A stretch of DNA of 64,000 nt from contig JAKSKE010000001.1 of the NCBI GenBank assembly GCA_024401895.1, forward strand, positions 1-64,000, written 5' to 3'. Position 1 is the first letter of the stretch, and every line of letters starts with the position of its first letter. Under the pieces are notes generated by a model, which was given only the letters and a program-made list of their open reading frames with translations, made no database searches and was not told the DNA's origin. This DNA is from Bacteroidales bacterium. Lineage in GTDB: Bacteria > Bacteroidota > Bacteroidia > Bacteroidales > UBA932. Of the stretch, positions 1-64,000 are shown one piece after another. Both the position numbers and the translations under genes were made by a program.

Positions 1-1
1 C

Positions 2-2203
2 GGATTCAACGAAGGCTTCTCGGACTCAACCCCTCTCTGGGGACTTTATCCCTACCGGGCCGATGCCACTGCAGACAATTCCTCCGTCACCACAACTCTC
101 CCTGCAACTCAGACTGGAAGGGCCGGATCCTTTGCCAAGGGCACGTTCATTACCCTGGCCAGGTCCCAGAGTCTGAAGATGGGATTCTACAATGTCTGCG
201 GAGGAGTTCGTTTCTCGCTCGTGAACGACAATATAAAGGAAGTTGTATTCGAGGGAAAGAACGATGAGAACCTTGCCGGAAAGGTGAAACTCGCTTTTGA
301 CGGAGGCTATCCCGTAGTATCCAAGGTCGAGGGCGAAGAGAAGGCCATCACCCTCACTGCCCCTGGCGGAGGCTGCTTCGAGAAAGGGAAGTGGTACTAT
401 ATCGTCGCCCTGCCCGGGACATTGAGCAGCGGCTTCAAGATGACCTTCAACACTGCCGACGAGTATGCTGTGCGCTCTTCATCAAGTTCGGTGACCATCA
501 AGCGCGGAGTCTTCGGCTCCATCGAGGATGTTGACCAGGGGCTGATATTCATACAGAAGGGCACAGACCCTGTAGGGGACAATATCGTGTTCAAGGACCC
601 TGCCGCCAAGTTTGCCTGCGTTGCCAAGTACGATACTAACGGTGACGGTGAGGTGTCCATTGCCGAGGCCGAGGCTGCAACTTCATTCAGCGGACTGTTC
701 ACTAATTGGAAGGGCGTAACAAGCTTCGATGAAATAAAGTATTTCAAGAACGTCCACAGCATCAACGAACTGTTCGATGGCTGCACCAAGTTGGTGTCAA
801 TTACCATTCCCGAGAATATCACCGACCTTGGAACATATGCATTCCGTGGTTGCTCATCGCTCACATCTGTGAACTTACCGTCCAATATCACTACAATTGG
901 AAGTTATTCCTTCAATAACTGTTCGAAACTTGCTACCATAGAAATCCCGTCAAAGGTGGCTTCAATAGGCGGTAGTGCTTTTGGTGGATGTTCTTTGCTG
1001 ACTACAGTTGATTTGCCTTCAAATGTTACTTCAATAGGAGATTATGCTTTTGGCGGTTGTTCGAATTTGTCCTCTATTGGAATTCCTTCCAAAGTTACTT
1101 CAATAGGTTCATCTGCATTTTCCGGTTGTTCAGCTTTGAAACAGATTTCAATTCCAAACGGAGTGACATCGCTTGGAACTTTTGCCTTCAGCGGCTGTTC
1201 ATCTTTGACTGCCGCAAATATCCCTTCCGGAATATCATCCGTTCCGGGTTATTGCTTCGAGGGCTGCATATCCTTGACATCTGTTTCTATCCCTTCAAAT
1301 GTAACATCTGTTGGCACTCGCGCCTTCTACGGTGTTAAGCTTTGGAAACTGGAGTTGCCTTCTTCTGTCTCGTCTCTTGGAAGCAATTGCTTCGGAAGTG
1401 ATATAATTTGTGTTTTACTTCCTGCGACATCTCCCGTTTCCATTCAATCTGATGCATTTGGTGGTGTGATAGGAATATTCGTCCCTGCGAATATGATAGA
1501 GATGTACAAGGTAATGACAAACTGGTCGAATTATTCTGGTAAGATACATCCGATAAGTTCATATAGGGAAAAGAACGCGTTCACCCTCGCCACCAGCGGA
1601 GCGGTGGATATGGGAACCTCCGTAAAATGGGCGGCCTGCAACCTTGGAGCATCAAAGCCTGAGGAATATGGCGGCTACTACCAGTGGGCCGGAACCCAGG
1701 ATGTCACCAGCACCAGCATATATCTTGACTGGAGAAATTGCCCATACCATACTGGTTCAACTTGGGAAACAGGCTGGACCAAATACATTCCGTCAGATAA
1801 ACCATCATATTGGTCCGGCGCCGGCAGTCCGGACAATAAGACCGTACTTGACCCGGAAGATGACGTGGCTCACGTGACATTAGGTGGTAACTGGCGAATA
1901 CCAACTAGAGAAGAGTTTGAGGAATTGGAAAATAATTGTGTAAGGGAATGGACTGCATATCAGGGCATCAATGGTAGAATGGTGTATGGTATTGGCTCAA
2001 GTAACAAGATATTCTTGCCCGCTGCGGGCTCTCGCAGCGGCGACTTCCTCAGTAATGTCGGGTCCAACGGCTACTTTTGGTCTTCCTCGCTCTATACGGA
2101 CGACCCTTGCAGCGCGTACGGACTCTACTTCGATTCGTACGACGTGGGCACGGTCGACTACGGCCGTTGCCGCGGGCGGTCTGTGCGTCCCGTTTCAGAA
2201 TAA
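2..2203 (+). CDS. BspA-type leucine-rich-repeat surface protein with C-terminal FISUMP-like domain (5' partial)
   Basis: The reading frame is open from base 2, so the gene begins before the window and its signal peptide is not visible. Order of parts seen: a fimbrillin-like beta-rich region (about 2-590), a calcium-loop motif DTNGDGEVSIAEA (about 632-670), then about ten LRR_5 repeats of roughly 23 residues (780-1480; pattern 'IPSxVTSIGxxAFxGCSxL'). A C-terminal domain (about 1600-2200) starts DMGTSVKWAACNLGA and ends with GYFWSSS and SVRPVSE, typical of Bacteroidota FISUMP / C-type-lectin-like domains. The likely role is a cell-surface adhesin or ligand-binding protein. The LRR segment is clearly more AT-rich than both flanks, which suggests mosaic origin. 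The last 180 bp resemble a DGR variable region and are listed separately. Family assignment is firm; the ligand is unknown. Confidence 0.85.
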   Translation, partial: GFNEGFSDSTPLWGLYPYRADATADNSSVTTTLPATQTGRAGSFAKGTFITLARSQSLKMGFYNVCGGVRFSLVNDNIKEVVFEGKNDENLAGKVKLAFDGGYPVVSKVEGEEKAITLTAPGGGCFEKGKWYYIVALPGTLSSGFKMTFNTADEYAVRSSSSSVTIKRGVFGSIEDVDQGLIFIQKGTDPVGDNIVFKDPAAKFACVAKYDTNGDGEVSIAEAEAATSFSGLFTNWKGVTSFDEIKYFKNVHSINELFDGCTKLVSITIPENITDLGTYAFRGCSSLTSVNLPSNITTIGSYSFNNCSKLATIEIPSKVASIGGSAFGGCSLLTTVDLPSNVTSIGDYAFGGCSNLSSIGIPSKVTSIGSSAFSGCSALKQISIPNGVTSLGTFAFSGCSSLTAANIPSGISSVPGYCFEGCISLTSVSIPSNVTSVGTRAFYGVKLWKLELPSSVSSLGSNCFGSDIICVLLPATSPVSIQSDAFGGVIGIFVPANMIEMYKVMTNWSNYSGKIHPISSYREKNAFTLATSGAVDMGTSVKWAACNLGASKPEEYGGYYQWAGTQDVTSTSIYLDWRNCPYHTGSTWETGWTKYIPSDKPSYWSGAGSPDNKTVLDPEDDVAHVTLGGNWRIPTREEFEELENNCVREWTAYQGINGRMVYGIGSSNKIFLPAAGSRSGDFLSNVGSNGYFWSSSLYTDDPCSAYGLYFDSYDVGTVDYGRCRGRSVRPVSE
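2015..2203 (+). other. Candidate DGR variable region (VR) at the 3' end of the LRR gene
   Basis: Seen: between 2093 and 2173 nearly every codon at a putatively exposed position ends in C or T and starts with two variable bases (tat, gac, gac, tgc, agc, tac, tac, gat, tac, gac, ggc, gac, tac, ggc, tgc, cgc), and none is AAC or AAT. This is what adenine-specific mutagenesis of AAC/AAT codons in a template repeat would leave. The framework codons between them (L, T, P, A, F, S, V, R) are conventional. The tract ends in an apparently fixed tail coding SVRPVSE and the stop (2180-2203), the place where an initiation-of-mutagenic-homing site would lie. Known: Bacteroidota DGR targets often end in a C-type-lectin fold with WSSS...SVRPV. 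One codon (gga at 2120) does not fit. No template repeat or reverse transcriptase is in the window, so this is inference. Confidence 0.55.
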
Positions 2204-2208
2204 ATCGG

Positions 2209-2240
2209 TTATGCGGCTAAGCGAAAGCAAAGCCGCGTAA
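2209..2240 (+). other. Hairpin with GAAA tetraloop directly after the LRR gene stop
   Basis: TTATGCGGCT (2209-2218) pairs with AGCCGCGTAA (2231-2240) with a single G-T pair. The 12-nt loop contains a further GC-GAAA-GC mini-stem (2221-2228) flanked by AA on each side. It begins six bases after the stop codon. DGR targets are known to carry a short GC-rich hairpin or cruciform with a four-base GRNA loop just past the variable region, and GAAA fits that loop rule. No T-tract follows, which argues against a simple intrinsic terminator. Confidence 0.6.
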
Positions 2241-2274
2241 CTCTTAGGCATAGCCGCAGGCAATGCCGCCCCTT

Positions 2275-2297
2275 CGGTTCCTGCGCAAGCGGAACCG
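2275..2297 (+). repeat. Second GNRA-capped hairpin
   Basis: CGGTTCC (2275-2281) pairs perfectly with GGAACCG (2291-2297). Inside, after one unpaired T, GC-GCAA-GC (2283-2290) forms a mini-stem with a GNRA loop. The architecture copies the hairpin at 2209-2240, which suggests both act as RNA or are copies of one short repeat family. Confidence 0.55.
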
Positions 2298-2402
2298 CCC
2301 ATCGGCACGTCGAAGCTGTGCGTATCTCCATCGGCGAGGCCGACGAAACTTTTTGGAAAATTTAATTATACCTACAAAAAAAGAGAGGCAAATGTTGCGG
2401 TT

Positions 2403-2548
2403 CGCCAAAGTGGGTTTTGGTAATACGCTCGGGAGGCAGCTACAGGCAGGGTGCGCGCACACCCACTAGGCCATAATGACGGGGTGGGTTTTTCCGAAAC
2501 AGCCTCCCAGCAGGCTACAAGGCACACCGCCGCACACCCACTTTGGCG
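2403..2548. repeat. Three nested inverted repeats (candidate structured RNA or repeat element)
   Basis: Outer arms are CGCCAAAGTGGGT (2403-2415) and its exact complement ACCCACTTTGGCG (2536-2548). Middle arms are GGGAGGC (2431-2437) and GCCTCCC (2502-2508). Inner arms are ACCCAC (2461-2466) and GTGGGT (2484-2489). The three pairs nest in order, giving one long arm of about 146 nt, and the structure could form on either strand. Function unknown; no known riboswitch or RNase P / tmRNA consensus was recognised. Confidence 0.5.
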
Positions 2549-2606
2549 GAACTCCGGTCACACGGCACCGTTTGCGCAGTCGCCGGTACGCCTAGCTTAC
2601 AATCTT

Positions 2607-2676
2607 TGGCAAGTGGCGCCGAATGGCCAAATGTGGCAAGAATAGAGCCAGATGCCAAGTGTGGCAAGTGGCGCCG
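2607..2676. repeat. 15-bp direct repeat
   Basis: TGGCAAGTGGCGCCG occurs at 2607-2621 and again at 2662-2676, 55 bp apart. A shorter related TGTGGCAAG lies between them at 2632-2640. It is part of the repeat-rich gap downstream of the LRR gene. Confidence 0.6.
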
Positions 2677-2799
2677 GAGGGCAAGGGACTTCGGACGGCG
2701 TAGCCGCCCGTGGCTCGTGAACGGGAGGAGCCTGCGCCGAAGGCGTAGGAGGGATAGCACCGAAGGTGCGTACCGGTCCGAAGCCCCTTGCCCTCCGGC
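2673..2799. repeat. 24-bp imperfect palindrome enclosing GAA-loop hairpins
   Basis: The left arm 2673-2696 and right arm 2776-2799 are reverse complements over 24 bases with one mismatch (A at 2688). The 79-base interior holds two small stems each closed by a GAA loop: TGCGCC-GAA-GGCGTA near 2730-2750, and GCACC-GAA-GGTGC near 2757-2769. This looks like a REP/BIME-type mobile palindrome or a cruciform. It sits about 80 bp before the lspA stop and could end transcription on either strand. Confidence 0.55.
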
Positions 2800-2882
2800 T
2801 CCCCCCAGAAAAACTTCCATTGGCCACAGGCTCCGTGGACGATATAGGCATTTATGTCCACGAATACGAGTTTGCGCCCAAG

Positions 2883-3431
2883 TTATTTAGTTTCTTCGGA
2901 AGTGAAGAATTTCCACTGAAAGAGGATGAGGTAGAATGCACCTACGGTAACGCAGGAGTCGGCAATGTTGAAGACCGGCTCAAAGAAAGTGAAGGTCTGG
3001 GTGCGGATGATGGGGAAATACAGCATATCCACCACCTTGCCGAACATAAAAGGAGCATAATCCCACACCAGACCGTAGAACATACAGTCTATGAGGTTCC
3101 CGAAAGCACCTGCAGTAATAAGGGTAAGGCCCACCAGAACTCCGGTGGGGGTGCTTTTCTTCTTTTCAAGAGACGATATCCACCAGACGAGCACTACCCC
3201 CAGGACAAGCCTGAAAACCGACAGGAGCAGCTTTCCGACCTGCCCGCCGAATTTCATTCCGAAGGCCATTCCTTCGTTCTCGACAAAGCAGAGCCGGAAC
3301 CACTGTCCCAGTACGTAAATCTGCTCCCCCAGGTCCATATTTGTCTTGATCAGGACTTTAACTACCTGATCTACAATCACAAGAAGAATGCCCAGGAGAA
3401 GAAGTTTCTTAGATCTTTCCACCCTTTGCAA
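2883..3431 (-). CDS. lspA: Lipoprotein signal peptidase (signal peptidase II)
   Basis: This inner-membrane aspartyl protease cleaves the signal peptide of prolipoproteins before the lipid-modified cysteine. The 182-residue protein has four hydrophobic segments and the family blocks NEGMAFGM (residues 52-59), GNLID with catalytic Asp115, and NIADS with catalytic Asp158. Length is slightly above the usual 160-170. The start at 3431 overlaps the end of the dksA-like gene by 23 bp, so the two are translationally coupled in an ileS - dksA-like - lspA unit. Several lipoproteins in this window (FKBP, GH3, GH20, thioredoxin-like) would be its substrates. Downstream lies the inverted-repeat-rich gap. 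Confidence 0.93.
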   Translation of the reverse strand: MQRVERSKKLLLLGILLVIVDQVVKVLIKTNMDLGEQIYVLGQWFRLCFVENEGMAFGMKFGGQVGKLLLSVFRLVLGVVLVWWISSLEKKKSTPTGVLVGLTLITAGAFGNLIDCMFYGLVWDYAPFMFGKVVDMLYFPIIRTQTFTFFEPVFNIADSCVTVGAFYLILFQWKFFTSEETK

Positions 3432-3810
3432 GCATTTCTTTCGCCTCTACGGTAAGGGTTGCGTGCGGCACAAGGCGCAGCCTCTCCTTGGGGATGAGCT
3501 TTCCTGTTACGCGGCATATACCGTAAGTCTTATTCTCTATACGAACCAGAGCCTGTTCCAGGTTCTTGATAAATTTATACTGCCTTTGGGCAAGCTGGCT
3601 TGCTTCTTCCTTGGAAAGCTGGTTTGCACCATCGTCTTCGACGGTCTTGAACGAAGGGGACGTATCCTCTATGTCGTTCGTTCCATTGTGCATAATGACG
3701 TGCCGCAGCGTGTCATATTCAGCTTTAGCCTTTGCAAGCATCTCTTCAATAATGCCTTTGAATTCCTCGAGTTCCTCGTCGGAATACCTGGTTTTGATTT
3801 CTTCTGCCAT
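3409..3810 (-). CDS. TraR/DksA-family protein with degenerate zinc finger
   Basis: The 133-residue protein has an N-terminal coiled coil (about residues 8-85) and a C-terminal DksA-type finger (about 95-120: YGICRVTGKLIPKERLRLVPHATL region). DksA proteins enter the RNA polymerase secondary channel and modulate initiation, often with ppGpp. Here only the first zinc-site cysteine remains; the partner positions are Thr and His, so zinc is probably absent or bound differently. The C-terminal LIPKERL...P.A pattern still clearly marks the family. It lies 11 bp after ileS and overlaps lspA by 23 bp. The exact regulatory role cannot be read from sequence. Confidence 0.85.
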   Translation of the reverse strand: MAEEIKTRYSDEELEEFKGIIEEMLAKAKAEYDTLRHVIMHNGTNDIEDTSPSFKTVEDDGANQLSKEEASQLAQRQYKFIKNLEQALVRIENKTYGICRVTGKLIPKERLRLVPHATLTVEAKEMLAKGGKI

Positions 3811-3821
3811 AGCTAGCTGTA

Positions 3822-6800
3822 TTATTTGGTTATTTTAATTTTAATGATGTCATCGCCCCATTCAATTTCCCGGGCATCGGCGGGAGCCTGCGAAAGGTCC
3901 TGGAAATCGATGCTCAGAGACAATGTCTGGGAAGCGACATACTCCTTATAGTGGTTGAGCGAAGCCTGAATGTCGGATGCAGGTTCGCCCTGTGCATAAA
4001 TTACAGTGTGAATGCGGTCGGTAACCTCGAGGTCCTTTTCCTTCCTTAAATTCTGGATGGGACGTATGAGTTCCCTGGCCGTTCCCTCCTCTATGAGTTC
4101 GGGGGTGAGAGTAATGTCCAGTGCAATGGTGAGCGCACCGTCGGCGGCGACAAGCCAGCCAGGCATATCCTCGGAGTGAATTTCGTAGTCGCCCTTGTTA
4201 AGAACAACGTCTCCGTCGGGCAGAGAGAGGGTATACGGGCCTTCGCTGCTCTCGATTTGAGCTATCTGCTGCTGCGAGAGGGTCGGGAATGCGGCGGCTA
4301 TGCCTTTCATCCTGGGACCGTAAATCTTGCCCAGAGTCTTAAAGTTAGGCTTGATTTTCTTGGTGATAACCCCGCTGGTGTCGGCAATGAACTCGGCGTC
4401 CTTCACGTTTACTTCGGAAAGAATCACAGGCTTGACAGCCTCGAGCTGCTGACGCAGTTTGTCGGAAATAACCGGAATCATAAGCCTTGGAAGAGGTTTC
4501 TTCACATTGATTCCAACCTTCTTCCTGAGGGCCAGAACCATTGAGCAGGACTTCTGTGCGAGGGCCATCCGCTCTTCCAGGTCGATGTCGATGCAACTGT
4601 CGCAGGGACAAGGCATAAGCTCGAAATGAACCGATTCCTTCCCGGGGCAGAGGTCCAGGAACAGCCGGTCCATAAAGAACGGCGCAATTGGAGCGCTCAG
4701 AAGGGCCACGGTCTTAAGGGTTGCATATATGGTCTGGTAAGCCGAAAGCTTGTCGGGAGACATTCCGCTTACCCAGATGCGTTTCTTGTTCAAACGAATG
4801 TACCAGTTGGAGAAGTCGTCACAGACGAAATCCTGAATCAGCCGTCCGGCTGTGGTAATGTCGTAGTCTTCGTAGGCGGCCTTCACCTTTGCGGTGAGGG
4901 TGTTCAGACGGCTGAACATCCAACGGTCGAATTCGGGACGCTGCACAGCGTCGCTGTCGGGGTCGAAGGAATCGATATTGGCATAAACTGCGAACAGAGA
5001 GTAGCAGTTGTACAGAGTGCCGAAGAATTTGCGACGCACCTCATCGACTCCTGCCTGGTCATACCGGAGGTTATCCCAGGGCTGGGCGTTGGTGAGCATA
5101 TACCAGCGCAGGGCGTCGGCACCGTACTTGTCCAACTGGGCGAACGGGTCCACTGCATTGCCAAGGCGCTTGCTCATCTTGTTGCCGTCCTTGTCCAGCA
5201 CCAGTCCGTTGGAAATCACCCTCTTGAATGCGGGGGTTCCGCTAACCATAGTGTGAATTGCGTGAAGGGTATAGAACCATCCGCGGGTCTGGTCAACGCC
5301 CTCGGCAATGAAGTCGGCGGTGCAGCCGAACGCGGCGCTGTCCTTCGCACGCAGGCCGGTTTGGGCGTAAGGCATTGAGCCCGAGTCGAACCAGACGTCA
5401 ATGAGGTCGGTCTCGCGGGTCATTTTCTTTCCCGATTCACTTACGAGAAAGATATTGTCAACGTAGGGACGGTGAAGGTCTATGCGGTCGTAATTCTCCT
5501 TGCTCATATCGTTGGGGTCGAATCCGGCCTTGGCCAGAGGATTCTCGTCCATTATGCCGGCCTTCACAGCTTTTTCTATCTGCTCGTAGAGCTCGGAAAC
5601 CGAACCGATGCATATTTCCTCCTTGCAGTCGTCGGTACGCCAGATAGGAAGAGGTGTGCCCCAGAAACGGCTGCGGCTCAGGTTCCAGTCCTGGATATTC
5701 TCGAGCCACTGCCCGAAACGTCCGGTTCCGGTAGATTCGGGTTTCCAGGCGATTGTCTTGTTGAGAGCTACCATCTGCTCCTTGACGGCGCTGGCCTTGA
5801 TGAACCAGGAGTCCAGAGGGTAGTAGAGTACAGGGAGGTCGGTGCGCCAGCTGTGGGGATAGTTGTGCACGTGCTTCTGGATTCGGAATGCACGGCCGTC
5901 GGCCTTGAGCATAAGGCAGATGTCTATGTCCAGCGTGGGCTCCTGCGGGTCTTCGTTGTGCTCAAAGTAACCCTTGTAGCCTTTCTTCACGTAACGTCCT
6001 GCAAAGGGAGCGTAGGATTCGTCAACGTACTTTGCCACATAGTCGGGGTCGAGGTCTGAAAGCAGGCAGAAGCGGCCCTGACGGTCCACCTGGGCCTGGG
6101 GATTGCCGTCCTTGTCGATGGGCATAATGCCGGGGATGCCGAAATTGGTGGCGACCTTCTTGTCGTCGGCGCCGAAGGTGGGGGCAATGTGAACTATGCC
6201 GGTACCGTCTTCGGTGGTAACGTAGTCTCCGCTTATTACGCGGAAGGCATCTCCCTCTACGGGTTTGAACCAGGGGATGAGCTGTTCGTAGCGCATACCC
6301 ACGAGTTCGCTGCCTTTCATTGTGCCGGGAAGCACCTCATATTCAACCTTGTCGTTGAACCAGGCTTCTACCAGAGCCTTGGCAACTATGTATGTGGCGG
6401 CGGCTCCGGTATATGGATTGGAGCTGCGCACCTTTACGTATTCGATGTTGGGGCCTACGCACAATGCGGTGTTTGACGGCAGGGTCCAGGGAGTGGTTGT
6501 CCAGGCCAGGAAATAGAGGTCTTCCTCTCCCTTTACCTTGAACTGGGCCGTAACGGTAGTGTCGGTCACGTCCTTGTAGCAGCCGGGCTGGTTAAGCTCG
6601 TGAGAACTGAGGCCGGTGCCGTCGGTAGGAGAATACGGCTGAATGGTATAGCCCTTATAGAGGAGGCCTTTGTCGTAAATCTTGCGCAGAAGCCACCACA
6701 GAGTCTCTATGTAACGGTTGTCGTAGGTAATGTAAGGGTCGTTCATATCTACCCAGTAACCCACACGCTCGGTCATTGAAACCCACTCCTTGGTATATTT

Positions 6801-7175
6801 CATAACCTCCTTGCGGCAAGTGTCATTGTACTCTGCAATGCTCACCCGGGTTCCTATGTCGGCCTTGGTAATTCCGAGTTTCTTCTCCACCCCGAGTTCC
6901 ACAGGCAGCCCGTGGGTGTCCCAACCGGCTTTCCTGTTCACTTTGTAACCGGTCTGCGTCTTGTAACGGCAGATTGCATCCTTGATGCTGCGCGCCATTA
7001 CGTGATGAATGCCGGGCATTCCGTTGGCGGAAGGAGGGCCTTCAAAGAATATGAATTCGGGGGCACCTTCACGCAATTCGGTTGATTTGCGGAATGTGTC
7101 GCGCTCACGCCATCTTTGCAGGATTTCGTTTGAAACCGCTACCATATCCAGTCCCTTATACTCTTTGAATCTCAT
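3822..7175 (-). CDS. ileS: Isoleucyl-tRNA synthetase, long eukaryote-like type
   Basis: This cytosolic class I synthetase charges tRNA-Ile. The 1117-residue protein carries the HIGH-equivalent GIHH (residues 55-58, in PPSANGMPGIHH), the CP1 editing domain (WTTTPWTLPSN near 225), the KMSKS-equivalent KMSKR (about 665), an anticodon-binding domain and a long C-terminal extension. The GIHH form, the length and the lack of a C-terminal cysteine zinc cluster fit the eukaryote-like IleS2 type rather than the E. coli type. IleS2 enzymes are known to be poorly inhibited by mupirocin; whether this one is resistant is inference. The start ATG at 7175 has a well-formed Bacteroidota promoter 37 bases upstream. 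It is first gene of ileS - dksA-like - lspA. Confidence 0.97.
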   Translation of the reverse strand: MRFKEYKGLDMVAVSNEILQRWRERDTFRKSTELREGAPEFIFFEGPPSANGMPGIHHVMARSIKDAICRYKTQTGYKVNRKAGWDTHGLPVELGVEKKLGITKADIGTRVSIAEYNDTCRKEVMKYTKEWVSMTERVGYWVDMNDPYITYDNRYIETLWWLLRKIYDKGLLYKGYTIQPYSPTDGTGLSSHELNQPGCYKDVTDTTVTAQFKVKGEEDLYFLAWTTTPWTLPSNTALCVGPNIEYVKVRSSNPYTGAAATYIVAKALVEAWFNDKVEYEVLPGTMKGSELVGMRYEQLIPWFKPVEGDAFRVISGDYVTTEDGTGIVHIAPTFGADDKKVATNFGIPGIMPIDKDGNPQAQVDRQGRFCLLSDLDPDYVAKYVDESYAPFAGRYVKKGYKGYFEHNEDPQEPTLDIDICLMLKADGRAFRIQKHVHNYPHSWRTDLPVLYYPLDSWFIKASAVKEQMVALNKTIAWKPESTGTGRFGQWLENIQDWNLSRSRFWGTPLPIWRTDDCKEEICIGSVSELYEQIEKAVKAGIMDENPLAKAGFDPNDMSKENYDRIDLHRPYVDNIFLVSESGKKMTRETDLIDVWFDSGSMPYAQTGLRAKDSAAFGCTADFIAEGVDQTRGWFYTLHAIHTMVSGTPAFKRVISNGLVLDKDGNKMSKRLGNAVDPFAQLDKYGADALRWYMLTNAQPWDNLRYDQAGVDEVRRKFFGTLYNCYSLFAVYANIDSFDPDSDAVQRPEFDRWMFSRLNTLTAKVKAAYEDYDITTAGRLIQDFVCDDFSNWYIRLNKKRIWVSGMSPDKLSAYQTIYATLKTVALLSAPIAPFFMDRLFLDLCPGKESVHFELMPCPCDSCIDIDLEERMALAQKSCSMVLALRKKVGINVKKPLPRLMIPVISDKLRQQLEAVKPVILSEVNVKDAEFIADTSGVITKKIKPNFKTLGKIYGPRMKGIAAAFPTLSQQQIAQIESSEGPYTLSLPDGDVVLNKGDYEIHSEDMPGWLVAADGALTIALDITLTPELIEEGTARELIRPIQNLRKEKDLEVTDRIHTVIYAQGEPASDIQASLNHYKEYVASQTLSLSIDFQDLSQAPADAREIEWGDDIIKIKITK

Positions 7176-7212
7176 ATTTTTTATCTATTTTTGCGCATAT
7201 AATAATATCCTA

Positions 7213-7244
7213 CAAAGTTAACTAATTCAAAGGTATTCTACAAA
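7213..7244 (-). promoter_or_regulatory. Promoter of ileS
   Basis: On the minus strand a TTTG -33 box (complement of 7241-7244) is followed by exactly 20 bases and a perfect TAACTTTG -7 box (complement of 7213-7220), matching the Bacteroidota consensus TTTG / TAnnTTTG. The -33 box touches the ATG of the divergent cvpA-like gene at 7244, so expression of the two units may be linked. Confidence 0.6.
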
Positions 7245-7750
7245 TGAGCCTCAATATTCTGGATATCATTCTGTTATTGTGTTTTATCCCGGCCCTTTTC
7301 AACGGTTATCGCAAAGGCCTGGCCGACCAGATAATAAGCATCGGCTCCCTGTTTCTGGGCGTTTTCCTGGCATATCACTGGGCGTTGAACCTGAGCATTG
7401 AGCTCGCTCCTTATTTCGAGACTACCGACCCCGCCGTTCTAAAGATTCTTAGCTTCTTCATAATTCTGGTCGCCGTTTTCATAGTTATGAAAATACTTGG
7501 CGCCCTCATAAACAAACTGTTGAAAATCACGACTCTGGGCTGGCTCAACTCCCTGCTCGGGCTCTTTTTTTCAATTCTGGTGGCCGCCATTGTAATAGGA
7601 CTCCTGCTTATGGGCCTCACCTGGATAAACGATAAAGTCAACTTTATTTCCCAGGATGTACTGGAATCTTCGCGGGTCTATGAATGGCTGTCGGCCTTTA
7701 CCAATAAAATTTTCCCCTATCTGAGGGGCGTTTTCCAGCAAAATGTCTAA
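7244..7750 (+). CDS. CvpA-family membrane protein
   Basis: The 168-residue protein has about four hydrophobic helices (near residues 5-22, 28-50, 62-85 and 100-128) and the CvpA opening pattern (LDIILLLCFIPALFNGYRKG, then a Gly-rich second helix). E. coli CvpA is linked to colicin V production and bile-salt tolerance; a precise biochemical role is not established. The gene overlaps tsaB by 8 bp and is therefore co-transcribed with it. It starts 68 bp from the divergent ileS. A clear promoter of its own was not found, although a TTTG lies at 7190-7193. Confidence 0.82.
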   Translation: MSLNILDIILLLCFIPALFNGYRKGLADQIISIGSLFLGVFLAYHWALNLSIELAPYFETTDPAVLKILSFFIILVAVFIVMKILGALINKLLKITTLGWLNSLLGLFFSILVAAIVIGLLLMGLTWINDKVNFISQDVLESSRVYEWLSAFTNKIFPYLRGVFQQNV

Positions 7751-8435
7751 AATTCTTCTCCTAGAGACATCCACCGCTCTGTGTTCTGCGGCCATTGCTT
7801 CAGACAACGGCATTGCGGCATACATACAAAGCGACGAGAGCAGAGCGCACGCTTCAAAATGCGCGGTTTTCATAGATGAACTCCTTAAGCGAACAGGTTT
7901 GCAATGCAGCGACCTCTGCGCAGTTGCCGTAAGCTCCGGACCCGGCTCCTATACCGGCCTAAGGGTGGGCAGCAGCACCGCAAAGGGAATCTGTTTCGGG
8001 GCTTCGGTGCCGCTCATTGCGGTGAGCACCCCCGAAATTCTGGTTTGGCAAGCCATAGACGAAGGCCTTGTACCCGATGGCTGCACCCACATCATTCCTA
8101 TGATAGATGCCCGCAGGATGGAAGTTTATACTGCGGTTTACTCTGCCGGCGGAGCGTTGCAGCAGGAAATACGGGCCGAGGTGGTGGAAGAAGGCAGTTT
8201 TGCCGATATCCTTAACGACGGGCCGTGCCTGTTCATAGGCGACGGTGCCCTCAAATGCAGGGAGGTCCTCAACCATCCTAACGCCCGATTCGAGCAGTGC
8301 TGCCCCAAGGCTTCGGCAATGCTGCATCCGGCGCTGGAAGCGCTGAAAGAAAAAAGGTTCGAAAGCACTGCATACTTCGAACCTTTCTATCTGAAGGATT
8401 TTGTCGCCACCGTGAGCGGCAAAAAACTTTTCTAG
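7743..8435 (+). CDS. tsaB: tRNA N6-threonylcarbamoyladenosine synthesis protein TsaB
   Basis: TsaB is the inactive paralogue of TsaD and scaffolds the TsaBDE complex that makes t6A at position 37 of ANN-decoding tRNAs. The 230-residue protein has the ASKHA-fold N-terminus ILLLETSTALCSAAI and the family hallmark SSGPGSYTGLRVG (residues 64-76), followed by AKGICFGASVPLIAVSTPE. Length is normal. It overlaps the CvpA-like gene by 8 bp. Its TAG stop lies in a CTAG palindrome (8432-8435) that also supplies the stop of the convergent thioredoxin-fold gene, so there is no intergenic space and no terminator between them. Confidence 0.92.
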   Translation: MSKILLLETSTALCSAAIASDNGIAAYIQSDESRAHASKCAVFIDELLKRTGLQCSDLCAVAVSSGPGSYTGLRVGSSTAKGICFGASVPLIAVSTPEILVWQAIDEGLVPDGCTHIIPMIDARRMEVYTAVYSAGGALQQEIRAEVVEEGSFADILNDGPCLFIGDGALKCREVLNHPNARFEQCCPKASAMLHPALEALKEKRFESTAYFEPFYLKDFVATVSGKKLF

Positions 8436-9541
8436 AGCAAACGGGCAATCTCGCGCTTGAGATCCTGCTCTCCGGTAATGCAGGGACCTGCAATTTCGCC
8501 GTTGTGGATAAGGATTCCTCCCGGAGTACCGGCAATGTTGTAGGCCCGGAGCGAGGGTGAGTCGGCTCCCCTGCCGTCGAACACGTTTATCCATTCCAAC
8601 TGCTGCGCGCGAATCGACGACGCCCAGTTGACCTTGTCGTAGTCCAGACCCACTGCATAGATTTCGAAGCCTTTGTCTTTGTATTTATCGTACAAGGGCT
8701 TGAGAGCCTCGAAGTTGAACATCTTCTGGGCCGCGTCGGAGGGATTCCAGAAATACAGGAAGATGAGCTTTGCACCCACCGAACTCAGCGCTACGGTACT
8801 GCCGTTTATGTCGGGAAGACTGATGTCCGGGAAACTTTCTTCCGATGCGCTCTTGAGGCGCTGCTCCAAGCCCAGAATCTGCTCGCGACGGGCGGTCTCC
8901 TTCTCCAGAAGCGCAATGTAGCGGGATTCCGGGTACACAGTCTTGAGGGAGTCCAGAACCATACGGAAATAGAGCGCGTCGGTAGTCTGCCCGAACACGG
9001 GGGTATTTTCGTTGATTTGCTGATACAGAACCTGTACTGAGGCAAGAGACTTGGGGTGAGACATAACGTATTTGATTCTGTCCCTGTAATACGCCACGTA
9101 TGCGCGGGAAATTTCGGCATTGGAAGCCGATGACAGAATCTGGCTGTTGATTCCGTTTACGAAACCTGCATAGGCCTTCTCTACCTCGCACAGTTCTGAG
9201 GAAGAGTCGGAACCGCTTACCGAATAACGGCCCAGGGTGTCGGCATTGATGCTGACACTGCCGCCACGGTCCAGCAGCAGGGATGCAATTTTGGTATCCT
9301 TATAGAAGAAATAGAAGAATTCGGGCTGGCCCTCCTCTATTTTAGCGGTGTATGAGAAACTTCCGTTTCCGTTGACCTTTATGCTGTCCAGAGTCTTATA
9401 GGAGGCTCCGTCGAGTTGCTTTACATAAATCCTGCTGTTTTCGGGGGCACCCTGTACGGTTGCCTTCACACTTACCCTTTGGCCGCAGGCTGCCAGCGAA
9501 AGCAGCGGAAGTGCTATTGCTATTATTCTAAAGAGTTTCAT
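8432..9541 (-). CDS. Thioredoxin-fold (TlpA/ResA-like) lipoprotein without CXXC motif
   Basis: The 369-residue protein begins with a lipoprotein signal peptide (LSLAACG, lipobox Cys19), followed by a DUF4369-like beta domain (about 25-125), a helical linker, and a C-terminal AhpC/TSA-type thioredoxin fold (about 235-369: SFPDISLPDINGS, LIFLYFWNPSDAAQKM, GTPGGILI). Bacteroidota TlpA-like proteins normally have WCxPC after the FW; here the site reads FWNPSDAAQ, so both redox cysteines are gone while the cis-Pro loop (GTPGG) remains. It is therefore unlikely to be a disulfide reductase and may bind a partner or chaperone. It overlaps the HIT gene by 14 bp in the greA - HIT unit. The true substrate is unknown. 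Confidence 0.85.
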   Translation of the reverse strand: MKLFRIIAIALPLLSLAACGQRVSVKATVQGAPENSRIYVKQLDGASYKTLDSIKVNGNGSFSYTAKIEEGQPEFFYFFYKDTKIASLLLDRGGSVSINADTLGRYSVSGSDSSSELCEVEKAYAGFVNGINSQILSSASNAEISRAYVAYYRDRIKYVMSHPKSLASVQVLYQQINENTPVFGQTTDALYFRMVLDSLKTVYPESRYIALLEKETARREQILGLEQRLKSASEESFPDISLPDINGSTVALSSVGAKLIFLYFWNPSDAAQKMFNFEALKPLYDKYKDKGFEIYAVGLDYDKVNWASSIRAQQLEWINVFDGRGADSPSLRAYNIAGTPGGILIHNGEIAGPCITGEQDLKREIARLL

Positions 9542-9932
9542 AGGCTTTGAGTATTGCGGCTGCCAATTCTTTCTTCCTTTCGTCCGACACCTGGGGCTTT
9601 ACCTTGCGGAAATCCATATCGCCCTCGCTCTGCAGGGGAACCAGATGAATGTGAGTATGAGGAACCTCCATTCCAAGGACGGCCACTCCCACTCTCTTGC
9701 AGGGAACCGCCTGTTTGATTGCCACGGCAACCTTGCGGGCGAAAGCCCACAGCCCTTCGTAGGTCTTGGAGTCCAGGTTAAAGATATAGTCGTCTTCGGT
9801 ATTCTTGGGGATTACGAGCGTATGCCCCTCGGCCAGAGGGCTGATGTCCAGAAATGCGTAGAAGTTTTCGTCTTCTGCGCATTTGTATGACGGAATCTCA
9901 CCCTTGGCAATTCTGGTGAATATAGTTGCCAT
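9528..9932 (-). CDS. HIT-family nucleotide hydrolase/transferase
   Basis: The 134-residue protein belongs to the histidine-triad superfamily (HINT-type), small cytosolic enzymes that cleave nucleoside phosphoramidates or dinucleoside polyphosphates. The triad PHTHIHLVPL is present with His92, His94 and His96, and the N-terminal block IFTRIAKGEIPSYK is typical. It lies 2 bp after greA and overlaps the next gene by 14 bp, so all three are one transcript. The exact substrate is not predictable. Confidence 0.92.
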   Translation of the reverse strand: MATIFTRIAKGEIPSYKCAEDENFYAFLDISPLAEGHTLVIPKNTEDDYIFNLDSKTYEGLWAFARKVAVAIKQAVPCKRVGVAVLGMEVPHTHIHLVPLQSEGDMDFRKVKPQVSDERKKELAAAILKAYETL

Positions 9933-9934
9933 AA

Positions 9935-10405
9935 TCAGATAGAAATGTCCAGTATTTTGAATTTGATTACTCCGGCGGGAACTTTGGCGTCCACAACGTC
10001 GTCCTTGCAGTGCCCGAGCAGAGCCTTTGCTATGGGCGTGGTGGCGGCCAGACGACCCTTCGAGAAGTCGGCTTCGGTCTCCCCGACAATGGTGAATTCC
10101 ATTATTTGCCCGGTTCCAACGTTCTGAACCTTTACCTTATTGAGCATTTGCACCTTGTCTGTACCTACTTTGCTCTCGTCAATGATTTTTGCAGCGGTAA
10201 CCTTGGCCTGGAGATTTGCAATCTTAAGTTCCAGAAGGCCCTGAGCCTCACGGGCCGATTCATACTCGGCATTTTCGGAGAGGTCTCCCTTCTCCCTCGC
10301 CTCTGCAATTGCCGCGGCAATGGCGGGGCGCTTGGCCACAGACTCTGCAAGCTCTTTCTTGAGTTTGTCCAACCCTTCCTGGGTCACATAAATAACTTCT
10401 GCCAT
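9935..10405 (-). CDS. greA: Transcription elongation factor GreA
   Basis: GreA inserts its coiled coil into the RNA polymerase secondary channel and stimulates cleavage of backtracked RNA. The 156-residue protein has the N-terminal coiled coil (residues 1-76) with the acidic tip (GDLSENAEYESAREAQ, about 41-56) needed for cleavage, and the C-terminal FKBP-like domain. Length is typical. It is first gene of greA - HIT - thioredoxin-fold lipoprotein. No strong promoter was identified in the 156-bp space before it, which instead carries the terminator of the glycogen/ribF operon. Confidence 0.96.
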   Translation of the reverse strand: MAEVIYVTQEGLDKLKKELAESVAKRPAIAAAIAEAREKGDLSENAEYESAREAQGLLELKIANLQAKVTAAKIIDESKVGTDKVQMLNKVKVQNVGTGQIMEFTIVGETEADFSKGRLAATTPIAKALLGHCKDDVVDAKVPAGVIKFKILDISI

Positions 10406-10489
10406 ATTAGTCGAATTTAGGCTTTAACAGTTCTGAATATATTATCATTTTTTTCAAGTCGATTTTTTCCGGCCCGCTTTCGGCACCAG

Positions 10490-10544
10490 AAAAATTTTTT
10501 TGCTCCCGTTTGATGGCTCTGGTTCCTTCCATCTCGGGAGCAAA
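10490..10544 (-). terminator. Intrinsic terminator after ribF
   Basis: TTTGCTCCCG (10499-10508) and CGGGAGCAAA (10535-10544) are perfect complements. GATGG (10512-10516) and CCATC (10529-10533) extend the stem after a small internal loop. Read on the minus strand, the stem is followed by a run of A (10495-10501) and then five T (10490-10494). It lies 18 bases past the ribF stop and would end the long glycogen operon. Confidence 0.65.
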
Positions 10545-10561
10545 TGTCGTTTGCTCATTTT

Positions 10562-11410
10562 TCATATCCCAAAGATATGATTTTTTGCTGACATTTCATC
10601 TATCCGGAGTTGATTTTTCAACTCTTCCACAGATGAAAATTTCATTTCATCCCTTATGAATGATTCGAAAGTAAGTTCAATGTCGAGCCCGTATATGTCG
10701 TCGTCGAAATCGAAGATATGGGTCTCGATAACAGGTCCCACATTGGTCATTCCGTAAAACTCCCGGTCCAGCACCCTTACCTTGGTAAGGTATGCCCCGC
10801 ACTTGGGCACGACCTTGAGCGGGTCGTACATCTGCATATTGGCCGTGGGGTAACCTATCGTGCGGCCCAACTGCTTTCCTTCCACCACGACGCCCCTGAG
10901 GGAATAGTCATATCCCAGGCACTGGTTAGCAAATTCGATACGGCCTTCGGACATAGCTTTCCTTATCTTGGTGGAACTTATGTCACCGTAGGCGTCGCAC
11001 ATAATTGCATTTATTCCAAGAGAAGAGGCCAGGGCGAGGGTTTCCTGCGGAGAAAGCTGGTCTGAGCCCAGCCTGTTGTCGTATCCCAGAATCAGTTTGC
11101 AGCCTGGATACCGGGTAAGCAGGACATCTTTCAGGTACTTCTCGGCAGTGAGGGAGGCAAACTTCCTGGTAAACGGCAGCACCTCTATGCGATCTACCCC
11201 CAAAGCCTTGAGCCGGCGTTCCTTTTCCTGCACAGTGGAAAGTAGGCGCAACTTCCTGGCATCTTTCTGGAGCACCATTCTGGGATGAGGCCAGAAAGTC
11301 ATAACGATCCCGGGTTCGGCGTGATCCTTTGCACACTGAACCAGACTTTCTATCAATCGACGGTGCCCCAGATGAACACCGTCGAAGAAACCTGTCGCTA
11401 TTACAGCCAT
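10562..11410 (-). CDS. ribF: Bifunctional riboflavin kinase / FAD synthetase
   Basis: RibF phosphorylates riboflavin to FMN and adenylates FMN to FAD in the cytosol. The 282-residue protein starts directly at the nucleotidyltransferase motif ATGFFDGVHLGH (residues 5-16), so the N-terminus is shorter than the usual ~310-residue enzymes. SSTKIRKAMSEG follows near 145, and the C-terminal flavokinase domain has GRTIGYPTAN (about 182-191). The start at 11410 overlaps the end of glgP by 10 bp, making it the last gene of the glycogen operon. Its co-transcription with glycogen genes has no obvious metabolic reason. Confidence 0.94.
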   Translation of the reverse strand: MAVIATGFFDGVHLGHRRLIESLVQCAKDHAEPGIVMTFWPHPRMVLQKDARKLRLLSTVQEKERRLKALGVDRIEVLPFTRKFASLTAEKYLKDVLLTRYPGCKLILGYDNRLGSDQLSPQETLALASSLGINAIMCDAYGDISSTKIRKAMSEGRIEFANQCLGYDYSLRGVVVEGKQLGRTIGYPTANMQMYDPLKVVPKCGAYLTKVRVLDREFYGMTNVGPVIETHIFDFDDDIYGLDIELTFESFIRDEMKFSSVEELKNQLRIDEMSAKNHIFGI

Positions 11411-13965
11411 TTCACCAGAGGGAAATCCTGCCTGTGAGGCAGAAGCTCATTTTTTGCAAATATTCTGGTTCCAACCTGGTACATACCGGTTTTCTCGGGC
11501 AGTACAGACGTTCTGAAGCAAGCTATTCCGTCCTCTACTCCACACAGCTGGAATTCGCTTATTTCCTGAATCTTGAGCTTGCCGTTGCGGTCGTAGAATG
11601 TGAATACCATTTCAACTCCAATGTCGTCGGCAGAGAGTCCGCCCAGATTTATGCGCACCTCACTCTCCAGCGGCTTGGTCTGCGAAAGGACATACGATGC
11701 GTCGGGCTGTGAGTAAGACAGCACCTGCATAGCAGGCCACTGCTCCAGTACCTTCTTCTTCCATTCGGCAATGAGGCAGGCCTTTTCGCAGGAATCGGCT
11801 ATGAGTGAACTGTAACGTGCGTACTGAGGAAAATAGAACTTATTGCAGTAGTCGGTGAGCATTCTGTTGGTGGTAAACTCGCTGGCCACCTTTGCTACAG
11901 TGTTCTTTATGTAACCCACCCACTTACGGCTGAAAGAGCAGTCCTTGTCCTTCTTGTAGTAAACAGGAACTATCTCCTTTTCTATTATGTCGTATATGGT
12001 TGCGGCATCCAGTTCATTCTGGTACTCGGTATTGTCGTAGGTCTTTTCCAGAGGCAGAGCCCAGCCTGCGCCCTCCTTATAGCCCTCGACCCACCATCCG
12101 TCCAGCACAGAGAAGTGCATTGTTCCATTCATAGCGGCCTTTTCACCGGAAGTTCCGGAAGCCTCGAGAGGACGGGTAGGGTTGTTGAGCCAGATGTCCA
12201 CACCCTGGACCATTCTCTTTGCCAGGGTAATGTTGTATCCAGGTACGAATATAATCTTTCCCAGGAATCTCTCCTGCTTGGAGATGTCTATGATTTGCTT
12301 GATAAGTTCCTGTCCCTGAGTGTCGGCAGGGTGAGCCTTGCCCGCAAAGATGAAGCGGACAGGATACTTGGGATTGTTTACAATGGCGGCAAGCCTGTCA
12401 AGGTCCTTGAAAAGCAGCGTGGCTCTCTTGTACGTTGCAAAGCGCCTTGCAAAACCTATGGTGAGCACGTCTTCGTCCAACCCGGCGAGAATCTTTACAA
12501 TCTGGCTGGGAGAATAGTGACTGCCCATATCGGGGTTCGAAAGATGTTCGCGCAGGTACTTTACAAGCTCGCCCTTAACGTATCTCTTGGTACTCCAGAG
12601 TTCCTCGTCGCTTATGTTGTAAATGCCGTTGAAGCATTTCTTGTCGTAATGGGAAGTCTTGAATTCGTCTCCGAACACCTTGGCGTGGGCTATCTTCCAC
12701 ATCTTGGCGGCCCAGGTGGGATAATGCACGCCGTTGGTCACGTAGCTTACGTGCAGTTCCTCGGGCAGATATCCGGGATACATAGGCGAGAATATCTCCT
12801 GGCTGACCTTACCGTGAAGCATTGAAACTCCATTCACGTTCTGGCTCATATTGGCGGCAAGGGCGCTCATAGAGAACTTCTCTGCACGGTTGCCGGGGTT
12901 CATAAGTCCCAGAGAATAAAGCTGGTCCCACCCGATTCCGAGAATCTGAGGGTAGTGGCCGATGTACCTTCCCAGCATATCGGCGTCGAAGGAATCGTGT
13001 CCTGCAGGAACCGGAGTATGGGTTGTGAAAAGGCCCGATGCCCTTACAATCTCCATAGCCTGTTCAAAATTGAGATTCCAGGCCTTCATACACTCGCGAA
13101 GGTGTTCGAGCCCTGCAAAAGCGGCGTGTCCCTCATTGTAATGGTAGATGCTGGGGTTGAGTCCCAGGGCCCTGAGAGCGCGTACACCGCCTATACCCAG
13201 CAGAAGTTCCTGCTTCAGACGGTTCTCCCAGTCTCCACCGTAAAGATGATAGGTAACCTGACGGTCTTCGGGGATATTGGCTTCGAAGTCGGTGTCGAGA
13301 AGATAGAGGTCGGTGCGGCCTACGGGCACTTTCCATATTCGGGCCGAAAGCACGCGGCCGGGCATATTCAGCTTTACTGTGAGCCAGTTGCCGTCTTCTC
13401 CCAGAACGGGCTCTGCCGGTATTTTGAGGAAGTCCTGGGGCTCGTATTCGGCCACCTGATTTCCTTGTGCGGTGACTCTCTGGTCAAAGTAACCGTAACG
13501 GTACAGAAGACCCACTGCCACCATATTCACATTCATATCGCTGGACTCCTTGAGATAGTCGCCGGCCAGAATTCCAAGGCCTCCGGAATATATCTTCAAA
13601 GAGGTGTCCAACCCGTATTCCATACAGAAATAGGCGACAGAAGGCTCGGTTCTCTGACTCTTGAGAGCCATATACTCGTCGAATTCCTGCATTACGGCGT
13701 GCAGCTGACTCAGGAATTTTTCGTCAGACGCAAGCTGATTGTATCTTTTCAGGCTTACACTGTCCAGAATGACCATAGGATTATGCCCCGACTTGTGCCA
13801 CAAATCGGAATCCACAGTCTTGAACAGCGCTTTAGCACTGTCGTTCCAACACCACCATAGGTTTTTGCAAAGCTTCTCCAGACCAGACAATTCATCGGGG
13901 AGGTGACGGGTAACCATCACGCTCTTCCACACCGGAGCTTCCAAAGACATTTCATTAATCTGCAT
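11401..13965 (-). CDS. glgP: Alpha-glucan (glycogen) phosphorylase, GT35
   Basis: The enzyme releases glucose-1-phosphate from non-reducing ends of glycogen using PLP. The 854-residue protein has an N-terminal DUF3417-type domain (about 15-110) followed by the GT35 catalytic body. The PLP-binding lysine is in ASGTSGEKAAMNGT (about residues 600-613), followed by LDGWWVEGY. This is the shorter, Thermus-type phosphorylase rather than the E. coli MalP/GlgP type. A C-terminal beta domain (about 730-850) is present. It overlaps GH57 upstream by 11 bp and ribF downstream by 10 bp within the glycogen operon. Confidence 0.95.
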   Translation of the reverse strand: MQINEMSLEAPVWKSVMVTRHLPDELSGLEKLCKNLWWCWNDSAKALFKTVDSDLWHKSGHNPMVILDSVSLKRYNQLASDEKFLSQLHAVMQEFDEYMALKSQRTEPSVAYFCMEYGLDTSLKIYSGGLGILAGDYLKESSDMNVNMVAVGLLYRYGYFDQRVTAQGNQVAEYEPQDFLKIPAEPVLGEDGNWLTVKLNMPGRVLSARIWKVPVGRTDLYLLDTDFEANIPEDRQVTYHLYGGDWENRLKQELLLGIGGVRALRALGLNPSIYHYNEGHAAFAGLEHLRECMKAWNLNFEQAMEIVRASGLFTTHTPVPAGHDSFDADMLGRYIGHYPQILGIGWDQLYSLGLMNPGNRAEKFSMSALAANMSQNVNGVSMLHGKVSQEIFSPMYPGYLPEELHVSYVTNGVHYPTWAAKMWKIAHAKVFGDEFKTSHYDKKCFNGIYNISDEELWSTKRYVKGELVKYLREHLSNPDMGSHYSPSQIVKILAGLDEDVLTIGFARRFATYKRATLLFKDLDRLAAIVNNPKYPVRFIFAGKAHPADTQGQELIKQIIDISKQERFLGKIIFVPGYNITLAKRMVQGVDIWLNNPTRPLEASGTSGEKAAMNGTMHFSVLDGWWVEGYKEGAGWALPLEKTYDNTEYQNELDAATIYDIIEKEIVPVYYKKDKDCSFSRKWVGYIKNTVAKVASEFTTNRMLTDYCNKFYFPQYARYSSLIADSCEKACLIAEWKKKVLEQWPAMQVLSYSQPDASYVLSQTKPLESEVRINLGGLSADDIGVEMVFTFYDRNGKLKIQEISEFQLCGVEDGIACFRTSVLPEKTGMYQVGTRIFAKNELLPHRQDFPLVKWL

Positions 13966-15139
13966 ATTCTTTAATTCTTATAATAAAATCGCTGAGCACA
14001 TTCATATAGTTTATGAACGCCTCATAGGGAGTTTCGTAGGGATTGAAATACTTGTGCACGTCTCCGTCAGAGAAGAACTTGGTGCACATATAGTAGAAAT
14101 GGTCACTCTCCTGCAGATGTCCGAAGTCGTTCCACAGGACAGGATCGTTTATTATTGACAGTTTTTCCACCAGGCCGTAGAGCTTGTTGAAGGCCTCCTG
14201 CTGCAGTTCGTTGCCGAGCCAGGCGGTGGTGTCCCTTTCTTCGTCGGCCCAGGAGATGGTCTCGGGCACAGAGAGGGCTGTTACCGGCTTGAGTTTGCGG
14301 CCGGCCTCGGACGGAGTCACAAAGCAATAGTCGCCGCTTCCCACAAGCACGTCGGGAAGTTCACGCATAAAGTCGAAGATTCCGGTGTCTTCCTTCTGAT
14401 GCTCACCGAACGTTTCATAATCCATAAACAGATTTATGATATCGCCCTCGGCAGCGTCGAGCCATTCCTTGTACTTGCTTGCATTCAGGGGCCACTGGCT
14501 CCATCCGCGGTCAGAGAAGCGGAACGCTATGTCGTCGCTAAGGCCATAGTTTCTCAGAAGCAGGGAGAGTCCCGGCTGCACATCGTTGCTGTAAACGTAG
14601 TTGGGGCTCTTCCAGCCCATTATATGCTTGGCACCTTCGGTGAGCATTGTCTTGAAGCCCATTTTGTAAACCTGGGCGCCAATGTCGTCCGAATAGATGA
14701 GCTCGGTATTGCGGAAAGCGGTGGGCTTTACCCCGAAATACTGCTCGATTGCCTTGGCGTGCTTGTTTACCTGATGCTGGAATTCGGCCGCAGAAACGAG
14801 CGCCGACAGCGAATGGTTATAGGTTTCGCAAAGGAATTCGACCTGCCCGGTGGCGGCCAGCTCGCGGAAGCTGTCCAGTACCTCGGGAGCGTAGCGGTCG
14901 AACTGCTCCAAAGCCGAACCGGATATGGAGAAGGCTACCTTGAACTTGCCATTGTGCCGGTTGATTGCCTGCAGAAGCAATTCATTCATAGGCAGATAAC
15001 ACTTATGTGCAATTCGGCGCAAAATTGTCCTGTTACCATAGTCGTCGTAGTAATGGGAATCTTTTCCTATATCGAAGAAACGATAGGTGCGAAGTCTTGA
15101 CGGCTGATGAACTTGAAAGTAAAAACAGATATTCTTCAT
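13955..15139 (-). CDS. GH57 glycoside hydrolase (alpha-amylase / glucanotransferase-like)
   Basis: GH57 enzymes hydrolyse or transfer alpha-1,4-glucans with retention. The 394-residue protein has the conserved blocks: YFQVHQPSRLR (about 7-17), the nucleophile block AFRNTELIYSDD (about 140-151, Glu), and the acid block LFMDYETFGEHQ (about 237-248, Asp). No signal peptide is present, so it acts in the cytosol on glycogen or maltodextrin. Length is close to Bacteroidota 'alpha-amylase' GH57 proteins. It sits between glycogen synthase (7 bp upstream) and phosphorylase (11-bp overlap). Whether it is an amylase, a glucanotransferase or a branching enzyme cannot be decided here. Confidence 0.92.
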   Translation of the reverse strand: MKNICFYFQVHQPSRLRTYRFFDIGKDSHYYDDYGNRTILRRIAHKCYLPMNELLLQAINRHNGKFKVAFSISGSALEQFDRYAPEVLDSFRELAATGQVEFLCETYNHSLSALVSAAEFQHQVNKHAKAIEQYFGVKPTAFRNTELIYSDDIGAQVYKMGFKTMLTEGAKHIMGWKSPNYVYSNDVQPGLSLLLRNYGLSDDIAFRFSDRGWSQWPLNASKYKEWLDAAEGDIINLFMDYETFGEHQKEDTGIFDFMRELPDVLVGSGDYCFVTPSEAGRKLKPVTALSVPETISWADEERDTTAWLGNELQQEAFNKLYGLVEKLSIINDPVLWNDFGHLQESDHFYYMCTKFFSDGDVHKYFNPYETPYEAFINYMNVLSDFIIRIKEYAD

Positions 15140-15146
15140 ATCCCGG

Positions 15147-16439
15147 TTATTTTTTTATTACAGATTCGTAAACATTCTTGAGTTTGAGAGTGGCGTTGTT
15201 CCACTTGAGGGAATTGACCTCGTCGAATCCCTGACGGGAAGCGAATGAGGCGAGTGCCGGATAGCTTACCAGCGCATATATGTCGTCGGCCAGGGAATCC
15301 ACATCCCAGAAATCTACCTTAAGGGCATATTTGAGGACTTCGGCCGCACCCGACTGGTATGAAATGATGGACGGCACGTTGGAGCGCATAGCCTCCAGGG
15401 GCGAAATTCCAAAGGGCTCGCTCACGCTGGGCATAATGTAAACGTCCGAGAGCGCAAACATCTCCTGAACCTGGGTTCCGCGCAGGAAGCCGGTGAAGTG
15501 GAACCTGTCTGAAATTCCCAGACGGGCCACCTGCCGTATCGCACGGTTCATCATATCGCCGCTGCCGGCCATAACGAAACGCACGTTGGAAGTACGCTTG
15601 AGCACCTTGGCGGCCGCCTCTATGAAGTATTCGGGACCCTTCTGGTAGGTAATTCTGCCAAGGAAAGTAACTACTTTGTCTTTTACTCCCCTCTGTACGC
15701 TCACATTGTCGCGGCCGCTGAAATCCACCGCATTGTGCACTGTCACAACCTTTGCGGGGTCGATTCCGTACTTGTTCACGACAATGTTCTTGGTGAGGTC
15801 TGAAACCGTCACAACCCTGTCGGCGTATTCCATTCCCCGTTTTTCAATGGCATAGACGCGGCTGTCCACCATATCGTCGGTGCCACGGTCGAACGAAGTG
15901 GCGTGCACGTGCACCACCAGTGGCTTTCCGGTAAGTTCCTTGGCCGCAATTCCGGCAAGGTAGGTAAGCCAGTCGTGAGCGTGAATCACGTCAATCTCGG
16001 AGGCGTATTCCATTGCAATGGTACCACCCACCTGGGCATACCGGGACACCTCTTCCATAAGATTTGCGCCGTACTTGCCCGAAAACTTGAATTTCTGGCC
16101 GAAGCTCAGCGAGGTCTCGCTTTTTTGGGTTTTCTTGAGTTTTTCTATTGCCTCGAAATACTCTTCGGGGTCGGAGTAAGGCACAAGGTTGGAATCTACG
16201 TTTATGAACTTCACCTTGTCCAGGAACTCGTCCAGAGTTGAGCTTACGTTACGCACGGCAACGTCGCTGGCGTTGATTATGCGGGTGCAGGACTGGTCCT
16301 CGTCTCCGCTGGCGTTGGGCATTACGAAAATGGTCTCGACACCGTTGTGCGCCAAACCCTTGACTATTCCTTCGCAGGCCGTTCCAAGGCCGCCTGCAAT
16401 GTGGGGAGGAAATTCCCAGCCGAACATAAGTACTTTCAT
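15147..16439 (-). CDS. GT4-type glycogen synthase / glycosyltransferase
   Basis: The 430-residue GT-B glycosyltransferase starts with MKVLMFGWEFPPHIAGGLG, a glycine-rich acceptor loop like that of starch/glycogen synthases. It has the C-terminal donor-site EX7E block SEPFGISPLEAM (about residues 340-351). It is shorter than GlgA of GT5 (~480) and resembles the GT4/GT3-like synthase found in Bacteroidota glycogen clusters. Position between the debranching enzyme (4-bp overlap) and GH57 strongly supports a role in glucan chain elongation. The nucleotide sugar used (UDP- or ADP-glucose) is not determined; no glgC is present in the operon. Confidence 0.88.
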   Translation of the reverse strand: MKVLMFGWEFPPHIAGGLGTACEGIVKGLAHNGVETIFVMPNASGDEDQSCTRIINASDVAVRNVSSTLDEFLDKVKFINVDSNLVPYSDPEEYFEAIEKLKKTQKSETSLSFGQKFKFSGKYGANLMEEVSRYAQVGGTIAMEYASEIDVIHAHDWLTYLAGIAAKELTGKPLVVHVHATSFDRGTDDMVDSRVYAIEKRGMEYADRVVTVSDLTKNIVVNKYGIDPAKVVTVHNAVDFSGRDNVSVQRGVKDKVVTFLGRITYQKGPEYFIEAAAKVLKRTSNVRFVMAGSGDMMNRAIRQVARLGISDRFHFTGFLRGTQVQEMFALSDVYIMPSVSEPFGISPLEAMRSNVPSIISYQSGAAEVLKYALKVDFWDVDSLADDIYALVSYPALASFASRQGFDEVNSLKWNNATLKLKNVYESVIKK

Positions 16440-18379
16440 TTCCCTTCCTCCTTATATCTGGCAATAAAATAGTCGGCGGCAAGCAGGGCCGCAGTGCTGC
16501 GGGCGCAGGCTATGGCTCCGTGAGGCTCCTGCGGGGGATCTCCGTCGTACAGTTCCGAGAAAGCGCCCACTCCGTGCTTGGCAAGGTCTTCGTAAAAACC
16601 TTCGCACAGCCATTCGGCCTTCTTTACGAATGAGGGGCCCTTGATTCTGAAGGCCACCTGAATATACTGCTCCAGCAGGCAGGGGAAGGCGCAGCCGTTA
16701 TGGTAGGCAAGGTCGCGTTCTATCTGCGAACCTTCGTAAACGCCTTTGTACCTGACGTCGCGGGGAGACAGGCTCCTTATGCCGCGCGACGTAAGCAGTT
16801 CGTTGTCTATAACTTTTATCACCGACGGAATAAGGTCGTCGTCGACCGGTGAGTTCTTGACCCAGATTGCGAAGAGCTGGTTGGGACGGATTTCCATATT
16901 CTGGCCGTAGTCGTTCACGTAGTCGGCCAGACATCCGCGCTTCTCATTCCAGAAAGTGGCCATAAAGGACTTTCTGATAAGTTCCGACAGCCCTTTCCAT
17001 TCCTTGACGAACTTGCCGTTCTTTGCTCCGTACGCCATTTCCATATCTACGGCAAAGCGCACGGAATTATACCAGAAGGCGTTGGTCTCCACCTGATAGC
17101 CGGCGCGCTCGTTCACCGGGATGCCGTTGGTGTAGGCATTCATCCAGGAAAGGGCGACATTGTCCATCTGCGCCCACAACAGACCGTTGGGATGCATTGT
17201 CACCTCCTGCCTGCGACCCGGCAGATAGCTCTGTATAACCTCCTTGACCGTTTTTCCGTACTTCTTCCAAACGGCGGCGGGGTCGGCGCCGTAGTCAATG
17301 TATGCCTGCAATGCCGAGCTCAGATACAAAGGAGCCTCAACCTGGGTGGTGCGGCGCAGCAGACGTTCCTGTTCGTCGGCAATGAGGTTGTCCAGAATCT
17401 CTTCGAACTCTTCGGGAGAATTCTTGCCATAGAGGGTGAGGCCCGGAAGGGCGAAGAGGGTCTCGCGCAGCAGACCGGTAAGCAGCCAGGAAAGGCCGGC
17501 GTTAATTTTCTTGCGTCCGTTGTGCGTGCTTATGAGAGTGTCGGCCCAGTAAACCAGATGTCCGTGCTGATTCTCCACGGTGGGGATTGACTTTTCAACG
17601 GCCTTGAAAGAACGGGTCAATGCCGAGGGGTTTTCCTCCCGGGTGGAAGCCGAGAATACCAGAGAGGTACCGGGCTTCAAGGTAACCGAGAAGAATCCGG
17701 GAACCAAAAGGTCTTCGCGGCAGTCGAACCCGCGACGGTATTCGTCGGAATAGGTAATTCCGTAATACCAGTGGGGATTGGCTTCGAAAACGGCCTTGGA
17801 ATTGGACAGCTGAAGGAAAAGGTCCGGGAAACTGCTGTACATTCTGAAGCACATTCCACCGTTGACCGCAGTTCCGTCGGTGCGGGCCTGGCCGTTGCAA
17901 TTTGTAAGGGCGTGCACATTCCTGAAGGCCAGGAACGGTTTCAGCTGCAGTTTCACATTGGAGGGAGCCTGCAGCAATTCATAGCGCACCATAGTTTGGT
18001 CGTGGTCGGAAGAAACCACGATACTCTTGCGCAGAATAACCTCCCCTACCTTATAGGTGATTTGAGGGAGAGGGTCGGCTCCGAAATCTACTACATACTT
18101 GTGCCCGCGGGGCTCGTAAATGTCGCCGTAACAGTGGATTCCCAGGTTGAACTGCTTGCCGTCCACAATGAGACTTTCATCGAGCGACGACAACAGCAGA
18201 TACTTGTCTCCACCGAACCGGTCCAGCGTGACCGACAGCAGACCGTGATAGCGTCTGGTGTTGCAGCATACTATGCTGGTATTGGCATAAGAGCCCGACT
18301 TGCCGGCGCATATAATCTCGCGCTTGAGCGAATACGAGCGGTTTACCAACTCCGATTTGTTGAACTTTAAAAAAGCCAT
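16436..18379 (-). CDS. Glycogen debranching enzyme (amylo-alpha-1,6-glucosidase, GH133)
   Basis: The 647-residue protein has an N-terminal GDE_N_bis domain (about 15-240; RSYSLKREIICAGKSGSYANTS and the CNTRRYHGLL block near 38-47) and a C-terminal (alpha/alpha)6 amylo-1,6-glucosidase domain (about 270-640; SWLLTGLLRETLFALPGLTLYGKN, GLLWAQMDNVALSWMN). It removes alpha-1,6 branch glucose from limit dextrins. It lacks the GH13 transferase half of eukaryotic enzymes, as is usual in bacteria. It lies 4 bp after glgB and overlaps glycogen synthase by 4 bp. Confidence 0.94.
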   Translation of the reverse strand: MAFLKFNKSELVNRSYSLKREIICAGKSGSYANTSIVCCNTRRYHGLLSVTLDRFGGDKYLLLSSLDESLIVDGKQFNLGIHCYGDIYEPRGHKYVVDFGADPLPQITYKVGEVILRKSIVVSSDHDQTMVRYELLQAPSNVKLQLKPFLAFRNVHALTNCNGQARTDGTAVNGGMCFRMYSSFPDLFLQLSNSKAVFEANPHWYYGITYSDEYRRGFDCREDLLVPGFFSVTLKPGTSLVFSASTREENPSALTRSFKAVEKSIPTVENQHGHLVYWADTLISTHNGRKKINAGLSWLLTGLLRETLFALPGLTLYGKNSPEEFEEILDNLIADEQERLLRRTTQVEAPLYLSSALQAYIDYGADPAAVWKKYGKTVKEVIQSYLPGRRQEVTMHPNGLLWAQMDNVALSWMNAYTNGIPVNERAGYQVETNAFWYNSVRFAVDMEMAYGAKNGKFVKEWKGLSELIRKSFMATFWNEKRGCLADYVNDYGQNMEIRPNQLFAIWVKNSPVDDDLIPSVIKVIDNELLTSRGIRSLSPRDVRYKGVYEGSQIERDLAYHNGCAFPCLLEQYIQVAFRIKGPSFVKKAEWLCEGFYEDLAKHGVGAFSELYDGDPPQEPHGAIACARSTAALLAADYFIARYKEEGK

Positions 18380-18383
18380 ACTA

Positions 18384-20342
18384 TTATATTTTTTCCAACA
18401 CGACAGCGCACCTGCTTGGCAGGTACAGCTTCAGGGTGTTATTGATACTTACGTGTTTTTCCCCCTTCGGCAAGCGGCCGAACCCGCCGAACACTTCTTC
18501 GTCGGAATTGAAGATTTCAACGTATTCGCCATCGGGAACCGCAAAACCATAATCTGTAAAAGATTCGGTAGGATTGAAATTCAGCGCAAAGATAGCATCT
18601 TTCCTTCGGAAAATCAACACCTTATCGGCCTCGTTGGCACAAAGTTGAACCGGAGCGGCCGAAAGCAGTCCCGGGCGCTTGAGAAAGCGTATCATAGCGG
18701 CGTCGAAATTCTGGAGTCCGGCATAGCGCAGCTGCTCATTGTCGGGCAGCGACCACAGCCTTCGGGCGTGCTTGAACGACCATCCGTTGCCTTCGCGCGG
18801 GAAATCTATCCATTCGGGATGCCCGAATTCATTTCCCATAAAATTGAGGTATCCTCCGCCGCAGGTGGCGGCAGTCACCAGACGAATCATCTTGTGCAGG
18901 GCAATTCCCCTGTCCACCAGCAGATTCGTGCTGGCCTTGTCCATAGAGAAGTACATCTCCTTGTCTATAAGGCGGAAGATTATGGTCTTGTCCCCCACCA
19001 GCGCCTGGTCGTGGCATTCGGCGTAGGAAACTGTCTTTTCGTCGGCCCTCTTGTTGGTTAGTTCCCACCAGATGGAGCCCACGCTCCACTGCTCGTCCGG
19101 CAGTTCTTTTATCCATTTTATCCAGTGGTCGGCAATGCCCATTGCCATTCTGAAGTCGAATCCCACTCCCCCGGCCTCGAAGGGCGCTGCCAGCCCGGCC
19201 ATTCCGCTCACATCTTCGGCAATGGTAATTGCGCAGGGGTTGACCTCGTGCACGAGCATATTCGCAAGTGCCAGATAATCAACGGCATTCTCATCTACCC
19301 CGGCGTTAAAGTAACTGTCGTACCCAATAAAGTCGGTACCCAGACCGTGATTCCAGTAAAGCATACTGGTAACACCGTCGAAGCGGAACCCGTCCAGGTG
19401 ATATTCTTCCATCCAGTACTTGCAGTTGGAGAGCAGGAAGAACTTGGTTTCGTTTTTGCCGTAATCGAAGCAGCGGCTGTCCCAAGCGGGATGCCATCCC
19501 TGCGCTCCGCGGTAGAAGTAGAGGTCTTCCCTGCCGTCGAAGTTGCTCAGGCCCTCGGCTTCGTTCTTTACCATATGCGAATGCACTATGTCCATAATGA
19601 CGGCTATGCCCCGCGAATGAGCGTCATCGACCAGGGCCTTGAACTCCTCGGGAGTGCCGAATCGCGAGCTCAGTGCAAAAAAGTTGGATACCTGATAGCC
19701 GAACGAACCGTAATAGGGGTGTTCCTGCAGGGCCATTATCTGCAACACGTCGTAGCCCAGAGCCTGAACCCTGGGAAGGACGTCGCGGCGGAAGGACTCG
19801 AATCCGGCAACCTCCTCCCGCTCGGAACTCATTCCTATATGGCATTCATATATAAGCGGATGGGGCCGTTTCCCGGGCGAAGGGTGCTTCCACACGTATG
19901 CGGGCGCATCCCAGACCTGAGCGGCAAAAATCTTGGTGTCCGGGTCCTGCACCACTCTGGTGGCGTAGGACGGAATGCGCTCCCCCGCCCCTCCGGTCCA
20001 CTCTATCCACAATTTGTAGAGGTCCTTGTGCGAGAGGAACATAGAGGGAAGAGAAATTTCCCAATTGCCGTTGCCTATGGGTTTGAGGGCGTAGGCTTCG
20101 GTGCGCTTCCAGTTGTTGAACTGCCCTATGAGATAAATGCGGGTGGCGTTGGGAGCCCATTCGCGCAACACCCATTGGTCTTTGGTCCTGTGAAGCCCGT
20201 AATAGAGATGATTGTTGGCAAGGGAGCTGACGGCCTGCCCGCCCACCAATGCCTTCCGCACCTCCAGGATACGGTTATGCCTGCGGTCAACCGCCTCTTT
20301 GTACGGCTCCAGCCAGGGATCAGTTTCGTAAATCTTCTTCAT
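18384..20342 (-). CDS. glgB: 1,4-alpha-glucan branching enzyme, GH13
   Basis: GlgB makes alpha-1,6 branches in glycogen. The 652-residue protein has a CBM48 domain (about 50-150; DQWVLREWAPNATRIYLIGQFNNWKR), then the GH13 barrel with region I DIVHSH, region II GFRFDGVTSM (nucleophile Asp), region III TIAEDVSG (acid/base Glu) and region IV AECHDQ (His-Asp), and a C-terminal beta domain. The lengths and motifs resemble eukaryotic-type branching enzymes, common in Bacteroidota. The start at 20342 overlaps the end of xseB by 23 bp. It is the first glycogen gene of the operon. Confidence 0.96.
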   Translation of the reverse strand: MKKIYETDPWLEPYKEAVDRRHNRILEVRKALVGGQAVSSLANNHLYYGLHRTKDQWVLREWAPNATRIYLIGQFNNWKRTEAYALKPIGNGNWEISLPSMFLSHKDLYKLWIEWTGGAGERIPSYATRVVQDPDTKIFAAQVWDAPAYVWKHPSPGKRPHPLIYECHIGMSSEREEVAGFESFRRDVLPRVQALGYDVLQIMALQEHPYYGSFGYQVSNFFALSSRFGTPEEFKALVDDAHSRGIAVIMDIVHSHMVKNEAEGLSNFDGREDLYFYRGAQGWHPAWDSRCFDYGKNETKFFLLSNCKYWMEEYHLDGFRFDGVTSMLYWNHGLGTDFIGYDSYFNAGVDENAVDYLALANMLVHEVNPCAITIAEDVSGMAGLAAPFEAGGVGFDFRMAMGIADHWIKWIKELPDEQWSVGSIWWELTNKRADEKTVSYAECHDQALVGDKTIIFRLIDKEMYFSMDKASTNLLVDRGIALHKMIRLVTAATCGGGYLNFMGNEFGHPEWIDFPREGNGWSFKHARRLWSLPDNEQLRYAGLQNFDAAMIRFLKRPGLLSAAPVQLCANEADKVLIFRRKDAIFALNFNPTESFTDYGFAVPDGEYVEIFNSDEEVFGGFGRLPKGEKHVSINNTLKLYLPSRCAVVLEKI

Positions 20343-20508
20343 AGCTTTCCCTTATTGTACGCAGGTATTTCCTGCAGTCTGCAATGAGCCCGGCCGCCCT
20401 TTTGAGCAGTTCGTCTATCTTGTCCAGAGGTGTGGACGGATCCTGGACCAGCCTTTCTATCTTCTCCAGTTCCTCCACTGCTTTTGCATAATCGAACTTT
20501 TCTTTCAT
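20320..20508 (-). CDS. xseB: Exodeoxyribonuclease VII small subunit
   Basis: The 62-residue helical protein (KFDYAKAVEELEKIERLVQ, then PLDKIDELLKRAAGLIADC) matches XseB, which assembles around XseA to form exonuclease VII. The ATG at 20508 was chosen because it gives the family length and overlaps the xseA stop as ATGA; a longer in-frame extension to 20583 runs inside xseA and shows no conservation pattern. Its end overlaps glgB by 23 bp, so a DNA-repair pair is translationally coupled to glycogen genes. Confidence 0.9.
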   Translation of the reverse strand: MKEKFDYAKAVEELEKIERLVQDPSTPLDKIDELLKRAAGLIADCRKYLRTIRESYEEDLRN

Positions 20509-21599
20509 TTTACCTCCGCTTCTATTTTTCCATCTTTGAACAGAACATATATCCTTTGGCCGGCCTTGAGATCGGCACTCCATTTCACCACCCGGCCGTC
20601 GCTGTCGGTCACCAGAGAATAGCCGCGATCCAGGATGCGCCTGGGGTCGGAGGCCGAAATGCGCGATTCCAGCAGCGTCAGGGCCGTTTCCATTTGCGAC
20701 AGCCTGTCCCTGAAGGCAAGCGAGAGCCGGGTTGCGAACTCACTTATGGCGGCGTCCTCGGCGGCCACGGTATCTATGAATTCATCGGCCAGGGCTGTCG
20801 GGGTCTTTACAAAACGGAAGGCTACCATATCGGCAATGTGGGTGTCCCTGTCGTGCCCGATTGCAGTGTATACCGGAATCGGGCAGGTGGCTATGGCTAT
20901 GCACAGGCCGTAGTCGTCGAAACAGGCCAGATCCAGGGCCGACCCTCCTCCCCTCATAATGAGAACCGCATCCCACGGGGTTGCGCCGCTCTGAATTAGT
21001 TCCAACGCGTCTATCATCGACTGGGGCGCAGTCGCCCCCTGCATTGTGGCCGGGAACAACCGGACGTTGAACTTGAACCCGAACTCGTTCTGGGTCAGAT
21101 GCTTGCAGAAATCTCCATACCCGGCGGCATCGGCGGCGCTTATTACCGCAAGATTGTACGGCAAAGCCGATGCTTCCAGTTCCTGCTGCTTTTCCATAAG
21201 GCCGTCGGCCTTCAGCTTTTCAAGCGTGCGGCGCTTCTCGAGCTCGGCCTGTCCCAAAGTAAACTGAGGCTCTATGTCCTCTATCACCAGGCTCAGGCCG
21301 TAGATTTCGGAATAATTCACCTGCGACAGCGCCAGAATGGTCATTCCGGCCTGAATGGGACCGCCTGTAGCGTCGTAGAAGGCGCGCGCGATAAGGTTGT
21401 AGCGGTTCCGCCAGATTACGGCCTTCACTTTGGCCACTATGGAAGATTCGTCGCTCTGGGCCAGGTCCATATAGCAATGCCCGTTGCTGCGATGCTGAAT
21501 CTGGGCGACCTCGGCCTTGACCCACAGGCTCTGCGGGAAGCAGTCCAAAAGGCCTTCCTTTATGCGGCTCTGAAGGGTTATCAGTTCGACAAATTCCAT
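20505..21599 (-). CDS. xseA: Exodeoxyribonuclease VII large subunit
   Basis: XseA is the catalytic subunit of exonuclease VII, which degrades single-stranded DNA. The 364-residue protein has an N-terminal OB-fold (about 5-100, with SLWVKAEVAQIQHRSNGHCYMDL) and the central nuclease block (GGGSALDLACFDDYGLCIAIA, PVYTAIGHDRDTHIADMVA). It is shorter than the usual 400-450 residues because the coiled-coil C-terminal part is brief. The ATG at 21599 lies only seven bases past a strong -7 box, so its mRNA may be nearly leaderless. It is first gene of the glycogen operon. Confidence 0.94.
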   Translation of the reverse strand: MEFVELITLQSRIKEGLLDCFPQSLWVKAEVAQIQHRSNGHCYMDLAQSDESSIVAKVKAVIWRNRYNLIARAFYDATGGPIQAGMTILALSQVNYSEIYGLSLVIEDIEPQFTLGQAELEKRRTLEKLKADGLMEKQQELEASALPYNLAVISAADAAGYGDFCKHLTQNEFGFKFNVRLFPATMQGATAPQSMIDALELIQSGATPWDAVLIMRGGGSALDLACFDDYGLCIAIATCPIPVYTAIGHDRDTHIADMVAFRFVKTPTALADEFIDTVAAEDAAISEFATRLSLAFRDRLSQMETALTLLESRISASDPRRILDRGYSLVTDSDGRVVKWSADLKAGQRIYVLFKDGKIEAEVK

Positions 21600-21600
21600 A

Positions 21601-21617
21601 TCGTATCAAAGATACGA
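21601..21617. promoter_or_regulatory. Palindrome over the xseA -7 box
   Basis: TCGTATC and GATACGA are exact complements around an AAA centre. The palindrome fully covers the -7 box of the glycogen operon promoter (21607-21614) and ends two bases from the xseA ATG. It could be an operator, or a chance product of the TATC box. Confidence 0.3.
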
Positions 21618-21638
21618 AATTATTTTTGTCGAATGAAT
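21607..21638 (-). promoter_or_regulatory. Promoter of the xseA-glycogen-ribF operon
   Basis: On the minus strand ATTC (complement of 21635-21638) is followed by 20 bases and TATCTTTG (complement of 21607-21614), a full TAnnTTTG match with the same spacer length as four other promoters in this window. The xseA ATG begins seven bases later. The elements lie just inside the 3' end of der. Confidence 0.5.
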
Positions 21639-22927
21639 ATCTGAACGGGACAACCTGTTAAAGAAAATGCACTGCGAAGCTGATTTTCGAGGAAACGTTT
21701 GTACGGTTCCTTCACGTACTGCGGCAGATTGCAGAAGAATGCAAATGCCGGGAACTTGGTTGGCAACTGAGTTATATACTTGATTTTCACAAACTTTCCC
21801 TTCCAGGCAGGAGGCGGAGTCTCCTCCAGTACCGGCAGCAGGGCCTCGTTGAGGCGGGCGGTGGGAATCTTGGTGGAATAATTTGCATAAACGCGGGCAG
21901 CGGCGTCCAGGACATCCTGTATGCGCTGCATCCGGGTAACCGAAGTGAATACAACCGGTACGTCGTCGAACGGGGCCAGGCGGCTCTTCAGAGCCCTTTC
22001 GTAATCTCGGAGGGTATTGCTGTCCTTAATGAAAAGGTCCCATTTGTTGACTACCACCACGCAACCCTTGCGGTTCTTCAGGATAAGATTGAAGATATTC
22101 ATATCCTGGGCCTCCATTCCGGTGGTGGCATCTATCATAAGAATGCACACGTCGCTGTGTTCAATGGCTCTGATGGAGCGCATTACCGAATAGAACTCAA
22201 GGTCTTCGTGGACCTTGGTCTTGCGGCGTATGCCGGCCGTATCGACCAGCATAAACTCGTGCCCGAACTTGTTGTAGTGGGTCTCTATGCTGTCCCGGGT
22301 GGTTCCGGCAACCGGAGTCACAATATTGCGTTCTTCGCCCAGCAGGGCGTTGGTAAGAGAAGACTTGCCCACATTCGGTTTGCCTACGATAGCTATCCTG
22401 GGCAGGCTGGCGTAGGGATCTGCGGTCTCTGCCTCTGCAGGCAGGGTGGCCACTATAGCATCCAGCAAATCGCCCGTACCTGTGCCGTTGGCCGCCGAGA
22501 TGCTGTAGATTTCGCCCAATCCCAAAGCATAGAACTGGTAGGTGTCGAAAACCTTGTCGCCGGAATCAACCTTGTTCACGCACACCGTCACCGGCTTGCG
22601 CGTGCGGCGGAGAACCGAAGCAATCTCGGAATCGTAGTCGGTTATGCCGGTGCCGGCCTCCACCATAAAGAGCACCGAATCGGCCTCCTCTATGGCAATT
22701 TCCACCTGACGGCGGATGGCCGACTCAAACACGTCGTCGGAATTTGTGGTGTAACCTCCGGTATCCACTACCGAAAACTCTCTTCCACACCATTCGCAAC
22801 GGCCATAATGCCGGTCACGGGTTACTCCGGCAATATCGTCCACTATTGCCTGACGCATTCCCACCAGACGGTTGAAAAGCGTTGATTTGCCCACGTTGGG
22901 CCTACCTACTATTGCCAGAAGTGCCAT
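21620..22927 (-). CDS. der: Ribosome-assembly GTPase Der (EngA)
   Basis: Der has two tandem G domains and a KH-like domain and is needed for 50S maturation. In the 435-residue form chosen here, G1 motifs are GRPNVGKS (about 8-15) and GKPNVGKS (about 180-187), switch motifs DTGG and DTAG, and NKVD/NKWD specificity motifs. The KH domain is at about 350-435. The ATG at 22927 was chosen because [13 protein letters not shown] is the normal Der N-terminus; an in-frame extension to 23038 lies inside the upstream gene. It overlaps that gene by 26 bp. It is the last gene of engB - prs - small protein - der. Confidence 0.96.
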
Positions 22928-23147
22928 ATAAACTGCAATCTTTACAAGCATCGGAATAATTTCCGCTGCATTTCCTGTTATGTAATGCGGCATCCTCGTC
23001 CTTGAAGCAGCGGATACCGCGCTTTCGCATCTCTTCATTGGACCCCACGTCGTAGTGGGGGAAATCCTTCCTGCGGAAAAATACGTTCACGCCAAGGCCA
23101 ATGACGCACACGGCAACAACGCACAGAGCAAGAAGAAAGGTTTTCAT
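22902..23147 (-). CDS. Small cysteine-rich membrane-anchored protein of unknown function
   Basis: The 81-residue protein has an N-terminal transmembrane helix (about residues 3-23, [20 protein letters not shown]), a basic stop (RRK), then a soluble tail with four cysteines ([27 protein letters not shown]; about residues 47-73). The CxGxxSDACxxC spacing suggests metal or Fe-S binding. I do not recognise a named family, although short proteins of this kind are common in Bacteroidales. It starts 6 bp after prs and overlaps der by 26 bp, a conserved-looking packing that supports it being a real gene. Confidence 0.75.
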
Positions 23148-23153
23148 ATTTAC

Positions 23154-24134
23154 CTAGAATATGAATTCGGTACTTACCGATTCATAGCAGTAAACCTTGG
23201 TCATAACCTTGGCGAACACCTCTGCTATGGAAACAATCTTTATTTTGGGGTCGTGTTCGAGTTCGGGATGAGGTATGGTGTCGGTAATGAACACTTCTTC
23301 CAGAGCCGACGCGTGTATTCTGTCAACGGCTTCTCCCGAAAGCATTCCGTGCGTGGCACAGGCCCTCACGCTCCGCGCGCCCATTCCCTTCAGCACATCG
23401 GCGGCCTTGCACAGTGTTCCGGCAGTGTCTATCATATCGTCGACAATTACAATGTCGCGGTCCTTCACCTCGCCTATGGCTACTATCTTCGAAACCACGT
23501 TCGCCCTCTCCCTGGTCTTGTGACATATTACTACGGGGCAGTCGCGGCTCTTGGAAAGTTCCCTGGCATAAGCGTTCGCCCTCTTGGCTCCACCCATATC
23601 GGGAGCCGCAATCGACAGGTTCCTGAGCTTGAGGCTTGAAATTGTCTGAAGGAACACCTTGCTTGCGTAGAGGTGGTCAACCGGAACGTCGAAGAAACCC
23701 TGGATTTGGTCGGCGTGAAGGTCGCAGGTCATTACGCGGTCGGCTCCGGCCGCTCCCAGAAGATTGGCCACGAGCTTGGCTCCAATGCTGACACGAGGCT
23801 TGTCCTTCCTGTCCTGCCGTGCCCATCCGAAATAAGGAATGACCGCAGTCACGGTGTCAGCAGAAGCCCTCTTGGCAGCATCTATGGTGAGCAACAGCTC
23901 CATAAGGTTGTCGGCCGGCGGAATTGTGGACTGGACCACGAAGACCGTAGCTCCGCGTACGCTATCGACGAATGACGGCTGAAACTCTCCGTCACTGAAC
24001 ATTGTTACTTCCGATTCTCCAAGATGAATGCTTTCCGCCTCGGGGAGTGTCCGGTTGAGATGCTCCACTATCTTAGCGGCGAATCCTTTGGAGGCTGTGC
24101 AGGCAAAAACCTCCATTCTGTGTTCGTGTTGCAT
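23154..24134 (-). CDS. prs: Ribose-phosphate pyrophosphokinase (PRPP synthetase)
   Basis: Prs transfers pyrophosphate from ATP to ribose-5-phosphate to give PRPP for nucleotide, His and Trp synthesis. The 326-residue protein shows the ATP-binding block PYFGWARQDRKDKPR (about 106-120), the pyrophosphate/metal block DLHADQIQGFF (about 139-149), and the PRPP loop IVIVDDMIDTAGTL (about 225-238). Length is typical. A second ATG (24116) gives a 320-residue alternative that fits the family equally well. One base separates it from the engB stop. Confidence 0.96.
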   Translation of the reverse strand: MQHEHRMEVFACTASKGFAAKIVEHLNRTLPEAESIHLGESEVTMFSDGEFQPSFVDSVRGATVFVVQSTIPPADNLMELLLTIDAAKRASADTVTAVIPYFGWARQDRKDKPRVSIGAKLVANLLGAAGADRVMTCDLHADQIQGFFDVPVDHLYASKVFLQTISSLKLRNLSIAAPDMGGAKRANAYARELSKSRDCPVVICHKTRERANVVSKIVAIGEVKDRDIVIVDDMIDTAGTLCKAADVLKGMGARSVRACATHGMLSGEAVDRIHASALEEVFITDTIPHPELEHDPKIKIVSIAEVFAKVMTKVYCYESVSTEFIF

Positions 24135-24135
24135 A

Positions 24136-24732
24136 TTATATAGTGTTTAGTATTGATTCTATATGTTCCAGTATTTCCTTGCGTCCCTTTCCATTCTGCG
24201 ATGAACTGCAGAATACCGGCGGCAGCTCTTCCCATTGTTCCAACAGGATATTCCGGTTTCTCTCAATCTGAGCCGCCAGCACGTTGGGGCCCTGTTTGTC
24301 ACACTTGGTGTAAATTATGGCAAACGGCACCTCATTTGCCCCCAGGTCGGCAATGAAATCCAAGTCTATGCGCCCTATGTCGTGCCTTGAGTCTATGAGC
24401 ACGAAAAGCAGGCACATCTGCTCGGAATTGAATATATAGTCTCGTATTATTGCAGCAAGTTCATCCCTTCCCTTCTGTCCCATACTGGCATAGCCGTAGC
24501 CGGGAAGATCTACCAGGTACCAGCTGTCGTTGATGAGGAAATGATTCACCACCTTGGTTTTCCCCGGGGTCGAAGATGTCATAGCAAGTTTCCCGTTGGA
24601 GCACAACATATTGATAAGAGAAGACTTACCAACATTACTGCGCCCTATAAAAGCGAATTCGGGCAGAGCACGGGAGGGCTTTTGACTGACCCTTGTACTG
24701 CTGCCTGCGAATCTGGCTTCGGAAATTTTCAT
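24136..24732 (-). CDS. engB: Ribosome biogenesis GTPase EngB (YsxC/YihA)
   Basis: EngB is a small GTPase needed for assembly of the large ribosomal subunit. The 198-residue protein has the G1 motif GRSNVGKSSLIN (about 29-40), G2 threonine in STPGKTK, G3 DLPGYG and G4 TKCDK. The ATG at 24732 is preferred; a TTG three codons upstream (24741) is also possible. A promoter lies 22 bases before this ATG. It heads the engB - prs - small Cys-rich protein - der transcript, so two GTPases of 50S assembly are co-expressed. Confidence 0.95.
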   Translation of the reverse strand: MKISEARFAGSSTRVSQKPSRALPEFAFIGRSNVGKSSLINMLCSNGKLAMTSSTPGKTKVVNHFLINDSWYLVDLPGYGYASMGQKGRDELAAIIRDYIFNSEQMCLLFVLIDSRHDIGRIDLDFIADLGANEVPFAIIYTKCDKQGPNVLAAQIERNRNILLEQWEELPPVFCSSSQNGKGRKEILEHIESILNTI

Positions 24733-24754
24733 TTTTACCAACTGATAACCGCTG

Positions 24755-24786
24755 CAAAGATAGTCACAGAAGGCTTAATTTCCAAT
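24755..24786 (-). promoter_or_regulatory. Promoter of engB-prs-der operon
   Basis: ATTG (complement of 24783-24786), 20 bases, then TATCTTTG (complement of 24755-24762). The -7 box matches TAnnTTTG in full. It sits in the 63-bp space before engB and is the only such element there. Confidence 0.6.
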
Positions 24787-24795
24787 TAAAAACTT

Positions 24796-27700
24796 TTATC
24801 TGGGGTAGCACACGGTAAAGCAGGCTCCGCCCAAAGAGAAAGAACGGCTGTACCCTATAGTGGCGTTGCACCTTTGAAGGATGCTCCTGGATATGGCCAG
24901 CCCCAGGCCCGAACCGGCAGTTTTGGTAGTGAAGTTGGGGGTGAAGAGTTTGTCGAGATTCTCTTCGCTCACGCCGGGTCCGTTGTCCTCGACCACTATG
25001 TCGTAATAGCCGTCGCGCGAAGAATGCCTCAGCGATACCAGAATGCGGCCGTCCTCGGGAATAGCCTGTACTGCATTGGTGAGCAGGTTTACTATAACTC
25101 TGGTCAACTGAGGCTTGGGCCCCGTCACCTTCGCTCCCTCCAACCCGCGGTATTCTATGGAAACGTTATCCCTTGCCGAGAACATACTCACTTCTTCACC
25201 GAGCAGCAGGTCAAGGTCTATCACGGTCATTTGCTCGGTAGGAAGTTTGGCAATGTCGGAGAATTCGCCCGCAGTCTCGGACAGAATGTCTATATGGTCC
25301 AGTACCAGAGAACTCACTTCGTCGAAGACGTCGGCCCATTTGGGATCGCCCTTCTGCTTTAACCGTATGAGCCTCTGAATCTGGAGCTTCATAGGGGTGA
25401 GCGGATTCTTTATTTCGTGCGCTACCTGCCGGGCCATTCCGGTCCAGGCCTTGTCTCTCTCGGCCACCGCAAGCAGATGCGAACTCTCGGTAAGTTCGTC
25501 CACCATACGGTTGTATGCTCCCACCAGAGTCTTGAGTTCGTCGTCTTTGTTGTATTCGATATGCTCCAGATTGTTGAGGTTGGCTTCGTTCATCTTCTTT
25601 CCCATCTCGCTCAAAGGCTTGAGCAGGTGGTCCAGCACGGTGCCGGAAGTGATTCTGGCAATGAGCAGAAGAATAATGAACACCACCACTATGGTTACCG
25701 AATGCATTACAGCGTCGTTCTCGAAGTCGTAGCTGTTGTCGGTATAGGGCGCGCATATTATTGCCTGCAGCACTCCGAAGCCATTGTACAGGGGTGCATA
25801 CATACTGTAATATCTCTTCTGGCCTATCTCTTCGCTCTGAATGAAAAACCGTTTGTGTTCGTTTACGATGTTCTTGAAGGCCTGTTCGTCTATGCGCCCG
25901 CCCAGCAGCATACGGCTGAACACTTCGGGCACCGTGGACAGCATTACCTTGCCACGGGGGTTGTACAGGGTAATGTCGGTCTCGTAAATACGCGACACAT
26001 TCTGCACTACGGCCATAACGTCCTGCAAATCGACTCCGTCCGGACCTTGCGGAAGTTTTCTCACCTCACTCTCTATAAGCGAGTGAATGGCATTTATCTT
26101 CTCGGACATTATGGTCTGCTTGTTGACGTCGTTGCGCCTGTACACGAACAGCACGCTCACAAGTACCATAGCTATGAGCGTAACCGTGAGGGATGTCATA
26201 AGAATGAGCGATATGCTGCGACGGTAGTCGTGCCTGCGCACGGGCGCATCCTTATGGGAGGACATTAGCGACAGCAGCAGGAACAGCAGCAGGGCCAGGA
26301 ACACTACGGCAACCGCATAGCTGAACACCCCGAGCGATGGACGGGAGATAACCACCGTTTCTTCGCTGCCCACCCTTATTACGAAGTGCGTGAACGTCCC
26401 CATATAGAAATGGCGCGTCTTTTCCCGGTAGAATCTGTTGTAGTAGGCATCGTTAATCTTGGTGGGATAAGCGAAGTTTCCCTTGGAGAACTGCAGTTCC
26501 CGTTCGGAATACTTGGCATAGGAGTAGCCCGACGGCAGAGTCACCTGCCCCGGTGCGGCGAATCCCAGAATACTGTTATACCCCTTCTCCTCACGGTTGG
26601 TCTTGGCCTCGATTCCAACCATCATCCGGCTCAGGCCAATTTCCCGGTCATAGTACAGGAAAATTCCGGTATAGCGGATATGGCCGGCTCCGGCCGATGA
26701 ATATATGAAGTGCGACCCTCCGGCTATGGTTTCTCCGGCCCTGAGATTGTCGGCAATGATTTTCATTGCCTGCTCGTCATTGTCGCAGTCGCGGGTTACA
26801 AGCACGGCAATATCGTAGTCCTGTGCAGGACGGGAAAGGTACTTTTCAATGAGGTAGCTCCCTATTTCATCGCCGGAGTTGGGAGAGTGTGAAGTTGCGG
26901 CAATTACAGGGTCGGAAGCTATCTGTCCTTCGCAGCGCCTGAGCTGGATTTCCAGGGAAATGTTGCGGTCTATGGCAAGCCGGTTCCCCCAAAGCTCAAC
27001 GTTGTCCTCCTCTTTCCTGAAACCCAGAAAGGCTGTAAGGAACACTATGATTCCGGCCACTGCAATGGAGTAAATTGCCCTGAGCAGGCGGGTGTTCAGC
27101 TGCGGCCGCACCATTTTCACGAGCAGGGACGGCACGGCGAACAGCAGCAGGAAAGACAGATAAACCATCGCGGTGAAAAGGCTCACCTTGTCTATCTTGT
27201 ACAGTTCCAGAGAAATGATGGAATTGAGTATGATGCTGCGGAAAGCGATGAACCCGTAAATAAGAATTCCTGCGGCCGCCGCGTACAGCACGGCAGGTTT
27301 TATCTTCAACTGCTCCCTTACAATATAGAGACAGGCTACCAGCGCAAGTATTGTAAAATTGATTATGACAACCGCGCCCAGCGAGTAAAGGACATTGCCC
27401 GCCGCAAAGACCGAAGGCGAGAAAATGCCTACATAGTCCTGAACGGTCCAGCCCCATAGGAAAAAGCATAGCTGCGAAAGTATTATGCCCACCGCCGCGA
27501 TTGCCAGATTCCGAAGTGTCCTATCCGATGAAAGATACACTATGAGGCCTACCACAAACAGTAGCAGCGACAGCCAGATGAGGGTTATGTTGCCGGAACT
27601 GTAGCCAGTCTGCATTCGCTTTACAACCTTAAACAGAGGCTGCCCGTTTACCGAAACCACCTCTCCTTCCCCATAGTCCAGGGGCTTGACGGTGTAGCGG

Positions 27701-28200
27701 GCCGGCAAGTGGAGCTTGGGATTGAGTTTCCCATTGCCTTCCCGGTCGTTCTCATCCATTATTTCCAGGGCATATACCGTTTTCTGCTGACCGATGGAGG
27801 ACATTGCCGCAACATACCAGTTATGCCCGAAACGGCAGAACGAGAGCGTGTCGGTAAGACTGCTCAGCGGATGGAAACGGAAATGGCGGCCCCTTCGGGG
27901 TCCGTCGATGACCGGACGGGAAATGTCGTCATTGGTGAGAGGGAACCGGTTGCTCCAACTGTAAAGAGAGTCATCTATGTACCGGTAGATGACCATATCG
28001 GAAGGGACCTTCCTGGAAGGGTCGTCCACCCTGCGCTCAAGGGCCGAAAGCCTGAGAGACACAACCTGCTGTACCCTGCGTGCGGCAGAGCTGGCATAAC
28101 CGGTGGAATGGTTACGCACCACCGACATCCCTAAAAGAATAAGGCTGGCGCAGAATAGAATGGCGGCAATACGGATTCCTGTCCTGGAGCGTTGAATCAT
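24796..28200 (-). CDS. NtrY-like membrane sensor histidine kinase
   Basis: The 1134-residue protein has an N-terminal transmembrane helix (about 10-30), an extracytoplasmic segment (about 30-205), six or more hydrophobic helices (about 205-400), a second large outer region (about 400-630), further helices, a HAMP region (about 850-900), and HisKA/HATPase domains. The phospho-acceptor block is VAHEIKNPLTP (His near 930); the N box is NLLTNAVQAIP; G boxes are EDNGPGVSEEN and GSGLGLAIS. The architecture resembles NtrY/AtoS-type kinases that partner sigma-54 regulators, and such a regulator is at 30938. The ATG at 28200 was chosen because a -7 box lies just six bases upstream; a TTG at 28218 lies before that box. 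Ligand unknown. Confidence 0.9.
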   Translation of the reverse strand: MIQRSRTGIRIAAILFCASLILLGMSVVRNHSTGYASSAARRVQQVVSLRLSALERRVDDPSRKVPSDMVIYRYIDDSLYSWSNRFPLTNDDISRPVIDGPRRGRHFRFHPLSSLTDTLSFCRFGHNWYVAAMSSIGQQKTVYALEIMDENDREGNGKLNPKLHLPARYTVKPLDYGEGEVVSVNGQPLFKVVKRMQTGYSSGNITLIWLSLLLFVVGLIVYLSSDRTLRNLAIAAVGIILSQLCFFLWGWTVQDYVGIFSPSVFAAGNVLYSLGAVVIINFTILALVACLYIVREQLKIKPAVLYAAAAGILIYGFIAFRSIILNSIISLELYKIDKVSLFTAMVYLSFLLLFAVPSLLVKMVRPQLNTRLLRAIYSIAVAGIIVFLTAFLGFRKEEDNVELWGNRLAIDRNISLEIQLRRCEGQIASDPVIAATSHSPNSGDEIGSYLIEKYLSRPAQDYDIAVLVTRDCDNDEQAMKIIADNLRAGETIAGGSHFIYSSAGAGHIRYTGIFLYYDREIGLSRMMVGIEAKTNREEKGYNSILGFAAPGQVTLPSGYSYAKYSERELQFSKGNFAYPTKINDAYYNRFYREKTRHFYMGTFTHFVIRVGSEETVVISRPSLGVFSYAVAVVFLALLLFLLLSLMSSHKDAPVRRHDYRRSISLILMTSLTVTLIAMVLVSVLFVYRRNDVNKQTIMSEKINAIHSLIESEVRKLPQGPDGVDLQDVMAVVQNVSRIYETDITLYNPRGKVMLSTVPEVFSRMLLGGRIDEQAFKNIVNEHKRFFIQSEEIGQKRYYSMYAPLYNGFGVLQAIICAPYTDNSYDFENDAVMHSVTIVVVFIILLLIARITSGTVLDHLLKPLSEMGKKMNEANLNNLEHIEYNKDDELKTLVGAYNRMVDELTESSHLLAVAERDKAWTGMARQVAHEIKNPLTPMKLQIQRLIRLKQKGDPKWADVFDEVSSLVLDHIDILSETAGEFSDIAKLPTEQMTVIDLDLLLGEEVSMFSARDNVSIEYRGLEGAKVTGPKPQLTRVIVNLLTNAVQAIPEDGRILVSLRHSSRDGYYDIVVEDNGPGVSEENLDKLFTPNFTTKTAGSGLGLAISRSILQRCNATIGYSRSFSLGGACFTVCYPR

Positions 28201-28206
28201 ATCACG

Positions 28207-28238
28207 CAAAGATAGCAACGTGGCTCGGAATTTGCAAT
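28207..28238 (-). promoter_or_regulatory. Promoter of the histidine kinase gene
   Basis: ATTG (complement of 28235-28238), 20 bases, then TATCTTTG (complement of 28207-28214). The ATG at 28200 begins six bases after the -7 box, implying a leaderless or nearly leaderless mRNA. The box also decides the start codon, since the upstream TTG at 28218 would not be transcribed. Confidence 0.55.
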
Positions 28239-28250
28239 AATCGGGCCCGT

Positions 28251-28652
28251 ATGAAATTGATTGTCAAGATATCCTGCATTCTCTTTTTCCTCTTGGGAGC
28301 GGCTTTCTCGAATGCCCAGACTTCTACCGACGATGTCTTCATTCCGCTCAGCAAATACATAAGCCAGGGCAACACCGAGGCCCTTTCGGCCTGGTTCGAC
28401 GACAATCTGGAAGTCAATATAATGTCGCACGGCGGAATGTCGTCCAAAGCGCAGGCAAAACAGATAATCAAATCTTTCTTCCGCACCCATATGCCGGAAT
28501 CATTCCAGGTAAACCACACGGCGGGACGCTCCAATATGAAATACATACTCGCCGACCTGAAGGCAGGCGGCGAGTCGTATCACGTGATTCTGTTTCTTAA
28601 CAGCCAGAGCGGCACATACCGCATCCAGCAGATAAAGATAGACAAGATTTAA
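28251..28652 (+). CDS. DUF4783 family secreted protein
   Basis: The 133-residue protein has a Sec signal peptide (KLIVKISCILFFLLGAAFSNAQ, cleavage after about residue 22) and a single NTF2-like domain typical of DUF4783, a Bacteroidota-specific family (ADDVF..LSKYI..GN.E.LS.WF pattern, with KYILADLKAGGESYHV near the C-terminus). Function is unknown; NTF2 folds often bind small ligands. It is divergent from the histidine kinase (50 bp) and convergent with efp, sharing a TTAA sequence for both stops. Confidence 0.88.
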   Translation: MKLIVKISCILFFLLGAAFSNAQTSTDDVFIPLSKYISQGNTEALSAWFDDNLEVNIMSHGGMSSKAQAKQIIKSFFRTHMPESFQVNHTAGRSNMKYILADLKAGGESYHVILFLNSQSGTYRIQQIKIDKI

Positions 28653-29215
28653 ACTCTCTGTCCGTAAGTGCGGTCGGTAGTGTTGACCGTAATTACGTCT
28701 CCCTGATTTATGAAGAGGGGAACCATAATCTTTGCTCCGGTCTCGAGAGTAACTTCTTTGAGGGCGCTGGTGCTGGCGGTATTACCCTTTACTGCCGGCT
28801 CGGCATAGGTTACCTCCAATGTAACGTAAGTGGGAAGTTCTGCTGTGAGGCAGCGCTCTTCGGGAGCTGTCACGAACATCATTTCTACGTGCTGTCCTTC
28901 CTTCATAAGGTCGGCGTTCTCGATAACGTCCTTGGGAAGGCTTATTTGCTCGTAGGTCTCTTCGTGCATAAAGTTGAATCCTTCCTCGTCTCCGTAGAGG
29001 AACTGATAGGGACGTCTTTCAACCTCGATTGTCTCGATTTTTGCACCTGCGGTGAAAGTGTTCTCCAGAATACGTCCGTTCTCCAGGTTGCGGAGCTTTG
29101 TCTTTACGAAAGCGGGGCCCTTGCCGGGTTTTACGTGCTGGAAATAAACAATCATACAAGGCTTACCGTTGAAATTGAGGTAAAGGCCGTTTTTAAAATC
29201 TGCTGTTGTTGCCAT
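28649..29215 (-). CDS. efp: Translation elongation factor P
   Basis: EF-P relieves ribosome stalling at consecutive prolines. The 188-residue protein has the three beta domains; the modification loop is PGKGPAF (about 31-37), with the lysine that is modified or left bare depending on lineage. The C-terminal block TGAKIMVPLFINQGDVI and GQRV end are typical. It is followed in the opposite direction by the DUF4783 gene, with both stops in one TTAA. The promoter at 29245-29276 is the best match in the window. Proline-rich targets such as DnaX are encoded nearby. Confidence 0.96.
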   Translation of the reverse strand: MATTADFKNGLYLNFNGKPCMIVYFQHVKPGKGPAFVKTKLRNLENGRILENTFTAGAKIETIEVERRPYQFLYGDEEGFNFMHEETYEQISLPKDVIENADLMKEGQHVEMMFVTAPEERCLTAELPTYVTLEVTYAEPAVKGNTASTSALKEVTLETGAKIMVPLFINQGDVITVNTTDRTYGQRV

Positions 29216-29244
29216 ATATTATAAATGTTGATTTTCTTGGGTGA

Positions 29245-29276
29245 CAAAGTTAAAAATTTGCAGTCACTCTTGCAAA
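29245..29276 (-). promoter_or_regulatory. Promoter of efp
   Basis: TTTG (complement of 29273-29276), 20 bases, TAACTTTG (complement of 29245-29252): a full match to both Bacteroidota promoter boxes. The efp ATG follows 29 bases after the -7 box. The element lies between the stop of ispH and the start of efp. Confidence 0.7.
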
Positions 29277-29287
29277 TTTACCGTATT

Positions 29288-30178
29288 TCATAAGATCTCG
29301 ATGCAGGAAGCCACCTGTTCCAGCAACCACTTGGGCGTAGATGTGGCGCCGCACACTCCCACATTGTCGTCGGAACGGAACCAATGGGGCCTCACCTCCT
29401 GCGCACTTCCCACGTTGAACGTGCGAATATTCACCGAGCGGCATATGTCGCTGAGAACCTTGCCGTTGGAACTGGTACATCCGGCCACGAATATGATAAT
29501 GTCGTGGCTGCGGGCAAAGTCTCTGAGGTTACTGTGCCTCAACGCAACCTGCCGGCAGATTGTGTCGTGTACCGTAAGGCTGCCACCCTCTTTCAGGAGG
29601 GTGCGCAGGAAAGCGCAGAGGGAACTGTATCCTTCCGAACTCATTGTAGTCTGCGAAAATATGTCTATGGCCCGGTGCACGTCCAGGGTGCCGTTGTCTA
29701 CGAGAGTCTGCAACTGGCTTTCGTTCTCCACTACACAGGCATCGTCGTCAACCTGGCCCACAAGCCCCAGCACCTCGGCGTGCCCGCGTTTGCCAAAAAT
29801 CACTATCTGGCCGCCGGAAGCGGCCTTTTCATTATAGGTGTCCCTTATTTTCTTCTGAAGTCCCAGCACCACCGGGCAAGTGCAGTCGGCAACCTTGAAT
29901 CCGGCACGGGCAATCTTGCGGTAGGTTTCCGGCGGCTCGCCGTGGGCCCTTATGAGAAGCGTTTCAGAACTGGCATTGCTTATTTGGGAAAGGTCGTCGT
30001 GGTCTATTGTAACCAAGCCCTCTTCGCGGAGCCTGGAAAGTTCGGCCTCGTTATGCACAACGTCTCCCAAGGAATAAATGCGAGGCTGGGTGCGAAGCAG
30101 CCTTTCGGCGGTTTCTATTGCGTGAATCACTCCCCCGCAGAAACCCGACTTCTCGTCTATCTCTACACTGTGAGGCAT
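29288..30178 (-). CDS. ispH: 4-hydroxy-3-methylbut-2-enyl diphosphate reductase (IspH/LytB)
   Basis: IspH is the last enzyme of the MEP pathway, reducing HMBPP to IPP and DMAPP with a [4Fe-4S] cluster. The 296-residue protein has the three cluster cysteines in SGFCGGV (Cys14), CTCPVV (about residue 98-101) and VAGCTSSN (about 228), and active-site blocks RAHGEP and SNLRDF. Its ATG overlaps the cmk stop by one base (TAATG), so both are one transcript. The MEP gene ispE and a polyprenyl synthase are also in this window. Confidence 0.96.
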   Translation of the reverse strand: MPHSVEIDEKSGFCGGVIHAIETAERLLRTQPRIYSLGDVVHNEAELSRLREEGLVTIDHDDLSQISNASSETLLIRAHGEPPETYRKIARAGFKVADCTCPVVLGLQKKIRDTYNEKAASGGQIVIFGKRGHAEVLGLVGQVDDDACVVENESQLQTLVDNGTLDVHRAIDIFSQTTMSSEGYSSLCAFLRTLLKEGGSLTVHDTICRQVALRHSNLRDFARSHDIIIFVAGCTSSNGKVLSDICRSVNIRTFNVGSAQEVRPHWFRSDDNVGVCGATSTPKWLLEQVASCIEIL

Positions 30179-30864
30179 TAGTCCAAAATCAAGAATTTAC
30201 CTTGCAGGACCCCCTTTACCCAAAGGATTTCCTGTTCCATTGTCATATTCGAATTGTCCAGAAGGAAAGAGTCGGCGGCCCTTGAGAGAGGGGACGTTTC
30301 GCGGTGAGAATCTATGAAATCCCTTTCCTGAAGGTTCTTCTTCACTTCTTCGATACAGGCACTCTGGCCTTTTGCCGTGAGTTCCAGGAAGCGGCGTTGG
30401 GCACGCACCTCCATTGAAGCCGTCATAAAAATCTTAAGCCCGGCGTTGGGGAAGACCGTAGTTCCTATGTCTCTTCCGTCCATAACCACACGGCCGCCGC
30501 TGGCCATTTCGTGAAGCCTCCTGTCCACAAATTCACGCACGTAAGGGAGCGCGGCGATGGGGCTTACCTGGGACGACACCGACATTGTGCGAATCTGGTT
30601 CTCCACCACTACCGAATCTATGCAGGTGCGGCCTTCACGGTCGAAATCAACTTTTAGCGTGCCCAGCGCATTACGCAGCGAGACCGACACTGAATTGTCT
30701 TTGCGAATGAGGTTCTCCCTTTGGGCAAACAGGGTTACAGCCCTGTACAGGGCGCCTGAATCGAGGTAAAGGAAACCGAACTCCTTTGCCATAAGTTTTG
30801 CAAAACTGCTTTTCCCGGTAGAAGAATAACCGTCAACCGCTATAACTATATCTGGTATTGTCAT
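30178..30864 (-). CDS. cmk: Cytidylate kinase
   Basis: Cmk phosphorylates CMP and dCMP with ATP. The 228-residue protein has the P-loop DGYSSTGKSSFAK (about 11-23), the CMP-binding blocks YLDSGALYRAVTL and MDGRDIGTTVFPNA, and the lid region RAQRRFLEL. Length is normal. It overlaps ispH by one base. Upstream, TAATATTG (complement of 30872-30879) may be its -7 box, but no matching -33 box is evident. The cmk-ispH pairing recurs in many bacteria. Confidence 0.95.
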   Translation of the reverse strand: MTIPDIVIAVDGYSSTGKSSFAKLMAKEFGFLYLDSGALYRAVTLFAQRENLIRKDNSVSVSLRNALGTLKVDFDREGRTCIDSVVVENQIRTMSVSSQVSPIAALPYVREFVDRRLHEMASGGRVVMDGRDIGTTVFPNAGLKIFMTASMEVRAQRRFLELTAKGQSACIEEVKKNLQERDFIDSHRETSPLSRAADSFLLDNSNMTMEQEILWVKGVLQGKFLILD

Positions 30865-30876
30865 AATCTTACAATA

Positions 30877-30908
30877 TTAGCATAAAATTTCGAGATTTCA
30901 TATATTTG
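30877..30908 (+). promoter_or_regulatory. Promoter of the sigma-54-type response regulator
   Basis: TTAG (30877-30880), 20 bases, TATATTTG (30901-30908), the latter a full TAnnTTTG match. The ATG at 30938 follows after 29 bases. It overlaps the putative cmk promoter on the other strand. Confidence 0.4.
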
Positions 30909-30937
30909 TAAACGAGAATAACAGAACCATAACGCAT

Positions 30938-32077
30938 ATGAAGGTACTTATCATCGATGACGAGCGGGCTATCCGCAATTCACTCAAGGAAATACTCGGA
31001 GACGAAGGATACGATGTAGATACAGCCGAAGACGGAGCCCAGGGTCTGGAAAAGGCGAATGCAGAAAAATTCGACGCAATTTTCTGCGACATAAAAATGC
31101 CCAATATGGACGGTATGGAATTTCAGGACAAGCTCATTGAGCAGGGCATAGACAGTCCCCTCATTATGATTTCGGGGCACGGAGACGTAGAAACCGCTGT
31201 CCAGTGTATGCGCAAGGGGGCTTTCGATTTCATTCAGAAGCCTCTGGACCTCAACCGCATTCTCATTACCCTCAAGAACGCCGTAGAGAAGAACACCCTC
31301 ATTGTCGAAAACAAAATTCTGAAGAAAAAAATCTATGGGGCCGATATGATAGGCAAGTCTGCCCCTATGCGGCATATTCAGGAGATTATAGAAAAGGTAG
31401 CCCCCACCGAGGCCAGGGTTCTCATTATGGGGCCCAACGGGTCGGGAAAGGAACTCGTTGCCCGCAACCTGTACCAGCTGAGCCGACGGAGTTCTATGCC
31501 GTTTGTCGATGTAAACTGCGCCGCCATACCTCCCGAACTCATTGAAAGCGAGCTCTTCGGGCACGAAAAAGGGTCTTTCACCGGAGCTGTCAAGGACCAT
31601 AAGGGGAAATTCGAGCAGGCCGACGGAGGAACCCTGTTCCTGGACGAGATTGGCGATATGAGCCTGGCCGCCCAGGCCAAGGTGCTTCGGGTGCTGCAGG
31701 AGAAGAAACTTTCACGTGTGGGTTCCGACAAGGACATAACCGTGGACGTGCGGGTTATAGCCGCCACCAACAAAGACCTTAAGGAAGAGATTGCAAAGGG
31801 TACTTTCCGAGAGGACCTGTACCACAGACTGAGCGTGATTCTTATTCAGGTACCTTCCCTGGACGAACGCAGGGACGACATTCCCCTGCTCATAGAATTC
31901 TTTACAGAAAAGCACAACACCAGCGGAAAACCCAGGAAGTTCTCGCCCGAAGCCATAAAGCTGCTCACAGAAAAGCACTGGCCGGGGAATATCCGCGAAC
32001 TTGACAATGTGGTTGACCGACTGCTTATCCTGGGCGACCCTGTGATAAGCGCACAAAATGTCAAGGATTTTGTTTAA
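30938..32077 (+). CDS. NtrC-like sigma-54-dependent response regulator lacking the HTH domain
   Basis: The 379-residue protein has a receiver domain (1-120; acidic pocket Asp7/Asp8, phospho-acceptor Asp51 in [11 protein letters not shown], Lys in FIQKPLD) and a sigma-54 AAA+ domain (about 140-365; Walker A GPNGSGKE, sigma-54 loop GSFTGA in place of GAFTGA, Walker [12 protein letters not shown], sensor GNIRELDN). It ends about 10 residues after the lid, so the usual C-terminal Fis-type helix-turn-helix is missing. It may act from solution or through a partner. The NtrY-like kinase at 24796-28200 is a plausible partner. The 3' end overlaps lptB on the other strand by 17 bp. Confidence 0.92.
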
Positions 32078-32849
32078 GCCCTAACAGCTTTTCGTATTCG
32101 GCCTGAGCCCTTTGGACCGAAACCGAACGCTTCAGCACAAAACCGGCTCCAAGATATTTGGTACGCACGTCCTCGTCGGCCGCCAGAGACTGGGGAGTTC
32201 CTTCCTGGAGGATGGAACCGTCGTACAGCAGGTAGGCACGGTCGGTAATTGCCAGAGTTTCACCTACGTTGTGGTCGGTGATTATGATACCGATGTTGCG
32301 GTATTTGAGTTTGGCAATGATATACTGTATGTCTTCCACGGCTATGGGGTCAACGCCGGCAAAAGGCTCGTCCAGAAGTATGAACTTAGGTGAGATGCTC
32401 AGGGCCCGTGCTATCTCGCAACGGCGGCGCTCCCCTCCCGACAGTTGGATTCCCAGGTTCTTGCGCACTTTCTGAAGGTTGAATTCATTGATGAGGTCTT
32501 CGAGCCTGTCGTTCCGCTCTGCCTTGGTCATCGATGTCATCTCCATAACCGACATTATATTGTCTTCGACCGACATTTTGCGGAATACCGAAGCATCCTG
32601 GGGAAGGTATCCGAGACCCTTCTGGGCCCTCATATACATTGGCAGGGTGGTAATTTCCTCGTCGTCCAGAAACACTTTTCCGCCGTTGGGCTTGATTTGC
32701 CCGGCTATCATATAGAAGCTGGTGGTCTTTCCGGCGCCGTTGGGGCCGAGGAACCCCACGATTTCTCCCTGTTCCACTTCCATCGAAACCCCTTTTACCA
32801 CAGTGCGGGGGCCATATATCTTAACAAGATTCTCGCAACGAAGTTTCAT
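32061..32849 (-). CDS. lptB: LPS export ABC transporter ATP-binding protein
   Basis: LptB powers extraction of lipopolysaccharide from the inner membrane with LptFG and LptC. The 262-residue ATPase shows Walker [10 protein letters not shown] (about 34-42), Q-loop [18 protein letters not shown], signature [15 protein letters not shown], Walker [14 protein letters not shown] and the H-loop ITDHNVGE. The PFAGVDP and EIARAL forms are characteristic of LptB rather than other ABC ATPases. It lies 7 bp after dnaX and overlaps the convergent response regulator by 17 bp. It ends the long yigZ-to-lptB block. Confidence 0.94.
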
Positions 32850-32856
32850 ATCTGTA

Positions 32857-34560
32857 CTATTTTATATCGAGGTCAAGGTCGGCTACAAGCCCCGCAATCT
32901 GGGGATTGGACGACATCATATTCTCGGCCTTTTCCTTGGGCATATACAATTTTTTCTCTTCTTCTACAGGAAGCTGTTTGACGCACACTTCGAGGCGGAC
33001 CTTTGCGCTGCCCACCTTGGCACGCATACTGTCTTCGAGTTTGTGCAGCAGCGAGTCCTGAATCCATTTCTGCTGTGCCTCGTTGAGCACGCTGAACTTC
33101 ACTGTCTTAATGCCGTCGGCCAGGGTGATTTCAAGTTCAGACGATTCCAGGGCGCTGGCAAGGCGGGGACGGTCCCGGTATTCGGGCGGCAGCTCTTTCC
33201 AGGCGGCCAGAATGGCTTCGTCATCGGGGGCGAGGGCGTCGGCGTTATCTTCGATTTCGGGAGTCTGGGGTGACACTTTTTGGATCATCGCGCCCAGCGA
33301 CAGGCCCGACACCTTTTTGGGTTGGGGCTGGGGCTGCGGGTCGGGGCCCGCAGTGACGGCGGCGGGAGCCGCAGGGGCAGGAACGGGAGCCGCAGGGGCA
33401 GGAACGGGAGCCGCAGAAGCGGGAGCGGGAGCGGGAGCCGCAGTGACGGGGGCGGCGGAAGGGGTCTGAAGCAGGAAGCACAGCCTCATAAGGGAGTACT
33501 CTATGTGCAACCGCTGGTTGGTGCTGGCGCGATATCCGGCCTCACAGGCGGTGGTGACTCCCAATGCGTCGTACAGGAATTTGACGCTGCAGCGGGCGGC
33601 CTGACCTGCATAGCGCTCCTTAAGCGATTCGGGAAGGTCCAGCAGAGACTCCAGTCCTCCGGTCTTGCTTACCAGCAGATCGCGCAGATGCGAACTCAGA
33701 GCCGTTACGAAATACAGCGCATTGAACCCCTTTGAAAGAATCTCATCGAAGGTGAGAAGCGCACCGGCATAATCGGAAGAAAGAAAGGCATCCACAAGCT
33801 TGAAACTGTATTCGTAGTCGAGCACGTTAAGGTTGCGGATTACGTCTTCGTATTTGATGTCGGTACCGCAGAAGGCTACGGTCTGGTCGAAAATGGTAAG
33901 GGCGTCGCGCATTGCTCCATCGGCCTTCTGGGCAATGATATGAAGACTTTCGTCGTCGATGGAGACATTTTCCCTGGATGCAATGCTCCTGAGGTTGGAT
34001 ACAATGTCGGCAATGCCTATGCGGTTGAAGTCATAGACCTGGCAACGGCTCAGGATAGTGGGTATAATCTTATGCTTCTCGGTAGTGGCAAGGATGAAAA
34101 TCGCGTGTGCGGGCGGTTCTTCCAAAGTTTTAAGGAAAGCGTTGAACGCCGACTGCGAGAGCATATGCACCTCGTCTATGATATATACGCTGTAGCGGCC
34201 CACCTGGGGAGGAATTACAACTTTTTCGAGCAGGGCCTTAATGTCGTCCACTCCGTTGTTTGAGGCGGCATCGAGCTCGTGAATGCAGTATGAACGGCCT
34301 TCCTTGAAGCTGAGGCAGCTTTCACACTCCCCGCAGGGTTCCATATCGGGACTGGGATTGGAACAGTTGATGGTCTTGGCGAAGATGCGGGCCATACTGG
34401 TCTTGCCCACTCCCCTGGGACCACAAAAAAGATAAGCGTGGGCAAGTTGCCCGCGGGTTATAGAATTTTTAAGGGTCTGTGCTATGTTGTCCTGTCCTAT
34501 GAGGGTCTCGAAGGAGTCGGGACGGTATTTGCGTGCCGATACTATATACTGCTGTTCCAT
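32857..34560 (-). CDS. dnaX: DNA polymerase III subunit gamma/tau
   Basis: DnaX is the clamp-loader ATPase of the replisome. The 567-residue protein has an AAA+ domain with Walker [14 protein letters not shown] (about 46-58), a four-Cys zinc module ([17 protein letters not shown], about 68-84), DEVHMLS and the SRC arginine-finger motif. A Pro/Ala-rich linker (about 368-415) precedes a C-terminal tau-like domain. The linker is coded by 21-bp tandem repeats. No clear slippery A-run was noted, so a gamma form by frameshift is not supported. TACATTTG (complement of 34567-34574) may be a -7 box. It is followed by lptB. Confidence 0.96.
33364..33415. repeat. 21-bp tandem repeat coding the DnaX Pro/Ala linker
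   Basis: A 21-bp unit beginning gggagccgcaggggcag runs 2.5 times (33364-33384, 33385-33405, 33406-33415) and codes the repeated APVPAPA. It continues into shorter gggagc units (33419-33438). The array is in frame, so changes in copy number would alter only linker length. Confidence 0.75.
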
Positions 34561-34582
34561 AAATTACAAATGTAAGCAATTC

Positions 34583-35221
34583 TCATCGTTTTCTTATAAG
34601 TGTAAGCCCGTCGCGCAAAGGGAGAATCACTGTCTCCACCCTTGGGTCGGAAGCTACCGTTTCATTGAAGCGCACCAGCGCCGATGTCTGGGAGTCGGAC
34701 GGAACCGGCTGTGCATAGACTTTTCCGTCCCAGAGGGTATCGTCGGCCACAATGAGGCCTCCCGTTTTCAAACGGGGCAGCACAGCCTCGTAATACATAG
34801 GATATTCCCGTTTGTTGGCATCGATGAACACCATATCGTAGGATTCGGCCGGGGGAAGGGCGTTCAGGGTTTCCAGCGCCGGACCAAGGTGAAGCTCAAT
34901 GAGATGCGACACTCCGGCTCTCTCCCAGGCCTCCCTCATAAGGGGCTCCAGCTCGTCATTTATCTCAAGAGTGTCTATATGCCCCTGCGGCCCCAGTCCA
35001 AGAGCCATACAAATTGACGAATATCCTGTGAAAGCCCCTATTTCCAGAATCCTTCGGGCTCCGCTGAGTTCCACGAGCATTTTCAAAAGGTTCCCCTGCA
35101 CGGCCCCGGACAGCATCCTGGGGTAGTTGGTATGAATGTTCGTCTGCTTCTCCAGCCAGGCGAGCACCTCGGGAACGGGAGTGCTGTGTTCTCTTATGTA
35201 TTTGTCCAACGGGGCTTCCAT
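34583..35221 (-). CDS. SAM-dependent O-methyltransferase (class I)
   Basis: The 212-residue protein resembles the caffeoyl-CoA / catechol O-methyltransferase family. SAM-binding motif I is ILEIGAFTGYSSICMA (about 58-73); the acidic loop is HIDTLEINDELEP; the metal-site block is YDMVFIDANKREYPMYYE and IVADDTLWDGKV. No signal peptide, so it acts in the cytosol. Its start directly abuts the stop of the secreted protein upstream (no gap) and dnaX follows after 22 bp. The small-molecule substrate is unknown. Confidence 0.9.
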   Translation of the reverse strand: MEAPLDKYIREHSTPVPEVLAWLEKQTNIHTNYPRMLSGAVQGNLLKMLVELSGARRILEIGAFTGYSSICMALGLGPQGHIDTLEINDELEPLMREAWERAGVSHLIELHLGPALETLNALPPAESYDMVFIDANKREYPMYYEAVLPRLKTGGLIVADDTLWDGKVYAQPVPSDSQTSALVRFNETVASDPRVETVILPLRDGLTLIRKR

Positions 35222-35986
35222 CTATTCCTTCTTTAACAGCTTCAATTCAAAAGGCGTGAATTCGGGAGCATTCTTCTTCCTTGAGTAGAAGTACAGGGCC
35301 TTGTCTTCGGTACCTATGACATAATGATAATAATACGACTCGGAGCTGGCGTCCGACGGTTGCACCACAACCGCAACGGCTCCTCCCAGGGTGCTGTTCT
35401 GCAGCATAGAGATTGATTCCCTTTCATCGAAACTTATGTTGAAGTGGCGCGACTTGAGAATTTTGCCGGAATAGCTCAAAAGCCCTACGTTCGCTATGCG
35501 CTCCGACTCCGCCCCGTCTATTATATACTGCTGCACAATGGAAAGATATGCCGGAAAACAGGCTTCATCCAAGGCCGTGACCATAGAGGCCGACGACATT
35601 ACCGGGACATTCAGGAAATGGGCGGCGGCATCGCGGGACTCCCGATTCTTGCCACCTCCCTTGCTCAGGCTCAGGCATACCACACCCGAATCCTTCTTGC
35701 CGCTGTCCTGAAGCGTAACCATTCTGAGGAAAAAGTACTGCGGCTTGCTCTTCAGGGCCTCGTATTCCTGCTCGGTGCAGAATTCGTAAGGGGTCACCTG
35801 CCACAACTCCGACACTCCCTGCTGCAAGAGCCTGTCCAGCACTATGTTCCCGGGCAAGACCACTTTGGTAATCTTGCTTCCATAGTCCTGCAACCTCTCT
35901 TTTGTGGTATAGAAATGGCCCTGTGCGAAACACAGTGACGGCAGAAGCGCAAGCGCAAATGTGATATACAGACCTATTTTCCTCAT
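35222..35986 (-). CDS. Conserved secreted protein of unknown function
   Basis: The 254-residue protein has a Sec signal peptide (RKIGLYITFALALLPSLCFAQ, cleavage near residue 21) and no recognised domain. The body is mixed alpha/beta with no cysteine pairs after the signal. The ATG at 35986 was chosen because it begins the signal peptide and overlaps the metG stop by one base; a longer frame to 36127 runs inside metG. It lies between metG and the O-methyltransferase in one transcript. It is probably periplasmic. Confidence 0.75.
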   Translation of the reverse strand: MRKIGLYITFALALLPSLCFAQGHFYTTKERLQDYGSKITKVVLPGNIVLDRLLQQGVSELWQVTPYEFCTEQEYEALKSKPQYFFLRMVTLQDSGKKDSGVVCLSLSKGGGKNRESRDAAAHFLNVPVMSSASMVTALDEACFPAYLSIVQQYIIDGAESERIANVGLLSYSGKILKSRHFNISFDERESISMLQNSTLGGAVAVVVQPSDASSESYYYHYVIGTEDKALYFYSRKKNAPEFTPFELKLLKKE

Positions 35987-38040
35987 TATCCTATTGTTGC
36001 TCCGTTTGAGACAGCCTCGGCAGGGGTTATGAACTTCATCTTTCCGTCGCCCTGTCTGGCCATCAGAATCATTCCCTTCGATTCGATTCCCCGAATAGTG
36101 CGCGGTTGCAGATTGGCCAGAACGCATATCTGTTTTCCAACCATCTGCTCGGGAGTGTAATATTCGGCAATGCCGGAAACTATCACGCGACGGTCGACGC
36201 CGGTGTCGATGGTGAGCTTGAGCAGCTTGTCGGTCTTGGGAACGCGCTCTGCCTCCAGTACGGTGGCGGTGCGGATATCCATTTTCTCGAAGTCATCGAA
36301 CGTGCATTCCTCTTTGGGGGCCTCAACCTGCTTTGCAAGTTCGGCAGCGGCGGCCGCTTCGCGCTCTGCGCGGATGTTGTCGAGCCGTTTGAGCTGGGCC
36401 TCGATTTGTTCGTCCTCGACTTTGGCGAAAAGGAGTTCGGCGGGAGCGAGCTGCTGCCCGGCCGGAATTATGCTGGGACGTCCCAGAACCTCCCAGTCGA
36501 GAGGAGACGAAATCATAGCCCTCAGGCGGGCGGCAGCGAACGGAGTGAAAGGTTCAAACGCAATTCCGAGGTCGGCACAAACCTGAAGCGAAATGTTCAG
36601 GATGGTAGCGCAGCGGTCCATATCGGTCTTGGCAACCTTCCAGGGTTCGGTGTCCGAAATGTACTTGTTTCCAAGTCGGGCTATTCCCATAGCATCCTTC
36701 AGTGCCTCACGGAACTTGAATTCGGTAATGTTCTTTTCCATAGAAGCCTTGAGCACCGGGATTTGGGCTATGAGTTCCTTGTCAATGTCCTGCAGAGACC
36801 CGCAGGCAGGCACTTTTCCACCGAAGTACTTGTGGGTAAGCACAACCGCTCTGTTCACGAAGTTGCCGAAAATGGCTACCAGCTCGGAGTTGTTGCGGGC
36901 CTGGAAATCCTTCCAGCTGAAATCGTTGTCCTTGGTCTCGGGAGCATTGGCGGTGAGCACGTAGCGCAGCACATCCTCCTTTCCGGGGAAATCCTTAATA
37001 TATTCGTGAGCCCACACGGCCCATCCCCTCGAAGTGGAAATCTTGTCCCCCTCGAGATTGAGGAATTCGTTGGCGGGCACGTTCTCGGGCAGGATGTAAC
37101 CGTCGCCGTAGGCCTTGAGCATAGAGGGGAAAACTATGCAGTGGAAAACTATATTGTCCTTTCCTATGAAGTGGATGAGGCGGGTGTCGGGCGACTTCCA
37201 CCATTTCTCCCAGTCGTTGGGAAGAAGTTCCCTGGTGTTTGAAATATAGCCGATGGGGGCATCGAACCATACGTAGAGCACCTTTCCTTCGGCACCTTCG
37301 ACAGGAACCGGAACGCCCCAGTCCAGGTCGCGGGTTACCGCACGCGGCTGCAGGCCTCCGTCCAGCCAGCTCTTGCACTGGCCGTAAACGTTGGAGCGCC
37401 ATTCCTTATGGTTTTCGAGAATCCATTCCCGCAGCCAGGGCTCGTACCGGTCGAGCGGCAGATACCAGTGGGTGGTCTTCTTCTTAATGGGCTGGGCGCC
37501 GCTGAGCTTGCTCTTGGGGTCTATGAGTTCCTCGGGGCTCAGGGTGCTGCCGCACTTTTCGCACTGGTCGCCGTAGGCATCGGGATTACCGCATTTGGGA
37601 CAGGTTCCCACGATATAGCGGTCGGCAAGGAAGGTCTTGGCCTCGGGATCGTAATACTGCTCGCTCTCCTTGGTTATGAACTTGCCTTCGTCGTAGAGTT
37701 TGCGGAAGAATTCCGAAGCGTTGCTGGAGTGGACGTCGGAAGACGTGCGTCCGTAAATGTCGAAATTTATTCCCAGCGCCTTGAAGCTTTCGTCTATGAT
37801 GCCGTGGTACTTGTCCACAATGTCCTGAGGGCTGCATCCCTGCTTTCTGGCGGCAATGGTTATGGGAACGCCGTGTTCGTCGGACCCACACACGTAAAGC
37901 ACTTCCTCGCCTCTCATTCTAAGATAACGCACATAAATGTCGGCAGGAACGTACACGCCTGCCAGATGTCCGATATGTACCGGCCCGTTGGCATAGGGCA
38001 ACGCACAGGTAACAAGAGTTCTTTTATAAGTTTTTGCCAT
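35986..38040 (-). CDS. metG: Methionyl-tRNA synthetase
   Basis: The 684-residue class I synthetase has [14 protein letters not shown] (HIGH at 22-25), a zinc module with [18 protein letters not shown] (about 145-162), the KMSKS-equivalent KISTS in [10 protein letters not shown] (about 340), and a C-terminal EMAP-II-like tRNA-binding domain (about 580-684; [19 protein letters not shown]). The C-terminal domain dimerises the enzyme. It overlaps dnaG by 17 bp and the secreted-protein gene by one base. It supplies Met-tRNA for initiation and elongation. Confidence 0.97.
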
Positions 38041-39997
38041 ATTGTTTTTTTATTTCTGTCTTTATCGATTGCAATTTTACAAGTTCTTTCATAGCCTCCA
38101 TCTGGGATTCGGTGTCCATAGACGGAAGGCTCGCGCGAATTTTGTCTATGCGGTCCTGGAGCCTGCGCTCGCCGTATCTCATAAGGGTCCTGGGAACAAA
38201 GGCCGCAAGCCAGGACGAAGTGGTAGTGAGGGCTTTTTCGAAATTCTTGACGGTGAGCTGGTAGCGGCTGGTCGAAAGCTGTGCGGTGACGTCGGCAAGA
38301 GTGCGGTCGCTGGAATCCAGCATTGTCCTTATTATAGCGTCCTGGTCCATACCCGAATCATACAATTGCATATAGGCATCGTATGCCCTGCGATATACCG
38401 TATTTGCAAAACTGGCTCCGTCTTCATCCAATGTACCGCGTATGAACTCGAACACCGTAGGAACCGACTCCCCGTAGAAGTCGGAGTCGCTTTCGAATTC
38501 CAACGCGTCGCGCCCGTGGGTAAGGATAAAGCCCAGCAGTTCTTTCTCGGCGGGAGCCAGAATGCGGTTTTCTATGGGGAAGCTGTCGGCCGCATATTCC
38601 TCCACCCTGGCCGAAACCGGAGTCTCGGGAGGAAGGGGCAGGCCGTTTTCCTGCCAGCGCGCCTCTCTGATGCGTTCTTTGCGCTGCTCTTCCTGCATTT
38701 CCTTACGGGTGCGGGAGATGCGGGTGAAGAGCAGCCGGGAGTCTATATTGAACCGGTTGGCGCAGTCCTCCACGTACACCGTCCGCTTTACGGGATCGGG
38801 AATGTCGGCTATGGTGTCGGCTATGTCGTTGATGAGGTTTGCCCGCTTGAGGGGGTCCTTTCCGGCCTCATCGCTCAACAGGCGGGCCTTGAAACTTATG
38901 AAATCCTCGCTGTTGGCGCCGATGAACTCCAGCACCTGGTCCCGGCTGTGCGAACGGGCAAAGGAATCGGGGTCCTCCCCCTCTGGCAGCAGCACCACCT
39001 TCACGTTCATACCCTCCCGGAGAATGAGGCCTATGCCGCGCAGCGCGGCGTGTATGCCGGCGGAGTCACCGTCGTACATAATGGTTACGTTCTCGGGAGA
39101 ATGCCTGCGGATGAGCCGGATCTGCTCTACGGTAAGGGACGTTCCGCAGGAAGCCACCACATTGGTAATGCCCAACTGGTGCATCATTACCATATCTACG
39201 TTGCCCTCGACCAGAATACAGTCGTTCTGCCTTGCCATCCCGGCCTTGGCGAAATAGATGCCCAGCAGGTTCTTGCTCTTTGTGTAGATGGGGGTTTCGG
39301 GCGAATTCACATACTTTGCCGGATTGTCGCTGTGCAAGGTCCTGCCGCTGAAGGCCACCACCCGTCCGCTTACCGAATGAATGGGGAACATTACCCTCTC
39401 GCGGAACTTGTCCACCACCGAACCGTCCTCCCTCTGCACGGCAAGTCCGGCCTCGATGAGGTATTCCAGCTTATACCCGGCCTTGAGGGCGGCGTCAACA
39501 AGCTCGCGCTTGCCGGAAGGAGCCCACCCCAACGAGAATTTCTCGATGGTTTCGTCTTCCAGGGCGCGGGACTTGAAATAGTTGTAGCCTATGTCCCGGC
39601 CTTCGCCGCTCTTGAGCTGGTCCATAAAGAAGCGGCAGGCGAATTCCGACACTATCATAAGGGATTCGGTGCGCTGGCGGGCGGCAATATCCTCGGCCGA
39701 CTCCTCCTTCTCCCTGACCTCTATGTTGTAGCGCTTTGCTATGAGCTTGAGAGCTTCATAATAGGAGCAGTGCTCCACCTCCATCACGAATCCTACCGCC
39801 GACCCGGCCTTCCCGCAACCGAAGCACTTGAATATGCCTTTCGACGGGGTCACATAGAAGGAGGGCGTTTTCTCGTTGTGGAAAGGACAGCAAGCCACAT
39901 AACTGGCTCCCCTGCGCTTGAGCGTAAGGTAATCTCCAACGATATCCTCTACACGGGCCGTTTCCAATATGAGATTTACTGTATCGGCAGGTATCAT
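38024..39997 (-). CDS. dnaG: DNA primase
   Basis: DnaG makes RNA primers at the replication fork. The 657-residue protein has the CHC2 zinc-binding domain ([12 protein letters not shown] and CFGCG, about 36-62), the RNAP basic region, the TOPRIM core (LVEGNVDMV near 262 and YDGDSAG near 310), and a C-terminal helicase-binding domain (about 480-657). It overlaps recQ by 4 bp and metG by 17 bp. A long open frame on the opposite strand is a codon-bias shadow and is not called. Confidence 0.96.
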
Positions 39998-42207
39998 GAC
40001 GCTACTTCACACAGGAACTTAATTCTTACCAGACGTATTTCCATTTCGTTGTATTCCGAGCCAATGTCCTGAAGGGCGGCTTCGAGGGAGTCGGAAGACG
40101 CTTCATCCTTGAAATAATCGTATATCTCTTCGACAATGTATTCGTCCAGATTCTGTTTTATGTAATAATTCAGGTCGAGTTTGGTGCCGGTGGCCACTAT
40201 AGTCTCTATCTCGGTCATCAGTTCCCCCATATCCATTCCCTTCATTTGGGCAATGTCCTCCAGGGACATACGGCGGTCTATACTCTGAATTATGTAAATC
40301 TTGTTGGCCGACTTGTTGGGGGTGGACTTTACTATGAAATCGTCCGGGCGCTCTATGTCATTCTCTTCCACGTAGCGCTTGATGAGTTCCAGGAAACGCA
40401 TTCCAAACTTGCGCGCCTTGCCGTCTCCCACGCCCTGGCAGTTCTTGAGTTCGTCGAATGTCTCGGGATACAGGATGGACATATCTTCCAGGGCCTGGTC
40501 TCCGAATATTATCCACGGCTGCAGCATAAGGGCCTTGGACATATCCCTCCTGAGGTCCTTGAGCATTGCCAGCAGCACCGGGTCTCCTCCCCCACCGTTC
40601 ATTGCGGCCTGGGAAGCCTTCACGTCTTCGTCGTCATCTTCTTCGGCAACGTCGGGGTCGGCGAAAGTGCGGTCCTTCAATATTTGTACAGAATACGGAT
40701 TCTGGAGGAATTCCTTTCCCTTGGGGGTTATGTAGATGAGCCCGTACGACTCGATTTCCTTTCCCAGCAGGCCCAGGACAAGCCCTTGGTGTATAACCGA
40801 CTCCCAGAACCGGGCATTATGGTCATCTCCCGCTCCAAAGAGTTCGAGCTGGTTGTGCCGGTAAGATTCTATCTTGGAGTTGGTTTCTCCGGTAAGGATG
40901 GTTGCCAGATGGTCGGTCTTGAAGTGTTCGGGCAAAAAATCTACGAGTTCCAGAACCAGATGCATAATATCTTTCCCTTCGATTGTCTCCCTGGGGTGAA
41001 GGCAGTTGTCGCAGGCGCAGCAGCGGTCCTGCTCGTAATGCTCTCCGAAGTAGTTCAGCAACAGCTTCCTGCGGCACTGGTTGGACTCGGCGTAGAACAC
41101 CACCTCGTCCAGCAGCTGTCGGCTGATTTCCTGCTCCGACACAGGTTTTCCCTGCATAAACTTCTCGAGCTTGCGAATGTCCTTGGGGCTGTAGTATGCT
41201 ATGCAGTTTCCTTCTTTTCCGTCCCTTCCGGCCCTTCCGGTTTCCTGATAGTAACTCTCGATGCTCTTGGGAATGTCATAATGGATTACGAAACGCACGT
41301 CCGGCTTGTCGATACCCATTCCGAACGCTATGGTGGCCACTATTACGTCCACCCTTTCCATAAGGAAGTCGTCCTGGTTCTCGGCCCTGGTTCTGGCATC
41401 CAGCCCGGCGTGGTAGGGCAAGGCCCTTATTCCGTTGATGGAGAGCAACTGTGCGAGTTCCTCGACCTTCTTCCTGCTGAGGCAGTATATGATTCCCGAT
41501 TTCCCGGCATTCTGCCTGATATACCTGATTATGTCTTTTTCGGGCTCCACTTTGTCCCTTACCTCGTAGTACAGGTTGGGTCGGTTGAATGAAGACTTGA
41601 ATACCCTGGCGTCCACAATGCCAAGGTTCTTGAGAATGTCGCTCTGCACCTTGGGAGTCGCCGTGGCCGTGAGGGCAATTATGGGCCTGCGGCCAATACT
41701 GTCTATAAGATGCCGTATCCGGCGGTATTCGGGACGGAAATCGTGTCCCCATTCCGAGATGCAATGAGCCTCATCAATGGCAAAGAACGATACGTTTATT
41801 CTTCTGAGCAGAAGCACGTTCTCTTCCTTGGTGAGGGACTCGGGAGCCACGTACAGAATCTTTGTCTTTCCTATGGTAAGGTCCCGGCACACCTCGTCCA
41901 TCTGGGTACGGGTGAGAGACGAGTTCAGGAAGTGGGCGATGCTGCCCTTGCCCGATTCAAAGCCGCGGAGCACATCGACCTGATTCTTCATAAGGGCAAT
42001 GAGAGGAGATATTACCACTGCCGTGCCCTCCATCATAAGGGCGGGAAGCTGGTAGCAGAGGGATTTTCCTCCGCCGGTAGGCATAAGTACAAAGGCGTCA
42101 TTACCTTCAATAAGATGAGAAATGACCTCCTCCTGCTCTCCCTTGAAGTTGTCGTACCCGAAAAACTCCTTCAGGAATTTATGAATCTGAACAGTGTCTG
42201 CTTTCAT
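39994..42207 (-). CDS. recQ: ATP-dependent DNA helicase RecQ
   Basis: RecQ is a 3'-5' helicase acting in recombination repair. The 737-residue protein has Walker A MPTGGGKSLCY (about 40-50), the DEAH box AIDEAHCISEWGHDFRPEY, motif VI QETGRAGRDG, the four-Cys RQC zinc site (about 375-400; RCCACDNCLHP), a winged-helix domain, and an HRDC domain (about 540-620). The C-terminal ~100 residues form an extra domain common in Bacteroidota RecQ. It starts 6 bp after the DUF1015 gene and overlaps dnaG by 4 bp. Confidence 0.95.
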   Translation of the reverse strand: MKADTVQIHKFLKEFFGYDNFKGEQEEVISHLIEGNDAFVLMPTGGGKSLCYQLPALMMEGTAVVISPLIALMKNQVDVLRGFESGKGSIAHFLNSSLTRTQMDEVCRDLTIGKTKILYVAPESLTKEENVLLLRRINVSFFAIDEAHCISEWGHDFRPEYRRIRHLIDSIGRRPIIALTATATPKVQSDILKNLGIVDARVFKSSFNRPNLYYEVRDKVEPEKDIIRYIRQNAGKSGIIYCLSRKKVEELAQLLSINGIRALPYHAGLDARTRAENQDDFLMERVDVIVATIAFGMGIDKPDVRFVIHYDIPKSIESYYQETGRAGRDGKEGNCIAYYSPKDIRKLEKFMQGKPVSEQEISRQLLDEVVFYAESNQCRRKLLLNYFGEHYEQDRCCACDNCLHPRETIEGKDIMHLVLELVDFLPEHFKTDHLATILTGETNSKIESYRHNQLELFGAGDDHNARFWESVIHQGLVLGLLGKEIESYGLIYITPKGKEFLQNPYSVQILKDRTFADPDVAEEDDDEDVKASQAAMNGGGGDPVLLAMLKDLRRDMSKALMLQPWIIFGDQALEDMSILYPETFDELKNCQGVGDGKARKFGMRFLELIKRYVEENDIERPDDFIVKSTPNKSANKIYIIQSIDRRMSLEDIAQMKGMDMGELMTEIETIVATGTKLDLNYYIKQNLDEYIVEEIYDYFKDEASSDSLEAALQDIGSEYNEMEIRLVRIKFLCEVAS

Positions 42208-42213
42208 ATATCG

Positions 42214-43455
42214 TTATTCCAAACTGTGTATTGCAAGCCCCGACCTGAGCTTAGGCTCAAACCAGGTGGTTTTGGGCGGCATTATTTGCCCGCCGTCGGC
42301 AATTTCCATAAGTTGCTCCATACTTACGGGATACAGCGCGAACGCCACTTCCATTCCGCCGGAATCGACCCTGCGGGCAAGTTCGTCCAGGCCCCTTATT
42401 CCGCCCACGAAATCTATTCTTTTGTCTGAACGCAGATCCCTGATTCCAAGGAGCCTGTCCAGGACCAATGTACTGAGTATGCTTACGTCGAGGCGCTCCA
42501 GGCAACTGTTCCCGCAGCACCGGCCTTCCTTCAGGGTAAGGCTGTACCAGCAGCCCTGCAGGTACATAGAGAAATTGTGCGGACGGCCGGGACGGTAGGG
42601 TACGGGACCCTTCGCCTCTACGGTAAAATCTTCTTCAAGAGCGTGCAGGAAGGATTCGGGGGCGTATGTTCCCAGGTCCTTCACCACCCGGTTGTAATCC
42701 ATAATGCGCAGCTGGTCCTTGGGGAAGCACACCGCCATAAACCAGTTGTACTCTTCGTCGCCGCGGTGCAGGGGATTCGCCTCGCGTTTCTGCCGGCCTA
42801 CGCGCACCGCGGCCGCAGTACGGTGGTGGCCGTCGGCAACGTAAAAGGCCTCGACCCGGGTGTTGAAAATTTCACTTATGCGCGCAATGACATTGTCATT
42901 GCCGATAACCCAGAAATCGTGCCTGAAGCCGTTTTCGTCGGTAAAACTGTACTCCTTCTCCCCCGCAGAGACCGCTTCAATTACGGCCGCAAGCTCTTCA
43001 TCGCGCTCAAATGCGAAGAACACCGGTTCCAGATTGGCGTTCAGCAAGCTGATGTGCACCATACGGTCATCCTCCTTGTCCTTCCGGGTAAGTTCGTGCC
43101 GCTTTATGGCTCCGTTTTCATAGTCCCCGATGTGCGCGCACAGCACAAAGCCGTACTGGGTATGGGTACCCATAGTCTGCGCGTAAAGGTAGTAGCAGGG
43201 TTTGCCGTCCTGCACCAGGAGCCCTTTTTGCTTCCACAGCGCGAAATTCTGCACCGCCTTGTCGTAGGAGCGCTGTTCGTGCTCGCCGGCAAAGGGCGTA
43301 AAGTCAATCTCGGGGCGGGTTATATGCAAGAGAGAAGCGGGGCCGGCAAGAGCGGCTGCCTCGGCGCTGCTCACAACGTCGTAGGGAGGCGCGCAAACCC
43401 CCTGGGCGAGTTCCCGGGGCGGGCGTAAAGCTGCAAAAGGTTTAACTCTTACCAT
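42214..43455 (-). CDS. DUF1015 family protein
   Basis: The 413-residue cytosolic protein begins VRVKPFAALRPPRELAQGVCAPPYDVV, the DUF1015 signature, and has the conserved YVADGHHRTAAA (about 213-224), a ParB/Srx-like nucleotide-site pattern. The family has no settled function. It is often found beside serine-biosynthesis genes and here its start overlaps the serC stop by one base (TAATG). That context suggests a role in serine or phosphoserine metabolism, which is inference. recQ follows after 6 bp. Confidence 0.88.
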   Translation of the reverse strand: MVRVKPFAALRPPRELAQGVCAPPYDVVSSAEAAALAGPASLLHITRPEIDFTPFAGEHEQRSYDKAVQNFALWKQKGLLVQDGKPCYYLYAQTMGTHTQYGFVLCAHIGDYENGAIKRHELTRKDKEDDRMVHISLLNANLEPVFFAFERDEELAAVIEAVSAGEKEYSFTDENGFRHDFWVIGNDNVIARISEIFNTRVEAFYVADGHHRTAAAVRVGRQKREANPLHRGDEEYNWFMAVCFPKDQLRIMDYNRVVKDLGTYAPESFLHALEEDFTVEAKGPVPYRPGRPHNFSMYLQGCWYSLTLKEGRCCGNSCLERLDVSILSTLVLDRLLGIRDLRSDKRIDFVGGIRGLDELARRVDSGGMEVAFALYPVSMEQLMEIADGGQIMPPKTTWFEPKLRSGLAIHSLE

Positions 43456-44528
43456 TATCCGTTCTTCTTTTCAAATTCTTTCATACAGTCGGTCAAAGCC
43501 AGGACATCCTCCATAGTGCAGGCATTGTAAATCGATGCCCTGAGCCCGCCGGCGAGCCGGTGACCTTTAATTCCAACAATGTCGCGGCCTTGGGCAAAAT
43601 CCACGAATGAGTCCAGCAGGGCCTCGTATCCCGAAGCCATATCAAAGGTTACGTTCATAAGCGAACGGTCCTGCGGGCAGGCCGTGCCGCGGAACAGGGG
43701 GTTGCGGTCAACCTCGGCGTAAAGCGCATCGGCCTTGGCCCGGTTCAACTTCTGCAGGGCGCAGACCCCGCCGCTGTCCTTAATCCAGTGCAGAGTGCGG
43801 TTCATAATGAATATGGAGAACACCGGAGGGGTGTTGAACATTGAACCGTTGTCGATTTGCACGCGATAGTCCAGCATAGAAGGGATGTGCCGGCCCGTTT
43901 TTCCAAGAATGCCGGGGTTCACGATTGCGAATCCCACTCCGGCGGTACCGGCATTCTTCTGGGCCCCGCCGTAAATGAGCGCATACTTTGACACATCTAC
44001 CGGACGGCTCAGAATGTCTGAAGACATATCGGCCACCAGAGGCACCGGGCAGTCCATATCTTCGCGCAGCTGGGTGCCGAAAACCGTATTGTTGCTGGTT
44101 ATATGCAGATAGTCCAGGCCGGCCGGGATTTCATACCCGCGGGGGACATAAGAAAAATTGCGGTCGGCCGAACTTGCTATTTCACAGGCATTTCCAAAGC
44201 CCTGAGCCTCTTTGAGGGCCTTCCCGGCCCAGATTCCGCTGTTCACATAGCCGGCCTTTGTGCGAAGCAGATTCGCGGCGACGCAAAGGAACTGCATTGA
44301 GGCCCCTCCCGCCATAAACACCACTTCATAGCCGGCAGGAATGTTCAGGAGCTCCCTCCACAGGGCGCGGGTCTCGTCCATAAGTTCCACCCACTCCCGG
44401 GAGCGATGGCTCACCGACAGCACCGGCACACCCGTACCGGCAAAATTGCCCAGAGCCGCCACAGCGTCGTCATATACGCGCTGGGGCAGCAGGCAAGGCC
44501 CGGCCGTAAATATGTGTTTGCGAGTCAC
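43455..44528 (-). CDS. serC: Phosphoserine aminotransferase
   Basis: SerC converts 3-phosphohydroxypyruvate to phosphoserine with glutamate; the same enzyme can act in pyridoxal synthesis. The 357-residue fold-type I PLP protein has the N-terminal FTAGPCLLPQRVYDDA and the PLP-lysine block YGGAQKNAGTAG (about 193-204). HRLAGGLRASIYNACT near the C-terminus is typical. It overlaps yigZ by 4 bp and the DUF1015 gene by one base. No serA or serB is visible in the window. Confidence 0.95.
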   Translation of the reverse strand: MTRKHIFTAGPCLLPQRVYDDAVAALGNFAGTGVPVLSVSHRSREWVELMDETRALWRELLNIPAGYEVVFMAGGASMQFLCVAANLLRTKAGYVNSGIWAGKALKEAQGFGNACEIASSADRNFSYVPRGYEIPAGLDYLHITSNNTVFGTQLREDMDCPVPLVADMSSDILSRPVDVSKYALIYGGAQKNAGTAGVGFAIVNPGILGKTGRHIPSMLDYRVQIDNGSMFNTPPVFSIFIMNRTLHWIKDSGGVCALQKLNRAKADALYAEVDRNPLFRGTACPQDRSLMNVTFDMASGYEALLDSFVDFAQGRDIVGIKGHRLAGGLRASIYNACTMEDVLALTDCMKEFEKKNG

Positions 44529-45136
44529 AGCTTTTGCATTTTATCTTTAAAGATACCAATTTTTTCCATTCTGTCCAAAAAATCCTGCATAAGATTCAAG
44601 CGCACCCTTACCTGAAGCGAGCAATCCAACCCGAAGTCACGCTCCCGCACCGGAAGCTCCAAATCTTTCAGGATTTTCATTACCGACGGAAGGGCATCAT
44701 AGCCGAAGGATACGGAATACCAGGCTCCCGCCGTCCTGGTTACCACCGTCGCATTTGAAAGAGCGTCGGCGGTAGCGGTTCTGTAGGCCCTGATAAGCCC
44801 CGGGATTCCAAGCTTGATTCCTCCGAAATAGCGCACCACAATGACCAGCACGTCGCTCAAGCCCGCCGAATCTATCTGGTTCAGAATCTGGCGGCCGGCG
44901 CTGCCCGACGGCTCGCCGTCGTCGCCCGCGCGCCATTGCTGGCCGTCAAGGCCCAGCCGGAAGGCGTAGCAATGGTGCCGGGCGTCGTGATACTGCCGCC
45001 TGGCAGTATCGAGCAGCGCCCGCACTTCGTCCTCGCTCTCCACCGGCCACGCCATAGCGATAAAGCGGCTGCCCAGCTCCTTATACAGGCCCTGAGACGG
45101 CTCCGAAATACTATTATATGTATCTGAGCACTCCAT
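44525..45136 (-). CDS. YigZ/IMPACT family protein
   Basis: The 203-residue protein has the UPF0029 N-terminal domain (about 18-125; GSRFIAMAWPVESEDEV, DDGEPSGSAGRQIL, VVRYFGGIKLGIPGLIRAYRTA) and a shorter DUF1949-like C-terminal half. IMPACT proteins influence translational control in eukaryotes; bacterial YigZ has been linked to nucleic-acid binding or peptidase activity, without a firm function. It is first gene of the long yigZ - serC - ... - lptB block and is divergent from the pRiA4b-like gene with 39 bp between. Confidence 0.9.
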   Translation of the reverse strand: MECSDTYNSISEPSQGLYKELGSRFIAMAWPVESEDEVRALLDTARRQYHDARHHCYAFRLGLDGQQWRAGDDGEPSGSAGRQILNQIDSAGLSDVLVIVVRYFGGIKLGIPGLIRAYRTATADALSNATVVTRTAGAWYSVSFGYDALPSVMKILKDLELPVRERDFGLDCSLQVRVRLNLMQDFLDRMEKIGIFKDKMQKL

Positions 45137-45163
45137 ATCTGTTCAAATTTAGTGAATAATTCT

Positions 45164-45171
45164 TATCTTCG
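45164..45171 (+). promoter_or_regulatory. Possible -7 box of the pRiA4b-like gene
   Basis: TATCTTCG differs by one base from the TATCTTTG boxes elsewhere in this window and ends four bases before the ATG at 45176. No good -33 box is at the expected 20-base distance. It also helps to choose that ATG, since an upstream GTG at 45152 would precede the box. Confidence 0.3.
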
Positions 45172-45175
45172 CAAT

Positions 45176-45694
45176 ATGAATTTCAAATACAGAGTAACAC
45201 TCGACGGAATCAAAGGATTTTTCCGCGTGTACGCAGTAAGGCCCGACACCACACTATATAACTTTCATAAACAGATGAAGGCCGATATGGAATTTCCCGA
45301 CGACGTTCCCATTCTCTTCAAAGCCTTCGACGCCCTTGGCGAAGTGGTCGCCCGCTATGCCTACGTTGACCTGGGCTGCGGCACGGTTGACAAAGTCACC
45401 ATTGCCGACACTCAGAAGGCGGGAGTGTTCTCCTTCACCTATTTCTATGACACGGTAGCCAAGAGAAGCGTAACCATAAATTTCGAAGACGACTTCCCGG
45501 GAACCGTCATCCGTCCCGAAATTCTGGACAGCAAAGGCCCCAATCCCGTAGAATTCCTGGACCACGGCTATGTGTCGTTCGAAGATATGACAAAAGAAGA
45601 ACTCGCCGAAGACTTCGATGACGAAGACGACGAGTCCGAAGATTCCATTCTGTCTGACGACGCAGACGATTCTGACGACTCAGACGAGGATTAG
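45176..45694 (+). CDS. Plasmid pRiA4b ORF-3-like protein
   Basis: The 172-residue protein has an N-terminal beta-rich domain of the pRiA4b ORF-3 family (about 1-110; FKYRVTLDGIKGFFRVYAVRPDTTLYNFHK) and a strongly acidic tail (about 135-172; Asp/Glu/Ser-rich, ending DDSDDSDED). The family is widespread and of unknown function. The ATG at 45176 matches the normal N-terminus. It is divergent from yigZ and convergent with the FKBP gene (11 bp apart). The acidic tail may be disordered and bind basic partners. Confidence 0.82.
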   Translation: MNFKYRVTLDGIKGFFRVYAVRPDTTLYNFHKQMKADMEFPDDVPILFKAFDALGEVVARYAYVDLGCGTVDKVTIADTQKAGVFSFTYFYDTVAKRSVTINFEDDFPGTVIRPEILDSKGPNPVEFLDHGYVSFEDMTKEELAEDFDDEDDESEDSILSDDADDSDDSDED

Positions 45695-45705
45695 ACCATT
45701 CCTGA

Positions 45706-46518
45706 TTACTGGGCTACGGTTTTGCCTATCTTGTCGAGACCAACCTCGAATACGAGGGTTGAATTGGGCTCGATTCCACGGTTGCCCTGAGGGCCGTATG
45801 CCAGGTCGGCAGGGATTATAAGTTTAATCTTACCACCCTCTCCAATAAGTTTGAGACCTTCGCGGAAACCGGCGATGTTATATCTGAGAACCATCTTGGC
45901 AGGCTCTGCATCGGCGGCGATTTCCTCTATTACCTTACCCTTAACGTCGGTAAGCTTATAGTGTACGTAAACTGTATCGGCGTCGGTAGCAACAACCTCG
46001 GTACCGGGCTCCTCGATAATGTAGCACAGGCCGGATTCGGTCTTCTGGGCACCCTGCTTCTCCATCTTGGCAATGTACTTCTTGCCGGCTTCTCCATTCT
46101 CGTGTGCCTTCACGTCTCTCTGCTTTGAAAGATATGCGTTGAAGATACGGTCAATCTCGGCGGGGTTGATCTTGAACTGAGCGCCGTACTCGGGATCCTG
46201 AGGATTTCCCTCGGCCTTGAGGACGTCGTTGAATCCCTTGCGGATACGACAGAAACTGATATCCTCACCGAAGTTGTTGAACTTCACGATTTGTCCGAAA
46301 TAAACGCCAAGCAGATATGCAACGGTATCTTTTTCGGCTGACGTAGGTGCCAGACTCTTGATATCAAACTCGGCAGGAGCCTCTTCCTTTGCAGGAGCCT
46401 GAGCTACCTGTCCGTCCTGTGCCTGTTCTCCTTCCTGAGCGGGCTCCCCGGCCTTGGGTGTGCACGCCAGAACTGCAAAGCCCATAGAAAGGGCTGCGAA
46501 AAATTTAAGTGCTTTCAT
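45706..46518 (-). CDS. FKBP-type peptidyl-prolyl isomerase lipoprotein
   Basis: The 270-residue protein has a lipoprotein signal peptide (KALKFFAALSMGFAVLAC, lipobox Cys), an Ala/Glu/Gln-rich linker (about 20-50), an N-terminal FKBP dimerisation domain (about 55-150) and a C-terminal FKBP domain (about 160-265; DTVYVHYKLTDVKGKVIEE, IPADLAYGPQGNRGIEPNSTLVFEV). It likely assists folding of envelope proteins. The ATG at 46518 begins the signal peptide; a longer frame to 46563 enters the ROK gene. It is last in the sugar permease - ROK - FKBP unit. Confidence 0.92.
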   Translation of the reverse strand: MKALKFFAALSMGFAVLACTPKAGEPAQEGEQAQDGQVAQAPAKEEAPAEFDIKSLAPTSAEKDTVAYLLGVYFGQIVKFNNFGEDISFCRIRKGFNDVLKAEGNPQDPEYGAQFKINPAEIDRIFNAYLSKQRDVKAHENGEAGKKYIAKMEKQGAQKTESGLCYIIEEPGTEVVATDADTVYVHYKLTDVKGKVIEEIAADAEPAKMVLRYNIAGFREGLKLIGEGGKIKLIIPADLAYGPQGNRGIEPNSTLVFEVGLDKIGKTVAQ

Positions 46519-46550
46519 CTTTTTTTTATTTGTTTTTTGAATTGTGTCGT

Positions 46551-47507
46551 TTACAGTTCCCATCCCAAAGCGGAAGCTCCCAGAATGGCGGCATCCGATT
46601 CCTTGAGGCTCGAGAACAGAAGTTTAACTTTATTTTTCCAGAGGAATACCACATTTTCGTTCATAGCGTCAACAATGGCATCTTCCAGGAATTCCCTTGA
46701 ACGTGCGAGACCTCCGAAGAGTACGATAGCCTCGGGAGCCGAGAAAGCTATGAAATTTGCAAAGCTCTCGCCCAGAATGCGTCCGGTAAACTTGAAGACT
46801 CTCAAAGCCAGCTGGTCACCGTGCTTGGCAGCCTCGTAAACGTCTTTGGAAGTGAGGTTCTCGATTCCTCTGAGAGATGAGGGCTCATCGCTCATATCCA
46901 GCCATTCACGGGCGGTGCGGGCAACGCCTATAGCCGAAGCGTAAGTCTCCAGACAGCCGTTCTGACCGCAGTTGCAGTGACGTCCGTTGTGCCTTACGGC
47001 GCAGGTATGTCCCAGTTCTCCGGCAAATCCGTCGTGGCCGTAAACAATCTTTCCGTCAATTACGATTCCGCTGCCCACGCCGGTACCGAGGGTAATCATA
47101 ATGAAGTTCTTCATTCCCTTGGCAACTCCGTAGGTCATTTCTCCCATAGCGGCGGCGTTGGCGTCGTTGGTGAGTGAAACGGGAATGCCGGTAGCCTTGG
47201 AAAGCATCTCGGCAAAAGGTATGACTTTGTCGCCGCACCAGGTAATGTTCATTGCCCCCTGAATTTCTCCGGTATAGTAGTTTCCGTCGGGAGCTCCCAC
47301 GCCTATGCCGCGAATCTGTCCCTCGACGTCGGTCTGTTTAATGAGCGTATTCACAGTTTGGGCAAGATAATCCACGAATTCACCGGCGTCGGTGTGTTTG
47401 TTGGACACAATGACGGTCTGTGCAAGCACCTCCCCGCGGGCATCCACGATTCCTATTTTGGCAGTCTGTCCGCCAATGTCGATTCCTACAACGTATTTCT
47501 TTTCCAT
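46551..47507 (-). CDS. ROK family sugar kinase (glucokinase-like)
   Basis: The 318-residue protein has the ASKHA ATP site VGIDIGGQTAKIGIVD (about 7-22), the catalytic block NDANAAAMGE (about 114-123), and the ROK zinc motif with GHTCAVRHNGRHCNCGQNGCLE (about 170-191). It lacks a helix-turn-helix, so it is a kinase, not a NagC-type repressor. Likely substrates are glucose or N-acetyl-hexosamines. It lies 13 bp after the permease and 32 bp before the FKBP gene. The GH20 hexosaminidase next door supports amino-sugar use, but substrate is inferred. Confidence 0.92.
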   Translation of the reverse strand: MEKKYVVGIDIGGQTAKIGIVDARGEVLAQTVIVSNKHTDAGEFVDYLAQTVNTLIKQTDVEGQIRGIGVGAPDGNYYTGEIQGAMNITWCGDKVIPFAEMLSKATGIPVSLTNDANAAAMGEMTYGVAKGMKNFIMITLGTGVGSGIVIDGKIVYGHDGFAGELGHTCAVRHNGRHCNCGQNGCLETYASAIGVARTAREWLDMSDEPSSLRGIENLTSKDVYEAAKHGDQLALRVFKFTGRILGESFANFIAFSAPEAIVLFGGLARSREFLEDAIVDAMNENVVFLWKNKVKLLFSSLKESDAAILGASALGWEL

Positions 47508-47520
47508 AGAGCCTATTGAA

Positions 47521-48792
47521 TTATTCTACGGGGATGTCTCTGTTAACGTTCTTGCTTCCTACGAGAGCGTAGAAGATAAGATAGGCCAGGCAGGCGATAA
47601 GGAGCCAGTAGCTCTGAAGAGAACCCACTTTGTCGGCAATGAGGTTCTGGACGAAGGGAATGATACCGCCACCGCAAACCAGAGTCATAAAGATTCCGGA
47701 AGCAGATGCAGTGTATTTTCCGAGGCCTTCGGCCGACAGGTTGAAGATTGCTCCCCACATAACCGAGGTACAAAGACCGCAGAGCATCATAAATACCAGA
47801 CAGAGAGGAATGCTGCTTTCACCGAACTTGATGGCGACTGTCTCGGGTATGAAGATTACACAGAGCAGGAATGCTATTGCAAGGCAGGAAGTTGCGCAGA
47901 GCATAGCCTTACTGCTGACCTTGGCGCCAATGGCACCACCGCCCAGACGGCCCAGAAGCATACAGAACCAGTATGCACCCACCATTGTTCCGGTAAGGGC
48001 CGGACCAACCCAGTCGAGACCCGAGAAGTAGATGTTTGCGGTATTGGGAATTCCCACCTCAATTCCAACATAGAAGAAAATTGCCACTGCACCCAACACG
48101 AAGTGACGGAAGCTCAGGGGGCTGTACTGGTCCTTCTGAATGTTTCCGGCAAGGCGGGCGGCCTTCTGCTCGGGAGTCTCCATATGAGGCTCAGGAATGT
48201 TGGTAAGGGATATGACTACGAATGCAATTGCGAAGATTGCCATTGCAATTATCATTACGGGAGCGGCCTTGGCAACTGTTGCATTGGCTATTGTGCCGCC
48301 TACGAGCCAGCCTACGAATACCGGGGCGATGGTTCCGCCGATAGAGTTGCAGGAACCTCCGAACTGGATGAGCTGGTTACCCTTGTTTCCGCCGCCGCCC
48401 AGAGTGTTGAGCATAGGATTGACTACAATATTGAGCATACACATTGCGAAACCTGCAACGAATGCTCCGGCAACGTAAACTGCAAAAGACTCTACATAAC
48501 CAGAAAGGAACTGGATTCCGACTCCCACGATACCTACGATGACAGCGGCGCGGGAAGTGAATTTATAACCTTTTCTCTGGAGGATGAGGCCTGCGGGAAT
48601 ACCCATACAGGCGTAAGCGATAAAGTTAGCGAGGGAACCCAGCTGGGAGAGCGCCTTGCTTGCTCCGAACTGATTGGTTACGATTACACCCATTGAGCCG
48701 GCCAGGTTGGTCACGAACGCAATCATAAAGAACAGCGCAAACATAACCACGATAGCCGGAGTGTAATTCTGTTTTTGTGTAGATTTAGCCAT
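47521..48792 (-). CDS. MFS sugar permease (FucP/GluP-type)
   Basis: The 423-residue protein has about 12 hydrophobic helices. The N-terminal half carries FMIAFVTNLAGSMGVIVTNQFGASKALSQLGSLANFIAYACMGIPAG, with the MFS A-like loop QRKGYKFTSR, as in Bacteroidota fucose/glucose/galactose:H+ symporters. It imports a monosaccharide across the inner membrane. It is first gene before ROK and FKBP and is divergent from the GH20 hexosaminidase (82 bp). N-acetylglucosamine or another hexose is a reasonable cargo; the sequence alone does not decide. Confidence 0.9.
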   Translation of the reverse strand: MAKSTQKQNYTPAIVVMFALFFMIAFVTNLAGSMGVIVTNQFGASKALSQLGSLANFIAYACMGIPAGLILQRKGYKFTSRAAVIVGIVGVGIQFLSGYVESFAVYVAGAFVAGFAMCMLNIVVNPMLNTLGGGGNKGNQLIQFGGSCNSIGGTIAPVFVGWLVGGTIANATVAKAAPVMIIAMAIFAIAFVVISLTNIPEPHMETPEQKAARLAGNIQKDQYSPLSFRHFVLGAVAIFFYVGIEVGIPNTANIYFSGLDWVGPALTGTMVGAYWFCMLLGRLGGGAIGAKVSSKAMLCATSCLAIAFLLCVIFIPETVAIKFGESSIPLCLVFMMLCGLCTSVMWGAIFNLSAEGLGKYTASASGIFMTLVCGGGIIPFVQNLIADKVGSLQSYWLLIACLAYLIFYALVGSKNVNRDIPVE

Positions 48793-48874
48793 AGTGCATT
48801 ATTTTTTGTTAAACAATTATTTCATATTTTTGCATTAAGCCACGAAGTTAACAATTTTTATCAAACAATACTGT

Positions 48875-50968
48875 ATGAAGACTGAACTTTTTTCCGCCAT
48901 AGCAGGTCTGCTTGCTATGGCTTGCGTGTGTTCCTGCAAGCCTGCGGTAACATTTACGGAAGGACCCGTTGACCCCGAAACCGGGAAGGGCACCTTCTCC
49001 ATTGTAGTTGACAACCCCCCGAAGGGAGACAACTGGGTGATATGGTTCTCCTGCTTCCGCACAGTTCCCCAGATTCTGGACGGCTCAAATGCAACCATCG
49101 AACACCTTTTCGGCACCCTTCACAAGATAACTCCTACCGGAGACTGCGGCGATAAAGTAACAGTAAACTTCCTTGCGAACCCCCTGAAGCGCCAGAGCTG
49201 GGCCCCCGAAGGCTTCACTCTGGACATTCCCGGAACCGCTCCGGTAAAGCTTGAGACCAAATACATTTTCCAGGAAGCCAAAGAAGTCGAACTGTTCGCC
49301 TACGAGCCTGTACAGATTGACGAATTCGCCATTGTACCCCAGCCCAAGACCCTGGTAAAAGGCGAAGGAAAGTCTTCCCTGGGCATTCTGTCGGTCGATG
49401 ACATTCTTCAGAAATGGCCCGCACAGACAATTTCAGGAAAGCCTGCCGGATGGTACAGCATAGAGCTGACCGACGGAAAAGTTACAATAGGCGCGGCCGA
49501 CTCCGACGGTGCCTTTTATGCCGCAGTTACCCTCAATAAGATTCTGCGCAATGCAGGCGGCGAGCCTACCGACTTCACAATCGAAGACTGGCCGGACCTC
49601 CAGCACCGCGGACTTATGCTGGACGTAGCCCGCAACTTCACCACGAAGGACGATATGCTCAAACTCATCGACATTCTTGCCGGATTCAAGGTTAATGTGC
49701 TGCACATTCACATTGCCGAAGACGAAGGCTGGAGAATCGAAATCCCCGGACTTCCCCAGCTCACCGAATTCTCGGCCTTCCACAGCCTTCCCGAAAGGCA
49801 GGAGGACGGCAGTTTCAAGGAAGTGAAGCACCTGGCTCCCACCCACAGCGGAGACTTCGACCCCAACGCTCCCGGCTCTTCCAACGGTTACTACACCAAG
49901 GCCGACTACATTGAAATTGTGAAGTACGCCCACAAGAACCATATCCGAGTAATTCCCGAAGTCGATACTCCGGGCCACTTCCGCGCCGCCCTCAGAGGTA
50001 TGGACTACTATTGCGACCAGACCGGGGACGAAACCCTTCGCCTGACCGAACCCGGCGACACTTCCAAATATTACTCTGTACAGTACTTCAACGACAATGC
50101 CCTCAACGTTGCCCTGCCCGCATCGTACAAGTTTATGGAGCTGCTTATGGACACCTTCATAGCCTACCATAACGAAGCCGGAGCGCCCCTTACCGAGTTC
50201 CACATAGGAGGAGACGAGGTTCCCCACGGCGCCTGGATGGGTTCTCCCGCCTGCCAGGCCCTTATGCAGGAAAACGGATGGACCACCGCCGCCGAGCTCA
50301 AGGCTTACTATATGCGCAACATTATGGACATTGCCGAGGCCAAGGGAATAAAGATTGCCGGATGGCAGGAGATTCCCCAGCGGCTCGACCCCGCCACCGA
50401 GGAGCAGATGAAGAATGTTCTGGCATTCACGAATATATGGAGCACAAGGCCTCAGGGACACAGCGACGAGCTGCCCTACAAGATGGCCAACAAGGGATTC
50501 AACGTAATTCTGTGCAATATGACGAACGCCTATGCCGACTTTGCCTACAACTCCAGCGTTCTGGAACGCGGACACGACTGGGGCGGACTTGTTGACGAGC
50601 GCCGCAGCTTCTGCCTGCTGCCCTTCAATTCTTACAGCTCAGTAAGATTCGACGACCAGGGAGTTCCCGCCGACCTCACCGATGCCGCCACCGGCAAAAC
50701 CGTTCTGGAAGCACCCGAGCGCATTCTGGGCGTACAGGCTCAGCTGTGGACCGAAACCATCAGGAACTTCGATCACGTGACCTATTATATATTCCCCAAG
50801 ATGTTGGGACTGTGGGAAAGAGGATGGAACGCGCATCCGGTATGGGAATTCAGCAAAGATGCCCAGGATCCGGCTTTCACCAGCGATTTCAACCGTTTCT
50901 ACACCACAATCACAGAGCACGAAATGCCCTGGTTCGACCAGTTGGGAATCTGCTATCGAAAACGGTAA
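48875..50968 (+). CDS. Beta-N-acetylhexosaminidase, GH20
   Basis: The 697-residue lipoprotein-type exoglycosidase (signal ending MACVCSCKPA) removes terminal GlcNAc or GalNAc. It has an N-terminal domain of its own (about 25-140), a GH20b domain (about 150-245) and the catalytic barrel (about 250-640). The barrel contains GLMLDVARNF, HIHIAEDEGWR and the catalytic Asp-Glu pair in FHIGGDEVPHGAW (about 439-451). It lies opposite the sugar permease and ROK kinase, forming a plausible capture-uptake-phosphorylation set. It ends 15 bp from the convergent polyprenyl synthase gene, with no terminator stem seen. Confidence 0.95.
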   Translation: MKTELFSAIAGLLAMACVCSCKPAVTFTEGPVDPETGKGTFSIVVDNPPKGDNWVIWFSCFRTVPQILDGSNATIEHLFGTLHKITPTGDCGDKVTVNFLANPLKRQSWAPEGFTLDIPGTAPVKLETKYIFQEAKEVELFAYEPVQIDEFAIVPQPKTLVKGEGKSSLGILSVDDILQKWPAQTISGKPAGWYSIELTDGKVTIGAADSDGAFYAAVTLNKILRNAGGEPTDFTIEDWPDLQHRGLMLDVARNFTTKDDMLKLIDILAGFKVNVLHIHIAEDEGWRIEIPGLPQLTEFSAFHSLPERQEDGSFKEVKHLAPTHSGDFDPNAPGSSNGYYTKADYIEIVKYAHKNHIRVIPEVDTPGHFRAALRGMDYYCDQTGDETLRLTEPGDTSKYYSVQYFNDNALNVALPASYKFMELLMDTFIAYHNEAGAPLTEFHIGGDEVPHGAWMGSPACQALMQENGWTTAAELKAYYMRNIMDIAEAKGIKIAGWQEIPQRLDPATEEQMKNVLAFTNIWSTRPQGHSDELPYKMANKGFNVILCNMTNAYADFAYNSSVLERGHDWGGLVDERRSFCLLPFNSYSSVRFDDQGVPADLTDAATGKTVLEAPERILGVQAQLWTETIRNFDHVTYYIFPKMLGLWERGWNAHPVWEFSKDAQDPAFTSDFNRFYTTITEHEMPWFDQLGICYRKR

Positions 50969-50983
50969 AAACTACCGGGATTC

Positions 50984-51964
50984 TTATCTGGCCCGCTCCA
51001 CCAGGCTTTCGGCAAAACGGTGCAGGACTTCGGTTCTCACTGCACCCAGACCTATTTCCTTGACAGCCTCCATAGCCAGATTGGAATAACGTCTGACTTC
51101 TGACCGGGCCTGGGAGTCGAGTCCCAGTTCACAATAAATTGCTTTAACGGCGCTGATCTTGCTTTTACGCTCTTCAGCGCTGTTTGCTTTAATGTTCATT
51201 GCCTCTTCAAGCGCCTTTTTGTCGGCCACCTTGAGCATAGCCTGAACGGTGAGCCAGCTCTTCTTGTTGTTCAGGATGTCTCCTCCAATAGGCTTGCCGA
51301 ACACTTTTTCGTCGCCGAATGCATCCAGGTAGTCGTCGGCAATCTGGAAAGCCATTCCAAGACGGTAGCCATAGTCATACAAGGCCTGGCAGCAGGCCGG
51401 GTCGGCTTCCGCTATGAGCGCGCCCATCTTGGAGGCGCAGGCAAGGAGGACGGCGGTCTTGAGACCTATCATCTGCTCGTATTCCTCCAGAGGTACACAA
51501 CTTTCGCTTTCAAAGTCCATATCCATCTGCTGGCCTTCGCAAACCTGGGCCGCCGTGCGGGAGAAAAGTTCCATAACCGAATCCAGCACTGCCACAGGAG
51601 CCTTTGCAATGCGCTTGTAGCTTTCGATGAGCATTACGTCGCCAGAGAGGATAGCGGTTTCTTCGTTCCACTTTTTCCAGACTGTGGGCTTGCCGCGACG
51701 CAAATCGCTCTTGTCCATAATGTCGTCGTGGATGAGGGTGAAACTGTGGAATATCTCCAGCGCCGCCGCCGGCTCCAGAATACCGCTGTCAAAGGCGTCC
51801 TTGAAGAGACTGTAGGCCAGCAGGCAGAGCTTCGGGCGGATTCTCTTGCCGCCAATCTCTATCATATATGAAAGGGGGCTGTACAGGCCTTCGGGATTGC
51901 CGGGGAATTTAATCCCGGAAAAAAGTTGGGCTACGGTGCTGTTCAGTTGCGCTTCGCTTATCAT
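50984..51964 (-). CDS. Polyprenyl diphosphate synthase (trans-isoprenyl)
   Basis: The 326-residue all-helical protein chains IPP onto allylic diphosphates. It has the first Asp-rich motif LIHDDIMDKSDLRRG (about 80-94), the GKRIRPKLC block (about 33-41) and the second Asp-rich motif QIADDYLDAFGD (about 211-222). A residue preceding the first motif sets product length, which cannot be predicted safely; geranyl-, farnesyl- or octaprenyl products are all possible. It lies 31 bp after the DUF5686 gene and is convergent with GH20. ispE and ispH in the same window feed the same pathway. Confidence 0.93.
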   Translation of the reverse strand: MISEAQLNSTVAQLFSGIKFPGNPEGLYSPLSYMIEIGGKRIRPKLCLLAYSLFKDAFDSGILEPAAALEIFHSFTLIHDDIMDKSDLRRGKPTVWKKWNEETAILSGDVMLIESYKRIAKAPVAVLDSVMELFSRTAAQVCEGQQMDMDFESESCVPLEEYEQMIGLKTAVLLACASKMGALIAEADPACCQALYDYGYRLGMAFQIADDYLDAFGDEKVFGKPIGGDILNNKKSWLTVQAMLKVADKKALEEAMNIKANSAEERKSKISAVKAIYCELGLDSQARSEVRRYSNLAMEAVKEIGLGAVRTEVLHRFAESLVERAR

Positions 51965-51995
51965 AAGAAAACTGTTTTATTGTGATACTTAACGT

Positions 51996-54473
51996 TTAGA
52001 ATCGGAATTCGAGTCCCAGGGTTACACAGAATTTCTGGCGGGCGTTCTCGCGGTGAGTGAGGCGCCAGTGGCAGTCAACCCTGAACAACTGAAAAATGTT
52101 GGAAATGCCGGCGCCTATCTCCAGATAGGGAACGTTGCCCAAGGGTTTCATCCCCTGTGGGAACATCATAACGGCGTCGGAACCTTCGAGCAGAGGGTTG
52201 TTACGGTTTGAAAGCACTCCGTACGCCGCCTTGAAGATGAATTCCTCCCTCAGCTTCAGCTCTCTGACGAGAGGAATTTTACCCAGGAAGAAGCCGTTGA
52301 AGTTGTGGTGCCACAGCAGAGTGCACCAGCTGTCGGCAGCAAATTCAAAGAAGTCGAGGCAGGAGAAGGCGGTCTTGTCCAGAATATAAGAGCCGTTTCC
52401 CTCGAACAGATGCAGGTACGGGTATGGGACCTTTCCTATTATTGTTCCGGCGCTGAAATGAACCTTGCTCATTCCTGCCGGGGGGATTCTCACCTTCCAG
52501 TCCACCGTAAGCTCGGGACGCAGGAAGCCGCAGTCGCCCTTTCGGATTCCGGGAATGGAACCGGTGAGTTCAAGGCTCACCACGGGGTAATTGGTATGCA
52601 CGTATGTTTTTATGAAGTGCCCCCGGTTCACGGTTTCGTCCTTTGAGAAACGGGCAAGCAGGTGTAGTTCGTTGGAGGCTACACTGCCTATGGGATTGCC
52701 TTTCAAGTCAGACATAGGCACAAAGCCGTTGGCGAAGTAGCGCATCAGCCTCACGTCTGCCTGCATATTGAAATTCATATTGAACTCGTGCTCGTAGCAG
52801 GCCGAAAAACCGGTCATAGGGCAGAGTTTCTGAGCCTTCCCCTTTCCCAGGACAGAAGATAGAATATTGCCGTCGGTAAAGCTGCTTGTTCCCTTGCCCA
52901 GCTGAAACACGTCGTACTTTGCATCCAGCGTAAGCTTTCGGGTCGGTTCCTTAGAGAACAGACGCTCGTAGCTCACTCCGCCCTTGGGCTTGCGGTCCCG
53001 GAACCCGTACGCCGCATAGGCTGTAAAGCGGAACTTCTTGCTCAGGTCCTTGGAGGTATGGATGCCCAGCTGCACTCGGGCTCCCTCCAGGTTATTGAAA
53101 CTTATGAGTTTATGATACGGGCCCAGGCCCACCTTGCCTATGTCCCAATAACCGGTGACAGCGGTGTATATGACGTCGTACCAGGTCCTGTAAGTGCGAG
53201 TTTCCTTAATCTGCTCCACCATCCTGTATGTATCCTTTTCCTTCTGGGAAAGTTCGTAGGGCCTGTGCTTTTCCCAATACTCGTCGTCGTAGTAATTGGA
53301 ATCGCTCTCTACCTTCACCTTGTTCACGCTGGCAACCTGAACGTCTTCAAAGCTCGGATTACTGTAGCTGAGTTCCCGGGTACCTATTACCGACAGCATT
53401 TTGGACGAGTCGGCTAAAGATATCGAGAAGTCGGCATACAGTTTTTCCTGTCGGTAGAACCAGGTGGAGTCGGGCAGCCTTTCGTACTCTACATCATACA
53501 CTATGTCCCTGACCCAGTTAACATTACCGCCGTGAAGCATCTTTGCGTGAAGGGAGCGGAGGGCAAAGTCTCCGGCATCGACCAGCATCTCTCCGTCCAG
53601 CGCAGGACTCGAAATCCCCGGTTTGGGGTGATAGTGCACAAGATAGGTCTTGCGGGAATCAATTGACAGAGAGTCAACGATATAGTAGTTGTAATACAGC
53701 ATTCCCCCACTTTGGATGGGAGAAGGGAATTCTATGTCGAAGCTGTTCACGAAATCCTGATAGAAATTGCACTTGAAGTGCAGACTTCCGGTGAACTGGG
53801 TAAGCAGGTTATTGTCGGGGTTTACGCCAGATATACGGTTGGCGATAATGGTTTCGCTGTTGGCTTCGGGGCTGCTTGTATGATAGCGCTGCGCCACCGT
53901 TTCGGAAATCAAGACGGGCAGGTAGGACACCCCGCTCACGGTAGAAGTGTCCAAATTCTCGAACACAAAGCCCATTTCCTCCAGGAACCTGGGATTCCTG
54001 AGCTGCTCCTGCGCGTGCGTCAGCCCCAATTGCATCTTATTGTACAGGTCACAGCTGTAGCAGGGCCTCTTTTCGGGGTTGTTCCTGTCGCGGTTGGCCT
54101 CTATTCCGGCCAGCAGCCGCTTTACTTTTTTATTGTCGGCCTTCACCACAACCCCGTACAAGCTGGTATTGTGGAGCTCCATTACGAAGTTGACGGTAGA
54201 GAAACTCCCTGTCTTAATCTTTTTTTCCTGCGTCTTATATCCCATATACTGGCATACCAGCACGTCCGACTGGGAATCCCTGGTCTCCAGAGTGTAATAG
54301 CCGTCCAGGTCGGTAGTGAGGCCAATGGTGGTTCCCTTAAAGAAAATTCCTGCGAACGGAATGCCCTCGCCGGTTGCCGAATCGGTCACCCTTCCCCGAA
54401 TCTTCGTACTCTGGGAAAAGGCCGCCCAAGTGCAGCACAGCAGCAACATTATGGTCAGCAGGATTTTTCTCAT
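51996..54473 (-). CDS. DUF5686 outer-membrane protein with carboxypeptidase-regulatory-like domain
   Basis: The 825-residue protein has a signal peptide (RKILLTIMLLLCCTWAAFSQ), an N-terminal CarboxypepD_reg-like beta domain (about 22-110; STKIRGRVTDSATGEGIPFAGIFFKGT), and a long DUF5686 region that resembles a C-terminal beta-barrel (about 450-825, ending in FRF). Such proteins are Bacteroidota-specific and probably sit in the outer membrane; function unknown. The final aromatic residue fits an outer-membrane barrel. Its ATG overlaps the ispE stop as ATGA. It is followed by the polyprenyl synthase. Confidence 0.88.
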   Translation of the reverse strand: MRKILLTIMLLLCCTWAAFSQSTKIRGRVTDSATGEGIPFAGIFFKGTTIGLTTDLDGYYTLETRDSQSDVLVCQYMGYKTQEKKIKTGSFSTVNFVMELHNTSLYGVVVKADNKKVKRLLAGIEANRDRNNPEKRPCYSCDLYNKMQLGLTHAQEQLRNPRFLEEMGFVFENLDTSTVSGVSYLPVLISETVAQRYHTSSPEANSETIIANRISGVNPDNNLLTQFTGSLHFKCNFYQDFVNSFDIEFPSPIQSGGMLYYNYYIVDSLSIDSRKTYLVHYHPKPGISSPALDGEMLVDAGDFALRSLHAKMLHGGNVNWVRDIVYDVEYERLPDSTWFYRQEKLYADFSISLADSSKMLSVIGTRELSYSNPSFEDVQVASVNKVKVESDSNYYDDEYWEKHRPYELSQKEKDTYRMVEQIKETRTYRTWYDVIYTAVTGYWDIGKVGLGPYHKLISFNNLEGARVQLGIHTSKDLSKKFRFTAYAAYGFRDRKPKGGVSYERLFSKEPTRKLTLDAKYDVFQLGKGTSSFTDGNILSSVLGKGKAQKLCPMTGFSACYEHEFNMNFNMQADVRLMRYFANGFVPMSDLKGNPIGSVASNELHLLARFSKDETVNRGHFIKTYVHTNYPVVSLELTGSIPGIRKGDCGFLRPELTVDWKVRIPPAGMSKVHFSAGTIIGKVPYPYLHLFEGNGSYILDKTAFSCLDFFEFAADSWCTLLWHHNFNGFFLGKIPLVRELKLREEFIFKAAYGVLSNRNNPLLEGSDAVMMFPQGMKPLGNVPYLEIGAGISNIFQLFRVDCHWRLTHRENARQKFCVTLGLEFRF

Positions 54474-55243
54474 TTTTTGAACAAGGCAAAAACGGCGGCG
54501 CCGGAACCCGACATAGAGGCATACTCGGCGCCCTGCGCATAAAATTTTTCTTTAAGTGCGGCAATGGCCGGATGGCCGGGGAACACGCTCTGTTCGAAGT
54601 CGTTGCGCAGCATATTCCGCCATTCGCTTACCGGATGCTTCAAAACCTCGGAAAGCGACGGCAGAGCAACGGCCTGCCGCTCCCTGGGAATTATGTTTGC
54701 ATAGGCCTCCCGGGTACTCACGCTCTCTCCTTCCGGAATTTCAACCCTTATCTCGTAGTCGTCCACATTTACAGGGCAGGCCGAGAGTATCTCTCCCCTG
54801 CCCCTGGCAAAGCAGGGCCGGTTTTGAATGAAGAACGCGCAATCGGAGCCCAACCGGCCGGCAAAAGTTTCCAGCTCTGCCGTGCCCAGCCCCAGTTCAA
54901 AGAGGGTATTCAGCATTTTCAGAGCAAAGGCGGCGTCGGCCGAACCTCCCCCGAGCCCCGCGCCTACCGGAGCATTCTTTATAAGGGAGATTTCCACCGG
55001 CGGCAGCGAAAACTCTGCGGCAAGCAGGCGATAGGCCTGCATTGTAAGGTCGCTGTCCATCTCCCAACCCCCGTAGCAGGGCCCTCCGATATGAATCGAA
55101 GTGCGGGATGAAGGCTCTATCCCCAGTATATCGCCATATCCGCTGTAAGGCAGAAAGACAGTTTCCAGATCGTGGAAACCATCTTCCCTCCTGCGCAGAA
55201 CGTGCAAACCCAGATTTATTTTTACGTTTGTGCGTTCAATCAT
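54470..55243 (-). CDS. ispE: 4-diphosphocytidyl-2-C-methyl-D-erythritol kinase
   Basis: IspE is a GHMP kinase of the MEP isoprenoid pathway. The 257-residue protein has the substrate loop VKINLGLHVLRRREDGFHDLETVF (about 7-30) and the ATP loop PVGAGLGGGSADAA (about 89-102). The ATG at 55243 matches the usual N-terminus and overlaps the sufD stop as ATGA; a longer frame to 55411 lies inside sufD. It overlaps the DUF5686 gene by 4 bp. Fe-S assembly next door would supply the Fe-S enzyme IspH of the same pathway. Confidence 0.95.
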   Translation of the reverse strand: MIERTNVKINLGLHVLRRREDGFHDLETVFLPYSGYGDILGIEPSSRTSIHIGGPCYGGWEMDSDLTMQAYRLLAAEFSLPPVEISLIKNAPVGAGLGGGSADAAFALKMLNTLFELGLGTAELETFAGRLGSDCAFFIQNRPCFARGRGEILSACPVNVDDYEIRVEIPEGESVSTREAYANIIPRERQAVALPSLSEVLKHPVSEWRNMLRNDFEQSVFPGHPAIAALKEKFYAQGAEYASMSGSGAAVFALFKK

Positions 55244-55833
55244 AGACAGTCCGTTATTTCTTCCTGCAAGCTTTGTGGAAGGCGTTGCAGCACAGTCGAC
55301 AGGAACGAGGTCATTTGCATACGGCGGGCCTGGTCTTCGGGAATTCCGCGCGAGCGCATATAGAACAGTTCGTCGGTATTGAGGAACCCGCTCGCGGCAC
55401 CGTGGGAGCACTCCACGTCGTCGGCATAGATTTCCAGCTGCGGACGGGTGGAGATTACCGCCTCACTGCTCAGGAGGATAGTCTTGCTCTGTTGGGCGGC
55501 CTTCGTTCTCTGGGAATCCTTCCTTACATATATGAGACCGTCAAAATTCACCTTTGCCTTACCGTCCAGGATGCCCTTGAACACCTGCCTGCTCACACTG
55601 CCGGGGGCGTTGTGGCGCACATTCATATTAAGCGAAAGGTTCTCGCTGTCCTTGCACAGATACAATCCTGCAATGTCGACCTCACAGCCTTCGCCTTCGA
55701 TATCGACCTCCAGCGACAGTTCGGCACTGACCCCGGGAAGAGCGACCAGGGTCCAAAAGATGCTCTGCCCGGCCTTCAGGCTGAGCCTTTCGGGCACGTT
55801 ATCGCGTCCTATTATGAATATTCTCTTATCCAT
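55240..55833 (-). CDS. sufD: Short SufD (SufBD core only)
   Basis: The 197-residue protein aligns with the C-terminal core of SufD: a beta-helix segment (about 40-150; LNMNVRHNAPGSVSRQVFKGILDGKAKVNFDG) followed by the conserved end CSHGAASGFLNTDELFYMRSRGIP (about 144-167). Typical SufD is about 430 residues; the N-terminal half is absent, and no remnant of it is found between sufC and this start. SufD pairs with SufB in the SufBC2D scaffold for Fe-S assembly. It overlaps sufC by 8 bp and ispE by 4 bp. Such short forms may still bind SufB, which is inference. Confidence 0.88.
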   Translation of the reverse strand: MDKRIFIIGRDNVPERLSLKAGQSIFWTLVALPGVSAELSLEVDIEGEGCEVDIAGLYLCKDSENLSLNMNVRHNAPGSVSRQVFKGILDGKAKVNFDGLIYVRKDSQRTKAAQQSKTILLSSEAVISTRPQLEIYADDVECSHGAASGFLNTDELFYMRSRGIPEDQARRMQMTSFLSTVLQRLPQSLQEEITDCL

Positions 55834-56572
55834 TTATGCTCTCGAATCCTTCCTTCCAAATGAAATCGGCCAGTTCGGGGCCTCCGGTCTTTACAATCCG
55901 GCCTTCCTTGAGCACGTGCACCACGTCTGGCTTAATATATTCCAGAAGTTTCTGGTAATGGGTTATTATTACGAACGAGCGCCGAGGCGAGCGCAGAGAA
56001 TTCACCCCGTCCGACACAGTCTTGAGGGCATCTACGTCCAGGCCGGAGTCGGTTTCGTCCAGAATTGCGAGGGAGGGTTCCAGCATTGCCATCTGAAAAA
56101 TCTCGTTGCGCTTCTTTTCGCCTCCCGAGAAGCCCACGTTCACTTCGCGGCGGGCAAACTCCCCTTTCATCTGCACCAGAGCCATCTTCTCCCGAAGGAG
56201 TTTAAGAAACTCGGCGGGAGTGAGTTCGGGCAGACCCTGGGCCTTGCGACGGGCGGCCAGCGCGGCCTTCATAAAGTTGGTGATGCTTACTCCCGGAATT
56301 TCCACCGGATACTGGAAACTCAGGAAAATGCCGGCCCAGGAACGTTCCTCGGGAGTCATTGCCAGCAGGTCGGCCCCGTCGAAGAGAACCTCCCCTTCGG
56401 TTACCTTGAAATTGGGACGCCCGGCAAGAACGGCGCTCAAGGTCGATTTTCCGGCCCCGTTGGGCCCCATAATCACGTGAACCTCACCCTTGCCTATGCG
56501 CAAATCCACCCCCTTGAGGATTTCTTTTCCTTCCACGCCTGCGCGCAGATTCTTTATTATGAGTTCTTCCAT
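55826..56572 (-). CDS. sufC: Fe-S cluster assembly ATPase SufC
   Basis: SufC is the ABC-type ATPase of the SufBCD scaffold. The 248-residue protein has Walker A MGPNGAGKSTLSAVLAG (about 35-51), the signature FSGGEKKRNEIFQMAMLEP (about 148-166), Walker B AILDETDSGLDVDAL and H-loop ITHYQKLL. The SGGEKKRNE signature is SufC-specific. It overlaps sufD by 8 bp and follows pnuC after 1 bp. Confidence 0.96.
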   Translation of the reverse strand: MEELIIKNLRAGVEGKEILKGVDLRIGKGEVHVIMGPNGAGKSTLSAVLAGRPNFKVTEGEVLFDGADLLAMTPEERSWAGIFLSFQYPVEIPGVSITNFMKAALAARRKAQGLPELTPAEFLKLLREKMALVQMKGEFARREVNVGFSGGEKKRNEIFQMAMLEPSLAILDETDSGLDVDALKTVSDGVNSLRSPRRSFVIITHYQKLLEYIKPDVVHVLKEGRIVKTGGPELADFIWKEGFESING

Positions 56573-56573
56573 A

Positions 56574-57155
56574 TCAGCATTTGTTTTTATAGAGTTCCCT
56601 CCAGTTAAGGTAGGACACTATTCCGTTTATGAGATAAAGTGCAGCCACGCCAGTCATAATCCACAGGCCGGAAGCAACGTAAAGAGCTATGTTGGCAACA
56701 TTTACGGCCATCCATACAAACCAGCATTCCAGCCGCTTCTGGGCACTCAGGTACTGGGCCAGGAAAGTGAGCATAAGTATGTATGCGTCCAACCACGGAA
56801 GCGGGTCGGAAGTAAAGGTTTCCAGAATACTGGCCAGGCAGGTTCCTGCGCTGAGCACTATGCCGGCATAGACTCCCCAGACCTTAAGGTTCACTTTGCT
56901 CACGCGCAGTTTCTTGGAATCTCCGTGGCTCCTTTCATACAAACGGGGATGCGTCCAGCGCCAATGTCCGAATATGTTTATAACAAAAGCCACAGGTTGC
57001 AGCGCCATAGCCGCATACAGTGACTGCTGCCAGAAAAGCATTGTAAGAAAAAGGTTGTAAACGTAGCCCAGGTAGAAATTGTACTTTGAATTCCTACCTG
57101 CAAGGATTACGCAAGAGAGTCCCAGCGCCGCCGATAATATTTCCCACCAATTCAT
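56574..57155 (-). CDS. pnuC: PnuC-type nicotinamide riboside transporter
   Basis: The 193-residue membrane protein has about seven hydrophobic helices and the family block ECWFVWMAVNVANIALYVASGLW (about 143-165), with NIFGHWRW (about 61-68) in the vitamin-binding region. PnuC transporters carry nicotinamide riboside; close relatives carry thiamine or riboflavin. It lies between sufB (12 bp upstream) and sufC (1 bp downstream), an unusual insertion into a suf operon. The cargo is uncertain; no TPP or other riboswitch is seen nearby. Confidence 0.85.
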   Translation of the reverse strand: MNWWEILSAALGLSCVILAGRNSKYNFYLGYVYNLFLTMLFWQQSLYAAMALQPVAFVINIFGHWRWTHPRLYERSHGDSKKLRVSKVNLKVWGVYAGIVLSAGTCLASILETFTSDPLPWLDAYILMLTFLAQYLSAQKRLECWFVWMAVNVANIALYVASGLWIMTGVAALYLINGIVSYLNWRELYKNKC

Positions 57156-57167
57156 ATTCTCTCAATT

Positions 57168-58598
57168 TTATCCGACCGACCCTTCCAGCGAAAGGGACAG
57201 CAGTTTGCGCGCCTCAACCGCAAACTCCATTGGAAGCCGCTGCAGCACCTCGTTCGCATATCCGTTCACTATGAGACCCACCGCCTCTTCGGGAGGAATG
57301 CCCCTCTGATTGCAGTAGAACAGCTGGTCTTCGCTAATCTTGGAGGTTGTGGCCTCGTGTTCCACCGTTGCGGTGGGGTTCTGGTTCATTATTACAGGGA
57401 AGGTGTGAGCCCCGCACTGCGAACCTATGAGCAGGCTGTCGCACTGCGAATAATTGCGGGCCCCGTCGGCTCCTGCATTCACCCTCACAAGCCCCCGGTA
57501 GCTGTTCTCGCTGTGCCCGGCGCTTATTCCCTTGCTGATTATACGGCTGCGGGTTCCCTTTCCTATGTGTATCATCTTTGTTCCGGTGTCGGCCTGCTGC
57601 CAGTTGTTGGTAAGCGCGACGGAATAGAATTCCGAAGAACTGTAGTCGCCCTTGAGTATGGTGGACGGATATTTCCAGGTGACGGCCGAACCGGTCTCCA
57701 CCTGAGTCCAGCTCAAGTGAGAGCCCTCGCCCTTGCATATTCCGCGCTTGGTCACAAGGTTCAGGATTCCGCCACGGCCCTCGGAATCGCCCGGATACCA
57801 GTTCTGAACGGTCGAGTACTTGACGTCGGCTCCCTTCTCCACCACTATTTCAACCACAGCCGCGTGGAGCTGGTTCTCGTCTCTCATAGGGGCGGTGCAG
57901 CCCTCCATATAGGACAGCTGGGAATCTTCGTCGGCAACTATGAGCGTGCGCTCGAACTGTCCCGTTCCGCTGGCGTTTATTCTGAAATAGCTGCTGAGTT
58001 CCATCGGGCACTTAACCCCTTTGGGAATATAGCAGAACGAGCCGTCGGTGAATACCGCCGAATTGAGCGCCGCAAAGAAATTGTCCCCCACCGGAACCAC
58101 GCTGGCAAGGTATTTCTGCACCAGCTGCGGATGCTCGCGTACCGCCTCGTTGAAGGAGCAGAATATTATTCCTTTGTCGGACAGCGCCTTGCGGAAGGTT
58201 GTGGTAACGCTCACCGAATCGAATACTGCATCGACGGCCACTCCCGCCAGAAACTCCCTTTCCTTGAGCGGAATGCCCAGTTTGTCAAAGGTTTCCATAA
58301 GCGCCGGATCTATCTCCTTGGGACGGTCCTTCGCCTTTTTGGGAGCAGCGTAGTATATGATGTCGTTATAGTCTATCGGAGGAAGCTTGAGATGCCCCCA
58401 GGACGGTTGGGCCATCTTTTTCCATCGGCGGAACGCATCCAGCCTGAAATCGAGAAGCCAGCCGGGTTCTTCCTTCCTTTTGGAAATGAGCCTTATAATG
58501 TCTTCGTTCAGGCCCTTTGGAGCAAATTCCTGCTCGACTTCGGTAACGAATCCCTCTTTGTATTCCCGAGATGTTATGTCTTTGAGCAATTCATCCAT
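57168..58598 (-). CDS. sufB: Fe-S cluster assembly scaffold SufB
   Basis: SufB is the cluster-building subunit of SufBC2D. The 476-residue protein has the N-terminal block [30 protein letters not shown] (about 88-117), the core [49 protein letters not shown] (about 250-270) and the C-terminal [20 protein letters not shown] with its conserved cysteine. Length and pattern are normal. It heads sufB - pnuC - sufC - sufD - ispE - DUF5686 and lies 37 bp after the GDPD gene. Confidence 0.96.
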
Positions 58599-58605
58599 AG
58601 AAATA

Positions 58606-58613
58606 CAAAAATA
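58606..58613 (-). promoter_or_regulatory. Possible -7 box of sufB
   Basis: TATTTTTG on the minus strand fits TAnnTTTG and ends seven bases before the sufB ATG. No convincing -33 box is 20 bases upstream, so the call is weak. It is the only candidate in the 37-bp gap between the GDPD gene and sufB. Confidence 0.3.
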
Positions 58614-58635
58614 CGAATTTTTTCTGCAATTTAAA

Positions 58636-59562
58636 TTACAAGGGCAACGTGTGGCGGCCTTTGCTTTCGAGGAACTCGATTAGGAAGGCCGGACGGTCGG
58701 TCTGGATTATAGAAACTCCCGCGTCCAGATACTGCTGATACACTTTTCCGGCACCCTGGACGTAGGCCGCATCGTCGTCGTTGCCGTAGCCGCCGCACAG
58801 AGTGGGCCACAGGGTATTGACCCATACCTTAGAGCCCTGGTCCAGAATAAGCTTCGCCCAGGGGTCAACCTTCCCGCTCTGCCAGCAGACCTCGTAGGCA
58901 AGGGGAACCGTTCCGCTGTCGAGATATGAATTCAGAAGTTCCAGCCCATTGGGACGCTGCACGTCCACTATGGGCATATACATCATATTGTGAGGATGCG
59001 AGGCCATCTTGGCAGCAACCTCCCTGAGGGGGCTCTTGCCCTTTATGAGAATCTGGTCGGTTACCCCCAGCTCCTCGGTAATTTCGAGCACCAGGTCGTA
59101 GTACCAATACCCCTGGTCTATATTCACGCAAATGTTGTCCTTGCACACTTCCAGGGCCTGACGTAACGTAGGAATATGCAGAGTGTCGATTCTGGCGCCA
59201 TTGCCTTTCACAAGGCAGAATTTCTGAAGCTCTTCGTAAGTGTAGTCGCTCACCTTGCCGCGACCGTTGGTACAGCGGTCTATTGTGGTGTCGTGAGAAA
59301 GCACAATGACACTGTCCTTCGTGATTTTGAGGTCGAGCTCCATTACGTCTGCGCCCATATCTATCAGAGACTTTATTGCAGGTATGGAGTTCTCGGGCCA
59401 GTTGCGCCAGTCTCCGCGGTGGCTTACAACCACAACGTAGTCGGACCCCGGGTCTTTGAGCTGGGCGGCAATAGCTTCGGCCCTGGAAGCATATTTTTGG
59501 CTAAATGCCGGAACGGCGGCAATCGCAAGCGCGATTATGGATAAAAAGACTTTCGTTTTCAT
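58636..59562 (-). CDS. Secreted glycerophosphodiester phosphodiesterase
   Basis: The 308-residue protein has a signal peptide ([21 protein letters not shown]) and a TIM-barrel GDPD domain: [19 protein letters not shown] (His-Arg-Gly, about 44-62), [20 protein letters not shown] (metal Glu/Asp and catalytic His) and [13 protein letters not shown]. It hydrolyses glycerophosphodiesters, giving glycerol-3-phosphate in the periplasm. The ATG at 59562 begins the signal peptide; a longer frame to 59733 lies inside manA. One base separates it from manA. Confidence 0.93.
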
Positions 59563-59563
59563 T

Positions 59564-60439
59564 CTAACATATTGTTTGTTCGGGGACATACGATGTGAGG
59601 AGCTTAAGACCGTCGGGGCCGGGTTGCACAGACATATCGGATTCGCCGGAGGTAACGAGAAATACGTCCCCGGCGGCAACTGGCCGGCCGCCGAGGATTC
59701 CGCCGCCTTCGATGCAGACAACCACCAGGGCACTGCCGATTGCGCTCAAGTCCAGGTTTAAAGGACGGTCGAGGTTGTAGAGCGAAGTCACGAAACAGGG
59801 ACATTCCACCAGCACCGTACGGGCATTCCTGCGCAGGTTGTAGCGGGTACGGTAGTCGGGCAAAACCGAATAGTCAATGGCATCCTTTGCCAGCCGGGTG
59901 TGCAGTTCGCGGGGCTTTCCGTCCAATCCCGGACGGCCGTAGTCGTAGATGCGGTAGGTTATGTCCGACGTCTGCTGAATCTCGACTATATGCGACCCTC
60001 CCCCTATGGCGTGGATGCGGCCGGCCGGCAGGAAGAACACGTCGCCCTTGGCAATGTCGTAGCGGCCCAGCACTTCGGTAATGGTGTTGTCGGCAACCCT
60101 GCGTTCGTATTCCTCGGGGGTAATCTGCCGGGTGAGGCCGGAAAGCAGATGGGCTCCTTCGGAGGCATCACGCACATACCACATTTCGGTTTTCCCCTTG
60201 CAGTTGTGACGCCGCAGGGCCAGGGCATCGTTGGGATGCACCTGAATGCTGAGGTCTTCTCTGGCGTCGATAAACTTGACCAGCAGCGGGAACTGTCCCC
60301 CGTAAACCTCATTTATGGTCTTTCCTTTGTCGGGGCCTTCCGCAACGACCGATTCGCTGCCCGGCACACTTGAAATGAGCCAGGTTTCGGTTCCCCACAC
60401 CAGGACCTTGCGTATGGGCTGGAACTTAAATATGGCCAT
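59564..60439 (-). CDS. manA: Mannose-6-phosphate isomerase, short type
   Basis: The cytosolic zinc enzyme interconverts mannose-6-phosphate and fructose-6-phosphate. The 291-residue protein has the zinc-site blocks SIQVHPNDALA (about 77-87), KTEMWYV and PAGRIHAIGGGSHIVEIQQTSDITYR (about 140-165). It is the short class I form without the long helical insert of E. coli ManA. It overlaps the GH3 gene by 14 bp and is followed by the GDPD gene. With GH3 and rhaA/rhaD it suggests a glycan-use operon. Confidence 0.95.
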   Translation of the reverse strand: MAIFKFQPIRKVLVWGTETWLISSVPGSESVVAEGPDKGKTINEVYGGQFPLLVKFIDAREDLSIQVHPNDALALRRHNCKGKTEMWYVRDASEGAHLLSGLTRQITPEEYERRVADNTITEVLGRYDIAKGDVFFLPAGRIHAIGGGSHIVEIQQTSDITYRIYDYGRPGLDGKPRELHTRLAKDAIDYSVLPDYRTRYNLRRNARTVLVECPCFVTSLYNLDRPLNLDLSAIGSALVVVCIEGGGILGGRPVAAGDVFLVTSGESDMSVQPGPDGLKLLTSYVPEQTIC

Positions 60440-62705
60440 AACGCGCTACTCTGTGGTCATTGATAACTCCACTCCAGTTAAGGCCGAAGGCGAAATCGTA
60501 AACGTTTCCGCAGGCATCGCGGTAGCATTCCATATCGCAGGAAACGTCTTCGAGCTGTTCCTCGACGGTTTTCATATTCGCCGGCATCTGGCACGGAAGC
60601 AGGCCGTAAGGCTCGGCTTTGCCGCTAATAAGGTCGAGTATTGCATTGTTGCAGACTCCGAAGCCTATGAGCAGGGCGTCGCACCAGGGTTCAATCTCGG
60701 CGGGTACAAACGGGCGTTCGGTAGCCACATACACCACTACCGGCTTTTCTCCCATAAGTTTCTTGGTATTCTGTACCAGATACATATCGGCTTCGTTGGA
60801 AGATGTTTCGGTGAGAGCGCGGTATCCCCTGTTCGCCGAAGCTTCCTGAGGGTCGCCGCCGGCAATGCTGTGCTCTCGGGCGTGGTCGGCACGGTAAGGC
60901 CCCCATTGGAGGCTGATGGGCATATACCTGCCCTCTTTTTTGCGGTCTTCGTTCTGCAGATACCCCCAGTGACCTACCGGACTGTGTATGTACACTATTG
61001 CAAAGTCGGCCTCCTGCGGAGTATCCACAACGTCGTAATACCTGCCCAGGAGTTCCTTCGAAATGGGATATTCGTCATAAGCCGCAGTGGGGTTCATCCA
61101 ATGGGTAAGGCCGGCCGGAACGTGACGCAGGGGCTCATAGACTTTCAGACGTTTGCCGTCGGCGCCAACCTGCGGCAGCGCAGAAGTGTTCTTGAGCATT
61201 ACCACCGACTTGAGCTGGGCATCATAGCCAATCTCGACAAATTCCTTGCAGCCGACCACTTCTGCGGCAGTCTGGGGATCTACGTAGGGATTCTCGAAAT
61301 TGCCCACGTTGAAAATGTTCACAAGCAGCCGCACGGCAGAACGTTCGAACCGTTCCCTTGCGCTTTCCTCGCCGTATTTCTGCACCCAAAGGCTGTATGC
61401 TTCCATACTTATGACATTGTCCTTCGCTCCACCGAGCTGGTCAACGCCGGCCTCGAAGCATTTGAGCCTGCGCTCTGCGGGAGTAGCGAGTTCCATTCCC
61501 CAGGGCGTTCCGGTTTTTCCGGAAATTCTGGCCCAGGGCACTTCATTGTCATTCACGACACCCCAGTCGGTACAAACCACACCTTCGTAAGAGTATTTGT
61601 CGCGAAGCTGCTCCTGAATTATAAAACGGCTGAAGCTGTTGCCCACATTCTCGCCGTCGGGAGACTGCCCGTAAGGAATTGTATAATAAGGCATTACTGC
61701 CGATGCCTTACGCGTTTTGCCGGGAAGGTTGAAGGCTCCGTCAACAAAGGGCATCATTTGCTGCTGCAAATTCCCTCCGGGGTAAACCGCATACTTCCCT
61801 ATGCCGAAGTGAGCGTCCCTGCCAGCCTCGCCGGCACCTCCGCCCGGCCAATGCTTGACCATACAGTTCACCGACAGGTTCCCCCATCCCGTCTTGCTTC
61901 CGGGAGTATTCTGGAAAGCCTCGCAATAGGCCTGAACTATATCGCGGAGCAGAACGGGGTCTTCGGAGAAAGTGCCGTAAAAACGTCTCCAACGGGGTTC
62001 CGAAGCCACATCGGCCTGCGGAGACAAGGCCGTGGTAATGCCCAGAGCGCGATATTCCGCCGAGCACACCTCGCCGTGAGCGCGAATCACATCCATATCG
62101 AAAGTGGCACCCATTCCCATCTCGCGGGGCCATTTGCTTATATTGTTCTCTCCTACAGGGTTGTATTCTCCGTCGGGTTCAGGCACATAATTGTTCACGT
62201 TGGCCGTTCCGTTCGTGTAGTTCCTGGGGTCGGAACTGTTGTTTGAAGGTATTCCGAAAGGCTCGGCCTCGCACAGGGCCTGCACTGCATTCGACCACGC
62301 CGCACCGGTAGCCGCATCCTTTACGTCGCGCACCAGCATATGGCGTATATAATCTTCCTGAAGATTTCTTTTCTGTCTTTCCGACAAAGAAGCCGAATCG
62401 GCATCTACGGCGCTGGAATACAGCATAAGCCCGCAAATGCGCTCTATGGGCAACTTGGCCGCAAGGTCTTTTGCCCGCTCCACGGCACTCCTGCGCCAGT
62501 CTTCGTAAACGTCGAGTTCTCCGTTGCAGTTGAGATCCTTGAAAGCATAGCCGTCAACCAGAAGAATCTCTACCGAGGTGAAGCCCAGCGAAGGACCCTT
62601 GGTCTGGTTGACAATAGTGTACCCGTCCATCTGGCGGTAGCTGATTTCATTTCTGCTGCAGGCCAGAACGGCAAATACCGACAGAAAAATAATAAATTTC
62701 TTCAT
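60426..62705 (-). CDS. GH3 family beta-glycosidase, lipoprotein
   Basis: The 759-residue protein has a lipoprotein signal (KKFIIFLSVFAVLACSRNE, lipobox Cys) and the GH3 layout: an N-terminal barrel (about 60-420), with VKHWPGGGAGEAG (about 275-290) and the nucleophile Asp in GVVCTDWGVVND (about 380-391), then an alpha/beta sandwich domain (about 450-690). Substrates for GH3 in Bacteroidota include beta-glucosides and xylosides; this one cannot be assigned. It lies 20 bp after rhaD and overlaps manA by 14 bp. Confidence 0.92.
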   Translation of the reverse strand: MKKFIIFLSVFAVLACSRNEISYRQMDGYTIVNQTKGPSLGFTSVEILLVDGYAFKDLNCNGELDVYEDWRRSAVERAKDLAAKLPIERICGLMLYSSAVDADSASLSERQKRNLQEDYIRHMLVRDVKDAATGAAWSNAVQALCEAEPFGIPSNNSSDPRNYTNGTANVNNYVPEPDGEYNPVGENNISKWPREMGMGATFDMDVIRAHGEVCSAEYRALGITTALSPQADVASEPRWRRFYGTFSEDPVLLRDIVQAYCEAFQNTPGSKTGWGNLSVNCMVKHWPGGGAGEAGRDAHFGIGKYAVYPGGNLQQQMMPFVDGAFNLPGKTRKASAVMPYYTIPYGQSPDGENVGNSFSRFIIQEQLRDKYSYEGVVCTDWGVVNDNEVPWARISGKTGTPWGMELATPAERRLKCFEAGVDQLGGAKDNVISMEAYSLWVQKYGEESARERFERSAVRLLVNIFNVGNFENPYVDPQTAAEVVGCKEFVEIGYDAQLKSVVMLKNTSALPQVGADGKRLKVYEPLRHVPAGLTHWMNPTAAYDEYPISKELLGRYYDVVDTPQEADFAIVYIHSPVGHWGYLQNEDRKKEGRYMPISLQWGPYRADHAREHSIAGGDPQEASANRGYRALTETSSNEADMYLVQNTKKLMGEKPVVVYVATERPFVPAEIEPWCDALLIGFGVCNNAILDLISGKAEPYGLLPCQMPANMKTVEEQLEDVSCDMECYRDACGNVYDFAFGLNWSGVINDHRVARYGHI

Positions 62706-62725
62706 AAGAATTGTTTTCTTGACTT

Positions 62726-63508
62726 TTATTTTGGAAGACCGAACACGGTTGAAAGTTCCTGCATCTGGGCATCGGACATTCCTTCCGGCTCGAATCCCAT
62801 ATTGCGGGAAGCAATGTAGATTTGGGCAGCCTTGTTGAGCACGTCAACCTGGTCGAAGGCCGACATAATGTCGGTATCTACGGCAAAGACTCCGTGTTTC
62901 TCCCACATTACCACGTCGTAGTTGTCGTCGATGACCTTTATTGTGGCGTCGGCCAGTTCTACGCTGCCGGGAAGCATATAAGGCACCATTCCCAGACCAC
63001 GCGGGCAGAAGGCCTTCGTCTCGGGAATCATACTCCACAGCATTCGGGTTGCAACGTCTTTCTCCATCCATTTCCGGTTGTGCGTAAGAGCCACCAGCTC
63101 AATGGGATGGGTATGAAGGGAGGCTCGGTAGGGCGAGCCCTTGGCAAGCAGGTAATTGTGTACCGAAAGGTGGGACGGCAACTCAGACGTGGGCATCACA
63201 ACCTTGTCGGCAATTATTTCATAGGAAGCGCAGTCGTCGCAGATGCGGATGATGGCGCCGCTGGACATAGGGTCTTCGGCGAGGTCCCTCATACGCTTCT
63301 GAGTTCCCTTGCAATAGAAGAAGCAGCCCTTGAGACAAGGCAGGACTGTTCCTATGGGGAACGGCCCCGCAATGGCTGGAAGCGACTTTACGGCTTCGTC
63401 CAGGCTCTCGGTTATGTTGACTGTTATGTTTCCTCCGTTACGCTCGGCCCAGCCTTTTTCCCAAAGGTATCCGGCGACCCGGGCAGTCTGTTTTATTTCT
63501 TCGAGCAT
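62726..63508 (-). CDS. rhaD: Rhamnulose-1-phosphate aldolase
   Basis: RhaD splits rhamnulose-1-phosphate into DHAP and L-lactaldehyde. The 260-residue class II aldolase has the phosphate-site NGGNITVNIT (about 24-33), catalytic Glu in the FFYCKGTQKR-to-DCASYE region, and zinc histidines in SLHTHPIELVALTHN (about 133-147), with EKHGVFAVDTD near 205. Length is normal. It starts 2 bp after rhaA, the usual rhamnose-operon order. No rhaB (kinase) is in view; it may lie upstream. Confidence 0.93.
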   Translation of the reverse strand: MLEEIKQTARVAGYLWEKGWAERNGGNITVNITESLDEAVKSLPAIAGPFPIGTVLPCLKGCFFYCKGTQKRMRDLAEDPMSSGAIIRICDDCASYEIIADKVVMPTSELPSHLSVHNYLLAKGSPYRASLHTHPIELVALTHNRKWMEKDVATRMLWSMIPETKAFCPRGLGMVPYMLPGSVELADATIKVIDDNYDVVMWEKHGVFAVDTDIMSAFDQVDVLNKAAQIYIASRNMGFEPEGMSDAQMQELSTVFGLPK

Positions 63509-63510
63509 AG

Positions 63511-64000
63511 CTAGCGCTTTAAAGTCACGTTCTTTTCGTAGTCGGCAATCTCCTTGAGATAGGCTTCGCCTACAGGAACACCGTTACGCTCGCAGAACTC
63601 GTCGTACACAGCTCCCCAAGGCATTGCCTTAGCCTCTTCGAGGTAGGTCAGAACTTCGGCGGTACGCCCCTCGATTTCGTATTTGCTGATGGTTGCGGTA
63701 GGTTCCAAAAGGGCGCGCAGCATACATTTCTGGGCGGCCCGGCTGCCTATCACATAAGCTCCTATGCGGTTGATTGCGCCGTCGAAGTAATCGAGGCCGT
63801 AGTGTACCCTGTCCAGGGCGCCGGCGCGCACTATTTCGGCGAACAGCTCAAGGGTGGGGTCATCCATAATTGTCACGTGGTCGGAGTCCCAGCGGACGGG
63901 CCTGGACACGTGAAGCATAAGTTCGGGAACGAACTGCAGCAGGGCGCTCACTTTGTCGGCAGGACTCTCGGTGGGGTGATAGTGGCCCGTGTCGATTGTG
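63511..64000 (-). CDS. rhaA: L-rhamnose isomerase (C-terminal part; gene continues past window)
   Basis: The frame is open to base 64000, so the N-terminal part is outside. The visible 163 residues match the C-terminal half of RhaA: DTGHYHPTESPADK with metal-site residues, LHVSRPVRWDSDHV, LDYFDGAINRIGAYVIGSRAAQK and the end of the barrel. RhaA isomerises L-rhamnose to L-rhamnulose. A GTG inside this frame (63951) is not the start, because conserved sequence continues upstream of it. It is followed by rhaD after 2 bp. Confidence 0.93.
   Translation of the reverse strand, partial: TIDTGHYHPTESPADKVSALLQFVPELMLHVSRPVRWDSDHVTIMDDPTLELFAEIVRAGALDRVHYGLDYFDGAINRIGAYVIGSRAAQKCMLRALLEPTATISKYEIEGRTAEVLTYLEEAKAMPWGAVYDEFCERNGVPVGEAYLKEIADYEKNVTLKR

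What the first reader, a model, noticed from the sequence alone, without database searches (positions are those of the whole stretch)
2015..2203. Likely diversity-generating retroelement target region at the end of an LRR surface protein
From 2093 to 2173 the surface-type codons all look like AAC/AAT codons whose A's were replaced (gac, tgc, tac, ggc, cgc, agc and so on, third base C or T), with no AAC/AAT left. The framework codons are intact and the tract ends in a fixed SVRPVSE tail. C-type-lectin-like ends with WSSS...SVRPV are known DGR targets in Bacteroidota. Coupling to a BspA LRR array would give a hypervariable adhesin. No reverse transcriptase or template is in the window, so this would be a remote target.
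Basis: partly seen in the sequence, partly recalled or inferred. Interest (0 to 1): 0.85.

Follow-up and report, generated by a model that had tools for sequence, protein, structure and literature searches.

The report
Remote target of a DNA-diversifying retroelement
The last stretch of this bacterial leucine-rich-repeat protein gene carries the one-sided codon pattern and the DNA hairpins of a site that would be rewritten by a diversity-generating retroelement, whose template and reverse transcriptase are present in related genomes but were not found in this incomplete one.

Summary
The gene at 2-2203 (733 aa, cut by the contig end) joins BspA-type LRRs to a C-terminal domain that models confidently and aligns best with C-type-lectin-like folds. 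At the 14 codons where a genus-mate's template reads AAC/AAT, the window keeps the third base in 13 and never keeps AA. In 50 other such ends from the genus, first and second bases vary at these codons while the third is conserved, the reverse of framework codons. A genus-mate (G124) holds a complete diversity-generating retroelement (DGR) with this SVRPVS tail; its template matches one local and two remote targets with changes almost only at template A. The window's stop codon is followed by two hairpins that are over-represented after such targets; the first has a GAAA loop, as known DGR target hairpins do. Against the simple reading, this genome (76% complete) shows no DGR reverse transcriptase or template, and most genomes with this tail look the same (full RT in 3 of 47, matching template in 1). 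So this is most likely a DGR-made remote target; whether it is still rewritten or is a leftover stays open. Orphan targets are known from Treponema denticola; here they are the usual state.

The parts
2..2203 (+). Target gene, 733 aa, open at the contig start: N-terminal part, BspA-type LRRs, C-terminal Lcl_C/FISUMP-like domain
815..1399 (+). LRR region (LRR_8 residues 272-314; LRR_5 best stretch residues 343-466, E 4.7e-70)
1580..2203 (+). C-terminal domain modelled as C-type-lectin-like (mean pLDDT 94.9)
2030..2203 (+). Predicted variable repeat (start approximate); core of rewritten codons 2093-2173
2174..2203 (+). Conserved tail (G-R-SVRPVSE-stop), shared with templates and targets of the genus; likely place where cDNA transfer begins
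   Evidence: role inferred from PMC3240598
2208..2241 (.). Hairpin 1: 11-bp stem, 2x2 internal loop, 2-bp stem, GAAA loop, 4 bases after the stop codon
2275..2297 (.). Hairpin 2: GC-rich stem around a TGCGCAAGCG core with a GCAA loop

Best explanation
The 3' end of this LRR gene (about 2030-2203) is most likely a variable repeat that a diversity-generating retroelement is predicted to have rewritten in trans, by copying an AAC/AAT-rich template RNA with errors at its adenines and pasting the cDNA over the end of the gene. The fixed SVRPVSE tail and the hairpins after the stop codon would be the landing site, as in the Bordetella phage element. The changed codons would alter exposed residues of a C-type-lectin-like tip carried on an LRR stalk and so change what the protein binds. 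Shown: the codon signature, the confident model, the hairpins, and a complete cassette with the same tail that matches remote genes in a genus-mate. Inferred: that such a cassette made this tract, that the varied residues bind a ligand, and that the cassette lies in the missing part of the genome, on an unbinned element, or has been lost.
Against: No RT, template, or accessory-ORF match in the own genome. RT is not enriched in genomes with this tail: 3 of 47 versus 36 of 353. GGA at 2120 does not fit, and 14 non-A bases differ from the foreign template. Two further tail copies in G124 (L075, L077) do not match its template. 56 of 75 VR stops lack the two-part hairpin. Foldseek alone gave no match at E <= 0.001. 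Among homologues, near-identical alleles have unchanged variable stretches.
Confidence: 0.86

Rival explanations
1. Frozen leftover: a DGR made the tract in an ancestor, then template and RT were lost, and the end now evolves like ordinary coding DNA. This shares the origin with the main reading and differs only in present activity; the confidence is for 'no longer rewritten'.
For: No RT or template in the assembled 76%; of 25 tail genomes at least 90% complete and at most 5% contaminated, 1 has a full DGR RT. In a 663-aa homologue family nine alleles with 1-7 framework differences share all 56 variable residues, 36 of 36 pairs. Target genes in Treponema denticola isolates lacking the core DGR were read as leftovers (PMC4891356, passages).
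Against: The hairpins are still foldable in RT-less genomes: 13 of the 15 genomes with the two-part form have no full DGR RT in my lists. Homologue pairs with 3-7% framework difference show variable-stretch differences of 0-3% or 32-64%, mean 41%, so ends still change, in jumps.
Confidence: 0.4
2. Cassette exchange among paralogous ends by homologous recombination, with no reverse transcriptase: the genus keeps many copies of this domain and swaps their ends.
For: Several copies per genome, three of 75 VR ORFs with two such stretches; change in jumps; some homologues share identical variable stretches despite up to 6% framework difference.
Against: Swapping would not free the first two bases while holding the third at just the AAY columns, nor give 0-2 non-A differences of 128 against an AAC-rich template beside an RT. 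The own genome has only two other Lcl_C-type ends and neither looks like a donor.
Confidence: 0.06
3. Ordinary diversifying selection on an exposed loop of a surface protein.
For: The domain family is large and paralogous (7576 proteins at E <= 0.001, capped candidates).
Against: Selection on residues does not explain the conserved third base with unconstrained first and second bases, the match to templates beside RTs, or the hairpins.
Confidence: 0.03

Closest known systems
Bordetella phage BPP-1 DGR and its mtd target (PMC3240598, abstract and passages seen)
   Same: VR at the 3' end of a gene with a C-type-lectin fold, hairpin a few bases after VR with a GRNA loop, changes at template A
   Different: BPP-1 has RT, template and target side by side; here they were not found in the genome. 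The window's hairpin has an internal loop and a second hairpin follows
DUF1566 / Fib_succ_major DGR targets of human microbiomes (PMC4159848, PMC6642488; passages seen)
   Same: C-terminal domain of the same Lcl_C/FISUMP kind
   Different: In the passages I saw those targets were found with their DGR; LRR coupling not mentioned there
Remote and orphan targets of Treponema denticola (PMC4891356; passages seen) and remote targets of cyanobacteria (PMC7517822; passages seen)
   Same: VR genes far from the core, or in isolates with no RT or template
   Different: There relatives of the same species hold the core; here the orphan state spans many species of one genus
   Same: Same genus and SVRPVS tail; template matches remote VRs
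   Different: Its template is not the window's own: framework bases and length differ

Membership tests
DGR target gene (variable repeat) | 3'-end repeat that differs from a template mainly at template A | tested here: met
   Met against a foreign template of the genus (24/36 A, 14/81 other) and by the column pattern; the window's own template was not available
DGR target gene (variable repeat) | C-type-lectin-like fold at the C-terminus | tested here: met
DGR target gene (variable repeat) | Hairpin or cruciform just after VR | tested here: met
   2208-2241, 0 of 200 shuffles fold as well, GAAA loop; hairpin function not testable here
Complete DGR in this genome | DGR-type reverse transcriptase | tested here: inconclusive
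   Absent from the assembled 76%; none in the window
Complete DGR in this genome | Template repeat matching the target | tested here: inconclusive
   No second copy of tract or tail in the assembled 76%
Complete DGR in this genome | Accessory protein (Avd or other) | tested here: inconclusive
   No match to the G124 238-aa ORF (no positive control in that genome); Avd itself not searched
Active DGR target | A-site variation between strains or in reads | not testable with these tools
   No close allele of this gene found; no reads

The most novel reading that the evidence does not exclude
In this genus the hypervariable ends are standing landing sites rather than parts of resident retroelements: LRR, Ig-like and TIR proteins keep lectin-like tips with two-hairpin landing pads, and a travelling RT-template cassette visits, rewrites the repertoire in trans in one episode, and is lost again.
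Probability: 0.27. Interest if true: 0.78.

Novelty: new member of a known kind. Interest (0 to 1): 0.55.

Why it matters
A large DGR survey states that its method would not detect remote targets (PMC8144416, passage). Here the targets were reached from the VR end, and most lie in assemblies with no DGR RT. If that is biology rather than assembly loss, the reach of DGRs in these Bacteroidales is undercounted and diversification may come in episodes supplied in trans. The codon signature plus the post-stop hairpins offer a way to find such sites without an RT.

Tried and rejected
Own-genome searches for RT, template, tail copies and the accessory ORF were empty. One search scored at most two candidates per genome. 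A first scan for window-like templates in 31 loci gave only unspecific A-rich scores apart from the window itself; its second part found two DGRs of other types (L025, L030). The exact tail TCTGTCCGTCCCGTTTCAG was not in IMG/VR. RT relatives in plasmid and phage records are all under 60% identical; of the 80 viral loci kept of 280 some hold templates with SVRPVQ tails, none with SVRPVSE in the script's listing. RNAalifold on the MAFFT alignment of 24 hairpins gave 0 pairs; I made no structure-fitted alignment, so the hairpin claim rests on control stops, not on covariation. No PDB sequence match. The nearest of 400 genus genomes at lspA-ileS is 75% identical, so no sister species could be compared. 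Intrinsic terminator for hairpin 1: no T-run follows it in the sequence. The A-biased-pair scan (26 of 30 RT loci with a pair, L117 and L122 weak; none in L124, L126, L129, L132) had no shuffled control.

Rows dropped: one search uses 50 of 80 segments (27 of other length, 2 templates and the window left out). The 75 VR stops come from 50 genomes and are not independent. The single control stop with hairpin 2 lies in L154, itself fetched as a template-query match, so it may be a VR that my filter missed.

Full report
Setting. The window is bases 1-64000 of contig C1 (66,632 bases) of an unnamed assembly, G000, 1,446,097 bases in 64 contigs, 76.03% complete. The gene runs from the contig start to 2203, so its N-terminus is missing. 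Pfam sees BspA-type LRRs (LRR_5, E 4.7e-70) and an Lcl_C match at residues 574-731 under the curated cut-off; NCBIfam a weak FISUMP match. Two homologues are labelled Candidatus Cryptobacteroides; that this is the window's genus is a guess.

The codon pattern. Codons 2093-2173 have no AAC/AAT, and nearly all surface-type codons end in C or T, with GGA at 2120 as an exception. Against the template of genus-mate G239 (L122) the window differs at 24 of 36 A and 14 of 81 other bases, p = 3e-7. I then collected ends of this type from the fetched genus loci: 80 distinct segments, 53 of the window's length, 2 of those templates. In the 50 others, the 14 columns that are AAC/AAT in the G239 template have majority-base frequencies of 0.45, 0.55 and 0.86 at codon positions 1, 2 and 3; the 26 framework columns 0.88, 0.88 and 0.74. 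Position 3 is the most conserved in 14 of 14 AAY columns and 4 of 26 framework columns. The window keeps the third base in 13 of 14 and AA in none. This is the reverse of ordinary coding evolution.

A complete retroelement with the same tail. The tail DNA (up to 2 mismatches) occurs in 47 of 400 genus genomes, six times in G124. One of the six in G124 ends an AAC-rich template that lies between a 238-aa ORF without family match and an RT gene, downstream of a VR gene. Over 180 bases this template differs from the local VR at 22 of 52 A and 1 of 128 other bases, from a VR on contig C35 at 19 of 52 and 0 of 128, and from one on C1 at 25 of 52 and 2 of 128; two further tail copies (L075, L077) do not match it this way. 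So a DGR with this tail has rewritten genes elsewhere in its genome. Matches to the RT at E <= 1e-8 are in 39 of 400 genus genomes, the weakest of doubtful type. The 15 aligned RTs carry mostly IGNLTSQ or a variant where I recall DGR RTs to have [IVL]GxxxSQ; phage RTs, with Bordetella phages among the organism names, are among the relatives. Templates with SVRPV tails were seen in L114, L115, L122, L125 and L126, that is G124, G321, G239, G385 and G307.

The missing cassette. The own genome has no RVT_1 match, no match to the G124 RT or to the RT profile, and no other copy of tail or tract. RVT_1 alone is not a safe test: G048 has a DGR RT but was not among the RVT_1 rows. Of the 47 tail genomes 3 have a full-length DGR RT (G124, G048, G281), and only G124 a template with this tail in what I looked at; of the 25 tail genomes at least 90% complete and at most 5% contaminated, 1 has such an RT. 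RT presence is not enriched among tail genomes, 3 of 47 versus 36 of 353, p = 0.6 (this assumes that searches drew the same 400, as their handles suggest). Yet the mechanism has left its mark in such genomes. In G182 (90% complete, no RT match) three VRs differ pairwise at 15, 18 and 21 of 28 first or second AAY bases, 0 of 14 third AAY bases, 2-4 of 52 first or second and 2 of 26 third framework bases, as copies of one absent template would. Other same-genome pairs are less clean, and over all same-genome pairs the contrast with between-genome pairs is small (0.64/0.22/0.15/0.27 against 0.63/0.24/0.19/0.39). Loss in binning may contribute: the RT contigs of G124, G321 and the related L282 are 16.0, 4.2 and 4.6 kb.

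Frozen or live. Among 240 homologous proteins (the best 120 of each), pairs under 3% framework difference differ on average at 2% of variable residues (26 pairs, the nine-allele family left out), pairs at 3-7% at 41% (25 pairs, values 0-3% or 32-64%). In the 663-aa family nine alleles share all 56 variable residues in 36 of 36 pairs. The ends change in jumps. No close allele of the window's gene is in the listed rows (best 76% over 197 aa), so its present activity is unknown.

Hairpins. Four bases after the stop codon lies a hairpin with an 11-bp stem, a 2x2 internal loop, a 2-bp stem and a GAAA loop; 0 of 200 shuffles fold as well (2208-2241). In BPP-1 a hairpin or cruciform just after VR is needed for efficient homing, stem structure counts more than its sequence, and phage elements share a GRNA loop (PMC3240598, passages). 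In this genus 19 of 75 VR stops have a two-part hairpin within 20 bases against 6 of 400 stops of other ORFs; with energy -9 or lower 18 against 1. The 19 come from 15 genomes and about eight stem sequences. 56 of 75 do not show this form. A second hairpin with a TGCG...GCG core follows in 13 of 75, the window's at 2275-2297 among them, against 1 of 417. Related ends are not independent, so the p values overstate.

LRR coupling. 4 of 75 VR ORFs have three or more LRR motif hits (window copy L067, L050, L153, L157); Pfam confirms LRR_5 and Lcl_C in the three others, from G300, G400 and G292, none with an RT match. A search for papers holding diversity-generating retroelement, leucine-rich repeat and variable repeat gave none, in an open-licence library only.

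Verdict. By signature, fold, landing-site hairpins and kinship to a complete element this is most likely a remote DGR target. That it is still rewritten is not shown. New member of a known kind; the orphan state across the genus is the more interesting part.

Noticed in passing
P0202, P0217 (352 and 354 aa): TIR domain joined to the same C-terminal domain with a SVRPVSE/SVRPVTE variable end; P0217 is labelled a Candidatus Cryptobacteroides TIR protein. A DGR target with a TIR domain is known elsewhere (PMC10907252, passages).
   Followed up: partly
L074:690-1406 and similar ORFs in L114-L120: A 230-260-aa ORF without family match sits between VR gene and template in several of these cassettes, where other loci of the set have a 110-140-aa ORF.
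   Followed up: partly
L064, L072, L077, L096, L105: Only the last bases of the VR tail are present, joined to unrelated or out-of-frame sequence; remnants, deletions or assembly joins.
   Followed up: no
P0079, P0085-P0091, P0093 and P0094, P0109, P0112: Homologue families whose variable stretches stay identical between close alleles and differ in bulk between groups.
   Followed up: partly
P0001, P0085, P0108; L071, L079, L088: Proteins with two or three copies of the variable domain, in some cases with Ig-like domains between.
   Followed up: no
L030 (G029), L025 (G076): DGRs with other template types, one in the genus and one in the same order.
   Followed up: no
L204, L205, L212, L235 and other IMG/VR loci: Viral contigs with DGR templates of related type ending in SVRPVQ or SVRPVR.
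   Followed up: no
window 2403-2802: Noncoding stretch between the target gene and lspA with direct repeats and inverted repeats, among them 27-nt arms at 2670-2696 and 2776-2802.
   Followed up: no
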